Source: Pseudorasbora parva
Taxonomy: Eukaryota; Chordata; Actinopteri; Cypriniformes; Gobionidae
Direction: 5' to 3'
Length of the DNA: 64,000 bases
NCBI RefSeq assembly: GCF_024679245.1
Contig: NC_090191.1
Coordinates: 751,001 to 815,000 of the forward strand
Below, in pieces: positions 1 through 64,000 of this stretch. The translations under genes were made by a program, and so were the position numbers. The first letter of the stretch is position 1. Each line of letters opens with the position of its first letter. The notes below the pieces were generated by a model. It did no database searches. It was not told the DNA's origin and saw nothing but the letters and a program-made list of their open reading frames with translations.

Positions 1-84
<84 letters not shown>
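1..84. repeat. Compound (AT)n(GT)n microsatellite
   Basis: About 56 bases of AT repeat run directly into about 28 bases of GT repeat. The array begins at the window edge, so its true length is unknown. Confidence 0.97.
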
Positions 85-90
<6 letters not shown>

Positions 91-1570
91 TATGCGTTCA
101 ACATGGTAGCCCAATAACCAAAACAACATAACAGGCAATGCCCCTGACACCGCCGAAGTGCTCGCTTAATCAGTAGGCTACGCGCTGAATGCCGCTGAAT
201 GTTCGTGGCAAAATGGCTATTGCGTTTAGCAAACCAGAAATAGAAGATCCTCCAATAACCAACAGGTCTGGTGTGTTGGTGAACTTAGGATTCTCTGTAA
301 GCTATGATGGTGTTGGCAAGAGTGATGGATTAAAAAACAACGGTATGTCGCATTTGCTGATGGTACAGCAGCGGGAATAATTCATGTCATGACAATCAAA
401 GCCGACAACAAGACGATAAAAAGGAGAAACAGCCACAAACTATCCCACAAACTATCCCCGCAGCATTTAGACAGACATTTCCAACTTATTCAAATGGCAA
501 AAGACATCACCGCGGCGAGTGGTCCATTTATAGCCGCGGATATGAGACCTAACGCCCGTTTCACACATACTCCGTCTGCAGTGCGTGTGCGGTGTGTATT
601 TATTCCCGTACCCATGTTAACGGATGACAGCTTTCACACTGCACGCGGATGCGGTCCGTCAGTCCGTTCCAGGAGCGTTGCGTCTGCAGCAGTGCACGGA
701 TCGTTTTCGTACCGAGTCTATTTTTTGCTGCGCTGCGTTGCTGCATTAAAGCGACAGAAGATCGTTGGCATTAAAATAAACATGTACTGACGCGAAAATC
801 TAGTCATTTCACCACAGATGCATCTCATTTAAAATATACTCTTGTTTCAAAGTCAACACATGTTTGTTTTTTTCTCAAGTAAAGCAACAAAACGACACCT
901 TACCTGGCATTTAGGTTAAAAAAATGTGCCATAATGGAGAGCACTCGTACTTTCTTGGAGGTGAAAAGCAAAGTTATTTTTGACCTGCAGGATTTCTTTT
1001 CAAAGGGTGTAAAAACGAAAGAAAAGACGAGAGTCGGCTGTTTTTGAATAGACTATTGTAAGTTTCTAATTTAAAATGTTTGTGATTTAAGGCTATAAAC
1101 TATGTTTAAATGTTTTGCCACTTGTGTGAGCTAAATCTAAAGTATATAAATATGAATAAATGAATTTAATAAAATGTTGTTTAAATGTAGGCTACGTAAC
1201 CTGACTTCTATTAAAGAGTAAACAAAGATAATTGGAATTCTGACGAGGCAGGTTCAGTAAAAACGTTTGGATATTAAATAAAAAATAATGAATAAATGCT
1301 GTGTTTGTGGTGTGGAACAGCGGATCAGTTGCGGACTGCAAACGCAGCATATGTAAAGCACTACAGGGTGTGGGGCTCCTGCAACGCAACACGCACCGCA
1401 CACGCTAATGTAAAGAGCTAATGTCTTATTCCTGTAACTACACAGAAGATGGGTAAAGTATAGCTCCATCATTGTTCAATGTAAAAAAAATACTTTGTTA
1501 GTTTTAATAAAAAAATAATTTAAAAAAAGTTATTTATCTGCCAATTTTTTCTTTTTGCTGTATCTAAAAC
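85..1570. other. Intergenic stretch without a supported gene
   Basis: Short open frames occur here (for example 389-790, plus) but none shows a recognisable domain. Positions 550-720 are rich in CpG and contain GCGTGTGCGGTG-like words that recur in inverted orientation near 1370-1410, which hints at a decayed non-autonomous DNA transposon. No clean terminal inverted repeat or target duplication could be fixed, so no element is called. Confidence 0.5.
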
Positions 1571-2214
1571 ATACCGAACCGTACCGAACCGAACCGTGAC
1601 ACCAGTGTATCGTACCGAACCGAACCGTGACACCAGTGTATCGTACCGAACCGAACCGTGACACCAGTGTATCGTATCGAACCGAACCGTGACACCAGTG
1701 TATCGTACCGAACCGAACCGTGACACCAGTGTATCGTACCGAACCGAACCGTGACACCAGTGTATCGTACCGAACCGAACCGTGACACCAGTGTATCGTA
1801 CCGAACCGAACCGTGACACCAGTGTATCGTATCGAACCGAACCGTGACACCAGTGTATCGTACCGAACCGAACCGTGACACCAGTGTATCGTACCGAACC
1901 GAACCGTGACACCAGTGTATCGTACCGAACCGAACCGTGACACCAGTGTATCGTATCGAACCGAACCGTGACACCAGTGTATCGTACCGAACCGAACCGT
2001 GACACCAGTGTATCGTACCGAACCGAACCGTGACACCAGTGTATCGAACCGAACCGTGACACCAGTGTATCGTACCGAACCGAACCGTGACACCAGTGTA
2101 TCGTACCGAACCGAACCGTGACACCAGTGTATCGTACCGAACCGAACCGTGACACCAGTGTATCGTACCGAACCGAACCGTGACACCAGTGTATCGTATC
2201 GAACCGAACCGTGA
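1571..2214. repeat. 31-bp minisatellite, about 21 copies
   Basis: The unit is 31 bp, read on the plus strand as CGTACCGAACCGAACCGTGA followed by CACCAGTGTAT. Copies are nearly identical; the main variant is CGTATCG for CGTACCG, and one copy near 2041 is short by five bases. Because 31 is not divisible by 3 and the unit has no stop in any minus-strand frame, all three minus frames stay open and give artefactual 186-248 residue ORFs with a 31-residue period. The array lies directly inside a hAT-type terminus, so it looks like an amplified subterminal repeat. Confidence 0.97.
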
Positions 2215-2239
2215 ATTTTGTGAACCGTTACACCCCTAA
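2215..2239 (-). mobile_element. Terminus of a hAT-type DNA transposon
   Basis: On the minus strand this reads TTAGGGGTGTAACGGTTCAC, the TAGGGGTGT-type end shared with the complete MITE at 10976-12052. The adjacent minisatellite consists of GGTTCGGTTCGATACGA-like words resembling the subterminal GATTCGATTCGATTACG of that MITE. The partner terminus was not found on the low-coordinate side. Confidence 0.6.
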
Positions 2240-2263
2240 TATATATATATATATATATATATA
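2239..2263. repeat. (AT)n microsatellite
   Basis: About 12 AT dinucleotides directly abut the hAT terminus and separate it from a LINE fragment. Confidence 0.9.
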
Positions 2264-2264
2264 G

Positions 2265-2725
2265 CAACTCCTCCACCAGCTTTATTTACTCTATTCAAAT
2301 AATTAAGGACATAACCTTCTAAATCAAAATCAATTCCTTTATCCTCATTGAACCATTTCGTTTCGGATATCGCTATAAGGCTGAATGGATGTGTAAACTG
2401 TTGTAAATAATCTTAAATGGTACTGAAGTTTGTATACATGCTTCTGCTGTTAAAGTGTATGATTGACAAGTTGCCTTCTGAGTTGATACTGTTGTTATAG
2501 TTATCTTCAGTAAAATAATTGCAACTTAAAATAATAATTGCAAAAAAAAAACCTGTTATAAGGGTCTATCTCATCTTCCAAGTCTTGTGCACTATGCTCA
2601 GTGTAGTCAAATGATTTTAACTCCAAGTGTTCAGAGTCCAGAATCCTTTGTTGTAGCCCTATATCATTAATGTCTCTTGATGTAATTGAAATGTGATTGG
2701 ATGTCATTTGTACGAGTGTACACAA
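2265..2725 (-). pseudogene. LINE endonuclease N-terminal remnant
   Basis: Read from 2725 down, a 72-residue frame ends in an EIDPYNRFF-like segment typical of the region just before the APE endonuclease of fish non-LTR retrotransposons. Further down, around 2360-2270, another frame gives KWFNED followed by YLNRVNKAGGGVA, matching the endonuclease block around the conserved GGGVA. The two parts are out of register and the sequence between them is shortened, so this is a decayed copy. It is cut off by the AT tract and hAT end. Family assignment within the LINEs is uncertain. Confidence 0.55.
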
Positions 2726-2924
2726 TTTGTTACCTTATTGATCAGTAACGTAGCCAACTCAGTCATATTTGTCCAGCACCTCCATGCTTCTAATCACCAA
2801 AACCTTGGCCTCCTCTGGTGTTCGGTTAAGTTTGATGAATATTTAGCAGTTAGTATTTTGCATTTTTGTTTTGCTTCCTCGGGTACCTGGCTTTTCTGGC
2901 TATTTCCGCATTCCTCTTGGTTAG

Positions 2925-3353
2925 TGTAACGGATTCACAGAGGCAGGATTCAATTGCAAGTAACTAGTTTATTGACAGAAGTGTCACAGAAGCCAAAACT
3001 CAGAACACAGAAGAAGTCCGGATAAGACGGAGCAGTGAGAGAGACTCTGTTGGCGACACGGGCAGGCTGTGAGCAGCAGTGACTCGGGAGCGCGGTTGAG
3101 GTAATCCGGGAAGGGATCCAGCGTTTCACGGAAGGGGGAAACGACAACCAACACGGAGACACAAGGGGAAACATCCAACAACGCTCTGACAAAGACAAGA
3201 GAGAAACAGAGAGACTAAATAGGGTGAAGGTGATGAGTTGCAGCTGGTGCAGGTGATCAGCCACAGGTGCGTGATGAGCCAATCCCAGGCTCCGCCCTCA
3301 CCTACATTCAACACGCACCCAAGAGTGAGACAGGGAATCCATGAACCGTGACA
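2925..3353 (-). repeat. 3' LTR of the chromovirus
   Basis: 429 bp, plus-strand ends TGTAAC and GTGACA. Visual comparison with 6500-6928 shows no differences. It contains a TATA-like box and a polyadenylation signal in element sense. The open frames seen inside it are repeated exactly in the other LTR and are not genes. Confidence 0.96.
2968..2973 (-). terminator. Polyadenylation signal AATAAA in the 3' LTR
   Basis: Element-sense AATAAA lies about 45 bases before the LTR end, the expected place for ending the R region. The equivalent copy in the 5' LTR is at 6543-6548. Confidence 0.7.
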
Positions 3354-3367
3354 GTACCCCTCCCCCT
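3354..3367 (-). promoter_or_regulatory. Polypurine tract for plus-strand DNA priming
   Basis: In element sense this is AGGGGGAGGGGTAC, directly abutting the 3' LTR. It overlaps the pol stop codon at 3366-3368. Both position and composition are those expected of a retroelement polypurine tract. Confidence 0.85.
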
Positions 3368-6300
3368 AGGAGCGTCCCCTGACGCTCCCAGCCGACCTTA
3401 CCTGTTGATTGTAATCATCAATAAGGGAGTGATCCAGAATGTCCCTAGCAGGAACCCAACTTCTCTCCTCCGGACCGTAACCTTCCCAGTCCACCAAGTA
3501 CTGGAAACCGCGTCCCCTCCGTCTAGAATCCAGAATGCGATTAACCGAATAAGTTGGTTCCCCATCTACGAGTCGCGGCGGTGGGGGAACCGGGACTGGC
3601 GGATTAAGGTGGGAGTGAAAAACAGGTTTGATTTTGGATACATGGAAGGCGGGATGAATCCTCCTGTACGCCGGAGGGAGTTTGAGGCGGACTGTCACCG
3701 GACTAATGATCTTGGTGACAGTGAACGGGCCGATAAATTTGGGAGCAAGTTTATTAGATACGGAGCGGAGAGGAATGTTCTTGGTAGAAAGCCACACTTT
3801 TTGACCAACGACGTAAACGGGAGGCTTAGACCGGTGGCGATCGGCTTTAGCCTTGGTGCGCGCTCCCACCTGGAGCAGAGTCTCACGGGCTCTGGTCCAT
3901 GTGCGATGACACCTCTGGATAAAGGCGTGAACAGAGGGGACCGCGACCTCGGAATCCAGACTAGGAAAAATAGGTGGCTGGTAACCTACACTACACTCAA
4001 ATGGCGAAAGGCCCGTAGATGACACTGGTAACGAGTTATGAGCGTACTCAACCATAGAGAGTTGCTGGCTCCAGGATGAAGGATTCTTGGATACCAAACA
4101 TCGCAACACTCTCTCCAGATCCTGATTGGCTCTCTCTGTCTGACCGTTGCTTTGGGGGTGATAACCCGAAGACAGACTAACCGTGGCTCCTAGTAATTTA
4201 CAAAACTCCTGCCAAAATTTGGACACAAATTGGGAACCTCTGTCGGAGACCACGTCCATCGGGAGGCCATGTAACCGAAAGACGTGATCTACTACAGATA
4301 CCGCTGTCTCCTTGGCTGAGGGTAATTTGGGCAAGGGAATGAAATGTGCTGCCTTCGAGAATCGGTCCACGACGGTCAAAACGACCGTCTTGCCCTGGGA
4401 GGGCGGGAGGGCGGTAACAAAATCTAGAGCGATGTGGGACCAGGGTCTCGAAGGAACAGACAGCGGCTGAAGTAACCCCTGGGGAGGTTGGTTAGATGTC
4501 TTACCAACCGCACAGACCGAGCAAGCCAAAACAAAACTGCGAACGTCGCGAGCCATAAGTGGCCACCAAAATCGTTGCTTTATTAAACTGCAAGTGCGGT
4601 TTACCCCTGGATGACAAGCAATGTTGGAGCAGTGACCCCATTTGAGGACCTCGGATCTTAACCCCTCCGGAACGAACAAACAACTCGGTGGGCCGCCGGG
4701 CGGGGGCGTTACCCCTTCTAAGGCCACTTTGACCTTCGATTCGATCTCCCATGTGAGTGTAGAGATAACTATCTTCTCTGGCAAAATACACTCGGGAGTA
4801 ACCGGGCGTTCGGAAGCATCAAAAATACGAGATAAAGAGTCGGGTTTGATGTTTTTAGACCCGGGGCGGTACGAGAGAACAAAGTCAAAACGTCCGAAAA
4901 AAAGTGCCCACCGAGCCTGCCTGGAGTTGAGTCTTTTAGCAGATCTAATATATTCAAGGTTCTTATGATCCGTCCATACAATAAAAGGTACCCCCGACCC
5001 TTCAAGCCAATGACGCCACTCCTCCAACGCTAACTTGACGGCCAACAACTCTCTGTTACCAATGTCATAATTGCGTTCGGCAGGAGAAAGACGATGGGAG
5101 AAAAACGCGCACGGGTGCATCTTGTCATCTGAGGGAGAGCGCTGTGAAAGAACCGCTCCTACCCCCACCTCTGACGCGTCGACCTCTACCACGAACTGAC
5201 GTGTGGGATCAGGGGCGACTAAGATGGGAGCCGAAACAAAGCGGCTTTTCAGTTTGGCGAATACAGCCTCGGCTGTATCGGACCACCTGAACGTCATTCG
5301 GGGAGAGGTCAAGGCAGTCAGAGGTGCGGCTAGTTGGCTGAAATTGCGAATAAAACGCCGATAGAAATTGGCGAACCCCAGAAACCTCTGTAGGGCCTTA
5401 CGGGAATCTGGACTTGGCCAATCCATCACAGCCTTAACCTTGTCGGGATCCATGCGCATTCCCTCCGATGACACGATGTACCCTAAAAAAGGAACAGACT
5501 GTGCATGAAAAGCGCATTTCTCCGCCTTGACAAAAAGCCCATTCTCTAGCAACCTCTGAAGCACTCGTCTGACGTGTCGAACATGTTCCTGGAGAGACGA
5601 AGAAAAAATCAAAATGTCATCCAGGTAGACATATATGAATTGGTCGACCATGTCTCTCAACACATCATTGACGAGTGCCTGGAAAACCGCTGGGGAGTTG
5701 GAAAGGCCAAAAGGCATGACCAAGTATTCAAAATGCCCCCTGGGGGTATTAAATGCGGTTTTCCATTCATCCCCCTCCCTGATGCGAACCAAATGATAAG
5801 CGTTACGTAAGTCCAACTTCGTGAAGACGGATGCTCCCTGTAACCTCTCGAAAGCTGAAGACATCAACGGCAAAGGATAGGTATTCTTTACCGTGATGTT
5901 ATTCAGCCCTCGGTAATCAATGCAAGGTCGCAGAGAACCATCCTTCTTCCCCACGAAGAAGAACCCCGCCCCCGCTGGAGAAGAGGAAGGGCGGATGAAT
6001 TTGGAGGCTAGAGAATCAGAAATATATTTCTCCATGGCCTCCCTCTCTGGAATAGAAAGAGAGTATAGTTTGCCCTTAGGCGGAGACTTACCTGGGAGTA
6101 AATCTATAGCACAGTCATAGGGACGATGCGGAGGGAGAGAAGCAGCTCGGGACTTACTGAACACTTCCTTCAGGTCGAGGTACTCCAGAGGCACGTTAGA
6201 CAGATTCACCGTCTCACTCTGAAAAACAGAACGAGAAACAGACGAACAAGCAGACACCAAACAAGACTCATAACATCTATCACTCCACGCAGACACAGAG

Positions 6301-6482
6301 TTTTGTCCCCAGTCAACCCTTGGATTGTGTAACTCCAGCCAAGGGTGACCGAGGACAACGGGAGCCAAAGGGGAGTCCAGGATGAAAAATGAAATGCGTT
6401 CTGTGTCAGTTAAGTTCGCCTCCTGCTGGTCCAGTCTCTCGTTGCTGCTGGTCAGTAGGGCGTTGATACTCGCTGAATCCAT
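3366..6482 (-). CDS. pol: Chromovirus Pol polyprotein: RT, RNase H, integrase, chromodomain
   Basis: An uninterrupted 1038-residue frame. RT occupies about residues 120-330, with the first metal-binding Asp in LDLRNAYH (D224) and the YLDD box at 286-289. RNase H has D435, E478, D505 and D548. The integrase zinc finger uses H617, H624, C654 and C657; its catalytic triad is D687, D747 and E783 with 35 residues between the last two. A chromodomain follows at about 977-1020 ([18 protein letters not shown]). The first roughly 22 residues resemble a gag start, and residues 28-60 match the segment after the protease active site (VVLGHPWL). There is no D-S/T-G motif and no CCHC zinc knuckle, so gag and the catalytic part of protease have been deleted in frame. 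The start codon lies only 17 bases inside the 5' LTR. RT, RNase H and integrase appear catalytically intact. Confidence 0.96.
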
Positions 6483-6487
6483 GGTTG

Positions 6488-6498
6488 GTCAGAGCGTT
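6488..6498 (-). promoter_or_regulatory. Self-priming primer-binding site
   Basis: Element-sense AACGCTCTGAC lies one base inside the 5' LTR. It does not start with TGG as a tRNA-type primer site would. It is the exact 11-base complement of GTCAGAGCGTT at 6765-6755 in the LTR, the place where the transcript should start. Tf1 is known to prime reverse transcription with the first 11 bases of its own mRNA, and this layout matches. Confidence 0.82.
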
Positions 6499-6754
6499 CT
6501 GTAACGGATTCACAGAGGCAGGATTCAATTGCAAGTAACTAGTTTATTGACAGAAGTGTCACAGAAGCCAAAACTCAGAACACAGAAGAAGTCCGGATAA
6601 GACGGAGCAGTGAGAGAGACTCTGTTGGCGACACGGGCAGGCTGTGAGCAGCAGTGACTCGGGAGCGCGGTTGAGGTAATCCGGGAAGGGATCCAGCGTT
6701 TCACGGAAGGGGGAAACGACAACCAACACGGAGACACAAGGGGAAACATCCAAC

Positions 6755-6765
6755 AACGCTCTGAC
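6755..6765 (-). promoter_or_regulatory. Predicted transcript start and self-primer in the 5' LTR
   Basis: Element-sense GTCAGAGCGTT is complementary over all 11 bases to 6488-6498, with mismatches on both sides. Its first base lies about 31 bases after a TATA-like box, so two independent cues point to this position as the mRNA 5' end. Confidence 0.72.
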
Positions 6766-6790
6766 AAAGACAAGAGAGAAACAGAGAGAC

Positions 6791-6796
6791 TAAATA
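6791..6796 (-). promoter_or_regulatory. TATA-like box of the chromovirus LTR
   Basis: Element-sense TATTTA within CCCTATTTAGTC sits at about -31 to -26 relative to the predicted start at 6765. The identical box occurs in the 3' LTR. Confidence 0.6.
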
Positions 6797-7114
6797 GGGT
6801 GAAGGTGATGAGTTGCAGCTGGTGCAGGTGATCAGCCACAGGTGCGTGATGAGCCAATCCCAGGCTCCGCCCTCACCTACATTCAACACGCACCCAAGAG
6901 TGAGACAGGGAATCCATGAACCGTGACAGTTAGATGATCATTCATGAACACATTAGTGCCCTTCAACTTCCTTCCTTGTTTAAACATTCATTAAATCAAT
7001 GAACACATTTAATAAACGTAACAGTCGGACATTCCTCATACTTTAAAATCTGCAATGATGTGTGTTTCATGGACTCTGATGTCCCGCCGTTCCTGCTGAA
7101 GTTTCCACCGCTGA

Positions 7115-9350
7115 TTTTTTATTTTTTTATTTAATAATTTATTTGATAGGGACAGATACCACCAACATAGATCATTTAAACTAAACAATCTGATGTCTGT
7201 ATCACAGTGTATATAGCCAAAGGCTAATTTGCAACACTTGTCCCTAGAAGGGCCTTTATCAATCAAATACAATAAATACAAAAAAGTATCTAAAAACTGA
7301 TTCATACATTAATAAAACTCAAACAATGATACTCTATAACTTCCAAACATACAAAATATAATCACAATATTATAAGTGAGTACAAGTCTGATTTATCTTT
7401 AACCATGTCTTAAGTCTAGAAGAAAACATTTTAAAGTCAGGAATAGTTTTTATATCAGGTGGCAATAAATTCCAGAGTTTAGAGCTTCTAACAGAAAAAG
7501 CTGTCTGACCAAAACTAGTCCTGCAGTTTTACAATCATGGTGTGTATTACTTCTCGTAACTCTACTGCTGTTCAGTTTCTCCACATATTTACTTAACGGT
7601 TCAGGCGTTAAATGATTAAAACATTTATACAATCATTTAAGAAAACTAAAATTAATAAAACTATCAAAACTCATTAAATTATATTTCTTAAGAATAGCAC
7701 AGTGATGATGTTGAATCGTTTTTTGTCCCTGATTTTAATTGCACGATTATATAATGAACCTATACTTTTAATTGCACAGCCTGTGCCCATGCTGTTACGC
7801 AATATGATATATGAGAAAATACCATAGCGTGCATGTACAACAGTGCTGCCTGGTTTGGGATGTAATTTCTAAATAATTTAAATGTATTGTTCTTTTCTGA
7901 TAAAATCTGATAAATTTTCTTTAAATGTTTTTCAAATTTAAGCTGAGAATCTAAAACCAATCCAAGATATTTAAAATCTGTAACAGAATCAATTTTTCCA
8001 TTTTGTAAATTAATAATACAATTTCCTTGCATAGGTAAGTCATTTATAAAGAGACTGAACAGCAGCGGTCCAAGTATAGAGCCTTGCGGAATACCGATTT
8101 TAATGTTTGAAAATGCTGATATATCTTGATCTATTCTAACACCCTGTGCTCTAGACTGAAGATAAGAAGTAAACCACATAACTGCCTCAGTAGAAAAATT
8201 AAAACCTAACATTTTAGATAAAAGTAAGCCATGATTGACCTTATCAAAGGCCTTTTTGAGGTCAATGAAGACAGCACCCACCACCATACCCTCATCTAGT
8301 GATTTTTTAATATTTTCAATTAAACAGCAGTTTGCCATTTCAGTTGAGTACCCTGGTCTGAAGCCAAACTGCTGTGGGTGGAGGAGCTGTCTGGATTCTA
8401 GATAGTCAATCAATTGGGCTGCTACAACTTTTTCGATAACTTTAGATATAACTGGTAAAATTGATATAGGACGATAATTGCACATAGAATGTACAGGTTC
8501 TTACAGACAAATTAACAAGATGTGTCAATGGTTTGACAAGAACATCTCTATATCTTTTAAGAAAACTACTATTCATATTATAAATGTCATTAGATTTTGA
8601 ATTAGAAAGTTTATTAATTATATCAATAACTTTTATTTCTTGAGTCTCTTTAATACGAAAACAATCTGTTGAAACAACTCTCACAGAAGAGATCTGGCTT
8701 TCTACATGTGGAAAACCTTGTGTCAATTCTTCAACTGATTGTAAAAAGTATGTATTAAACTCATTTGCCGTAGCAGCACTATTAGTTATGATATTGCCAT
8801 CAGCATTATCAATTAGTTGTGTATAGTATGTAGCTTTTGCTTTACGCAGCTCAAGTACAACTTTACTTCTTAGACTTTTGTAAATCAAAAAATCAGTATT
8901 AAGTTTTGTGCGTAATGATAGTTTCAAAGACAAATCTCTCTTTTTCATAAATTTATGTATTTCATTATTAATCCAAGGTATAGTTTTTTTTTTTGTTTGT
9001 CTAGTTTTTATTCGCTTTGTCTGTTGTCACGGCATTACAGCACTCCTCTACATCCTCCAGAGCCGTAATCTGTTCCCAGTTTATATTATAAAATTCCCTT
9101 TCAAATTGTACAATTTTAGATTTTGGGATGATGTTTTTTAGTTTTTCACAGTCAGGTTTACCAAAATACTGCAAACGGTTTCTGGTCAATTTCCTAACAG
9201 TTAGGATCATGTTATGGTCCGAAAGTCCTGTAATAAGATTATAAGTCCGTGTTATATGTTCAGACTTATTAGTAAATGTAAGATCAATACGGGTCCTAGT
9301 CTGTCGAGTTATTCATCAGAGCATTGAGTTCTCCGCTCATACAAATGCTT
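7115..9350 (-). mobile_element. 5'-truncated LINE (L2/Rex-like), minus copy
   Basis: Read from high to low coordinates it carries the C-terminal part of an endonuclease (TYNLITGLSDHN near 9215-9255), a linker, reverse transcriptase, an RT-distal domain to about 7450 and an A/T-rich 3' end near 7115-7135. The frame is broken in several places. The same family lies in the opposite orientation from about 9370, so the two copies are head to head. Confidence 0.85.
7450..8948 (-). pseudogene. LINE reverse transcriptase, catalytic box deleted
   Basis: The frame 8948-8442 covers the endonuclease-RT linker. The frame 8485-7760 carries RT blocks NYRPISILPVISKVIEK, VFIDLKKAFDKVNH and IPQGSILGPLLFSLFINDLP. 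Directly after INDLP the protein jumps to a segment ending in DFKYLGLVLDSQLKF. In intact relatives roughly 75 residues with the F/YADD catalytic box lie in between, so this copy has lost the active site. The C-terminal region continues in another frame at 7632-7450. It cannot be functional. Confidence 0.85.
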
Positions 9351-9749
9351 TCTGTTTTAGCGGCTGTTCATTTCATGGAAAAGATGGCCGCGTCGGGTGT
9401 GGCAGGGATAGCTGCAGCATTTTTTGCTTATGCGCTGCTTACAAAAACCTTTTTTTACACAGAAACTAGTCAAATTCTGAATGACTCTTATTCTAACAGC
9501 ACAACTAAACCTTTATCAGTGGACTTTGTGATAATCAAAGTCACCAAACATCTTGGACTTGGAAAACATGTCCTGGCCGCTACTTTCATTCATTCACATT
9601 TGTATGGAGGAACTAGAAAGCACTACAAATCGGCACTCAAGCCGCAACAGAGCCTCGCACTAGTAATCACCATCTGCCTTTTGCTGTCCGGGGACATAGC
9701 GGGATTTAGCGTTTACAAATTGGCCAGAAAGGAACTTGAAATCATATAA
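9324..9749 (+). pseudogene. Probable LINE 5' leader ORF
   Basis: A 141-residue frame with no domain I can name with certainty. A more likely start than the first Met is the ATG at 9383, inside AAGATGGCCGCG, a YY1-like initiator motif; the L2 at 47725 starts similarly with AAGATGGCGCC. The protein has a hydrophobic segment near residues 27-40 and ends with a hydrophobic run and LLLSGDIAGF. Several fish LINE proteins have a leader of this form followed by a 2A-like NPGP motif. Here the sequence is cut just after SGDI, and the endonuclease C-terminus of the plus-strand LINE follows at 9746. I infer a LINE leader joined to the body by an internal deletion; an unrelated small membrane protein is not excluded. 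Confidence 0.45.
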
Positions 9750-10405
9750 TATGCTTACTGGATTGTCTGATCACAATCTCATAATGGTCACCAGAAAATT
9801 AAATAAAAAGCGTTTCAAACATTTGCCAGCCACAGAATCCTTTAGGATACTAAAGCAGGAACAACAGAACTTCATAGATTCAATTGATGATGCAAATTGG
9901 GATGAATTACTCTCTGGCATTAACTTAGACAAGGATTGTTCTCTATTTTCTACAAGAATACAGCAAATTGTTAACCAATTTACACAGAAAATTAGATTAC
10001 GAGCTAAAAAAAATGTCCTTCCATGGTTAAATGAATCGGTTCTGAAATTGATGAAAGAACGAGATCATTCCTTGAAGCTGGCTGTAAAATCAGGATATAA
10101 TAGGCATTAATTTATCTCTTTAAGAAATAGAGTGGTGAGAGAAATAAGGAAATCTAAAGCTGACTTTTTTATTACTGCTTTGAAAAGTGCACGTGGACAT
10201 TCTAAAATAACCTGGCATTATATAAAAAAACTGACAGGAGAGTCCCACAAAAATGGGCCATTTCTAAAATTGCTGAAAAATGGGTGGCTGAACAGATTGT
10301 CCAGTATTTAAACAGTAGCTCCCCCTCGTTTCACGCCATGCAGTTTGGTTTTAGATCCAAACACTCCACTGAAACGGCTACGTGCCTTTTTATTGAGAAA
10401 ATACA

Positions 10406-10978
10406 GTGAACCACTCAGTTCTACTGAGCAAGCTTCCACAATTTAAATTTTCTTGTGACACTGTTAGCTGGTTTGAATCCTATCTGCATGATCGTACACA
10501 ATCTGTACTAATTAACAACTGCAATTCTGAGTCGCTTAGGCTAACTACCGGGGTTCCTCAGGGCTCAATATTAGGGCCCCTCTTATTTAGCCTTTATATC
10601 AATGACTTGCCTAATGTTTGCTCTGAAGTGGAATGTTTAATGTATGCGGATGACACCGTTCTATTTGTTCATGGTCGCTCTAAAGACATTGTTGCACATA
10701 AACTTACTAAAGCAATGATTCGTGTTACATCTTGGCTGCAGGAGAACTGCCTGCAGCTAAATATTTCGAAAACTGTAGGTATGTTTCTCAGTAAAACCAA
10801 TAGAGCTTCATTTAATCCTGACATAATAGTTGCTGGAGAAAAATTACAAATAGTAGATCATTATAAATATCTTGGCTTAGTAATAGATTCACATCTCTCC
10901 TTTAAAGCCCATATTGAAAAATTATGTAAAATAATCAAGTTTAATCTTGCAAATTTCCGCTCAATTCGTAATGACTAG
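10406..10978 (+). pseudogene. LINE reverse transcriptase with intact YADD box, truncated by MITE
   Basis: 190 residues covering RT palm and thumb, with YADD near residue 79. The upstream frame is degraded (10310-10406), so this piece cannot be expressed as a full protein. The stop codon at 10976-10978 is the TAG at the first bases of the inserted MITE, not a mutation of the LINE. Confidence 0.8.
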
Positions 10979-12052
10979 GGGTGTGCATTGGCACTTCCTT
11001 CACGATTCGATTCGATTACGATTCACCAGGTAACGATTCGATTCGATTCTACGATGCATTGTGATGCATCAAAATTCTACTGCACACAAAGCACATTTTT
11101 CATCTGTCATGAGGCGATACAAGCAGATATTAAACAACAGGTTGTATTGGCTGCTATGTGTCTCCTGTATCTTTGACATAAAAGTTATAAAATAAAATAA
11201 AATGTAATTAAATAAAATGCAATTAGCCCTTAAATGCATGACTGTTTCACCAAACATTCTTACATATTCAGGTCGTTAGCGACCCGGATCTATATTTAAC
11301 ATGGATAGACCTCTGTTGTGATAATATATAAAACTCCTGATTTTAGAGTAGCAGCTACAGAAGAATAAACTAAAACCTATTTCGTTCCCTTTTGGAGCTT
11401 GGAAGGATTCAGTTTGAGCAGATGTTTAATACCATCATCATATTTCCTCGTCAGAGCTCGTTTACCAGTATATTCAGCATCTGCCTCATATTCGCCATCT
11501 CCAGCATATTCTCCAAACTCATTTTCAATGTCTTCCAAATCAATATTTTGATCACTGACAGCTTCTTGACCACATCCATCATCAAGAGACAGTGACACTA
11601 ACATATGATTGTGTTTAGTACTTGCTTTCTGCGGTAAATCACTGAGCCATTTCAAGTTTTGCAGATTATTGTTTCGTTTTCTGTCAGAGGTAACTATGAG
11701 TGAAACGTCACTTCATCATTGCGTATCAGACATTGCCACCTTGTGGAATAAAGGTGAATTGCGGCGTTTTTCGTCATTATAGATTCATTGATTATTGTGC
11801 AAAAAAAATATACGTACAATCCTATACACCTCGGGTCGTTAGCGCGTTTTTAATAACCCGTCTATCGCGGTCCTCTCCCTCTGCCTCAGCTCTTGTTGTT
11901 GTTGTTATTCTCTCGGAACCGGAAGTATTTGAAACTTCCGCCAGACAATAAACAGTGACATAATCGATTATGGCACTTTGCCGCATCGATGCTGAATCGT
12001 TCATGCCCCGCATCGCGATGCATCGCCGAATCGATTATTGTTGACACCCCTA
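10976..12052. mobile_element. Non-autonomous hAT element (1077 bp)
   Basis: The ends are TAGGGGTGTGCA and TGACACCCCTA, giving a 9-bp inverted repeat TAGGGGTGT. A perfect 8-bp target duplication GTAATGAC flanks it at 10968-10975 and 12053-12060, as hAT transposases produce. Both subterminal regions are rich in GATTCGAT-like words. No transposase is encoded; the short frames inside are not gene-like. It entered the LINE after that LINE had inserted. Confidence 0.95.
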
Positions 12053-12439
12053 GTAATGACATGTCAACCGAAGCTGCACACATTTTTTTGCATTCCATGA
12101 TTTTCAGTCACCTCAACTACTGCTTTACAAGTTGGTCTCAAGCAAGTCAGAGCGCAAAAAGACTTTTGGAAACACTGTACAAACAAGCCATTAAAATCAT
12201 GGACAAAAACCAAGGCACTATCATCACTGTGCAATTTTAAAAAAACACAGCCTTTTAGACTGGAACAGTATTTATACGTTTTTAAATTTGAATCTCATTT
12301 ACAAAGTGACACATGATTTGGCACCAGCTTATGAAGGTAAATTGATGCCATATAGAATTGCAAGCGTAGGGTAAGATTTGTGAAAGTGTACATAAGATTG
12401 CAAGCGTAAATTAAATTTGCATGCACTAGATAAGTTTTG

Positions 12440-12600
12440 CAAAGGTGTAAATTGCCTTTAGACAATTGCGAGTTATAAGTTCACAATTATAAGATATAAA
12501 CTCGCAATTGCGTGACAAAGTCAGAATTGTGACTTTATAACTCGCAATTGTGAGAAAAAAAGTCAAATTGTGAGATAAAAAGTGGAAAATATAGCTTCCA
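12440..12600. repeat. Degenerate minisatellite of CGCAATTG/TCACAATT words
   Basis: Imperfect tandem words such as AACTCGCAATTGTGAG and AAGTCAGAATTGTGAC repeat every 20-30 bases, partly in inverted form. Such degenerate arrays are common in fish genomes. Confidence 0.7.
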
Positions 12601-12702
12601 TATATAGCTTCCATATAAGCTATAACAGTATATCAGCCAGTCTTTTGTATTAGGTTAAACAGTAACGTGATAACGTTTTTAATTTAAAGCCCCCCCACAA
12701 TT

Positions 12703-14534
12703 GGGCCCTATTTACACTGCATGGTTCAAGTGACCCAATTCCGATGTTTTCCTCTCATGTGGCTCAGATCGGATGTGACATGTGAACGTGTAAGCAGTAA
12801 AAAACGCATGAATTCTGATATCCTCAGATCGGATTCAGGCCTCACTCATATGTGGTAATAAAGCCGATATGATTCGTATGCATGCATCAGCGTCTGCCAT
12901 GTAAGCGGTCTGATCGGATATTCCCAAGTAAATGCGGGTCGTACGTCACTGAAAAAAGGACGGAGGCGAATGACGTCAACTCAGGTGGACACAAACTGTG
13001 ATCCAGTGTTGCCAAGTCTGCTGTTTTCATGTGGAATTGGGCTACTTTAACACAATTTTGAGTTGCAATTGGACAGGTTTTGTTGTTAAAGCTGGCGACC
13101 CTGTCAAGGGCTCTCCTCTTTTTCTCCGCCTTAAGAGAGAGATGTTTAGCCGACTTTAAAGATGTGTGGAACAGTGCAGACAGCAAAACATGGTGCAATC
13201 ATTTTGTCTGCGTCCATCGCGCTGTTTTACTTCCTTTCACCGGTTAAGAGCGTCTTGGGCTGTTTCCCAGTGCACAGTGTAGATCAGGGGTCTCCAACCT
13301 TTTTTCATTTGAGAGCTACTTTTTAAAAATGAAAGTCACCAAGAGCTACTCATGTTCTACAATACTTAAAACTCTTAAATAATGCATCATAATTCTCATA
13401 TTAACAACAATCCAAACTGTTTTACACCGGAAAGAGTGTAGTAGAAGTTCCAGTAGTCGGTACCAACACCATAAACATCTTACGGTAGTCAGTACCAATT
13501 TTGGTACCACAGCAAAAATTGTATTATTTTTTTTTTTACTATTTAAAAACAAAACAAAATTTAAATTTAAAACGTTTATTATTTACGATGATAATTATTA
13601 TAAGTAAATCATACATAAGCATTTAAAGGCTGTATGCTGTTTAAAAAGTAATCATTGTTTCTACATAAAATATCAAGTGAAAAATAAGGAACCATCTAGG
13701 CATAATTATTATTATTACATAGAGACGTAGTTAAATCTACTGTATAGGCTCAGCAGTAGCCTAATATATTCTGTCAATTTCTCCACGTTAAACTTCACGT
13801 TAAACCAAACTTTTAATATGACGGGTTGCCGTGAAGACCTTTGGGTGTCTGTGTTCATATGACAGCTTACTTAAATCAAACGTTATATTCTCATGAAGTG
13901 ACAGTTTATGCGTCCACGTGTCCTCATATACGTAGTGGCACACGGCAGAGACACGCGAGTGTGTGTGTGTGGGCGCGCGTTGCCACGCCCTCGCATCTGC
14001 GCCTGTTATTCACGCAGAGACGCAGAATTTGCAGGAGTAATATTTAAATAGTAATTTGCAGTTTAATATTCACAGACACTAGTATATATTCGGCTACAGT
14101 TTGGAGCCCTGCGCTTGGATTAACACGAAAGCTGCGTGTACCGAATATACTCGGGAGTCGGTACAACCGGTAATACAGAAATGCTGCTATCGTCATTTTT
14201 TAATTATTATTTCACTACCAACATCGTACTAAAGTAGCCTACCTGTACTTGTGACAAACCTACATTTGCATTTTTACATTTACATTTGTTCATAAATAAA
14301 AAATTGTAAGTCAGTCTAAATTAGCTCACTCTGATTAGATGTAAAGTATGTCTTAGCGAGCTACCTCCAATCCACGAGCTCCTGGTAGCTCGCAAGCGAC
14401 GTGTTGGAGACCTCTGGTGTAAATGCAAATATCGGACACGGGTCGCTTTTGAAAAGATGATCTAAGCGGGTCGTCACCACGGATATAGTCACCAAATCGG
14501 AATTGAGCATCAAGACCTGCAGTGTAAATGCGGC
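12703..14534. mobile_element. TIR DNA transposon remnant, host of a nested hAT
   Basis: The left end GGGCCCTATTTACACTGCA and the reverse complement of the right end GGCCGCATTTACACTGCAGG match, and similarity continues inward to CAATTCCGAT about 40 bases in. Without the nested hAT at 13285-14416 the element is about 700 bp and has no transposase frame. No clear target duplication was found, so the superfamily is left open. Confidence 0.7.
13285..14416. mobile_element. Nested non-autonomous hAT element (1132 bp)
   Basis: The ends are CAGGGGTCTCCAAC and GTTGGAGACCTCTG (one mismatch). The 8-bp flanks GTGTAGAT (13277-13284) and GTGTAAAT (14417-14424) differ at one base, consistent with an old hAT target duplication. 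Subterminal GAGCTACT and AGCTACC words occur at both ends. No transposase is present. It sits inside the TIR element 12703-14534 and is therefore younger. Confidence 0.85.
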
Positions 14535-14796
14535 CTTTGTAGCTGCTGTCAAATGTAACTCATACATTTCATTTTCAACATGGTTCACAGTTAAAATATA
14601 AATAAATATATATGAGGTTAAAAAATCATATGTTTGAAACAAATAATGTCTCATGGCCAATAAATAATAATTTCATGTTTATTTCGTTCTGTTTAAAAAC
14701 TCTGTGAGAAAAGAGGGGGAACTTATGTGGACGCTGTATGGGTGCGCTCGCTATGATAACAGAGATATATGCTGCGGTTTGGGAGCCTGCTGTCAT

Positions 14797-15068
14797 CAGA
14801 AAGTCATCTGAAGATTATAAAGTTATATACCAGAAAGTCATCTGAAGATTATAAAGTTATATACCAGAAAGTCATCTGAAGATTATAAAGTTATATACCA
14901 GAAAGTCATCTTAAGATTATAAAGTTATATACCAGAAAGTCATCTGAAGATTATAAAGTTATATACCAGAAAGTCATCTGAAGATTATAAAGTTATATAC
15001 CAGAAAGTCATCTGAAGATTATAAAGTTATATACCAGAAAGTCATCTTAAGATTATAAAGTTATATAC
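14797..15068. repeat. 34-bp minisatellite, 8 copies in a 4-unit higher-order repeat
   Basis: The 34-bp unit CAGAAAGTCATCTGAAGATT... is repeated exactly eight times (272 bp). Units 4 and 8 have CTTAAG where the others have CTGAAG, so the array is two copies of a 136-bp four-unit block. Confidence 0.95.
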
Positions 15069-15589
15069 AAGTTTGTCAGTAAAGCGTGAAGATGAAGCAC
15101 ACTTTAAGTTTACCCTCTCGAGTTCATGCGGCCAGTGAGGTATATTTCTCCATACTTGTCATTTATTTGTGTTATGTGACTGTGTTTGTAACAAGCTGAT
15201 TGCGATACTTTACATTGCATAAATGCATCTGTTATTCTTAGTTTTATATACGATTTTGTTTAGTATTGTCTGTAAGTCAAGAATTTAAGGTTAATTTACG
15301 TTTCTGTGTTTTTGTTTATTTGTACCAGTTCTGACGGCAATGCGGAAATGTGGCAATGCGAGAGCATGTTAAGACATGTTTGAAGATTTGTCAGCGAATA
15401 AATGCCCGTTAAAACCCAGGAACGACTTGAGCCTTTATTAAACCTCGAGGGGAGTAACAGCCTTGGTCTGGCCCATCCAAAACTGGAATCCTGCCGCCGT
15501 GCCTGCCATGAACTGACATGAACAAACCATGAACAGCTGTACTTCTGAACTAGCCTAGGTCTAAAATGTGTGTTATTCATCTCCAGCCT
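15069..15589. other. No gene seen
   Basis: No domain-bearing frame, RNA gene or complete mobile element was recognised in this stretch. Confidence 0.5.
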
Positions 15590-15651
15590 TAGTGGGTCGT
15601 ATGACTGGCATACAAACAAAAGTGGGTCGCAGTAGGCAAAAGCTTGAGAAA
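15590..15651. mobile_element. hAT terminal remnant
   Basis: AGTGGGTCGTATGACTGGCA leading to GCTTGAGAAACCCTG resembles the GGGTTCTCAAGC / GACCCAC type of terminus found in many vertebrate hAT non-autonomous families. Only one end is visible. Confidence 0.45.
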
Positions 15652-16276
15652 CCCTGGTGTAATGTATGTTAGATTGATTATATGCTCTTTTTAAATGGAG
15701 TTTATTTCCTAGTTTTATTCTGCTGAACAGATAATGAGAGAGCTGTTAATACCGTTTAGTTTGTAATGTGCTGTTTCATCACAACAGTATGTGGACAGTT
15801 AAGTTTGACATTCAGTTATTTATGTCTGTTTCATTTGTTTATTACAGAAACTACCTCAGTTGTATACTGCCATGTGTACAAGGTTAAAACTCACACTATT
15901 AAAAGTTCTCATGTTTTCATGTGTATTATTGGATATGTAATGTGCTAAGACCAGAATATCTGTGGCCAGAGCTCTTTCAGTCGCTGAGTTTCTGTTCCTC
16001 ATGATGATTGTCTTTCCCCTTGGCGTTCTTCTGAAACAGCACGAGAAACGACAGCATATACGGCCCAGATGGCAAAAATTGTGCGGTCGAAAGCGGCCCG
16101 ATTAAGGCTGAAACACTCGGCCGATCCTCCGCGAGTGCCTGATTCTTCGGTTTTAAAGTCCTCATGAAATCAAAATTGACCATATTTACTTTGCTAGCAC
16201 AAATTGCTAGTTTTGTGGTGAACAATCCATCTGTGCCAGTCAATCCGCATCTAAAAATTATTTGGCTTCGTAATCT
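15652..16276. other. No gene seen
   Basis: Short frames only, with no conserved motif recognised. No repeats of note. Confidence 0.5.
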
Positions 16277-16685
16277 TTAAAGCTACACTGTGTAACTTTT
16301 TTAGTTTATTCTTAGCTAAAAACACTTAGTTCTTTCAAAAAATATATGTGCTCATTAATGTATTCTGGTAAGTTTATAATATGCCATTGAAAACACACAC
16401 GGGTGAGGGGTTCGACTGCCGGTCGCCATGTTGCTCCTCCATCTTGAAAGTACAGCAGCCAAAGAGGGTCATACCTGTAAATTCAAGCTTTGCCTTTCAC
16501 GTTTTAACACTCGATGGCACTCGTGGGCGAGGCCGAACTGGAAGCCGTGTTAATCTTGGACTAAATCGGCCACCGTAGGAGTTAAAACTAAATCGGAATT
16601 GAGAGGAATAGAAACTATTATTCGCTGGATGGTCATAAACCTTTACACCGCTAGATGGGGAAAATATCACACAGTGGAGCTTTAA
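16277..16685. mobile_element. 409-bp MITE with TTAA-type ends
   Basis: The left end TTAAAGCTACACTGTGTAA and the reverse complement of the right end TTAAAGCTCCACTGTGTGA match with two differences. TTAA at both ends could be the target duplication, as in piggyBac- or Kolobok-type elements. No coding capacity. Confidence 0.75.
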
Positions 16686-17540
16686 TTAAAATCTGAAAAT
16701 GTCCCCCCCCCCCCCTCGACATTGGTAGGGCTTTTTTGATGACGTCTGTTTGACGGCTTGGCCTTCTACATGCCATCATTAAACACGCCCCTCCAACCGA
16801 CAGTCTGCTGCCCGCGAGCTCATAAACAGACATGAGGAGGTGCGTTTAGGTTGGGGCTCACCTGTAACACTTTTTCCAATACCGAAAGAACCCCGGTTGC
16901 AGTCCCGATGGCTCGATTGTTTGCATTCTGAAGAAGGAGGGATATCAGATAGGTCTCGTTTGTGTTCTTAGCACTTCACTCGAGAATCCTTCATAAACTG
17001 GACTCTGTCTGTGCGATATCCGTCATACGGCTATCAGATCCGACTATCCCGTCAGTGTACACTGTTGGCACATCTAATCACACAGTTTGACGGTAAGTGG
17101 AACTAGCTGCAACCAACAAGCTCTTTAGATGTTGAACATCATACAGAGCTGCCAACATAACTTGATGTCCTATTATGGATAATAAATAATTGTAAAAAAA
17201 ATGTTGGCGCGTGTGCCACCAATCAACATCATCAAGATGAGATTCGTTATAGCGATTATTGTTGAAAGATACAGAATAACTTATTTAAATCAATCATGTC
17301 TCATGTAATCGCTCTATAGGCCTATAATTCACAGGTTTCCCTGTACAACGTTAGATTTTTTTTCTTGAAAATATTTTTTCAGTAGTTAATTAATAGATCA
17401 AGATTGAAATATAATATCAAACTTATGAATTGAATCGCAAAATTTGTTTCTAAAACAGCCCAACACTTCTCACTCCAAGTCAAACTCAAATGTTGTGTAG
17501 CAGTTTTACTCTGGTTGTGTTTACTGTGGTTATGCTCAAT
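16686..17540. other. No gene seen; contains a poly-C run
   Basis: A run of about 14 C residues lies near 16701-16716. No supported gene, RNA or element was found in the rest. Confidence 0.5.
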
Positions 17541-17545
17541 GAAGA

Positions 17546-17664
17546 CAATGCGTATGGAAGAGGTCTCAGGATGATTTATTCTGCAGAAATACATAGAGCA
17601 CAATCAATGCGTATGGAAGAGGTCTCAGGATGCTTTATTCTGCAGAAATACATAGAGCACAATC
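17546..17664. repeat. 59-bp direct tandem duplication
   Basis: CAATGCGTATGGAAGAGGTC and the following bases to AGAGCACAAT occur twice head to tail, 59 bp apart, with a single A/C difference (GATGATTT against GATGCTTT). The duplication is recent. The flanking sequence is not recognised. Confidence 0.9.
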
Positions 17665-17806
17665 AATTTTTGGAGTATACGTCTCTCCCTTCACTCTGCT
17701 CATACAGCACAGAAGAGCAGCGCGCTCGTTAGAAGAGCGAGAGAAAGCACATTTGACCCAATCTGCAACAAATGTGCGTCTTTGTATTTGGACATTAAGT
17801 GCTACA

Positions 17807-18375
17807 ATGCACTGACATTTGGGGTCCATTTGCCTCCACCTCGCTCCCAAACTATACAGTAAAATGACTACAGTAATAGTCAAGGTCACTCTGAACAGGA
17901 ATCAATACGAGGAATGAGCAAACCTTTAAAGGGGAATTATTTATGAGTGTTTGAAAATGAGATTTGGTGACTTAGTCTCTACTTTTCCCAAACTGTACAA
18001 TAAAATGACTGCAAAATAAATACAGTAATATTCAGGGTGACTTTGAAAAAATATCAAATGACAAAATGAGTAAACCTTTAAGGGAAAGATTTTTATGAGC
18101 TTTTGAAATTGAGACATGGTGTGTTTGGATGATTTTTTAGAGTGAGTTTGACCGTACTTATCTCCCAAACTATACAGTAAAATGACTTTAAACAAAATAC
18201 AGTAATAGTCAGGTTCACTCTGAACACATATCAAATGACAGAATGAGCAAACATATAATGGAAAGATTTTGATGAGCTTTTGAAATTGGGACATGGTGTA
18301 ATTGGTTGAATGCACTTTGATTTTTGAGGTGAGTTTGCCTTAAATTTTCTCCAAAACTATACAGTAAAATTAGGT
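17807..18375. repeat. Degenerate tandem repeat, units about 142-186 bp
   Basis: The anchor AAACTATACAGTAAAATGAC recurs near 17850, 17992 (as AACTGTACAATAAAATGAC), 18167 and 18353. Further shared words are CAGTAATAGTCAGG, ATCAAATGACA and GAGCTTTTGAAATTG. About three and a half diverged units are present. The minus-strand frames of 72-124 residues here are artefacts of the repetition. Confidence 0.8.
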
Positions 18376-18854
18376 CTCCTTCCAGGTTTTCACACAGATG
18401 CTTTAAAATATAATGATCTTCACCTGAAATCATGTTAGCAGTGTTTACTGTAATGTTCCTAAAGCATGGACATACAATATTTACTCAGGGCTCCAGACTA
18501 ACATTAGAGAGCTCTACAGGTTTTAATCATGAAGTTAATAAAAAAAAATTATATATAATATAGATATATATAGATTTATATAGATCAGTGGTCATAACTT
18601 TTTCAGCAGCACTGGCCAAAACGTGATTGGTTGGCGCGAGAACGTGCTACGATTGGTCAGCACGATATGGCCGTTATCTGTGGAGTCTACCTATTTGTGG
18701 ATTTGTGTGAGTCTAGACACTAGAAATGTTTCAAAATCCACGTGCTGTGCTGCGATTCACAAATGTGCAAGAAGAGATCCACAAATGCAGAGGAAGCGAT
18801 TCACAAAAGAATGCAACTTATGCAAGGCAGAGTTGTGGCTTTGTGACATAGAAA
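18376..18854. other. No gene seen
   Basis: A/T-rich up to 18590, then a moderately GC stretch abutting the Tc1 element. No conserved coding region was recognised. Confidence 0.5.
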
Positions 18855-18921
18855 TACAGGTCCTTCTAAAAAAATTAGCATATTATGATAAAACTTTATA
18901 ATTTTCCATAATGTAATGATA

Positions 18922-18926
<5 letters not shown>

Positions 18927-19000
<74 letters not shown>
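18927..19000. repeat. (AT)n microsatellite inside the Tc1 left arm
   Basis: About 37 AT dinucleotides replace part of the subterminal repeat, just after the conserved ATAATGTAATGATAAAAATT. Confidence 0.95.
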
Positions 19001-19005
<5 letters not shown>

Positions 19006-19036
19006 AACCTTCAAAAAATTATGTTCAGTTATGCTC

Positions 19037-19666
19037 TCAATTCTTGGTGGGGAATCCTTTAGCAGAAATGACTGCTTCAGTGCGGCGTGGCATGGAGGCG
19101 ATCAGCCTGTGGCACTGCTGAGGTGTTCTGGAGGCGATCAGCCTGTGGCACTGCTGAGGTGTTCTGGAGGCCCAGGATGCTTCGATAGCGGCCTTAAGCT
19201 CATCCAGAGTGTTGGGTCTTGCGTCTCTCAACTTTCTCTTCACAATATCCCACAGATTCTCTATGGGGTTCAGGTCAGGAGAGTTGAGCACAGTAATACC
19301 ATGGTCAGTAAACCATTTACCAGTGGTTTTGGCACTGTGAGCAGGTGCCAGGTCGTGCTGAAAAACCAAATCTTCATCTCCATAAAGCTTTTCAGCAGAT
19401 GGAAGCATGAAGTGCTCCAAAATCTCCTGACAGCGAGCTGCATTGACCCTGCCCTTGATAAAACACAGTGGACCAACACCTCTTCTCGTTGTGCAGCGTT
19501 TTTTGCCACACTTTTTCCTTCCCACAGACTTCCCACTGAGGTGCCTTGATCCAGCACTCTGGTAACAGCCTATTTGTTCAGAAATGTCTTTCTGTGTCTT
19601 CCCCTCTCGCTTGAGGGTGTCAATGATGGCCTTCTGGACAGCAGTCAGGACGGCAGTCTTACCCAT
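19037..19666 (-). pseudogene. Tc1 transposase, internally deleted
   Basis: An open 209-residue frame where about 340 residues are usual. The N-terminal helix-turn-helix starts at residue 1 (MGKTAVLTAVQKAIIDTLKR). After about residue 62 the protein jumps into the catalytic half, losing roughly 130 residues including the first catalytic Asp. The second Asp (D105 in FQHDLAPAH) and the Glu (E136 in DLNPIENLW) remain, but only 30 residues separate them instead of 34, because about four residues before NSPDLNP are gone. A 36-bp tandem duplication (plus strand 19096-19167) repeats 12 residues, SRTPQQCHRLIA. The frame is open but cannot encode an active DD34E enzyme. Confidence 0.88.
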
Positions 19667-20062
19667 GATTGCGGTTTTGAGTAATGAACCAGGCTGGGAG
19701 TTTTTAAAGCCTCAGGAATCTTTTGCAGGTGTTTAGAGGTAATTAGTTGATTAGGTAAATATCTCCTTTAGAGAACCTTTTCATGATATGCTAATTTTTT
19801 GAGATAGGAATTTGGGGTTTTCATGAGCTGTATGCCAGAATCATCAGTATTAAAACAATAAAAGACCTGAAATATTTCAGTTGGTTTGCAATGAATCTAA
19901 AATATATGAAAGTTTAATTTTTATCATTACATTATGGAAAATAATGAACTTTATCACAATGTAGTAATTGTTTTAGAAGGACCTGTAACATCTCACTGTC
20001 ACTGATTTATCATGAGCTCAAAGCATTATGGGTAGAATCTCTCATCAGCCTATCCTGATTCT

Positions 20063-20583
20063 TCAACACAGTTTCACTGATCCTCCAGAATAATAAACCC
20101 CAAACCCAGGATAGAGCGGCTGAGTAAATGTGGTCTGAATTGTGTGGATGGGCCTCATTGAGTCTCCAGAGACGCTGTAGAAGGACAGAGATCCTGCACT
20201 GGGATCCACATACACTCCTACTCTACTGCCTATGGGCTTTACTGGGAGCTCAGTACTTATGTTATTGTGTTTGAATGAGTAACTGTCACGAGAGCAGAAC
20301 AAACCCCAGGACTGATCATTACCTCCAAACACACACTTATTACCCCCTCTCTTCCTGCAGATGCTCTTATATGACACTGATATAGACACAACTCCACTCC
20401 ACTCAGTCTCCCAGTAACAGCATCCACTCACACTCTCTTCACACAACACCTGACACACATCAAATCTGTCTGGATGACAAAAATATGGCTGGAGTGTGTA
20501 AGTGAATCTAATCTCTCTGTTCCCCTCGGAGAGACGGAGGCGTTTATTCACTGTGTTCATATCCAGAGTGAGCCGAAGCGAAT
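20063..20583 (-). CDS. SNTX-like gene, exon 3: PRY-SPRY (B30.2) domain
   Basis: The last coding exon of the stonustoxin/neoverrucotoxin-like gene. A canonical acceptor (TCTCCATCAG) precedes the first base at 20583. The exon enters in phase 1, matching the phase-1 donor at 26895. It encodes about 173 residues: a PRY segment of the DSLRLTLD type, then SPRY, ending at the stop at 20065-20063. B30.2 domains bind protein or lipid partners and are the usual C-terminus of SNTX subunits and of fish TRIM and NLR proteins. I assign it to the SNTX gene because it is the next downstream exon on the same strand with matching phase. An independent PRY-SPRY gene is the main alternative. A Tc1 element begins 77 bp beyond the stop, and no clear AATAAA was seen in between. 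Confidence 0.85.
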
Positions 20584-20751
20584 CTGATGGAGAGAAAACA
20601 CATCAGAATCAGGAATAATGAATCTGATCTTTTACTGTATCTAAACAATCATGTTCAATATATCAGAAGTGTCTCAGTTCAGTTTAATCATCTTTCACAT
20701 GATCAACTTTAAAACTCTTGTCATGTTTTCTTTCTCCTAATCCCCTATTCT

Positions 20752-22208
20752 TTGATACCAATCTTTCATTTGAAAGCTACGTCTCTAGCATCTGTAAAAC
20801 TGCATTCTAAAATCGTAAAAATATATCTAAATTACGGCACATGCTTTCAATGCAAAATGCTGAACAGTTAGTACATGCGTTCATGAGCTCAAGGCTAGAT
20901 TATTGTAATGCTCTACTGGGTGGTTGCCCTGCTCGCTTAATAAACAAACTCCAGCTGGTCCAAAATGCAGCAGCTAGAGTTCTTACTAGAACCAGGAAGT
21001 ATGATCATATTAGTCCAGTTCTGTCAACACTGCACTGGCTCCCTATTAAACATCGCATACATTTTAAAATCTTGCTTATTACTTACAAAGCACTAAATGG
21101 TTTAGCTCCCCGGTACTTAAGTGAGCTCTTAACACATTATACTCCATCACGTCTATTGTGGTCTCTAAACTCTGGCCAGTTGATAATACCTAGAATATCT
21201 AAATCAACTGCAGGCGGTCAATCCTTTTCCTATTTAGCACCTAAAGTCTGGAACAGTCTTCCTAGCATTGTTCGGGAAGCAGACACACTCTGTCAGTTTA
21301 AATCTAGGCTAAAAACGCATCTCTTTACTATGGCATTCACACAGAACATTTTTAACTTTCATTATTCAGATCAATTGACTGATTGTTAGGCTGCATTAAC
21401 TAGGTCAGCCGGAACCGGGAACACTTCCCATAACACCTGATGTACTCGTTACATCATAAAAAGAGTGGCATCTACACTAATGTTAGTCTCTCTGTTTATC
21501 CCGAGGTTTACTGCAGTCGCCCGGATCCAGGCTGTGTCCGGATCGGATGGTGGACCTGCGCCTGGACGTGACCAGCTCATCCTGGAGTGTCTGCTGAGGC
21601 CGTGTCAATTGGTTTCTCCTCCGAATTTGCCTTACCGGCACGTCATGCTCAATAAACCCGTCTCTGGCGCGAAGACTGCGATCTTTCAAATATTCATATT
21701 CTTGTGTAATTGACGCGCCATCCTAAATTAACCCGTCTCTTGCATGATACCCAGAAATTTAGAATATACCGATCTAATATGATTTCTGACCCGTATAGAG
21801 GCCAGAATAATAATCATACACGGTGTGTTAATAGGCCAGAGGAGAACTGAGTCTGGTTTCTCCCAAGGTTTATTTTTCTCCATCATGCCCTGATGGAGTT
21901 TTGGTTCCTTTGGTCGCCTTTGGCTTGGCTTGCTCAGTTGGGGACACTAAAATTATGATCTAAGTTATTAAACTAAATATACAAATACAATTAATTAATT
22001 GGGTCTTATTATATAATACTGATCTGCCAACATTGTCGCTCTATGATAAATTAAAATGAGCTGATAACATCACTGTTTTCTCCAGAACGACTGTACAGCA
22101 AAATCAAATGTTGTTGTAATATTGTCCTGTTTAACACTGTGAGGAGGCTTTGAAACAATTGTCATTGTAAAAGCGCTGTATAAATAAAGTTAACTGATTG
22201 ATTGATTG
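20752..22208 (+). mobile_element. 5'-truncated L2 LINE fragment (C-terminal RT region and 3' UTR)
   Basis: Homology to the L2 copy at 42888-47725 begins near 20752. The frame 20841-21389 encodes the RT-distal region, with SSRLDYCNALLGG, PISKSTAGG-like and FSYLAPKVWNSLP segments. A 3' UTR follows to AAAGCGCTGTATAAATAAAG and a short (ATTG)n tail ending at about 22208. The 5' truncation is typical of target-primed reverse transcription. It lies within intron 2 of the SNTX-like gene, antisense to it. Confidence 0.9.
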
Positions 22209-22279
22209 ACTTAGACATTTCATCCAGCTTAATGTTCAGACCAGTCATAAAGCGTAGCTAGTCTGACCCCTGGTGATGC

Positions 22280-23110
22280 CCACTCATTTCTGTGCCTCCG
22301 CAGTCTGGGGTGAGATGTTGCGGTTCAGTGCCTCGATCTGTGTCACCGAATCTTGGAGCAGTTCTAATCCATCACAGTCTGTCTGTGGTGAGCTCTGTGG
22401 GCACAGCTCTAATGGGAGTGTGTTCGTGAGCAATTGTTGTTGTGGCGGCGTGGTCTTATCATTGTCCTTATGGCATGTGTAAACCACATGTCCATTCAGC
22501 TGCTGAAATGAAGTCCTGTGGTCATCCATACTCTGTCCAGGTGTGTGTGCGCCATCCAGGTTGAGTAGATTGGCACACACAGCTGAAGAATGATGACGGG
22601 AGAGATAAATATTGTCATTTAACACTCATGCATCAAGTTTGTTTGGATGGAGGCCATTTGATGTAAAGAGCTGTCTCTGACTCCAGAAGAGATTAAAGTT
22701 GTCGATGATGTTCACTCCATTCATGATGCAGGTTTTTTGCAGCCATGTATTAAGCCCAAGCAACCGTTAGAACCTATTTGTTCCTCTTACTGGCAGTGGT
22801 CCACTGATGAACGGCTGAACTTTCAGTTTCCTAAATGATTCAAAAAGTTCATTGAAATCCTTCGTAATGAGTTCTGACTACTCTCTCTGAATATAGTTCT
22901 TCCCCACATGTATGATTAGTCGATTTGCAGTCTTAGGTTTCATCAGAATGTTCTATATTTCCCTGTTTACATCAGAAACTGTTGCTTGTGGAAGGCAGCA
23001 TGTAGTTGTATCTAATGTTTCTGACCGTGGAGTCACCCACTATCAGAGTCCTGGGCTCGGCTGTGCTCTGAGCTGAGGGCCGCTGTCTCGACCTTGAGCA
23101 CCTGTTAGCA
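22280..23110 (-). pseudogene. LINE ORF1 remnant with SGNH-hydrolase (esterase) domain
   Basis: Read on the minus strand, the blocks of an SGNH/GDSL hydrolase appear in order. First comes RTLIVGDSTVRNI (near 23050), carrying the GDS nucleophile block. Next is RLIIHVGKNY (near 22915), corresponding to the HxGxND block. Then follow PFISGPLPVRG and finally FTSNGLHPN (near 22680), the D-x-x-H block with Asp replaced. Several stops and a frame change break it. Esterase-type ORF1 proteins of this kind are known in CR1/L2-clade LINEs. The downstream frame 22625-22284 continues the protein without a recognised motif. Confidence 0.72.
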
Positions 23111-23787
23111 TCAGTGGTAGCTGCAGGCTGATTCAATCAGTGTTTGATCCCCTTAATCAGATTTTAGGATTCCTCACCGACATTCATTAATACTTCAAAT
23201 CTGTTTTAAGGTGTATAGGTGGTGGTAGGAAATTTGTGTATGCAATCCTTGTGTCTGGGGTCTCGAGTGCCTTTAGGTCTTGCCCCCTGTTTGTGCTTTG
23301 ATTAGTGCTGATCAGTTACTCATTTCTCTACCTGTTTAGTAGCACTAAATGTATGGGACTCACCAGCTTTGATGAAGCTCTGCTGTGTGATTCATCTGGA
23401 TTGGTGGTTCCGCAAATACCTTTGTTTCAAGAACTGCAATCTGTTATAAAAGTCTGTGGCAGTTTGTGCAGCAAGAAGATTCTTGAACAAGAAGAGTAAT
23501 TTTCTTATCCTTTTGAAAGCAGGCAGCTGTGTTTTCCCTTCCGGAATGTAAGCTGATGGCAGTGATCGTGGATCGGATGAACTCCAGTCACCAGAGTTTC
23601 TAGTTTTATCATAGAAGTCAAGCTTTGTTGTTTGAGCACTGTGTTGATTTGCTGAAGTTGAAATTAGGAGATAAAATAAAGAAGCAACAGAGCAAAGTGC
23701 GGAGCAGTAAGCAAGAGCGTCCGAACAGTAGCTAAGCAGGAAGTAGAAAAGTCACATAGCTACAGTCTTTGCATAGATCTCTGAAAG
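23111..23787. other. No gene seen
   Basis: Part of intron 2 of the SNTX-like gene. No recognised domain or repeat structure. Confidence 0.45.
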
Positions 23788-24114
23788 ATGATTCTTCACA
23801 TTGACTATGAAGAAAATTGGCAGTGCAAATATGCAAAGGAGGTACTGCAAGTCCATTTTGGAGCGCCTCATAGGCAGACAACACTGCACAATGCTGTTTT
23901 GCACACCACAGATAACACACTGACATTCTGTGCCTTGTCACCCTCAACAAAACATGATCCTGCTGCCATTTGGGCTCAGCTTGAACCAGTTCTTCAGTTC
24001 CTGGAGGTGAACCACCCAAGGGTTCAAAAACTCTTTTCGAGGATATCACTGAGGAACTTCTTGGAAAATGGTGTAGTCACATATGGAAATGATCCATATC
24101 CTGGAAAAGTATGA
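23788..24114 (+). pseudogene. Fragment of an uncharacterised conserved protein
   Basis: A 108-residue open frame containing IDYEENWQCKYAKE, VHFGAPHRQTTLH and LSPSTKHDPAAIWAQL. I recall this block arrangement (a D-x-E-N-Y/W segment, a VHFG-S/P-H segment and an SP-x-x-x-HDP segment) from large uncharacterised proteins present in many fish and invertebrates, probably transposon-related. No function is known to me. The frame has no visible start context and is cut off close to the Tc1 remnant, so it looks like a relic; a real exon is possible. Confidence 0.45.
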
Positions 24115-24139
24115 GCATGTACAGCACTCAATACTTAGT

Positions 24140-26330
24140 TAGACTTCGTTTGCCTGAATTACTGCAGCAATGCTGGGTGACATGGAGTCGATCAGTCTGT
24201 GGATCTGCTCAGGTGTTATTAGAGCCCAGGTTGCTCTGATATTGGCCTTCAGCTCTTCTGCATTGTTGGGTCTGGCATATTGCATCTTCACAATACCCCA
24301 TAGAGTTAGCCAAGAGTCATAATAACTCAAAGTAGTATAGGAACAGAGTAAAACAAGAGGAAATATAGGGGTAAGGGGGTATAGGGGTAAGTGAAAAAAA
24401 ATTATGAGATTTTAATGTTGAGGCCCTGAAAATAACCTAAATATAAAACTGAATGTCTGATCATGTTTTGATTCAAATGTGAGATTATTGAGATTATCTC
24501 AATAATGTAGCTTCTGTAAGCTTTTATGTAAAAAAAGACCAGGTGTCCTTTCAAAAAAGTCATTTATATCATAATATTCGTAAATGTCAAGAGTAGATTT
24601 TTATTCAAATACATTAGCAATAAACTGCAATAAACTGCTAATTATAATGGATATACCGTTCCTGAAAACTAAAGCAACTATTTACAGAATGTACTAACTC
24701 TAGAAAACTCATTTAGCTGATAAAAAAAAGTCTGTCATGGAGTCTGCACGCTGCATTGCGATTTGTGTGTAAACTGACAGGCGCATGCCGTTTGTGAATA
24801 TGAATGAAGACGTAACCAAGGGTAGTTTCTGTTTACAAAAAATGTGTGCAAGATGATGCCTTTTGATTGGTTATTACGTCCATCCATCAAAAATTTGCTG
24901 TCAAGGCATTGGCTAGACATTGACTAACTTTATCCAACGAAAACCATGGGCACTTTGACTGACAGCTTTCGGAGCCAGTAAATTGCTTCCTGCCTATGAC
25001 GACTTCTAAATAAGGATTTTTTGTTTTTTTCCTTATTTTTTCATTGTTTTGGATTAAAAAATGGGATGCATTTTGAAGAGTGGACTCTTACTTGGACATA
25101 TATGGCATTGTTTCGTGGATTTGTCTGATCTGAACGTCAGGAGATGAAAGATGAATACCGCGTTTATCATGCTAATGTTTAAATAGCTATTGTGTCAGCA
25201 TTTCATTTAACCCTTTCCTCTCTGGTGTATTTATTGCAAAAACAAGTTCAGAACATGAATCTTCAGTGTTTTAGCTTTATGATGCTGAATAGTGTGTGAT
25301 AGTTGATTGAATAGTTTGTATAAACCAAAAGTAACTAAAAGTAGCTAAAACCCACAAACCGGTGCATAGGTAAAGGGTTAAACCAGGTACTGGTTGCTTT
25401 GGCACTGTGTGCAGGTTCCAAGTCCTGTTGGAAAATTAAATCTGCATCTCCATAAAGTTGGTCAGCAGCAGGAAGTATTAAGTGACTTCCTGGTATATGG
25501 CTACGTTGACCTTGGACCTCAGAAAACACAATGGACCAACACCAGCCGATGACATTGCACCCCAAACCATCACTGACTGTGGAAACTTTAAACTGGACCT
25601 CCAGCAACTTGGATTGTGTGCTTCTCCTCTCTTCCTCCAGACTCTGGGACACCGATTTGCAAAGGATTTAATTTCATCAGAGAACATAACTTTGGACCAC
25701 TCAGCAGCATTCCAGTCCTTTTTGTATTTAGCCCACACGAGACGCTTCTGATGCTGTCTGTTGTTCAAGAGTGGCTTGACAGAAGGAATGCGAAGCTGAA
25801 ACCCATGTCTTGCATACGTCTGTGTGTAGTGGTTCTTGAAGCACTGACTCCAGCTGCAGTCCACTCTTTGTGAATCTTTCCCACATTTTTGAATGGGTTT
25901 TGTTTCACAATCCTCTCCAGGGTGTGGTTATTCCTATTGCTTGTACACTTTTTTCCACCCCATCTTTTCCTTCCCTTCGCCTCTTTATTAATGTGCTTGG
26001 ACACAGAGCTCTGTGAACAGCCAGCCTCTTTTCAATGACCTTTTGTGTCTTGCCCTCCTTGTGCAAGGTGTCAATGGTCATCTTTTGGACAACTGTCAAG
26101 TCAGCAGTCTTCCCCATGATCATGTAGCCGACAGAACTAGACTGAGAGACCATTAAAGGCCTGCAGGTGTTTTGAGTTAATTAGCTGATTAGAGTGTGGC
26201 ACCAGGTGTCTTCAATATTGAACCTTTTTACAATATTCAAATGTTCTGAGATACTGAATTTGGGATTTTCCTTAGTTGTAAGTTATAATCATCAAAATTA
26301 AAAGAAATAAAGGTTTGAAATATTTAAGTC
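24140..26330 (-). mobile_element. Second Tc1 element, decayed and split by about 1.07 kb of foreign sequence
   Basis: The C-terminal transposase part lies at 24300-24145 (YDSWLTLWGIVKMQYARPNN then TPEQIHRLIDSMSPS). The remainder lies at 26120-25380. The sequence in between (about 24303-25378) has no similarity to Tc1. The N-terminal helix-turn-helix (MGKTADLTVVQKMTIDTLHK), a middle portion with VMFSDE containing the first catalytic Asp, and FQQDLEPAHSA with the second are spread over three frames. The Glu-containing DLNPIENLW region is lost. Terminal-repeat-like sequence follows to about 26330. Confidence 0.8.
24303..25378. other. Unidentified insertion inside the Tc1 remnant
   Basis: About 1.07 kb of A/T-rich sequence without a coding frame. 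Terminal inverted repeats and a target duplication were not evident. About 90 bp of transposase sequence is missing at the junction. Confidence 0.4.
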
Positions 26331-26399
26331 TGTGTGTACTGAATGCATATTATATAAACGTTTCACTTTTTGAATGGAATTAGTTAGATAAATCAATTT

Positions 26400-26510
26400 T
26401 TGATGATATTGTAATCCTATATTGTTGAATTAGCCATGAATGGTCAACAATTGGTTATGAAAAGTGCGTTATAAATAAAATCTATTATTATTATTATTAT
26501 TATTATTATT
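26400..26510 (+). mobile_element. L2-type 3' tail with (ATT)n
   Basis: GAAAAGTGCGTTATAAATAA followed by a run of about nine ATT units resembles the AAAGCGCTGTATAAATAAA plus microsatellite ending of the L2 LINEs in this window. Only the tail is recognisable, so it could be a LINE or SINE 3' end. Confidence 0.5.
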
Positions 26511-26865
26511 CATGAATTCCTTTGATTCCATGGCAACACGTTCTCTCGTAAATAAAATGGGTATAGTAATAAATGTGTCAAAGTCAAATTAACTGTTTAT
26601 GGATGATATTTTAGTGGAACAACGCAAGAGGGAGCTCGCTAAACAGCTCAGGAAGACTGAGAAGAAAGAGAAAATAACTTTTAAAGCCACAAGAAAAGAA
26701 AACTTCTCCCGGTAGAGATTTGACCTGGAGAGGAAAACAAATGCTCACTCTCATTCGATAGATGGAGAGATCAAATAGACGTGTGATAATTGCCATTAAA
26801 AATCTTATGTTGGAAAGTGAATTTGAATTCTCAAATATATATATATAATGATAAAGATTAATGCA
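26511..26865. other. Intronic stretch without a gene
   Basis: Part of intron 2 of the SNTX-like gene. Nothing recognised apart from a short AT run near 26838. Confidence 0.45.
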
Positions 26866-26894
26866 TTAATATACATTTTTCATATGACACTTAC

Positions 26895-28604
26895 CTGAAG
26901 AGGGTATGGGGCCGATAGCGTCACTGGCTTCACTCACTCCCACTTTACCCACTATCCTGTAGCGGATCAAGTGCTGCTTTCCAGACTTCAATCCAGTCAG
27001 AGTAAAGTCTTCATAAGGTGTGTTTATGGCATGCCACTGTTCCTCTGTCAGCTGCCGGTACTCCACTCTGTACTGCACAGTTTCTCCAGTTGGGGACTTC
27101 TGCAGTTTCAGGGACACACTGCGCTCCAGAATATCCTTCACTTCTGGCGGGGGAGGCTTCGACACGGGCTGGAACTGAGTGTCTGTCAGCTTCCCTTTTT
27201 CATACAGACGGATGGAGGAGCCTCGAATGGATGGATCGGAGATGGCAGACATGATGAATCTGTATCTCTTTTCCTCTTTATTAGCCTCTGAAAAACTTCT
27301 GAAAAGAGATAAGTTCTCTCTCATCTTAAAGATGGCATTAGTATCGTTGAACCACTCTTCTGATGCTTGAAACGTGATAGGAAGTGGTTTCTTTACCCCA
27401 TCTAGCTCTTTAAACTCTTCAGATTCCAGAAACTCCTTCAGGGTTGAAAGATACGGGTCTTCATACTTCAGAGATGTGAAGGTCAAGCACACCACAACAT
27501 CAACATTAGGGTCAAAGAGGATGATGTTGAGACTGTTTGAGTCTTCAGTTTTTATTCCATCCAGCATCTTGGTGTGAAAACCTAAGAAGTTAAGTTCAGC
27601 CTGTGCATCATCCAACCACTGGTTAAGCCTGTCAGCTGTAAAAGGGGAGCTGTAGTGGATCTTCAGGACATCTTCCAGTGACTTCTCCTCCATCCCTCTT
27701 CCTCGTATAGCAGGCAAGACTCTGGCCACTGCTTTCGTGAGCACTGTTTGGTAAATACTAAATGAGCTCTGAAATAAGCGCAGCCTCTTTTTGATGTCTC
27801 TGAAAACATTTACCAGTGTTTTTCTGGAGAGGTCGTTGCATGTCCTCTCTACTTCTCCCAGCTCCTCCATTATATCTTCTGTGTAGGAAACAAGTCTTGT
27901 GCTGATTTCTCTCTCTAACTGAGCAGCTTTTGAATCCAGTAGAGAAAGAGGATAGAGCCAGACTTTGATTGGAACTGCATTCTGTGGATTCTCCTTCAGG
28001 TGACTGGGGAGCTTCTTGTACACGTCTAGGGCCTCTGTGTAAGTGGTGGGGGTCTGATCAAGACGAAAGTCACCATGAAATGTGCAAGCAATGCTATCAG
28101 CTGTTTGCTTATCACCATCTGTCATTTCTACAGCTCCTTCTCCCTCAATAGAAAATTGAGGAATCTTCTTTACCATGATATTCAGTTGTCCCTCAATCTC
28201 CTGCTTGTTTTCCTCTTCTGAAACTGTCCGATCAAACACCATGAAGGCCTGAGCTCCGTAGAGTACAGCCGTGACCACATGAGTTGCAGTATTCTGGTCA
28301 AACACCTGAGGGTAGGTGATGTCTCCCAGCTGAGTCATAGAAAGCTGTTCAAATCTTGAAGTTTCACTGTAATACATTGTTACTCTGGACTGTTGGTTTG
28401 AGGATTTGGTGTCACGCAGAAACTTGGCAGATCCTCCCACCTCCACCAGCCCTCCTAAGAAGCTGGCCTTCAGGGAAGCACTCACATTCAGGAGACTGGC
28501 CTTACTAGACAGAGAGTCGGAGCTACTGAACTTCACATCTGTCATGAGCTTTGGATGGGTGTCCAAATCTTTACTCAGTGACTCCTTATCCCACAGAGTA
28601 ACAC
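26895..28604 (-). CDS. SNTX-like gene, exon 2: MACPF-like, FAT, thioredoxin-like and FN3-like regions
   Basis: The main exon of a stonustoxin/neoverrucotoxin-like gene; with exons 1 and 3 it predicts 773 residues. It runs from an acceptor (TCTCATTTCAG) at 28604 to a GTAAGT donor after 26895, open throughout, entering and leaving in phase 1. By family structure, the N-terminal third is a MACPF/CDC-like pore-forming fold, followed by a helical FAT-like domain and a thioredoxin-like domain. Before the donor there is a proline-rich linker and about 90 residues readable as fibronectin type III. SNTX relatives occur widely in non-venomous fishes, where their role is unclear but probably immune or defensive. 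No signal peptide or membrane segment is seen, as in characterised family members. The first Met inside the exon is not the gene start. Confidence 0.92.
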
Positions 28605-28697
28605 CTGAAATGAGAAATGACTCTATCAGTTACATATGAGGATGCTGTACTGTTGAAGAAACATGCCAATGTTTTTTTAGTAGGTAAAGTACAGCAC

Positions 28698-28788
28698 CTG
28701 GAATGAAGGCATCCTTGCGGCAGTCATACAGCATACCAGGAAACAGAGGCCTTCCTAGAGCTGCCACTTCAATGGGCTGTGATGCCAT
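28698..28788 (-). CDS. SNTX-like gene, exon 1 with start codon
   Basis: 91 coding bases, 30 codons plus one base, from the ATG at 28788-28786. The start has a good context (GCCATGG). The short peptide has the family's EVAALGRP-type opening with a following MLYDC block. The donor after 28698 reads CCAG/GTGCTG, and the split Gly codon is completed by the first two bases of exon 2. The bases just before the ATG read TTTGCTGCAG/CC on the minus strand, an acceptor-like sequence, so an upstream noncoding exon is likely. Confidence 0.88.
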
Positions 28789-28832
28789 GGCTGCAGCAAA
28801 TAACAGTGAACAATGGGGATATTTACACATTT

Positions 28833-29570
28833 GGGGGCGTATTACAGAAAGATCTTAACTTTAGATTCCTATCTTATCTTTTTGGTAACCATGGCAATTT
28901 CAGTTAGGAATGAATTTGGGACACAGGCTATTACAGAATGACATTTCTTAAATGCATAATCCTATCTTAACTATGGATAGCAAACGGTTATTACAGAAGC
29001 ATCCTAACTCAAAAAAAAAAAAAAAATCCTAAAAGCTGTCTTAAATTTAGGACAACCCCACTGGTAGTCTAACTTCAAACCTTTTAGAAATCCAGCGGTA
29101 AAAATCACGGTACAAAAATCCTTTTTCAAGATAGTGTTACATTTATTAATTATATAATATGAAGAGCAGTGACGTTTTGATGGTGGAGTTACTTTTGGAA
29201 GACCCTGCTAGCGCTCTGATGATAAAATGCTTGTAAATATTATACAGACTCCCACGACACATGATTTTGCAGTTAGTTGATAAACTGCGACCAACATTAC
29301 CGAGCCCAACGAGCCGTCACTGAGCATCAGCCTATCAGTGTAATCTTCTTGCTTATCAAAATATACATTTCTTCCGCACTGGAATTAAAAGCACGCCGTT
29401 GTTTCTCCTTTTTGATTTTAGGTTTATCTCAGAAGCAGTTTGCTAGTTGTTGGTTGCTTGGTAACAGACCTGAGAGTCGACCTAACCAAACTCGATTGAG
29501 CTGTTTAAGATTTTCTAACCACAGATAAGATTTTGTAAGATAGGATAAGAATCCTAAAGCAAGTTAAGAT
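28833..29570. mobile_element. Probable decayed DNA transposon
   Basis: GGGGGCGTATTACAGAAAGA starts a region in which TTACAGAA recurs (28840, 28931, 28991) and TCCTATCTTAACT-like words repeat. The right part has GATAAGATTTTGTAAGATAG. This resembles fish non-autonomous elements with repetitive subterminal regions, but exact ends and a target duplication were not found. Confidence 0.4.
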
Positions 29571-30235
29571 TTATAATTATTTAAATAATTTATATTCCTT
29601 GCCTGTGGTGAAATATCCATCTGATTAGTTTGAAGATATTTATTTGTTCCTAATGCATTTTGAGTCTTCCTGCAATACTGTTGAAAGCTAAACAGCTTAT
29701 AATCTGTTGGTGGCTATTCACAATGTCATAACAATTAATGTTTAACAACGCTAAAGCAAGAATCAAACAGATCACTTATCTCCCCCTCATGCATGAGATC
29801 AATGAACTGTGCCTTCTATTGGCGGAAATGGGATTTTAAAAATGAAGGCATTTACTCTTACTGGGTTTTGTCGACTTCCTGTGCTCGTGCTCCAACAAGA
29901 CGTACTGGCGATTGTGGAAGTGGATGAAGACTCGGAGGGACGGCAGACTTCAATCAAACGGTATCGTGAGTGTAGCAATGGGTAATAGTTCAGATGGTGA
30001 TGAAGATGGGTGGCCTTCAGATATGGAGGTTAGCCAAACTAAAAAGGCAAGGAAAAAATTGTGATCTGAAGTGTGTAGTGGAGGAGAAAATACTCCAAGA
30101 CAAACAGCCAAAAAGATTATTGCTAAACCTAGTGGGAGCAGTAGGTATGATGATGATTAGCTGGAAGAGGAAAATTATTACAGCCTGTAATGATAAAGGC
30201 CACTTTCATCCAGTTTAGGTAATAAAAGCTGTGAT
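29571..30235. other. No gene seen
   Basis: Short frames without motifs. No clear repeat or element boundary. Confidence 0.45.
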
Positions 30236-30497
30236 GGTGGGTGTGGTTGAAAAGGAATGAGGACTCAATTGCAGGAAGAATCAGGTTTTATTAAATAAAA
30301 AAACACAAACAAAAACAACCCACGAGGGGAACAACTAGAACATACCAAATATATGAAACAAGGAACATGAATCATGGACGGGAACAAAGACAGGGAGCAG
30401 AAGACAACGATCCAGCACAGGACAGCAAACACAAGCTGACTATAAAGGGAACAAACCAGGCAGGTGATGAGGGAGAACAGGTGGAGTAAATTAATCA
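30236..30497 (-). mobile_element. Possible solo LTR fragment
   Basis: Plus-strand GAGGACTCAATTGCAGGAAG followed by TTTTATT and, further on, CAGGCAGGTGATGAGGG follows the same layout as the chromovirus LTR (GGATTCAATTGCAAG, TTTATT, then CAGGTGATCAGCC). The similarity is partial, and no TG/CA ends or target duplication could be fixed. Confidence 0.35.
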
Positions 30498-30580
30498 ATG
30501 ATCAAGGCAAGGCAAGTTTATTTATATAGCACATTTCACACACAATAGCAATTCAAAGTGCTTTACATAGAAATTAACTA
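30498..30580 (-). mobile_element. LINE/SINE 3' tail
   Basis: AAGGCAAGTTTATTTATATA, then GCACATTTCACACACAATAGC and AAAGTGCTTTACATAGAA, is the inverse of a non-LTR 3' tail of the L2-like type. The 5' part is absent. Confidence 0.5.
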
Positions 30581-30772
30581 AAATAAATAATTGTATTTAT
30601 TAATTTTTATTTTATAAAGACAAAAGTACTGTTCAGTTTTTACTTCAGCGTATAAATCAGTTCTATAAAAATAGAAAGAGCATTAATACATCTTATAAGG
30701 CCAAGGTCAAACAACCATCCGTGAGAGAATCTGCTGGAAGGGTAAGCATGAATTCATTCAAAGGGTTATTGA

Positions 30773-32730
30773 TTGATTATTGATTTTGTATTATTCATTA
30801 AAGGGTGGAAGGTCATACACCTAGATCACTGGTATAGGTTAAACCTGAAAAAACTTGAATTAGAAAAAAAAAAGATTGATTTTCTAGGATTTGAGGTTTC
30901 AGGAACTGAAAGGGTCATTGCAAAATCAACTCAAGAGAAACTCACAGAGTTAAAGAAAACCCAAATCACAAGCTTAAAACAGTTGCAAAGCCTATTAGGA
31001 AGATTACATTTAGTATGAGATTTGATTCTAGGATATAGTGCTTAAGCTAAAATATTGTACAAAGCTATGGCTGGTGATAGCTTTAAATGGGATGAAAACC
31101 TAGAAAAAAATCAAATGTGACATTCTAGATATGGCCTTAAGCTCAGGGCGAATTATCCGAAGAAATCCTGATAAAAACCTTGTAGTCAAAGTTGATAACA
31201 CGTCTGAGGAAATGGAAGTTATATTATATAAGAATGGTAATTCAAAATCACTAGTAGTGTTCGTTTCGCATGAAAAACCAACAAACCAGAAAACGCAGGA
31301 AAATGTGTCATCAGTAGATATCTTAGCCAGTATAGCAACAAATCTGCTTACAATTAAATCATTGGCTGCGGAAAAAATGATAATAGTAGTAGCTAAAGGT
31401 GAAGGCATTGATTTATTGGCAAGCCAAAAACCTAGTAAATGAACAAAAGATGTTCATGTTTTTACTTGGGCGAAATGGAAGAAATTGATATTTGATAAAA
31501 AAAATAGAATTTAGAAATGAAAAAACTCCTAAAAAACAGAAGCAGAGCATCATAAACCCAAAGCAAATGTGTTACTTTACTGATGGAAGTTCAGACAAAG
31601 GACAGGTTTGGTGGGGTTTTTCGTGTAGCTAAATGGTAAGAGTATCCATGGAGAGAAAGGTAGGCTAGAAGATGATAAGAAGCTGAGGTGACCGCGGTGG
31701 ATAGGGCAATTACACATATGAAAAATAACAATCATAAAGATTGTATATTAGTGACTGATAGTAAATATGTGTATTTAGGCATTGTAGAGAACCTTAATGA
31801 AATATGGAAATAATTTCCATAATGTAAAAGGAAAACCTTTAGCACATAAATAATCATGGAAAAACATTAAAGAAAATTATAAAATTGCTAAACTAAGAGT
31901 GTTACATCAGTCAAGCCACACTGTTCAAAAAACAGAGGGAACAAAGAAATCAACGAACACATTCTTATACGTGCGGTGACTAAGGAAAGCCTTAGAACCT
32001 AAACGTTGTTAAAAGATTTGGATGATAAGCTAAACCATCCTTCGACAACATATCTTGCGAAATATTGTCCCCAGAAGGGCTTGCATGTTCAGATTCTGAA
32101 AACAAACTATCAGAAGAGTAAACTTAACTGTCCTGATTGTAGGAAATGTCCAGTGTTTATCATGATTTTGGGAAAATCAAAACTGATAAAGAAAACGTGG
32201 AAGTAAGTCTTGTTCAAAAACAAAGAAAAAATGTTTATTTCTTAGTAATAGTGGACAATTGTTCAAACATTGTACAAATATACCCATGCCCACACGCTAC
32301 AAGCACGGTAGTGGTGAATAGCTTAAAGGAATGGATAAAGTACAGAGGTCCTCCAGAGCAGATCCGTGGGGATAATGCACACAATTTAACAGGCCTAGAG
32401 GTGGAAAACTTTTGTAAAGAACAGGGCATCACCTTAGTTAAGGCAGTCAAGTACCAACCAAGTTCAAACCGAATAGCTGAGAATTGTGTAAAAAGATGAA
32501 AAAATCGGTTTATCAAGTTTGAGTGATTGGGACCTACTAATTCCAGAATGCATCCATTTTCTGAATTATAGGGTTTCAAAGCCTAACCTAACTACTGAAC
32601 CAATCAACACAAGCAAAAATCTGTTTAAGATAGGCCAAAATGTTTATATCTTATTAAAACAAAAACAGGAATGTTTTCGGGGGAAATCGGGCACTGAAGA
32701 GAAGGTGGTCGAATTCAAATACTACCGTTA
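30773..32730 (+). pseudogene. Decayed retrovirus-type pol: RT thumb, tether, RNase H, integrase
   Basis: Fragments follow one another in retroviral order across several frames. RT end: IDFLGFEVSGTE and LKQLQSLLGRLH (30870-31015). A connection/tether-like stretch follows (31131-31440). RNase H shows CYFTDGSSDKGQVWWGF near 31570 and LVTDSKYVYLGIVE near 31750. Integrase has a zinc-finger remnant (LNHPSTTYLAKYC then CPDCRKC, 32030-32155) and core pieces with VDNCSNIV, IRGDNAHN and NRIAENCVKR (32240-32500). The FTDGS and TDSKY forms of RNase H and the tether are characteristic of vertebrate retroviruses rather than Ty3 elements. Multiple stops and shifts show an old, inactive endogenous copy. Gag, LTRs and env were not identified. 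Confidence 0.75.
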
Positions 32731-32813
32731 GACTTGAGGCAAACGGAATTTGGTCAATCAGAAATCTTGTGGGAAGCAAAGATTAACATTCATTTATTAA
32801 TTTATTATATAGG

Positions 32814-33020
32814 GTGAAAATGAGCAAACACAAAGTGACCTTCCAGGAGGACTTTAAGTGTCCAGGAGAGGGTGCTGTTGTAGTTTGTAAAGATTTTAGT
32901 GATTCTTTTCTGGTTAAGACGTGTCAGAAGGAGTGCAGAGAAGGTACTTCCACTATACATGGAAAGCCAACTGATTGTGTGATCTGTGGCAGACATGATG
33001 TTTGCAAACTCCTGTGGGAG
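32814..33020 (+). other. Unrecognised cysteine-rich reading frame
   Basis: The first 69 or so residues of the frame that starts at 32814 contain several Cys (FKCPGEG, VVCKDF, CQKECREG, DCVICGRHDVCKLLW). It directly follows the retroviral integrase remnant, so it could be a downstream relic of that element. I do not recognise the family. The rest of the frame runs into unrelated transposon-like DNA. Confidence 0.3.
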
Positions 33021-33119
33021 GGACCCAGAGAGGTCAGACTAAGTCAAGCTTGGCTGAGAGCTCAGTTGACTATGGTGCCTAAATGGTTCTGTACTGAACG
33101 GACCGTCGGCCCATGTGCG

Positions 33120-33420
33120 TTGGGAGCAGAGCCGAACAGCCCAATACGCTCTCTACGCAAGCTGCGTAGGGCCCCGCAATTTACTCAAGGCCCCGCCTCC
33201 CCCTCGTGTCAAAGCGCGTCAATCAATGTTGTAAACACTGATGATAAAATTAAGCTGAATTATCCTTCTGGCCATGAAAAGAGGGAAAAAACACAACGAG
33301 AGTGAATTGCAGGAACAGCAATCAGGTAAACTTGTGTTCTCTCCTCTCCAAGTTTGATGTCAGCAAATAACAGTAAAGTTAAGTTGATGAGCATCTCTCT
33401 TCTGTTCTCTTGCTAAGCTG
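33120..33420 (+). mobile_element. hAT (ZMYM-type) transposase start remnant
   Basis: Around 33245-33330 the plus strand encodes LNYPSGHEKREK in one frame and MKRGKKHNESELQEQQSGK in another. Both are reminiscent of the Lys/Arg-rich N-termini of hAT-type transposases next to ZMYM-like domains. The GC-rich stretch at 33130-33200 may be a terminus. This is recognition from memory only. Confidence 0.35.
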
Positions 33421-33601
33421 GACAGGCAGGCTAAGCATCTCTTGGTCTGTCTAGCTAGCTAATGCCAGCCGCTCTCAGGACTGTGTTCTGTTTTTTTGTG
33501 CCTCAGAAATGAAAGCTCTAGCATAAGTTCTGCTGGGAAGACTCAATTACTACGTCACTTAATGCCTTCACTCTAATCCAATGATATTCTCATGCTCACG
33601 G

Positions 33602-33608
33602 TATAAAG
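33602..33608 (+). promoter_or_regulatory. TATA box of the Ngaro element
   Basis: TATAAAG about 80 bases before the gag ATG, with no upstream ATG in between other than the one within CATGTTTGAG at 33625. Position and sequence fit an RNA polymerase II promoter. Confidence 0.6.
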
Positions 33609-33682
33609 GCTCTGTACTTACACATGTTTGAGTTCGCAGATACTGAAGTGACGATTACGTCTTGCTCACCTGCTAAACCGCC

Positions 33683-35131
33683 ATGTCTACTGACACGCCT
33701 GCAGTATGCGTATACTCAGATACTGACGACGATGTCGTTCCGCCTTCTCCTCATCCAACCCGGCGCAGCTCGCGCATTCAGTGCCGCGGCTCGCCATGGG
33801 TAAGCTGGCCTTCGGAGGACATTGTCATAGCCGTGGAGGCTGCCGGTATTCCCATCAGCCGAAGTCTATCTAGAGAGGATCTACTGCACTTGGCCTTTAA
33901 TACTCTGGGCAATCCACCAGAACCTGCTTCTCCCAACCCAGCAACCGCTCCTGCACCGGGCCAGACGAAACAAGTCGGCAGGAAGAGAACCACTAAATCT
34001 TCGTCGCCACACCCAACAAAAAGAGCCACGCACCATCCTCAAGCTTCTACTTCGCTGGATCCAACCGAGCCCGCCGGAGTTAATGCCCAAATCCTTCAAG
34101 TCGTCAAAAGTCTCTCTAAAACCGTTAAGGCACTGGAATCAAAGATGTCGAAATTCGAACATTCCTTCAATAACTCCAACAACTCGGTCTCAGCTACAAA
34201 CGTCTCTGCTAACTCCCAGCTCCCTCAACCAGCCATCGGATCAAGCGACACATCAAACGGGCCTTCTACTTCTGCCCTGCCAACTTTTCTCCCGCCGACA
34301 GAGTCAACATTTCAGGAAGCTTCCCCAACACCCGAAACTTCCTCCTTCAACCTTGCTTCAGCAGTCCCAGCTCAGCCTTTCGGTAGGCGTTTCGTTTCTC
34401 CAGCCGCAGCCACAGTGTCCCCTCTCATTAGAGCGAACATTGTCCAAGGTAAGGACATTAACTTGGCTTCACTTCTGCTTCCCTCACCTGCCATTGACAG
34501 AAAAATGGTAGACTGTGGTGACGTGGCAGTGCTTCTCAAAACTTCCGATCCCAGACTAAACACGAATCTTTCTTTCGGCGAATTCGTCATCGCTTTCAGC
34601 CTTTACAGAGATATACTGTGCCAGGCTTTTCCCGATCGGAGGGAAGAGTTAGATCTGTATCTAGCTTTAATGGCTGACTTTAACCAAAGGTACGGGGGAA
34701 CCTTATTCTACGAATATCATAAATCCTTTTCAGCCAAATCCGCTTCCTTCATCTCGCTCTATAACTCCAGACTAGACTGGTCCGTCACCGACACGGACTT
34801 GCTCGTTCGCCATTTCGGTGGCCAAAAAATGCTGGCATGTTCCATTTGTAGCGCTCACGGACATTCGGCCTCACTCTGCCCGAAAGCATTTGCGAGTCAA
34901 GTGCCAGGTGCTGTCCAGGGTGCTGAAAACGTAAGGTTTCCACAAGAGATCAAGAAACGCTACGCTCCAGCTAGCTATGGTTTTCCTTGTACTAATTTCA
35001 ATGAATCTGTTTGTCCTTTTTCTCAATGCAAATTTGCTCACATCTGCAGCTTTTGCAAGGATCCCCACCCGAAATCGGTCTGCCCTCACCGGTACAAACC
35101 TCCAATCAGAGGGAGGGGGAGGAAATTCTAA
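33683..35131 (+). CDS. gag: Ngaro gag-like protein
   Basis: 482 residues, starting in a good context (GCCATGT). The N-terminal 150 residues are Pro/Ser/Thr-rich and basic (KRTTKSSSPHPTKR). A short possible coiled coil (VVKSLSKTVKALESKMSKFEH) follows, then a low-complexity Ser/Pro/Asn region. The C-terminal half, from about residue 260, is the conserved DIRS/Ngaro gag domain. Three zinc-binding clusters close the protein: a CX2CX4HX4C knuckle (CSICSAHGHSASLC), a CCCH-like FNESVCPFSQCKFAH, and CSFCKDPHPKSVCPH. It presumably packages the element RNA. The RT frame overlaps its last 120 bases in another frame. The whole frame is open. Confidence 0.9.
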   Translation: MSTDTPAVCVYSDTDDDVVPPSPHPTRRSSRIQCRGSPWVSWPSEDIVIAVEAAGIPISRSLSREDLLHLAFNTLGNPPEPASPNPATAPAPGQTKQVGRKRTTKSSSPHPTKRATHHPQASTSLDPTEPAGVNAQILQVVKSLSKTVKALESKMSKFEHSFNNSNNSVSATNVSANSQLPQPAIGSSDTSNGPSTSALPTFLPPTESTFQEASPTPETSSFNLASAVPAQPFGRRFVSPAAATVSPLIRANIVQGKDINLASLLLPSPAIDRKMVDCGDVAVLLKTSDPRLNTNLSFGEFVIAFSLYRDILCQAFPDRREELDLYLALMADFNQRYGGTLFYEYHKSFSAKSASFISLYNSRLDWSVTDTDLLVRHFGGQKMLACSICSAHGHSASLCPKAFASQVPGAVQGAENVRFPQEIKKRYAPASYGFPCTNFNESVCPFSQCKFAHICSFCKDPHPKSVCPHRYKPPIRGRGRKF

Positions 35132-36738
35132 AAAAGCACCCTTCAACCCCCATTAATATTTCTAAACTCTCTAAATATCTCTCTTCTCACCCTGACCCGA
35201 CTTTCGTCGATTACCTTATCACAGGTTTGTCACAGGGGTTTCGGGTGGGTATCCTCTCCCATCTCACCACCTCTTTTATAGCTAAGAACCTACAGTCAGC
35301 TATAAAAGAACCAGAAGTGGTATCTACTCTGCTAGAAAAAGAGGTTAATAAAGGTTATGTAATAGGCCCCTTCGCTTCTCCTCCTTTCTCGACTTTCCGG
35401 ATCAATTCCATCGGCATTGCAACGCGGAAATACTCCGGGAAAAAACGTCTAATTTTCGACATGTCCTCTCCGCATTCTGCCTCCACAGCGAGCGTTAACG
35501 AATGTATACCACTAACACCTTTTTCCCTTCATTATGCTTCAGTAGATAACGCTATACAACTAATCAAGGTCGCTGGCCAAGGAGCTTGGTTGGCTAAAGC
35601 TGATATTACCGATGCTTTTAAAACGATGCCAATACATCCTTCCGACTGGCCACTTTATGGCGTTAAATGGAATTCAAAATTTTATTTCGCAGTACGGCTC
35701 ACCTTCGGCTGCAGAAGTAGCCCCCACATCTTCAACAGCCTCTCCGAAGCATTGTGCTGGATCATGCTGAACGTCTGTAAGCTTCCATTCGTCTTACATT
35801 TACTCGATGATTTTCTGCTGATCGATTTTCCGTCTCAACATTCTTCAATTCTAGACGTCCTCAAACAGATTTTCAGCGACGTCGGCGTTCCCCTCTCCTC
35901 CGAAAAAACCATGGGTCCCTCCACTTCATTAGAATTTCTAGGAATTTCCCTCGACACAGTTTTAATGCAAGCCTCTCTTCCCTCTGAAAAGCTCGCAAGA
36001 ATTAGATCGTTCCTCGAATCTTTCTCATCACTACAAACTGTCTCTAAGCGTGACATGCTTTCGCTGCTCGGCCACCTCAATTTCGCCATGAGCATCATTC
36101 CCCAAGGCAGAGCTTTCATTTCTCGATTACTTACCTCGGCCCATTCAGTAGAAAAACTAAGCGACCAAATTTATCTAGACGAAGGGTGTCTGTCTGACAT
36201 TACATTTTGGAAGCGCTTGTTAAGCGAATGGAACGGTATTTCCTTTTTCTACCACGACATTTTCGAATCGTCCGTCGATTTACATTTATTCACAGACGCT
36301 GCCCCCTCTATCGGGTTCGGTGGTTTCTTCCAAGGAGAATGGTTTGCAGAGAAATGGCCAAACGATTTTCCTAAAACGCTATCCGGTTCAATTTCATCCG
36401 CGCTCTACGAGATTTACCCCATAGCCGTCGCTAGCATGATCTGGGGCCATTCATGGTCTCGCAAACGCATCTTGATGTTCTGCGACAACGAAGCCACAGT
36501 TGCCATCATCAACAAAGGCAGATCGTCTTGCCTTACCATTATGCCTTTAGTGAGACGGTTAATCTGGCAATCAGTTGTTTGTAATTTTATCATCAAAGCT
36601 GAACACATTTCTGGCCACTGTAATATTATTGCTGACGCGCTGTCTCGATTTCGGTTTCAGACTTTCAGACGGATCTGCCCGTTAGCCAAGCCGGACCCAG
36701 TACCCTGCCCTCCCCTAGCAGCAATAATTCTGGATTAA
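35011..36738 (+). CDS. Ngaro reverse transcriptase/RNase H
   Basis: A 575-residue open frame. The first Met lies inside the gag frame; the protein is probably reached by frameshifting or reinitiation near the gag end, with conserved sequence starting around residue 45. RT shows KKRLIFDMSSP, AKADITDAFKTMPIHP with the first catalytic Asp, LTFGCRSSPHIFN and LLDDFLLID with the Asp pair D266 and D267. RNase H shows LFTDAAPSIGFGGFF, ALYEIYPIAV, MFCDNEATVAIIN and GHCNIIADALSRF, giving the expected acidic residues. There are no internal stops, so the enzyme looks intact. The recombinase frame overlaps its last roughly 80-100 bases. Confidence 0.93.
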   Translation: MSFFSMQICSHLQLLQGSPPEIGLPSPVQTSNQREGEEILKKHPSTPINISKLSKYLSSHPDPTFVDYLITGLSQGFRVGILSHLTTSFIAKNLQSAIKEPEVVSTLLEKEVNKGYVIGPFASPPFSTFRINSIGIATRKYSGKKRLIFDMSSPHSASTASVNECIPLTPFSLHYASVDNAIQLIKVAGQGAWLAKADITDAFKTMPIHPSDWPLYGVKWNSKFYFAVRLTFGCRSSPHIFNSLSEALCWIMLNVCKLPFVLHLLDDFLLIDFPSQHSSILDVLKQIFSDVGVPLSSEKTMGPSTSLEFLGISLDTVLMQASLPSEKLARIRSFLESFSSLQTVSKRDMLSLLGHLNFAMSIIPQGRAFISRLLTSAHSVEKLSDQIYLDEGCLSDITFWKRLLSEWNGISFFYHDIFESSVDLHLFTDAAPSIGFGGFFQGEWFAEKWPNDFPKTLSGSISSALYEIYPIAVASMIWGHSWSRKRILMFCDNEATVAIINKGRSSCLTIMPLVRRLIWQSVVCNFIIKAEHISGHCNIIADALSRFRFQTFRRICPLAKPDPVPCPPLAAIILD

Positions 36739-36767
36739 ACGATCTGCTCAAATCGGCTAGGAGATAT

Positions 36768-37688
36768 ATGTCTAAAGGAGTCGCCCCCTCAACTTTCAAA
36801 GCTTACACGTCCGCATGGTCAGCTTTTTCTATGTTCTGTTTAGCCTTCCAAATCCCAGTATTTCCCATTTTAATTTCGACCGTTTGTTCCTTTCTCGTTT
36901 TCAATTTCGAAAATAGAAACCAAAAAATATCTTCCATCCGCCGACTCCTCGCAGGCATTCAATTCTATGCAAAAATAAATAATCCTAATTTTACAAGTCT
37001 CTTCTCCGAAACCTCCATTCGTTTACTCCTTAAAGGCTTAGCTAAATCCTCTATTAAACCGATCGATAAACGTCTGCCCATTACTCTGCCGTTGTTGCAT
37101 AAATTCATCAATTCCGTCCGCAACGGTCTCTTTTCCTTTTACATCAATATCTTGCTAGAAGCAGTGTTTCTAGCTGCTTTTTACGGCTTCATGCGTCCAG
37201 GCGAATTCTCTTCAGATACCAATACTTTCAATCCTTCTCGCGGTATTTCCTTTTCTTATATTCATTTCTCTCCTAATTGCTTCACTCTAATTCTTAAGCA
37301 TTCAAAAACCGACGCCCAAAGCTCCGGCGTCACCTTATCTTTCCCTAAAATCAATAACAAATTTTGCCCATTTACATCCATGGTTAAATTTCTTAAAATC
37401 CGCCCTAAAACTTCTAACGTTACCCCTCTCTTTATCTTACCTAACGGTGCACCTCTTTCAAAAGGCTGGTTCAGAACCCATTTAAACTCTGTCGTTAAAA
37501 GCTGCAGTCTATCCCCCTCTCTCTACACCGGCCACTCATTCAGAATTGGGGCAGCTACCACAGCAGCTGAACGAGGAATCCCCACGTCAGCCATCAAGAT
37601 TCTGGGTAGGTGATCTTCCTCGGCCTTCGAATCATACATAAGACCAGATTCTAACACCATTCTTCAAGCTCAGCAAGCTCTACAGTAA
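36768..37688 (+). pseudogene. Ngaro tyrosine recombinase with a premature stop before the catalytic Tyr
   Basis: The element's integration enzyme, acting through a Tyr-DNA intermediate instead of a DDE integrase. The frame is open upstream of the Met at 36768 and overlaps the RT end, so the true start may be earlier. A SAM-like N-terminal domain starts at VAPSTFKAYTSAWSAF. The catalytic domain has the first Arg in FYGFMRPGEF and the HxxR pair in GHSFRIGAAT. After ILGR there is TGA at 37611-37613 where relatives normally have Trp (TGG). Reading on in the same frame gives SSSAFESYIRPD, with the catalytic Tyr at 37635-37637, and the next stop, TAA, at 37686-37688. A single base change therefore separates this copy from a full-length enzyme. 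Confidence 0.88.
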
Positions 37689-37875
37689 CTATAAGGTAAA
37701 TTTCTATGCAACTACTGGTGGTGGTGTCGTTATTTATTCATCCCGTTATATTATCACAGCCAGCACTCCTCAACGACTCTCTAGTCATCTCATGTGTGGC
37801 CTAGCGGCTCTGTTCAATGTGGCCTCGTCTCTATGTGGCTGTAGCAGCCGTTGTGCCTTCGTTACATGTTCGATT

Positions 37876-38041
37876 ATAAAAAGTAAATAAATAAGTAAAT
37901 AAATTAAAATAAATAAATAAATAATAATTATAATAATAATAATAAAATAAAAATAATAAAAAATAAATATCAATAAATAAATATAAAAATATATAAAAAA
38001 AATAAATAAAAAAAATAAATAAATTAAATTAATAAATAAAT
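37876..38041. repeat. A/T-only low-complexity tract (AAAT/AAT-rich)
   Basis: About 165 bases composed almost solely of A and T, with AAATAAATAAAT and AATAATAATAAT runs, inside the Ngaro 3' region. The minus-strand frame through it is an artefact. Confidence 0.93.
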
Positions 38042-39185
38042 CCATATATTTATGCGATATTCATGTTACATGTGGTCTACTGTGACCGTGTAGCCTAATG
38101 TGGCCTTGTCTCGTGGTCTTGTGGCCTTCATGGCATGGTTAAATGTGGCCTAGCGGCTTTTGTCTCGTTGGCCTCATTCAGTGTGGCTTAGTAGCCTTGT
38201 GGCCCAGCAAAGAAAAGGGGCCTAGTCTCTATATCAGTCTCATGGTACATATTGCCTCGTGCCACGTCCGGCCTTCATGACCATGTTTCGTGTGGCTTAA
38301 CAGCCGTCGTCTGTACGTCTTGTCTAAATGTGGAATCATGGCCGAGGAAACGGTCTATGTTCTGTGTGGTCTACTGTGACCGTGTAGCCTAATGTGGCCT
38401 TGTCTCGTGGTCTTGTGGCCTTCATGGCATGGTTAAATGTGGCCTAGTAGCCTTGTCTTAAGTATGTCTGTCTATGTGTGGCATTAGTGGCCTTGTGGCC
38501 ACGTGGGCCTCGTGTTTATGTGGGGCTTGGCGCCTTGTGGCATATGTTTGCCTCGTCCTTCAAAAAGATGCCTAATCGGCCAGTAAAAAAGGCCCCTCTG
38601 GGGCATATGTTCAATGTGGCTTAGATGCCGGTGTTTGCGTGGTCTGTCTACGTGTTGCCCTAGTGGCTTGGTCTCGTCCTTAAAAGATGCCAAGTCGGCC
38701 AGTCGCCCCTCGGGGCATAGGTTATGTGTGGTCTTAGACCCATATCATTTTGCTCTATTAAGGAAGCGCTGTTTCATTTAGCCAAGTGGCTTCGTTCATG
38801 TACTGTCCAGTCCACCTCGTCTATATGTGGCATTAGCAGCCGTTGTGGCTTAGACGCCTCATCTCTGTGGTCTGTAGATGCTGTGTGGCTCATCAGAGCC
38901 TCGTCTCTGTGGTCTATAAAGGCCATGTGGTCCAATGAGGCCAGAATTTGTGTTGTACGGCCCTAGGTGGCCTGCTATATGTGGTCCAATGTGACCTGTT
39001 TATTACTTTTGCCAAAGCGGCTGTTCTAATGGTCCAATGAGGCCTTGTCTCTGTGTTCGTGGTCCAATGCGGCCTGTTTATTATTTTTGCCAAAGCGGCA
39101 GTACAGATGGTCCATGAGGCCTCATCTCTGTGTTCAATGGTCCAATGAGGCCTTGTTCTGTGTTTTCCTAGGAGTGAACTGGCAA

Positions 39186-39186
<1 letters not shown>

Positions 39187-39216
<30 letters not shown>
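39187..39216. repeat. Poly(A) run
   Basis: About 30 consecutive A residues within the Ngaro 3' repeat region, following CTAGGAGTGAACTGGCAAAT. Confidence 0.9.
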
Positions 39217-39218
<2 letters not shown>

Positions 39219-39689
39219 CCGCTTGTCTGCGTGGTGAAATGCGGCCCGTTTATTATTTTGCCAAAGCGGCTGTACAGATGGTCCAATGAGGCCTTGTCTT
39301 TGTGTTTTCCTAGGAGTAACTGGTAAATGTTATATAATAATAATAAAAATAAAAAAATATAAAAAAATTCTAAGCCATAGGCATGCTGTATCTTTTCTCC
39401 TTTTACTTCTATTATATAATTACTTCATTCTCTATTTCAGGAATCCCAAGATTTTAGACCGGTGGGTATAATCATTTACCAACTTTTGGGGGTTGGCGGG
39501 CCCCGTCCCGGTGGATTTACACTCCACCCATTTTTGGGGGTCGGCTGCGCCCCTGCCCTCGTCTTCAGGCAGGAATTGCAGATCCGAGACCCTCGGATTA
39601 TGCTCTTCGGACGGGGCCTACGCCAAAATGACTCTGTACACTATCAGCTTGCTGAGCTGTTAATAAATGCACTACCCAGATAGCATGGT

Positions 39690-39910
39690 GACATTGATTC
39701 AATGTTGAAATTTCATCAGAATCATCATTTTGGTTGAGGTTGAAATTTCAATGCTAAGTAATATTGGATCAATGTTGAAAATTCAATGCTAAAACCATAC
39801 TGGACCAATGTTGAAAATTCACTGCTAAATAATATTGGATCAATGTTGATAATTCCATGCTTTTCAGTGTTGAAAAGACAAACATTGAATCAATGCTGAA
39901 GTTTGGTCAG
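39690..39910. repeat. Left subterminal degenerate repeats of the TIR element
   Basis: ATTGGATCAATGTTGAAAATTCAATGCTAA-like units of about 45-50 bp occur four to five times with divergence. Confidence 0.7.
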
Positions 39911-40439
39911 CTTATTTCTCCACTGGTGAGGCTTACGGTCAATCTATCTGTCACATTATTCAACATGTTAAGGCAAGTCCAAATCAATTGGGTACATTTG
40001 TGTGAATGTGAGCACATTTATTATCCTCAAAGGATACGATGAGTACACCAACGAGTATGTGGATTCACAAAGAATACATAAATGTAAATTTTGTAATTGT
40101 AAGCCTTTCTTTAAATTTTTCTGGAAGAGTTAAAATTGTATGCGTGTTTGATTTCTGACTCTTCCAATAAGAAAGCTGTAAAAACTATGAATCTTTTTAA
40201 AAGGTATATTATTTTCCTGCTTACTGGCATGTAATGTTGTCACTCTGTTATTATAATAAAAAATGTTAAAATAAAATAAAATAAAAAACAAAGAACTTCT
40301 ACCATAAATTTAGTCTATCAGTTTTAAATAAATAAAAATGTAGCCTATTATCATTATTTAAATCATGTAGAATGTACATGTATTTCATTATTTATCTAAA
40401 GAATACAGAGTTAATAAAGAATTTAGAATATGTGTCCCT

Positions 40440-40578
40440 ATCGAATGCGCCACAATCCAATCCAGCAGGTGGCGGTAATGCACCTTCAAGACATCCACCA
40501 ATCAGATCAAAGCAAGCGCAGCTGAACAGACTTCAATCGCGAAAAAGAGACACAGGACAACGACCATGTTTTTTAGAG
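40440..40578 (+). other. Candidate first exon within the TIR element
   Basis: Non-repetitive sequence ending in CGACCATGTTTTTTAGAG followed by a strong donor GTAAGTGG at 40579. The ATG is at 40566-40568. A CTCF-like site lies upstream. The end of this exon is in the right phase to join the acceptor at 41728/41729, giving a predicted peptide of only about 30 residues, so a noncoding RNA is as likely. The 5' limit is not defined. Confidence 0.35.
40462..40477 (+). promoter_or_regulatory. CTCF-like motif
   Basis: CCAGCAGGTGGCGGTA closely matches the core CTCF consensus CCASYAGRKGGCRS. It lies about 100 bases before the candidate exon 1 end. The match is to sequence only. Confidence 0.45.
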
Positions 40579-40874
40579 GTAAGTGGCCTACAAAAATATA
40601 TTTATAAAATTCATCTCAATTTTAATTTAGTGTTTTCATTCATCTTTATGTTTTACAACTTGTGTGCTTCTCCTGAGAGTTTTAGTGAACTGCAATGTTA
40701 ATAATAGTCACATGAGCGCCTCGTAAGTTACACAACCAACGGCCAGGATAATCTTAATACATTGAGTTTCAGTTTGTTTTTCACCATATCATATTTGTAT
40801 TCATTTTTTTTTCTTAAGATTGGCATATATACTGTGAATTGCGTCCGAATTCTGACTCTTGCAACTCATACAGT

Positions 40875-40948
40875 CATTGACTTGTGAGTAGATCCTATTT
40901 GATTGATTTGGATTTTGAGGCCATATAGGATCGACTCACAAGTCAATG
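40875..40948. other. 24-bp-stem perfect-type hairpin in the candidate intron
   Basis: The left arm 40875-40898 and the right arm 40925-40948 are inverted repeats over 24 bases with one mismatch; the loop is 26 bases. The left arm begins CATTGACTTGTGAGT. It could fold as RNA into a long microRNA-precursor-like hairpin, or be a small palindromic insertion. Confidence 0.8.
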
Positions 40949-41728
40949 AATGGCGCGGATCCACAAACGTATCTTACTCGTTGCACACACAGATGAATCA
41001 TTTTGAATCATCCTATATTCGTCCAGTGTATAAACGAGAGGCGATCAGAAGGTTAGATGAATTTCTGGCTTGTCAGTAATTGTGTTCGCCACTCGTGAGA
41101 GTATCTCACAGCTGAAGCAGAGCTAGAACTGATTGACCTGTTAGCACAGTGAGGGGAAATACAATCAGCTCGTAGATCTGCCTCAGCTGCAAGATATCAT
41201 CATGAGAGCAGATCACAATTACATCATTACAGCTTAATCTTTAATGCAGCAAGAAAAAAGAAAAGAAAAGAGTGAGATCTTTTAGTTCTTTAGGCAGCTA
41301 TATCAAACTACAGAAATTTAGTAAACAGTTGTGCCTCCAGTTCGTGTTGTAAATGGAAAAAAAATCTCTTCCAAACCACCATGTAGCCTATACAGCTCCT
41401 CTTTTATTTTCTTAATTTAGCTATTTGGTCATTCATTTACTTGTTTCATTTTCACACTTTATTTATTTACTATTAAATACAATAATATTATTAGATAAAA
41501 CACCGGATATAGTCACTTTGCTTTTTCATTCATTGTGTGTCTGCAGGTCCTTTAAAGTCTATTTTAAAATGCATTAATAGTCCTGAATTTAATGTTACCG
41601 TTTTAACTGGGATATCAAGATTTTGATAAAATGAAGTTTTATAGTACTTCTTCATTTTGTAGTACGCTATATTTGTAATGTATAATTAATCACATTTCCA
41701 AATATTTACAAACTTCTTGTTGTTTTAG

Positions 41729-42060
41729 ATGCCGTGAATGCTGATAATAAGAGGCATCAGAGTTTATCTTTGCTGGGACGGTGCAGAACTGTCTCCATTA
41801 CAACCTGAAAGGCTTCGGGGCATTGCTCATGGTGGAACCCCCTGAGTTTGGAGTATTTCATTCTTTCAGTAGTACTGTGTCATTTCTGTATTTATTGGCA
41901 AGTTTACATTTGTATTTACTTCCATTCTGCAGATGCACGTTGTCATGTTTTTCCAGGCTCTTCTCATTTGTGTCATAAATTCAGATGTAATTGTTTCAAG
42001 TCAATGTGAGATTTCCTGTTGTAACTGTGGGGGCATAAATAAAGACATTTGCATGTAAAC
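41729..42060 (+). other. Candidate terminal exon with polyadenylation signal
   Basis: A polypyrimidine-type acceptor (TTCTTGTTGTTTTAG) precedes 41729. Joined to the exon ending at 40578, the frame stops at the TGA at 41806-41808. AATAAA is at 42038-42043, followed by ACATTTGCATG and a GT-poor region. The exon is non-repetitive compared with the surrounding subterminal repeats. Confidence 0.35.
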
Positions 42061-42198
42061 TGAAGGATGTTATTTACTTTGAGTGACTTTTTGATGCAAA
42101 ATAATATCGACTACAGCCACACATGGTCTCAGATTAAAATGAATAAAATAAAGAGACAAATTAACTGGCATAGAATCCTGCTGTACATAAAGCAAGAT

Positions 42199-42539
42199 TG
42201 ATCTATTTTTCATTGTTGAAATAACATTATTTCAGGGTGCAAACCTGATGAAAAATCAATGTTATATTTCAATATTGATTCAATGATATTTTGATTGATG
42301 CATTAACATTGATTCAACATTGATTCACTTAAATAAGTGGTTTAATTTTAGTTGGAAAACTATTGATTTTAAGCCCAACTTGATCTATTTTTCATCATTG
42401 AAATAACATTATTTCAGGGTGCAAACCTGATGAAAAATCAACATTCTCAACATTGACATCTCAACATTGATTCAATGATATTTTAGTTGATGCATTAACA
42501 TTGATTCAACGCTGATTCACTGTTTGTCTGCTATCTGGG
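42199..42539. repeat. Right subterminal repeat of the TIR element, two units of about 180 bp
   Basis: CATTGAAATAACATTATTTC, then AGGGTGCAAACCTGATGAAAA and CATTGATTCAATGATATTTT occur twice in tandem about 180 bp apart, ending with the TIR. Confidence 0.85.
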
Positions 42540-43698
42540 TATTGTTAATATATTTCTCCCCGAGTCTTTCTGGTAGAAATAAAATTAATTTTTATTTTTA
42601 TTTTATTTTATAAACGGCAACGGTGTTTGTTTACTGCAGCTCGGAAAAGATCCGCGTCGTGCATGCACATGCGTTCATATGCTCGTGCACGAAATGAAAC
42701 GTGTATTTTCCATCAGAAATATCCGTGTGGATACCAGACCGACAGAACAATATATGGGCGTGATGGTCCTCCTCCTCATCATAAGTGCACATAGGCTACA
42801 TAACAAGACAATGATTATAGTCTTAGTCAATGTTTAGTTACAACTCTAAACTACTGCACAAATTATGCAAGATGGAAATAAATGTATCAATCAATCAATC
42901 AACTTTATTTATATAGCGCTTTTACAATCACGATTGTGTCAAAGCAGCTTCACAGTGTCAAACAGGATAATATTGCGACAAAATTAGATTTGGCTGTACA
43001 GTCGTTCTGGAGTAAACAGTGATGTTATCAGCTTATTTTAATTTATCATAGAGAGACAATGTTGGCAGATCAGTATTATAGTTTATAGAATTAAATAAGA
43101 CCTAATTCATACATTTTATTTGTATATTTAGTTGAATAACTTTAATCATATTTTTAGTGTCCCCAACTGAGCAAGCCAAGCCAAAGGTGACAGTGGCAAG
43201 GAACCAAAACTCCATCGGGGCGTGATGGAGAAAAATAAACCTTGGGAGAAACCAGACTCAGTCGGGGTGCCAGTTCTCCTCTGGCCTATTAACACACCGT
43301 GTAAGATTATTATTCTTATATAAATATAAATTTCAGGGTATCACGCAAGAGACAGATTTATTTGGAAATAAATGATGGGATGGTGCGTCGATTACACAAG
43401 AGTATGAATACATGAAAGATCGTAATTATTGCGCCGAAGACGGGTTTTGAGCATGTTGTGCCGGTGAGGCAAATTCAGAGGAGACACCAATTGACACGGC
43501 TCAGCAGACACTCCAGGATGAGCTGGTCATGTCCAGGCAGGTCCACCATCCGATCCGGACAGGGCCTAGATCCGGGATAAACCTCGGGATAAACAGAGAG
43601 ACTAACATTAGCGTAGATGCCACTCTTTTTATGATGTAACGAGTACATCAGGTGTTATGGGAAGTGTTCCCGGTTCCGGCTGACCTAGTTAATGCAGC

Positions 43699-44490
43699 CT
43701 AACAATCAGTCAATTGATCTGAAAAATGAGAGTTAATAATGTTCTGTGTGTATGCCATAGTAAAGAGATGTGTTTTTAGTCTAGATTTAAACTGACAGAG
43801 TGTGTCTGCTTCCCGAACATTGCTGGGAAGACTATTCCACAGTTTAGGAGCTAAATAGGAAAATGATCGACCGCCTGCAGTTGATTTAGATATTCTAGGT
43901 ATGATCAACTGGCCAGTGTTTAGAGACCGCAATAGACGTGATGGAGTATAATGCGTTAAGAGCTCGCTTAAGTACTGGGGAGCTAAACTATTTAGTGCTT
44001 TGTAAGTAATAAGCAAGATTTTAAAATGTATGCAATGTTTAATAGGGAGCCAGTGCAGTGTTGACAGAACTGGACTAATATGATCATATTTCCTGGTTCT
44101 AGTAAGAACTCGAGCTGCTGCATTTTGGACCAGCTGGAGTTTGTTTATTAAGCGAGCAGGGCAACCACCCAGTAGAGCATTACAATAATCTAGCCTTGAG
44201 CTCATGAACGCATCGACTAACTGTTCAGCATTTTGCATTGAAAGCATGTGCCGTAATTTAGATATATTTTTAAGATGATAGAATGCGGTTTTACAGATGC
44301 TAGAAACGTGGCTTTCAAATGAAAGATTGGTATCAAAGAGCACACCCAGGTTCCTCACTGACGACGAGGGCTTGACAGAGCAGTCATCAAGTGTTAGACA
44401 GTATTCTCGGTTACTACTTGTGGAGCTTTTCTGTCCAATAATTAAAAATTCAGTTTTATCTGAATTAAGTTGCAGGAAATTACTATTCAT
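43699..44490 (-). pseudogene. L2 RT C-terminal region
   Basis: A 263-residue open frame with SDKTEFLIIG, VRNLGVLFDTNLSFESHV, SSRLDYCNALLGG, HWLPIKHCIHFKILLITYKA and FSYLAPKLWNSLPS. It ends at a stop after DQLTDC, the natural end of the L2 protein. The upstream catalytic region lies in another frame. Confidence 0.85.
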
Positions 44491-44519
44491 CCAATTTTTT
44501 ATATCAGCTATGCATTCCG

Positions 44520-46022
44520 TTAATCTTGTGAATTGGTAGGTTTCATCAGGGCGTGAGGAAATATAGAGCTGAGTATCGTCAGCATAACAATGAAAACTAA
44601 CGCCATGCTTCCTAATGATATCTCCCAGTGGAGCAGATACAGGGTGAAGAGCAGCGGTCCTAACACTGAGCCTTGTGGTACTCCAGACTGAACTTGTGAT
44701 CGGTGTGACATCTCTTCATTTACTGCTACAAACTGATAACGGTCAGATAAGTATGATTTAAACCATGCCAAAGCAGTTCCACTAACGCCAACATAATTTT
44801 CGATTCTATTCAGAAGAATATTGTGATCGATAGTATCAAATGCAGCGCTAAGATCGAGTAACACTAATAGAGAGATACAACCACGATCAGATGATAAGAG
44901 TAAATCATTTGTAACTCTAATTAGAGCAGTCTCAGTGCTATGATACGGTCTAAATCCTGACTGGAAATCCTCACATATACCATTTCTTTCTAAAAAAGGA
45001 ACATAATTGTGAAGACACGGCCTTTTCTAGTATTTTTGATAGAAACGGTAGATTCGAGATTGGCCTGTAATTGACTAATTCTTTAGGATCAAGTTGCGTT
45101 TTTTAAGTGGTTTAATTATAGCCAACTTAAATGTTTTCGGTACATATCCTAATGTCAAAGATGAATTAATGATATTAAGCAGAGGATCTATGACCTCTGG
45201 AAGTATCTCTTTTAATAGCCTAGTCGGTATAGGGTCAAGCATACATGTTGTTGATTTTGATGATTTAACAAGTTTAGCCAATTCTTCTCCTCCTATAGTA
45301 GTGAATGAGTGTAATTTTTCCTCAGTGACACTACAGCGCTCTGTCTGAAGTGATACTGTAATAGACGACTGCATGGTTATAATTTTATTCCTAATATTAT
45401 CAATCTTACTAGTAAAGAAGTTCATAAAGTCATTACTGCTGTGTTGTTTACAAACGTCAGAAGCTGAAGCTTTATTTTTTGATAATTTAGCCACTGTATC
45501 GAATAAATACTTAGGGTTGTGTTTGTTTTCTTCTAAAAGAGATGAGAAATAAGCAGATCTAGCAGTTTTTATGGCCTTTCTGTATGCAATCATGCTCTCT
45601 TTCCACAAATTGCGAAAAACCTCCAGTTTTGTTTTCTTCCAGCTGCGCTCCATTTTTCTGGCTGCTGTTTTAAGGGCCCGAGTGTGCTCGTTGTACCACG
45701 GCGTTGGATTATTTGCTTTAATCTTCTTTAAGCGCCGGGGAGCAACTATGTCTAAAGTGCTAGTAAAGAGAGAGTCAATAGTTTCTGTTGCAGCATCAAG
45801 TTCCTCTTGGCTATCTGTAATGCTGAGGAGGTGGAACTGATGAGGAAGATTATGTACAAAGCAATCTTTAGTCGCAGCGGTTATCGTCCTGCCATATTTG
45901 AAGCGAGGGGATGGCTTTGCAGCCTTAGGTAAATTAAGTATACATGATATTAGGTAATGATCTGAGATGTCATCGCTCTGCTGCAGAATTTTAACAGTAT
46001 CAACATTTATTCCATGTGGCAT
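44520..46022 (-). pseudogene. L2 endonuclease end, linker and RT core with frameshifts
   Basis: The frame 46022-45075 (315 residues) contains the SDH motif of the endonuclease (DISDHYLISC) and the basic linker (PTPWYNEHTRALK, KTARSAYFSSLLEE). It ends shortly after AIIKPLKK. RT continues in another frame through [45 protein letters not shown] and [15 protein letters not shown] (frame 44864-44520). Immediately afterwards a shift displaces the catalytic box: [11 protein letters not shown] is readable in a neighbouring frame at about 44600-44570. Two or more shifts make it inactive. Confidence 0.82.
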
Positions 46023-46176
46023 TATTAGATCTAAAGTATGATTAAGGCGATGAGTCCCGATATGTGTTGTCTAACTCCAATAGAGTTTAGAATGTCTCTA
46101 AATGCCAATCCCAATGCGTCTTTTTCATTGTCTACGTGGATATTAAAATCCCCAACAATTAGTACTTTATCTACAG

Positions 46177-46439
46177 ACTAAATGGACTAAATGGACTGCA
46201 TTTATATAGCGCTTTTATCCAAAGCGCTTTACATTTTTGCCTCACATTCACCCATTCATACACCGACGGCGATGTCAGCCATGTAAGGCGCCATCCAGCT
46301 CATCGGCAGCAGCTGGTGTTAGGTGTCTTGCTCATGGACACCTCGACACTTGGTCAGGTGGAACCGGGGATTGAACCACCAACCTTCTGGTTTGTAGACA
46401 ACCTACATGAACCACTGAGCCACTGCCGCCCACTGCCGC
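46177..46439 (-). mobile_element. tRNA-derived SINE with L2-type 3' tail
   Basis: About 263 bp, flanked by CTACAG at 46171-46176 and 46440-46445. In SINE sense (minus) it starts GGCGGCAGT and has a pol III A box TGGCTCAGTGGTTC (46422-46409) and a B box GGTTCAATCCC (46377-46367) at tRNA-like spacing. A core region and a tail ending AAGCGCTATATAAATGCAGT follow. Seventeen bases of the tail (46201-46217, plus TTTATATAGCGCTTTTA) are identical to the L2 tail at 42908-42924, implying L2-dependent mobilisation. The GGCGGCAGT start is doubled at the junction (CACTGCCGCC twice). Confidence 0.88.
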
Positions 46440-47554
46440 CTACAGCTAATACTAACTCTGATACAAAACCCGCAAATTCTCTGATAAAGTCTGTATTGTG
46501 CCCTGGTGGCCTGTATACAGTAGCCAACACAAATGTCAGACGGGATTTATCATTTACACTACACAGCGTTACATAAAGCACCAAAACTTCAAAGGAATTA
46601 TATTTGAAACTAGACTTCTGAGTAATACTGAAAATATTATAATAAATTATAGCAACACCTCCCCCTTTACCTTTCAGACGTGGCTCATGTTTGTAACAAT
46701 AATCTCGGGGGGTGGACTCATTTAAAGTAATGTAATCGTCAGGTTTTAGCCAGGTTTCTGTCAAACACAGCACATCTAAGTTATGATCTATAATCATATC
46801 ATTGACAACAAGCGTTTTTGGAGAAAGGGATTGAATATTCAGCAACCCGAGCTTTATCAATTGTTCATCCGTATTATATCTTTTGTTTATTTGTTGGACA
46901 TCAATAAAATACTGGATTAATAAAGTCCGGTAGGAACATTTGGACCTCAAAACGCTCATAGGCATTAGTGGGAATAAGGCGAGTGTAAAAGCTGTTTTTA
47001 AACACAACTGCCAGTCCTCCCCCACGTCTCTCGGAGCGCGGAGAGTTCAAAAAGGAGCAGTTCTGAGGGACAAGTTCGGAAAAAGAGCTCGAATCCCCTA
47101 TTTTAGTCCAAGTTTCCGTCATGAATAGAAAATCCAGATCCTGTGATGTAAAAAAGTCATGTAAAATGAAAGTCTTATTTACCAGGGACCGTACGTTGAG
47201 TAGAGCCATCCTGAGTGGTGGTGGATCGCTCGCTGGTTGAGATCCTCTATTCAGCGGGCGCAACAGCTGCAGATGAGCTCCACTCCGACGAGTCCGTGGG
47301 AAAACACGCAGCACAGGCAGATCAGCAGAGCTAGGGATGATGGGCCGAATCCAGCGGCAGCGGTAGGGAACAGTTGGCATTTGTTGTGCAATACACCAAT
47401 CAGAGGTATACAATCGAGCTTTTAATCTAACTGCAGCACCTCCACGCTTTCCACGTCTTCTGCGGCGTTTCTTTCGTAAAGTAGCAGCAGACCGCCGGCA
47501 TAGATGAAAAGGAATGTTCATCCGGAACAGTGCGGAGTGCGAATGAAAAATCAC
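46354..47554 (-). pseudogene. Two successive LINE endonuclease N-termini
   Basis: The frame 47554-46901 carries an endonuclease start ([36 protein letters not shown]) and loses similarity after FEVQMFLP. The frame 47025-46354 carries another complete start ([56 protein letters not shown]). Both are the same part of the APE domain but different in sequence, so two LINE copies or families are joined at about 46915. Confidence 0.8.
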
Positions 47555-47725
47555 TCCTTACATTATTTTCCATGTTAATAACGGAGGTCCTAATATCAAG
47601 CAATAATTGCAGATCGTAGACATAGGTTAATGGCCATGTCTTGATCACGGAAAAACTGAGCAAAGACCATAACATCAAGAGCGACAAGCGGCTAGCCGAA
47701 CACATCGGCGCCATCTTGTACAAAA

Positions 47726-48065
47726 CCTGTTTAAATTATAACATTTGTAACATTTAACAAATAGCTCTTAAGGAATAATTATTTATGATTCACCTATTTT
47801 ATGTCCAATGGAAAATTCCGCGACCTTGATTGGATTAAAAGTTTAAACGCATCATATCTTTTATTGCTCTCGGGTCTCGGGGAAGATATGTTTGGAGAAT
47901 GGAGTAAAAGTCTGAATTATTCATCTAAAGGTTCAGATTTTTCCACTTAAAATGATTTGGCGTTGTGTTATTTGCGGCCTCTTTATGGCATTGTCAGCTC
48001 TGCTGAGTCAAATAAACACGGTGCATAGTTCCAGCCTGGATTTTCATGTGATCTGTGGGATTGAT
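47726..48065. other. Unique spacer without a gene
   Basis: About 340 bp between the L2 5' end and the satellite. No repeat, frame or motif of note. Confidence 0.5.
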
Positions 48066-51000
48066 GGTTATTCATTTTTGTAACTCATTAATAAATGTGT
48101 CACATGTGTTCACTTTACATTAAGGTTCACTTTCACAGGTTATTAATGTTTGTAACTCATTAATAAATGGTTCACATGTGATCACTTTACATTAAGGTTC
48201 ACTTTCACAGGTTATTAATGTTTGTAACTCATTAATAAATGGTTCACATGTGTTCACTTTACATTAAGGTTTACTTTCACAGGTTATTAATGTTTGTAAC
48301 TCATTAATAAATGGTTCACAGGTGTTCACTTTACATTAAGGTTCACTTTCACAGGTTATTAATGTTTGTAACTCATTAATAAATGGTTCACGTGTGATCA
48401 CTTTACATTAAGGTTCACTTTCACAGGTTATTAATGTTTGTTACTCATTAATAAATGGTTCACGGGTGTTCACTTTACATTAAGGTTCACTTTCACAGGT
48501 TATTAATGTTTGTAACTCATTAATAAATGGTTCACAGGTGTTCACTTTACATTAAGGTTTACTTTCACAGGTTATTAATGTTTGTAACTCATTAATAAAT
48601 GGTTCACAGGTGTTCACTTTACATTAAGGTTCACTTTCACAGGTTATTAATGTTTGTAACTCATTAATAAATGGTTCACAGGTGTTCAATTTACATTGAG
48701 GTTCACTTTCACAGGTTATTAATGTTTGTAACTCATTAATAAATGGTTAACGTGTGATCACTTTACATTAAGGTTCACTTTCACAGGTTATTAATGTTTG
48801 TAACTCATTAATAAATGGTTCACAGGTGTTCAATTTACATTAAGGTTCACTTTCACAGGTTATTAATGTTTGTAACTCATTAATAAATGGTTCACGTGTG
48901 ATCACTTTACATTAAGGTTCACTTTCACAGGTTATTAATGTTTGTAACTCATTAATAAATGGTTCACTGGTGTTCACTTTACATTAAGGTTCACTTTCAC
49001 AGGTTATTAATGTTTGTAACTCATTAATAAATGGTTCACATGTGTTCACTTTACATTAAGGTTCACTTTCACAGGTTATTAATGTTTGTAACTCATTAAT
49101 AAATGGTTCACGTGTGATCACTTTACATTAAGGTTCACTTTCACAGGTTATTAATGTTTGTAACTCATTAATAAATGGTTCACTGGTGTTCACTTTACAT
49201 TAAGGTTCACTTTCACAGGTTATTAATGTTTGTAACTCATTAATAAATGGTTCACTGGTGTTCACTTTACATTAAGGTTCACTTTCACAGGTTATTAATG
49301 TTTGTAACTCATTAATAAATGGTTCACATGTGATCACTTTACATTAAGGTTCACTTTCACAGGTTATTAATGTTTGTAACTCATTAATAAATGGTTCACT
49401 GGTGTTCACTTTACATTAAGGTTCACTTTCACAGGTTATTAATGTTTGTAACTCATTAATAAATGGTTCACATGTGTTCACTTTACATTAAGGTTCACTT
49501 TCACAGGTTATTAATGTTTGTAACTCATTAATAAATGGTTCACAGGTGTTCACTTTACATTAAGGTTCACTTTCACAGGCTATTAATGTTTGTAACTCAT
49601 TAATAAATGGTTCACAGGTGTTCACTTTACATTAATGTTCACTTTCACAGGTTATTATTGTTTGTAACTCATTAATAAATGGTTCACAGGTGTTCACTTT
49701 ACATTAAGGTTCACTTTCACAGGTTATTAATGTTTGTAACTCATTAATAAATGGTTCACAGGTGTTCACTTTACATTAAGGTTTACTTTCACAGGTTATT
49801 AATGTTTGTAACTCATTAATAAATGGTTCAAGTGTTCACTTTACATTAAGGTTCACTTTCACAGGTTATTAATGTTTGTAACTCATTAATAAATGGTTCA
49901 CATGTGATCACTTTACATTAAGGTTCACTTTCACAGGTTATTAATGTTTGTAACTCATTAATAAATGGTTCACTGGTGTTCACTTTACATTAAGGTTCAC
50001 TTTCACAGGTTATTAATGTTTGTAACTCATTAATAAATGGTTCACATGTGTTCACTTTACATTAAGGTTCACTTTCACAGGTTATTAATGTTTGTAACTC
50101 ATTAATAAATGGTTCACAGGTGTTCACTTTACATTAAGGTTCACTTTCACAGGTTATTAATGTTTGTAACTCATTAATAAATGGTTCACAGGTGATCACT
50201 ACATTAAGGTTCACTTTCACAGGTTATTAATGTTTGTAACTCATTAATAAATGGTTCAGATGTGATCACTTTACATTAAGGTTAACTTTCACAGGTTATT
50301 AATGTTTGTAACTCATTAATAAATGGTTCAGATGTGATCACTTTACATTAAGGTTAACTTTCACAGGTTATTAATGTTTGTAACTCATTAATAAATGGTT
50401 CACATGTGTTCACTTTACATTAAGGTTCACTTTCACAGGTTATTAATGTTTGTAACTCATTAATAAATGGTTCACTGGTGTTCACTTTACATTAAGGTTT
50501 ACTTTCACAGGTTATTAATGTTTGTAACTCATTAATAAATGGTTCACATGTGATCACTTTACATTAAGGTTCACTTTCACAGGTTATTAATGTTTGTAAC
50601 TCATTAATAAATGGTTCACTGGTGTTCACTTTACATTAAGGTTCACTTTCACAGGTTATTAATGTTTGTAACTCATTAATAAATGGTTCACATGTGTTCA
50701 CTTTACATTAAGGTTCACTTTCACAGGTTATTAATGTTTGTAACTCATTAATAAATGGTTCACTGGTGTTCACTTTACATTAAGGTTCACTTTCACAGGT
50801 TATTAATGTTTGTAACTCATTAATAAATGGTTCACAGGTGTTCAATTTACATTGAGGTTCACTTTCACAGGTTATTAATGTTTGTAACTCATTAATAAAT
50901 GGTTCACAGGTGTTCACTTTACATTAAGGTTAACTTTCACAGGTTATTAATGTTTGTAACTCATTAATAAATGGTTCACAGGTGTTCACTTTACATTAAG

Positions 51001-54000
51001 GTTCACTTTCACAGGCTATTAATGTTTGTAACTCATTAATAAATGGTTCACAGGTGTTCACTTTACATTAAGGTTCACTTTCACAGGTTATTAATGTTTG
51101 TAACTCATTAATAAATGGTTCACGTGTGTTCACTTTACATTAAGGTTAACTTTCACAGGTTATTAATGTTTGTAACTCATTAATAAATGGTTCACTGGTG
51201 TTCACTTTACATTAAGGTTCACTTTCACAGGCTATTAATGTTTGTAACTCATTAATAAATGGTTCACAGGTGTTCACTTTACATTAAGGTTCACTTTCAC
51301 AGGTTATTAATGTTTGTAACTCATTAATAAATGGTTCACTGGTGTTCACTTTACATTAAGGTTCACTTTCACAGGTTATTAATGTTTGTAACTCATTAAT
51401 AAATGGTTCACAGGTGTTCACTTTACATTAAGGTTTACTTTCACAGGTTATTAATGTTTGTAACTCATTAATAAATGGTTCACTGGTGTTCACTTTACAT
51501 TAAGGTTCACTTTCACAGGTTATTAATGTTTGTAACTCATTAATAAATGGTTCACGTGTGTTCACTTTACATTAAGGTTCACTTTCACAGGTTATTAATG
51601 TTTGTAACTCATTGATAAATGGTTCACAGGTGTTCACTTTACATTAAGGTTCACTTTCACAGGTTATTAATGTTTGTAACTCATTAATAAATGGTTCACA
51701 GGTGTTCACTTTACATTAAGGTTCACTTTCACAGGTTATTAATGTTTGTAACTCATTAATAAATGGTTCACGTGTGTTCACTTTACATTAAGGTTCACTT
51801 TCACAGGTTATTAATGTTTGTAACTCATTAATAAATGGTTCACGTGTGTTCACTTTACATTAAGGTTCACTTTCACAGGTTATTAATGTTTGTAACTCAT
51901 TAATAAATGGTTCACAGGTGTTCACTTTACATTAAGGTTCACTTTCACAGGTTATTAATGTTTGTAACTCATTAATAAATGGTTCACGTGTGTTCACTTT
52001 ACATTAAGGTTCACTTTCACAGGTTATTAATGTTTGTAACTCATTAATAAATGGTTCATGTGTGTTCACTTTACATTAAGGTTCACTTTCACAGGTTATT
52101 AATGTTTGTAACTCATTAATAAATGGTTCACGTGTGTTCACTTTACATTAAGGTTCACTTTCACAGGTTATTAATGTTTGTAACTCATTAATAAATGGTT
52201 CACAGGTGTTCACTTTACATTAAGGTTTACTTTCACAGGTTATTAATGTTTGTAACTCATTAAAAAATGGTTCACATGTGATCACTTTACATTAAGGTTC
52301 ACTTTCACAGGTTATTAATGTTTGTAACTCATTAATAAATGGTTCACATGTGTTCACTTTACATTAAGGTTCACTTTCACAGGTTATTAATGTTTGTAAC
52401 TCATTAATAAATGGTTTTCGTGTGATCACTTTACATTAAGGTTCACTTTCACAGGTTATTAATGTTTGTAACTCATTAATAAATGTTTCACAGGTGTTCA
52501 CTTTACGTTAAGGTTCACTTTCACAGGTTATTAATGTTTGTAACTCATTAATAAATGGTTCACATGTGATCACTTTACATTAAGGTCCACTTTCACAGGT
52601 TATTAATGTTTGTAACTCATTAATAAATGGTTCACAGGTGTTCACTTTACATTAAGGTTCACTTTCACAGGTTATTAATGTTTGTAACTCATTAATAAAT
52701 GGTTCACAGGTGTTCACTTTACATTAAGGTTCACTTTCACAGGTTATTAATGTTTGTAACTCATTAATAAATGGTTCACTGGTGTTCACTTTACATTAAG
52801 GTTCACTTTCACAGGTTATTAATGTTTGTTACTCATTAATAAATGGTTCACAGGTGTTCACTTTACATTAAGGTTCACTTTCACAGGTTATTAATGTTTG
52901 TAACTCATTAATAAATGGTTCACAGGTGTTCACTTTACATTAAGGTTCACTTTCACAGGTTATTAATGTTTGTAACTCATTAATAAATGGTTCACATGTG
53001 TTCACTTTACATTAAGGTTCACTTTCACAGGTTATTAATGTTTGTAACTCATTAATAAATGGTTCACATGTGTTCACTTTACATTAAGGTTCACTTTCAC
53101 AGGTTATTAATGTTTGTAACTCATTAATAAATGGTTCACATGTGTTCACTTTACATTAAGGTTCACTTTCACAGGTTATTAATGTTTGTAACTCATTAAT
53201 AAATGGTTCACATGTGTTCACTTTACATTAAGGTTCACTTTCACAGGTTATTAATGTTTGTTACTCATTAATAAATGGTTCACAGGTGTTCACTTTACAT
53301 TAAGGTTCACTTTCACAGGTTATTAATGTTTGTAACTCATTAATAAATGGTTCACAGGTGTTCACTTTACATTAAGGTTCACTTTCACAGGTTATTAATG
53401 TTTGTAACTCATTAATAAATGGTTCACATGTGTTCACTTTACATTAAGGTTCACTTTCACAGGTTATTAATGTTTGTAACTCATTAATAAATGGTTCACA
53501 TGTGTTCACTTTACATTAAGGTTCACTTTCACAGGTTATTAATGTTTGTTACTCATTAATAAATGGTTCACAGGTGTTCACTTTACATTAAGGTTTACTT
53601 TCACAGGTTATTAATGTTTGTAACTCATTAATAAATGGTTCAAGTGTTCACTTTACATTAAGGTTCACTTTCACAGGTTATTAATGTTTGTAACTCATTA
53701 ATAAATGGTTCACATGTGATCACTTTACATTAAGGTTCACTTTCACAGGTTATTAATGTTTGTAACTCATTAATAAATGGTTTTCGTGTGATCACTTTAC
53801 ATTAAGGTTCACTTTCACAGGTTATTAATGTTTGTAACTCATTAATAAATGGTTCACAGGTGATCACTTTACATTAAGGTTCACTTTCACAGGTTATTAA
53901 TATTTGTAACTCATTAATAAATGGTTCACAGGTGTTCACCTTACATTAAGGTTCACTTTCACAGGTTATTATTGTTTGTAACTCATTAATAAATGGTTCA

Positions 54001-57000
54001 CATGTGTTCACCTTACATTAAGGTTCACTTTCACAGGTTATTAATGTTTGTAACTCATTAATAAATGGTTCACAGGTGTTCACTTTACATTAAGGTTCAC
54101 TTTCACAGGTTATTAATGTTTGTAACTCATTAATAAATGGTTCACAGGTGATCACTACATTAAGGTTCACTTTCACAGGTTATTAATGTTTGTAACTCAT
54201 TAATAAATGGTTCACATGTGTTCACTTTACATTAAGGTTCACTTTCACAGGTTATTAATGTTTGTAACTCATTAATAAATGGTTCACAGGTGTTCACTTT
54301 ACATTAAGGTTCACTTTCACAGGTTATTAATGTTTGTAACTCATTAATAAATGGTTCACAGGTGATCACTACATTAAGGTTCACTTTCACAGGTTATTAA
54401 TGTTTGTAACTCATTAATAAATGGTTCAGATGTGATCACTTTACATTAAGGTTAACTTTCACAGGTTATTAATGTTTGTAACTCATTAATAAATGGTTCA
54501 GATGTGATCACTTTACATTAAGGTTAACTTTCACAGGTTATTAATGTTTGTAACTCATTAATAAATGGTTCACATGTGTTCACTTTACATTAAGGTTCAC
54601 TTTCACAGGTTATTAATGTTTGTAACTCATTAATAAATGGTTCACTGGTGTTCACTTTACATTAAGGTTTACTTTCACAGGTTATTAATGTTTGTAACTC
54701 ATTAATAAATGGTTCACATGTGATCACTTTACATTAAGGTTCACTTTCACAGGTTATTAATGTTTGTAACTCATTAATAAATGGTTCACTGGTGTTCACT
54801 TTACATTAAGGTTCACTTTCACAGGTTATTAATGTTTGTAACTCATTAATAAATGGTTCACAGGTGTTCACTTTACATTAAGGTTAACTTTCACAGGTTA
54901 TTAATGTTTGTAACTCATTAATAAATGGTTCACAGGTGTTCACTTTACATTAAGGTTCACTTTCACAGGCTATTAATGTTTGTAACTCATTAATAAATGG
55001 TTCACAGGTGTTCACTTTACATTAAGGTTCACTTTCACAGGTTATTAATGTTTGTAACTCATTAATAAATGGTTCACGTGTGTTCACTTTACATTAAGGT
55101 TAACTTTCACAGGTTATTAATGTTTGTAACTCATTAATAAATGGTTCACTGGTGTTCACTTTACATTAAGGTTCACTTTCACAGGCTATTAATGTTTGTA
55201 ACTCATTAATAAATGGTTCACAGGTGTTCACTTTACATTAAGGTTCACTTTCACAGGTTATTAATGTTTGTAACTCATTAATAAATGGTTCACTGGTGTT
55301 CACTTTACATTAAGGTTCACTTTCACAGGTTATTAATGTTTGTAACTCATTAATAAATGGTTCACAGGTGTTCACTTTACATTAAGGTTTACTTTCACAG
55401 GTTATTAATGTTTGTAACTCATTAATAAATGGTTCACTGGTGTTCACTTTACATTAAGGTTCACTTTCACAGGTTATTAATGTTTGTAACTCATTAATAA
55501 ATGGTTCACGTGTGTTCACTTTACATTAAGGTTCACTTTCACAGGTTATTAATGTTTGTAACTCATTGATAAATGGTTCACAGGTGTTCACTTTACATTA
55601 AGGTTCACTTTCACAGGTTATTAATGTTTGTAACTCATTAATAAATGGTTCACAGGTGTTCACTTTACATTAAGGTTCACTTTCACAGGTTATTAATGTT
55701 TGTAACTCATTAATAAATGGTTCACGTGTGTTCACTTTACATTAAGGTTCACTTTCACAGGTTATTAATGTTTGTAACTCATTAATAAATGGTTCACGTG
55801 TGTTCACTTTACATTAAGGTTCACTTTCACAGGTTATTAATGTTTGTAACTCATTAATAAATGTTTCACAGGTGTTCACTTTACATTAAGGTTCACTTTC
55901 ACAGGTTATTAATCTTTGTAACTCATTAATAAATGGTTCACGTGTTCACTTTACATTAAGGTTCACTTTCACAGGTTATTAATGTTTGTAACTCATTAAT
56001 AAACGGTTCACAGGTGTTCACTTTACATTAAGGTTCACTTTCACAGGTTATTAATGTTTGTAACTCATTAATAAATGGTTCACAGGTGTTCACTTTACAT
56101 TAAGGTTCACTTTCACAGGTTATTAATCTTTGTAACTCATTAATAAATGGTTCACGTGTGATCACTTTACATTAAGGTTCACTTTCACAGGTTATTAATG
56201 TTTGTAACTCATTAATAAATGGTTCACAGGTGTTCACTTTACATTAAGGTTTACTTTCACAGGTTATTAATGTTTGTAACTCATTAATAAATGGTTCACA
56301 GGTGTTCACTTTACATTAAGGTTCACTTTCACAGGTTATTAATGTTTGTAACTCATTAATAAATGGTTCACAGGTGTTCACTTTACATTAAGGTTTACTT
56401 TCACAGGTTATTAATGTTTGTAACTCATTGATAAATGGTTCACAGGTGTTCACTTTACATTAAGGTTCACTTTCACAGGTTATTAATGTTTGTAACTCAT
56501 TAATAAATGGTTCACAGGTGTTCACTTTACATTAAGGTTCACTTTCACAGGTTATTAATGTTTGTAACTCATTAATAAATGGTTCACGTGTGTTCACTTT
56601 ACATTAAGGTTCACTTTCACAGGTTATTAATGTTTGTAACTCATTAATAAATGGTTCACGTGTGTTCACTTTACATTAAGGTTCACTTTCACAGGTTATT
56701 AATGTTTGTAACTCATTAATAAATGTTTCACAGGTGTTCACTTTACATTAAGGTTCACTTTCACAGGTTATTAATCTTTGTAACTCATTAATAAATGGTT
56801 CACGTGTTCACTTTACATTAAGGTTCACTTTCACAGGTTATTAATGTTTGTAACTCATTAATAAACGGTTCACAGGTGTTCACTTTACATTAAGGTTCAC
56901 TTTCACAGGTTATTAATGTTTGTAACTCATTAATAAATGGTTCACAGGTGTTCACTTTACATTAAGGTTCACTTTCACAGGTTATTAATCTTTGTAACTC

Positions 57001-60000
57001 ATTAATAAATGGTTCACGTGTGATCACTTTACATTAAGGTTCACTTTCACAGGTTATTAATGTTTGTAACTCATTAATAAATGGTTCACAGGTGTTCACT
57101 TTACATTAAGGTTTACTTTCACAGGTTATTAATGTTTGTAACTCATTAATAAATGGTTCACAGGTGTTCACTTTACATTAAGGTTCACTTTCACAGGTTA
57201 TTAATGTTTGTAACTCATTAAAAAATGGTTCACATGTGATCACTTTACATTAAGGTTCACTTTCACAGGTTATTAATGTTTGTAACTCATTAATAAATGG
57301 TTCACATGTGTTCACTTTACATTAAGGTTCACTTTCACAGGTTATTAATGTTTGTAACTCATTAATAAATGGTTTTCGTGTGATCACTTTACATTAAGGT
57401 TCACTTTCACAGGTTATTAATGTTTGTAACTCATTAATAAATGTTTCACAGGTGTTCACTTTACGTTAAGGTTCACTTTCACAGGTTATTAATGTTTGTA
57501 ACTCATTAATAAATGGTTCACATGTGATCACTTTACATTAAGGTCCACTTTCACAGGTTATTAATGTTTGTAACTCATTAATAAATGGTTCACAGGTGTT
57601 CACTTTACATTAAGGTTCACTTTCACAGGTTATTAATGTTTGTAACTCATTAATAAATGGTTCACAGGTGTTCACTTTACATTAAGGTTCACTTTCACAG
57701 GTTATTAATGTTTGTAACTCATTAATAAATGGTTCACTGGTGTTCACTTTACATTAAGGTTCACTTTCACAGGTTATTAATGTTTGTAACTCATTAATAA
57801 ATGGTTCACGTGTGTTCACTTTACATTAAGGTTCACTTTCACAGGTTATTAATGTTTGTAACTCATTAATAAATGGTTCACGTGTGTTCACTTTACATTA
57901 AGGTTCACTTTCACAGGTTATTAATGTTTGTAACTCATTAATAAATGGTTCACGTGTGTTCACTTTACATTAAGGTTCACTTTCACAGGTTATTAATGTT
58001 TGTAACTCATTAATAAATGGTTCACAGGTGTTCACTTTACATTAAGGTTCACTTTCACAGGTTATTAATGTTTGTAACTCATTAATAAATGGTTCACATG
58101 TGTTCACTTTACATTAAGGTTCACTTTCACAGGTTATTAATGTTTGTAACTCATTAATAAATGGTTCACGTGTGTTCACTTTACATTAAGGTTCACTTTC
58201 ACAGGTTATTAATGTTTGTAACTCATTAATAAATGGTTCACGTGTGTTCACTTTACATTAAGGTTCACTTTCACAGGTTATTAATGTTTGTAACTCATTA
58301 ATAAATGGTTCACGTGTGTTCACTTTACATTAAGGTTCACTTTCACAGGTTATTAATGTTTGTAACTCATTAATAAATGGTTCACATGTGATCACTTTAC
58401 ATTAAGGTTTACTTTCACAGGTTATTAATGTTTGTAACTCATTAATAAATGGTTCACATGTGTTCACTTTACATTAAGGTTAACTTTCACAGGTTATTAA
58501 TGTTTGTAACTCATTAATAAATGGTTCACAGGTGTTCACTTTACATTAAGGTTCACTTTCACAGGTTATTATTGTTTGTAACTCATTAATAAATGGTTCA
58601 CAGGTGTTCACTTTACATTAAGGTTCACTTTCACAGGTTATAAATGTTTGTAACTCATTAATAAATGGTTCATGTGTGTTCACTTTACATTAAGGTTCAC
58701 TTTCACAGGTTATTAATGTTTGTAACTCATTAATAAATGGTTTACTGGTGTTCACTTTACATTAAGGTTCACTTTCACAGGTTATTAATGTTTGTAACTC
58801 ATTAATAAATGGTTCACATGTGTTCACTTTACATTAAGGTTCACTTTCACAGGTTATTAATGTTTGTAACTCATTAATAAATGGTTCACATGTGTTCACT
58901 TTACATTAAGGTTCACTTTCACAGGTTATTAATGTTTGTTACTCATTAATAAATGTTTCACAGGTGTTCACTTTACATTAAGGTTCACTTTCACAGGTTA
59001 TTAATGTTTGTAACTCATTAATAAATGGTTTACTGGTGTTCACTTTACATTAAGGTTCACTTTCACAGGTTATTAATGTTTGTAACTCATTAATAAATGG
59101 TTCACATGTGTTCACTTTACATTAAGGTTCACTTTCACAGGTTATTAATGTTTGTAACTCATTAATAAATGGTTCACGTGTGTTCACTTGACATTAATGT
59201 TCACTTTCACAGGTTATTAATGTTTGTAACTCATTAATAAATGGTTCACGTGTGTTCACTTTACATTAAGGTTCACTTTCACAGGTTATTAATGTTTGTA
59301 ACTCATTAATAAATGGTTTACTGGTGTTCACTTTACATTAAGGTTCACTTTCACAGGTTATTAATGTTTGTAACTCATTAATAAATGGTTCACATGTGTT
59401 CACTTTACATTAATGTTCACTTTCACAGGTTATTAATGTTTGTAACTCATTAATAAATGGTTCACAGGTGATCACTGCATTAAGGTTCACTTTCACAGGT
59501 TATTAATGTTTGTAACTCATTAATAAATGGTTCACATGTGTTCACTTTACATTAAGGTTCACTTTCACAGGTTATTAATGTTTGTTACTCATTAATAAAT
59601 GTTTCACAGGTGTTCACTTTACATTAAGGTTCACTTTCACAGGTTATTAATGTTTGTAACTCATTAATAAATGGTTTACTGGTGTTCACTTTACATTAAG
59701 GTTCACTTTCACAGGTTATTAATGTTTGTAACTCATTAATAAATGGTTCACATGTGTTCACTTTACATTAAGGTTCACTTTCACAGGTTATTAATGTTTG
59801 TAACTCATTAATAAATGGTTCACGTGTGTTCACTTTACATTAATGTTCACTTTCACAGGTTATTAATGTTTGTAACTCATTAATAAATGGTTCACGTGTG
59901 TTCACTTTACATTAAGGTTCACTTTCACAGGTTATTAATGTTTGTAACTCATTAATAAATGGTTTACTGGTGTTCACTTTACATTAAGGTTCACTTTCAC

Positions 60001-63000
60001 AGGTTATTAATGTTTGTAACTCATTAATAAATGGTTCACATGTGTTCACTTTACATTAATGTTCACTTTCACAGGTTATTAATGTTTGTAACTCATTAAT
60101 AAATGGTTCACAGGTGATCACTGCATTAAGGTTCACTTTCACAGGTTATTAATATTTGTAACTCATTAATAAATGGTTCACATGTGTTCACCTTACATTA
60201 AGGTTCACTTTCACAGGTTATTATTGTTTGTAACTCATTAATAAATGGTTCACATGTGTTCACCTTACATTAAGGTTCACTTTCACAGGTTATTATTGTT
60301 TGTAACTCATTAATAAATGGTTTACTGGTGTTCACTTTACATTAAGGTTCACTTTCACAGGTTATTAATGTTTGTAACTCATTAATAAATGGTTCACAGG
60401 TGTTCACTTTACATTAAGGTTTACTTTCACAGGTTATTAATGTTTGTAACTCATTAATAAATGGTTCAAGTGTTCACTTTACATTAAGGTTCACTTTCAC
60501 AGGTTATTAATGTTTGTAACTCATTAATAAATGGTTCACATGTGATCACTTTACATTAAGGTTCACTTTCACAGGTTATTAATGTTTGTAACTCATTAAT
60601 AAATGGTTTTCGTGTGATCACTTTACATTAAGGTTCACTTTCACAGGTTATTAATGTTTGTAACTCATTAATAAATGGTTCACAGGTGATCACTTTACAT
60701 TAAGGTTCACTTTCACAGGTTATTAATATTTGTAACTCATTAATAAATGGTTCACAGGTGTTCACCTTACATTAAGGTTCACTTTCACAGGTTATTATTG
60801 TTTGTAACTCATTAATAAATGGTTCACATGTGTTCACCTTACATTAAGGTTCACTTTCACAGGTTATTATTGTTTGTAACTCATTAATAAATGGTTTACT
60901 GGTGTTCACTTTACATTAAGGTTCACTTTCACAGGTTATTAATGTTTGTAACTCATTAATAAATGGTTCACATGTGTTCACCTTACATTAAGGTTCACTT
61001 TCACAGGTTATTATTGTTTGTAACTCATTAATAAATGGTTTACTGGTGTTCACTTTACATTAAGGTTCACTTTCACAGGTTATTAATGTTTGTTACTCAT
61101 TAATAAATGGTTCACTGGTGTTCACTTTACATTAAGGTTCACTTTCACAGGTTATTAATGTTTGTTACTCATTAATAAATGTTTCACGTGTGTTCACTTT
61201 ACATTAAGGTTCACTTTCACAGGTTATTAATGTTTGTAACTCATTAATAAATGGTTTACTGGTGTTCACTTTACATTAAGGTTCACTTTCACAGGTTATT
61301 AATGTTTGTAACTCATTAATAAATGGTTCACATGTGTTCACTTTACATTAAGGTTCACTTTCACAGGTTATTAATGTTTGTAACTCATTAATAAATGGTT
61401 CACGTGTGTTCACTTTACATTAATGTTCACTTTCTCAGGTTATTAATGTTTGTAACTCATTAATAAATGGTTCACGTGTGTTCACTTTACATTAAGGTTC
61501 ACTTTCACAGGTTATTAATGTTTGTAACTCATTAATAAATGGTTTACTGGTGTTCACTTTACATTAAGGTTCACTTTCACAGGTTATTAATGTTTGTAAC
61601 TCATTAATAAATGGTTCACATGTGTTCACTTTACATTAATGTTCACTTTCACAGGTTATTAATGTTTGTAACTCATTAATAAATGGTTCACAGGTGATCA
61701 CTGCATTAAGGTTCACTTTCACAGGTTATTAATATTTGTAACTCATTAATAAATGGTTCACATGTGTTCACCTTACATTAAGGTTCACTTTCACAGGTTA
61801 TTATTGTTTGTAACTCATTAATAAATGGTTCACATGTGTTCACCTTACATTAAGGTTCACTTTCACAGGTTATTATTGTTTGTAACTCATTAATAAATGG
61901 TTTACTGGTGTTCACTTTACATTAAGGTTCACTTTCACAGGTTATTAATGTTTGTAACTCATTAATAAATGGTTCACAGGTGTTCACTTTACATTAAGGT
62001 TTACTTTCACAGGTTATTAATGTTTGTAACTCATTAATAAATGGTTCAAGTGTTCACTTTACATTAAGGTTCACTTTCACAGGTTATTAATGTTTGTAAC
62101 TCATTAATAAATGGTTCACATGTGATCACTTTACATTAAGGTTCACTTTCACAGGTTATTAATGTTTGTAACTCATTAATAAATGGTTTTCGTGTGATCA
62201 CTTTACATTAAGGTTCACTTTCACAGGTTATTAATGTTTGTAACTCATTAATAAATGGTTCACAGGTGATCACTTTACATTAAGGTTCACTTTCACAGGT
62301 TATTAATATTTGTAACTCATTAATAAATGGTTCACAGGTGTTCACCTTACATTAAGGTTCACTTTCACAGGTTATTATTGTTTGTAACTCATTAATAAAT
62401 GGTTCACATGTGTTCACCTTACATTAAGGTTCACTTTCACAGGTTATTATTGTTTGTAACTCATTAATAAATGGTTTACTGGTGTTCACTTTACATTAAG
62501 GTTCACTTTCACAGGTTATTAATGTTTGTAACTCATTAATAAATGGTTCACATGTGTTCACCTTACATTAAGGTTCACTTTCACAGGTTATTATTGTTTG
62601 TAACTCATTAATAAATGGTTTACTGGTGTTCACTTTACATTAAGGTTCACTTTCACAGGTTATTAATGTTTGTTACTCATTAATAAATGGTTCACTGGTG
62701 TTCACTTTACATTAAGGTTCACTTTCACAGGTTATTAATGTTTTTAACTCATTAATAAATGGTTCACGTGTGTTCACTTTACATTAAGGTTCACTTTCAC
62801 AGGTTATTAATGTTTGTAACTCATTAATAAATGGTTCACGTGTGTTCACTTTACATTAATTTTCACTTTCACAGGTTATTAATGTTTGTAACTCATTAAT
62901 AAATGGTTCACGTGTGTTCACTTTACATTAAGGTTCACTTTCACAGGTTATTAATGTTTGTAACTCATTAATAAATGGTTTACTGGTGTTCACTTTACAT

Positions 63001-64000
63001 TAAGGTTCACTTTCACAGGTTATTAATGTTTGTAACTCATTAATAAATGGTTCACATGTGTTCACTTTACATTAATGTTCACTTTCACAGGTTATTAATG
63101 TTTGTAACTCATTAATAAATGGTTCACAGGTGATCACTGCATTAAGGTTCACTTTCACAGGTTATTAATGTTTGTAACTCATTAATAAATGGTTCACATG
63201 TGTTCACCTTACATTAAGGTTCACTTTCACAGGTTATTATTGTTTGTAACTCATTAATAAATGGTTTACTGGTGTTCACTTTACATTAAGGTTCACTTTC
63301 ACAGGTTATTAATGTTTGTAACTCATTAATAAATGGTTCACATGTGTTCACTTTACATTAAGGTTCACTTTCACAGGTTATTAATGTTTGTAACTCATTA
63401 ATAAATGGTTCACGTGTATTCACTTTACATTAAGGTTCACTTTCACAGGGTATTAATGTTTGTAGCTCATTAATAAATGGTTCACATGTGTTCACTTTAC
63501 ATTAATGTTCACTTTCACAGGTTATTAATGTTTGTAACTCATTAATAAATGGTTCACAGGTGATCACTACATTAAGGTTCACTTTCACAGGTTATTAATG
63601 TTTGTAACTCATTGATAAATGAGTCACAGGTGTTCACTTTACATTAAGGTTCACTTTCAGAGGTTATTAATGTTTGTAATTCATTAATAAATGGTTCACG
63701 TGTGATCACTTTACATTAAGGTTAACTTTCACAGGTTATTAATGTTTGTAACTCATTAATAAATGGTTCACAGGTGATCACTACATTAAGGTTCACTTTC
63801 ACAGGTTATTAATGTTTGTAACTCATTAATAAATGGTTCACAGGTGTTCACTTTACATTAAGGTTCACTTTCACAGGTTATTAATGTTTGTAACTCATTA
63901 ATAAATGGTTCACAGGTGTTCACTTTACATTAAGGTTCACTTTCACAGGTTATTAATGTTTGTAACTCATTAATAAATGTTTCACAGGTGTTCACTTTAC
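48066..64000. repeat. 72-bp satellite array, about 220 units, running off the window
   Basis: The consensus unit is 72 bp: GGTTCACTTTCACAGGTTAT, TAATGTTTGTAACTCATTAA, TAAATGGTTCACATGTGTTC, ACTTTACATTAA. The first unit is diverged. Most units differ only at a variable hexamer (CACATG, CACAGG, CACTGG, CACGTG) and at TTC/ATC in the next triplet. A few have 2-3 base deletions (CAAGTGTTCAC, GATCACTACATT, GATCACTGCATT). Each unit holds a perfect 9-bp inverted repeat TTATTAATG / CATTAATAA with a 9-base loop and one AATAAA. Nested higher-order duplications are evident. There is no open frame. Confidence 0.98.

What the first reader, a model, noticed from the sequence alone, without database searches (positions are those of the whole stretch)
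6488..6796. Self-priming signature, TATA box and transcript start agree in a chromovirus
There is no TGG-type tRNA primer site after the 5' LTR. Instead the 11 bases AACGCTCTGAC (6498-6488, element sense) are the exact complement of GTCAGAGCGTT within the LTR (6765-6755), with mismatches immediately on both sides. A TATA-like box lies about 31 bases before 6765, which independently places the mRNA start at the first base of the complementary stretch. Tf1 is known to prime with the first 11 bases of its own transcript, so length and position both match that mechanism.
Basis: partly seen in the sequence, partly recalled or inferred. Interest (0 to 1): 0.8.

Follow-up and report, generated by a model that had tools for sequence, protein, structure and literature searches.

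The report
Fish retrotransposon with self-primed reverse transcription
A young jumping gene in a carp-like fish genome appears to start copying itself with the first 11 letters of its own RNA rather than a borrowed tRNA, a trick already known for its group, and related families in the same genome keep the two matching segments matched even as both change.

Summary
On the minus strand lies a 4,004-bp Ty3/gypsy chromovirus (LTRs 2925-3353 and 6500-6928, identical). No TGG follows the LTR; one base after it, AACGCTCTGAC (6498-6488) is the exact complement of GTCAGAGCGTT (6765-6755), which starts 31 nt after TATTTAG. A strict detector finds this arrangement once in the window, both strands. The finding's own refutation test was run on the host genome and passed: 93 of 97 copies read, the window's included, keep their family's pair. 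Exceptions: two single substitutions, one assembly gap, one copy without a recognisable 5' end. Across 13 families or subfamilies the segments change together (7 of 11 pairs changed on both sides), and 12 of 13 pairs are recovered from position alone. The mechanism is already published for the Tf1/sushi group, vertebrates included, so this is a new member of a known kind. Details: 4 of 13 families pair at only 10 of 11 positions; the two flanking 'pretzel' duplexes of Tf1 were not detectable; folding gave no support; the window copy has lost most of gag and part of protease. Transcript starts and priming were not measured.

The parts
6500..6928 (-). 5' LTR (element sense), TGTCAC...GTTACA, 429 bp
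   Evidence: identical direct repeat of 2925-3353
2925..3353 (-). 3' LTR, identical to the 5' LTR
6929..6933 (.). target-site duplication GTTAG, 5' side of the element
   Evidence: read output; matches 2920-2924
2920..2924 (.). target-site duplication GTTAG, 3' side of the element
6790..6796 (-). TATA-like box TATTTAG, starting 31 nt before the self-primer
   Evidence: a TATA-like word starts at -28 to -31 in the 11 families (weak in I and J), none at that place in family K
6755..6765 (-). self-primer GTCAGAGCGTT; predicted first 11 nt of the mRNA (start at 6765, T|G junction)
   Evidence: exact complement of the PBS; covariation in related families
6543..6548 (-). AATAAA poly(A) signal near the LTR end, consistent with a long R and a short U5
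6499..6499 (-). 1-nt spacer (G) between LTR end and PBS
   Evidence: if the LTR ends at ACA, the spacer is 1 nt in all 11 families
6488..6498 (-). primer binding site AACGCTCTGAC
3366..6482 (-). 1038-aa ORF: first ~24 residues of gag joined to the end of protease, then RT, RNase H, integrase, chromodomain
6400..6409 (-). junction of an internal deletion (1,133 nt against 15 sister copies, 1,130 against one) that removed most of gag and part of PR
3357..3366 (-). probable polypurine tract GGGGGAGGGG, 3 nt before the 3' LTR
   Evidence: sequence; inference

Best explanation
This is a young, internally deleted copy of a high-copy Tf1/sushi-like chromovirus. Its genomic RNA starts at 6765, and its first 10-11 nt pair with the PBS just after the 5' LTR. 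The element's RNase H then nicks the RNA at the end of that duplex, and the freed 3' end primes minus-strand DNA synthesis. Shown here: the paired segments, their position relative to LTR end, TATA-like word, initiator-type T|G and gag ATG, and their coevolution across families. Inferred: the RNA start, the RNase H nick and the priming itself, by analogy with Tf1.
For: Exact 11-bp complement at the right place; single strict hit in 64 kb on both strands. Retention in 39 of 40 close copies (all 40 hits, the window itself among them) and in 11 of 11 copies read of a second subfamily whose LTRs are 96-97% identical. In 37 further loci the motif sits at the LTR/gag junction in 35, with no strict hit elsewhere in their upstream 3.5 kb and 2 on the other strand in 155 kb. 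Own-family complement is 10-11 nt in 11 of 11 families, at most 9 in 110 cross-family pairs, and 10 or more in 6 of 3,300 random internal 11-mers. Covariation score 0.597 against 0.195 for shuffled rows (0 of 500 as high) and at most 0.091 for slid partners. Placement without complementarity recovers 12 of 13. Three loci fetched after the scan was written all carry a pair just before gag, two being new families. Four distant chromovirus contigs from other assemblies share the layout, with TATA at -31 to -33. RT, RNase H, integrase and chromodomain are recognised in the ORF.
Against: No transcript start or priming product was measured. RNA folding gives no support: pair probabilities in the window are up to 0.82 with a 300-nt leader but mean 0.00 with a longer one, and B2 is near 0; B1 (0.69) and the distant contigs (0.94-0.96) pair well, but about as well with a shuffled interior. 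The two flanking duplexes of the Tf1 'pretzel' are not seen: own-family complement no better than cross-family (5.18 vs 5.13 and 4.55 vs 4.46). Two of the five covariation measures do not exceed shuffles clearly (pairs with changes on both sides 38 of 500, further pair types 290 of 500). Family K has no TATA-like word at the expected place. Contig L001 pairs at only 7 of 11 (by eye), and of 17 distant contigs only four show the full layout.
Confidence: 0.9

Rival explanations
1. The two segments form a structural or regulatory duplex in the leader (dimerisation, packaging or translation control) and a host tRNA primes at an unusual site.
For: The gag ATG lies 4-6 nt after the PBS in 11 of 11 families checked, so the duplex could also influence translation.
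Against: The 3' member sits right after the LTR end, where a primer must bind, and no TGG is present in the 9 nt checked there in 11 of 11 families. The 5' member sits at the predicted RNA 5' end. The group is described as self-priming. Internal or half-tRNA priming was not tested.
Confidence: 0.06
2. Chance complementarity in a copy whose real primer site was lost.
For: An 11-mer match alone arises in about 1.5 to 4 per 10,000 trials.
Against: Covariation across 13 families, retention in 93 of 97 copies, and recovery by position alone in 12 of 13.
Confidence: 0.01
3. Self-priming was ancestral and the segments are maintained, but this copy is dead or moved only with proteins made by other copies.
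For: The window copy has lost most of gag and part of PR.
Against: Its LTRs are identical and it has clean 5-bp TSDs, so it was reverse-transcribed recently; copies of the second subfamily keep 1,418-aa open frames. This bears on the copy, not on the priming mode.
Confidence: 0.03

Closest known systems
Tf1 of Schizosaccharomyces pombe (founder of the Tf1/sushi group)
   Same: Chromovirus; PBS downstream of the 5' LTR pairing with a self-primer at the mRNA 5' end (PMC10085805 and PMC4600332, passages read; the number 11 for Tf1 is from the finding and recall).
   Different: Different sequence and host; here 10 of 11 pairs in some families; the two flanking duplexes required in Tf1 were not detected.
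Vertebrate Tf1/sushi elements (sushi-ichi and kin; Butler et al. 2001, cited in PMC10085805, PMC6317226 and PMC4600332; the paper itself was not looked up or read)
   Same: Vertebrate chromoviruses reported to self-prime, with the leader structure Butler called the 'pretzel'.
   Different: Here the pairing is supported by covariation over 13 families or subfamilies of one genome; I could not compare with Butler's own sequences.
Tj1 of S. japonicus (PMC4600332, passages)
   Same: PBS complementary to the 5' end of its mRNA; self-priming proposed.
   Different: Yeast; shown active in a transposition assay, which was not done for the present family.
Tcn1-type chromoviruses of mosses and club mosses (PMC6317226; PMC2864245, passages)
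   Same: Tf1/sushi kin for which self-priming is predicted in most elements (PMC6317226).
   Different: In SM-Tcn1 neither a tRNA site nor a self-primer was found (PMC2864245), so the trait is not universal among kin.
Sushi LTR model of PMC3601003 (passages and section 12 read)
   Same: AT-rich stretch that could be a TATA promoter and AATAAA unusually close to the LTR 3' end, from a set dominated by Danio rerio.
   Different: That section does not treat priming.

Membership tests
Tf1/sushi group of chromoviruses | Ty3/gypsy pol order RT-RNase H-integrase | tested here: met
   Pfam RVT_1, RT_RNaseH, Integrase_H2C2, rve in order
Tf1/sushi group of chromoviruses | chromodomain at the integrase C-terminus | tested here: met
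   PF00385 at residues 978-1026, 46.8 bits
Tf1/sushi group of chromoviruses | PBS complementary to the 5' end of the element's own RNA | tested here: met
   DNA level only; the RNA 5' end is predicted, not mapped
Tf1/sushi group of chromoviruses | three-duplex 'pretzel' in the 5' leader | tested here: inconclusive
   central duplex supported; flanking duplexes no better than cross-family chance by longest exact complement, a simple test without bulges
Tf1/sushi group of chromoviruses | RT phylogeny with named Tf1, Tf2 and sushi-ichi | not tested
   no named reference sequence was in hand; the tree shows a fish clade and a clade of self-priming contigs whose mutual place is unresolved
Tf1/sushi group of chromoviruses | RNase H nick that frees the self-primer | not testable with these tools
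   needs biochemistry
tRNA-primed Ty3/gypsy elements | TGG-type PBS next to the 5' LTR | tested here: not met
   no TGG in the 9 nt checked in 11 of 11 families

The most novel reading that the evidence does not exclude
In fish chromoviruses the single 10-11 bp duplex is enough, without Tf1's two flanking duplexes. Because its PBS arm ends 4-6 nt before the gag ATG, forming it ties the RNA's capped end to the start codon and so switches an RNA from translation to reverse transcription.
Probability: 0.15. Interest if true: 0.65.

Novelty: new member of a known kind. Interest (0 to 1): 0.35.

Why it matters
In the passages I could read, self-priming of vertebrate elements is cited as a prediction from sequence. 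Here one genome supplies 13 natural variants of the primer/PBS pair, with compensatory changes at 7 of 11 positions and young high-copy families. That makes the mechanism testable by 5' end mapping alone, and it maps where the pairing is free to vary and where it is not.

Tried and rejected
Led nowhere: viral-contig scans with the window protein, a 14-protein alignment and a distant relative gave no confirmed relative. Rfam (gathering threshold) and tRNA scans of the window were empty. RNA folding was not decisive: the window result flips with leader length and the leaders pair about as well with a shuffled interior. Flanking 'pretzel' duplexes were not supported. A literature search for self-priming together with zebrafish and LTR retrotransposon found no paper.

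Considered and dropped: a universal 11-nt length (B1, B2, E and J pair at 10; D has a G-U at the 11th). An invariant GYCAG start was suggested by the first 11 families and broken by K and L. L013/L015 as self-primers: only 9 nt, 44 nt after TATA.

Limits of the tests: the rows of alignments A2 and A3 were found by complementarity, so their percentage paired is high by construction; answer that only partly. The TATA word list was written after seeing the families. Of the three later loci, L114 belongs to family H already seen, and L112 would fail the strict detector for want of a TATA-like word. One search listed 41 places; 37 were fetched and the other four are family B places read before. One search listed 33 places: 6 of family B (all fetched) and 27 of family A, of which 11 were fetched. 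From (32 places) two new regions and (66 rows) one new region were fetched; the rest looked by place, frame length or identity like families already read. L074 shows no motif in the 2.8 kb fetched upstream of its match, which itself starts at residue 284; its LTR was not sought separately. The tree holds ten of the thirteen (not B2, K, L).

Full report
What is there. The window is part of a 1.23-Gb genome in 79 contigs; the best-scoring named proteins are from cyprinid-type fishes such as Pimephales and Cyprinus, so the host is probably a cyprinid. On the minus strand, 6928 to 2925, lies an LTR retrotransposon of 4,004 bp. The LTRs are identical over 429 bp and flanked by the 5-bp duplication GTTAG.

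The claimed signature. The element reads ...GTTACA-G-AACGCTCTGAC-CAACCATGG: LTR end, 1-nt spacer, 11-nt PBS, then the gag start codon 5 nt on. The PBS is the exact complement of GTCAGAGCGTT at 6765-6755, and the match stops on both sides. TATTTAG begins 31 nt before 6765 and AATAAA lies near the LTR end, as expected for a long R that starts at 6765; PMC3601003 (section 12) describes the same two traits for its sushi LTR model. A chance 11-nt match would occur in 3 of 20,000 simulated LTRs, or 8 of 18,745 random 13-mers. A detector that also requires the LTR-end spacing and the TATA distance finds only this site in 64 kb on both strands.

All 40 places found by DNA search (842 candidates, 40 scored; the window itself is one) were read: 39 of 40 have both 11-mers unchanged, and L060 differs at the first base of the self-primer. 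Eleven copies of a second subfamily, whose LTRs are 96-97% identical to the window's, all keep both segments. These copies are too similar to show covariation.

Other families in the same genome. Searches with related polyproteins led to further families. Five of six family B places carry the pair; the sixth, L074, shows none in the stretch fetched. Of 37 loci, 35 carry it; L083 has an assembly gap over the LTR and L098 one substitution in the PBS. Three loci fetched after the scan was written all carry a pair just before gag, two of them as new families K and L. In total 93 of 97 copies read have their family's intact pair (39 of 40, 11 of 11, 5 of 6, 35 of 37, 3 of 3).

Covariation. The thirteen pairs differ: for example B1 has GTCAGTTGAT with ATCAACTGAC, and its near relative B2 has GTCAGTAGAT with ATCTACTGAC. 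Seven of 11 pairs show changes on both sides, four never vary, and 97.2% of 143 cells pair; the covariation score is 0.597 against 0.195 for shuffled rows, 0 of 500 as high, and at most 0.091 for slid partners. Of the five measures, three exceed every shuffle; the number of pairs with changes on both sides is reached by 38 of 500 shuffles and the number of pair types by 290 of 500. The first 11 families alone gave 0.529 against 0.161. Each PBS finds a 10-11-nt complement in its own LTR and at most 9 nt in other families' LTRs (110 pairs); random internal 11-mers reach 10 or more in 6 of 3,300. On a tree of ten families the T-A/C-G state of position 2 needs at least three changes along well-supported branches, each compensated.

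A test that does not use complementarity. Taking the 11 nt that follow the LTR-end ACA plus one base before the gag ATG, and the 11 nt lying 28-31 nt after a TATA-like word, gives 10-11 paired bases (G-U allowed) in 12 of 13 families as the best of 4-16 candidates; in the window the right site scores 11 and the other three candidates 3-4. Family K fails because no TATA-like word lies there. The word list was made after seeing the families.

Where the RNA starts. In 11 of 11 families the base before the self-primer is T and its first base is G, an initiator-like pyrimidine-purine step, and the base after the PBS is C, so the duplex ends at the predicted start. A TATA-like word starts at -28 to -31 in the 11, weak in I and J; in J a word at -50 scores slightly higher. 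This is sequence evidence only.

What differs from Tf1. PMC10085805 (passages) says self-priming of Tf1 needs a three-duplex 'pretzel' and that self-priming is a common feature of the Tf1/sushi group. I found no sign of the two flanking duplexes: longest complements were the same within and between families, by a test that allows no bulges. Folding of the leader was undecided: for the window, pair probabilities up to 0.82 with one leader length and mean 0.00 with another, below the 0.34 of its shuffled-interior control; the other seven leaders folded gave values close to those controls. One pair of 11 is lost in B1, B2, E and J, and D's 11th pair is G-U.

Wider relatives. A scan of prokaryote assemblies found 17 chromovirus contigs, presumably eukaryotic contaminants. 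Four (L003, L004, L008, L010) have an 11-12-nt self-primer with TATA at -31 to -33 and, if their LTR ends at TGACA, a PBS 2 nt after it. L001 matches at 7 of 11 (by eye). L013 and L015 have a 9-nt match 44 nt after TATA. The other ten show no such site with a TATA-like word at the right distance; L002, L006 and L016 hold little 5' sequence.

The copy itself. Against 16 sister copies the window copy lacks 1,133 nt (1,130 against L031) between the start of gag and the end of protease, close to a CACAG word present on both sides (by eye); of the 24 loci L018-L041 only the window has this join (the other 16 close copies were not checked for it). The join leaves one open frame. Identical LTRs date the insertion as recent, so the deletion arose during or shortly before its last copying, or the copy moved with proteins made by others.

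Verdict. The listings of my six library searches name no covariation test in fish elements, but I read passages of only five of the listed papers and most journals are outside that library.

Noticed in passing
L003:1-120, L004:1-80, L008:60-145, L001:150-230: Between TATA and the predicted start lies a second copy of part of the PBS sequence, so the promoter region holds an inverted repeat of the self-primer (partial in L001; not transcribed if the start is right). Not seen in the window element. By eye.
   Followed up: no
L013:69-200, L015: A chromovirus with 181-bp LTRs has a 9-nt complement between the PBS position and the LTR 44 nt after TATA; possibly a self-primer that is not at the very 5' end.
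   Followed up: partly
window 6480-6409: The deletion puts the gag start codon in frame with pol; its net length against most sister copies, 1,133 nt, is not a multiple of three, so gag and pol of those copies would be in different frames, whereas the second subfamily has a single 1,418-aa frame.
   Followed up: partly
window 1560-2215: 31-bp minisatellite of about 20 copies.
   Followed up: no
window 14763-15136: 34-bp tandem repeat of about 8 copies.
   Followed up: no
window 33683-37613 (+): Three consecutive ORFs; the second has a reverse transcriptase domain, the other two no Pfam match; the third looks like a tyrosine recombinase by eye; perhaps a DIRS/Ngaro-like element (recalled, not tested).
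   Followed up: partly
window 20063-20560 (-) and 19037-19666 (-): PRY/SPRY domain exon, and a DDE_3 transposase fragment.
   Followed up: partly
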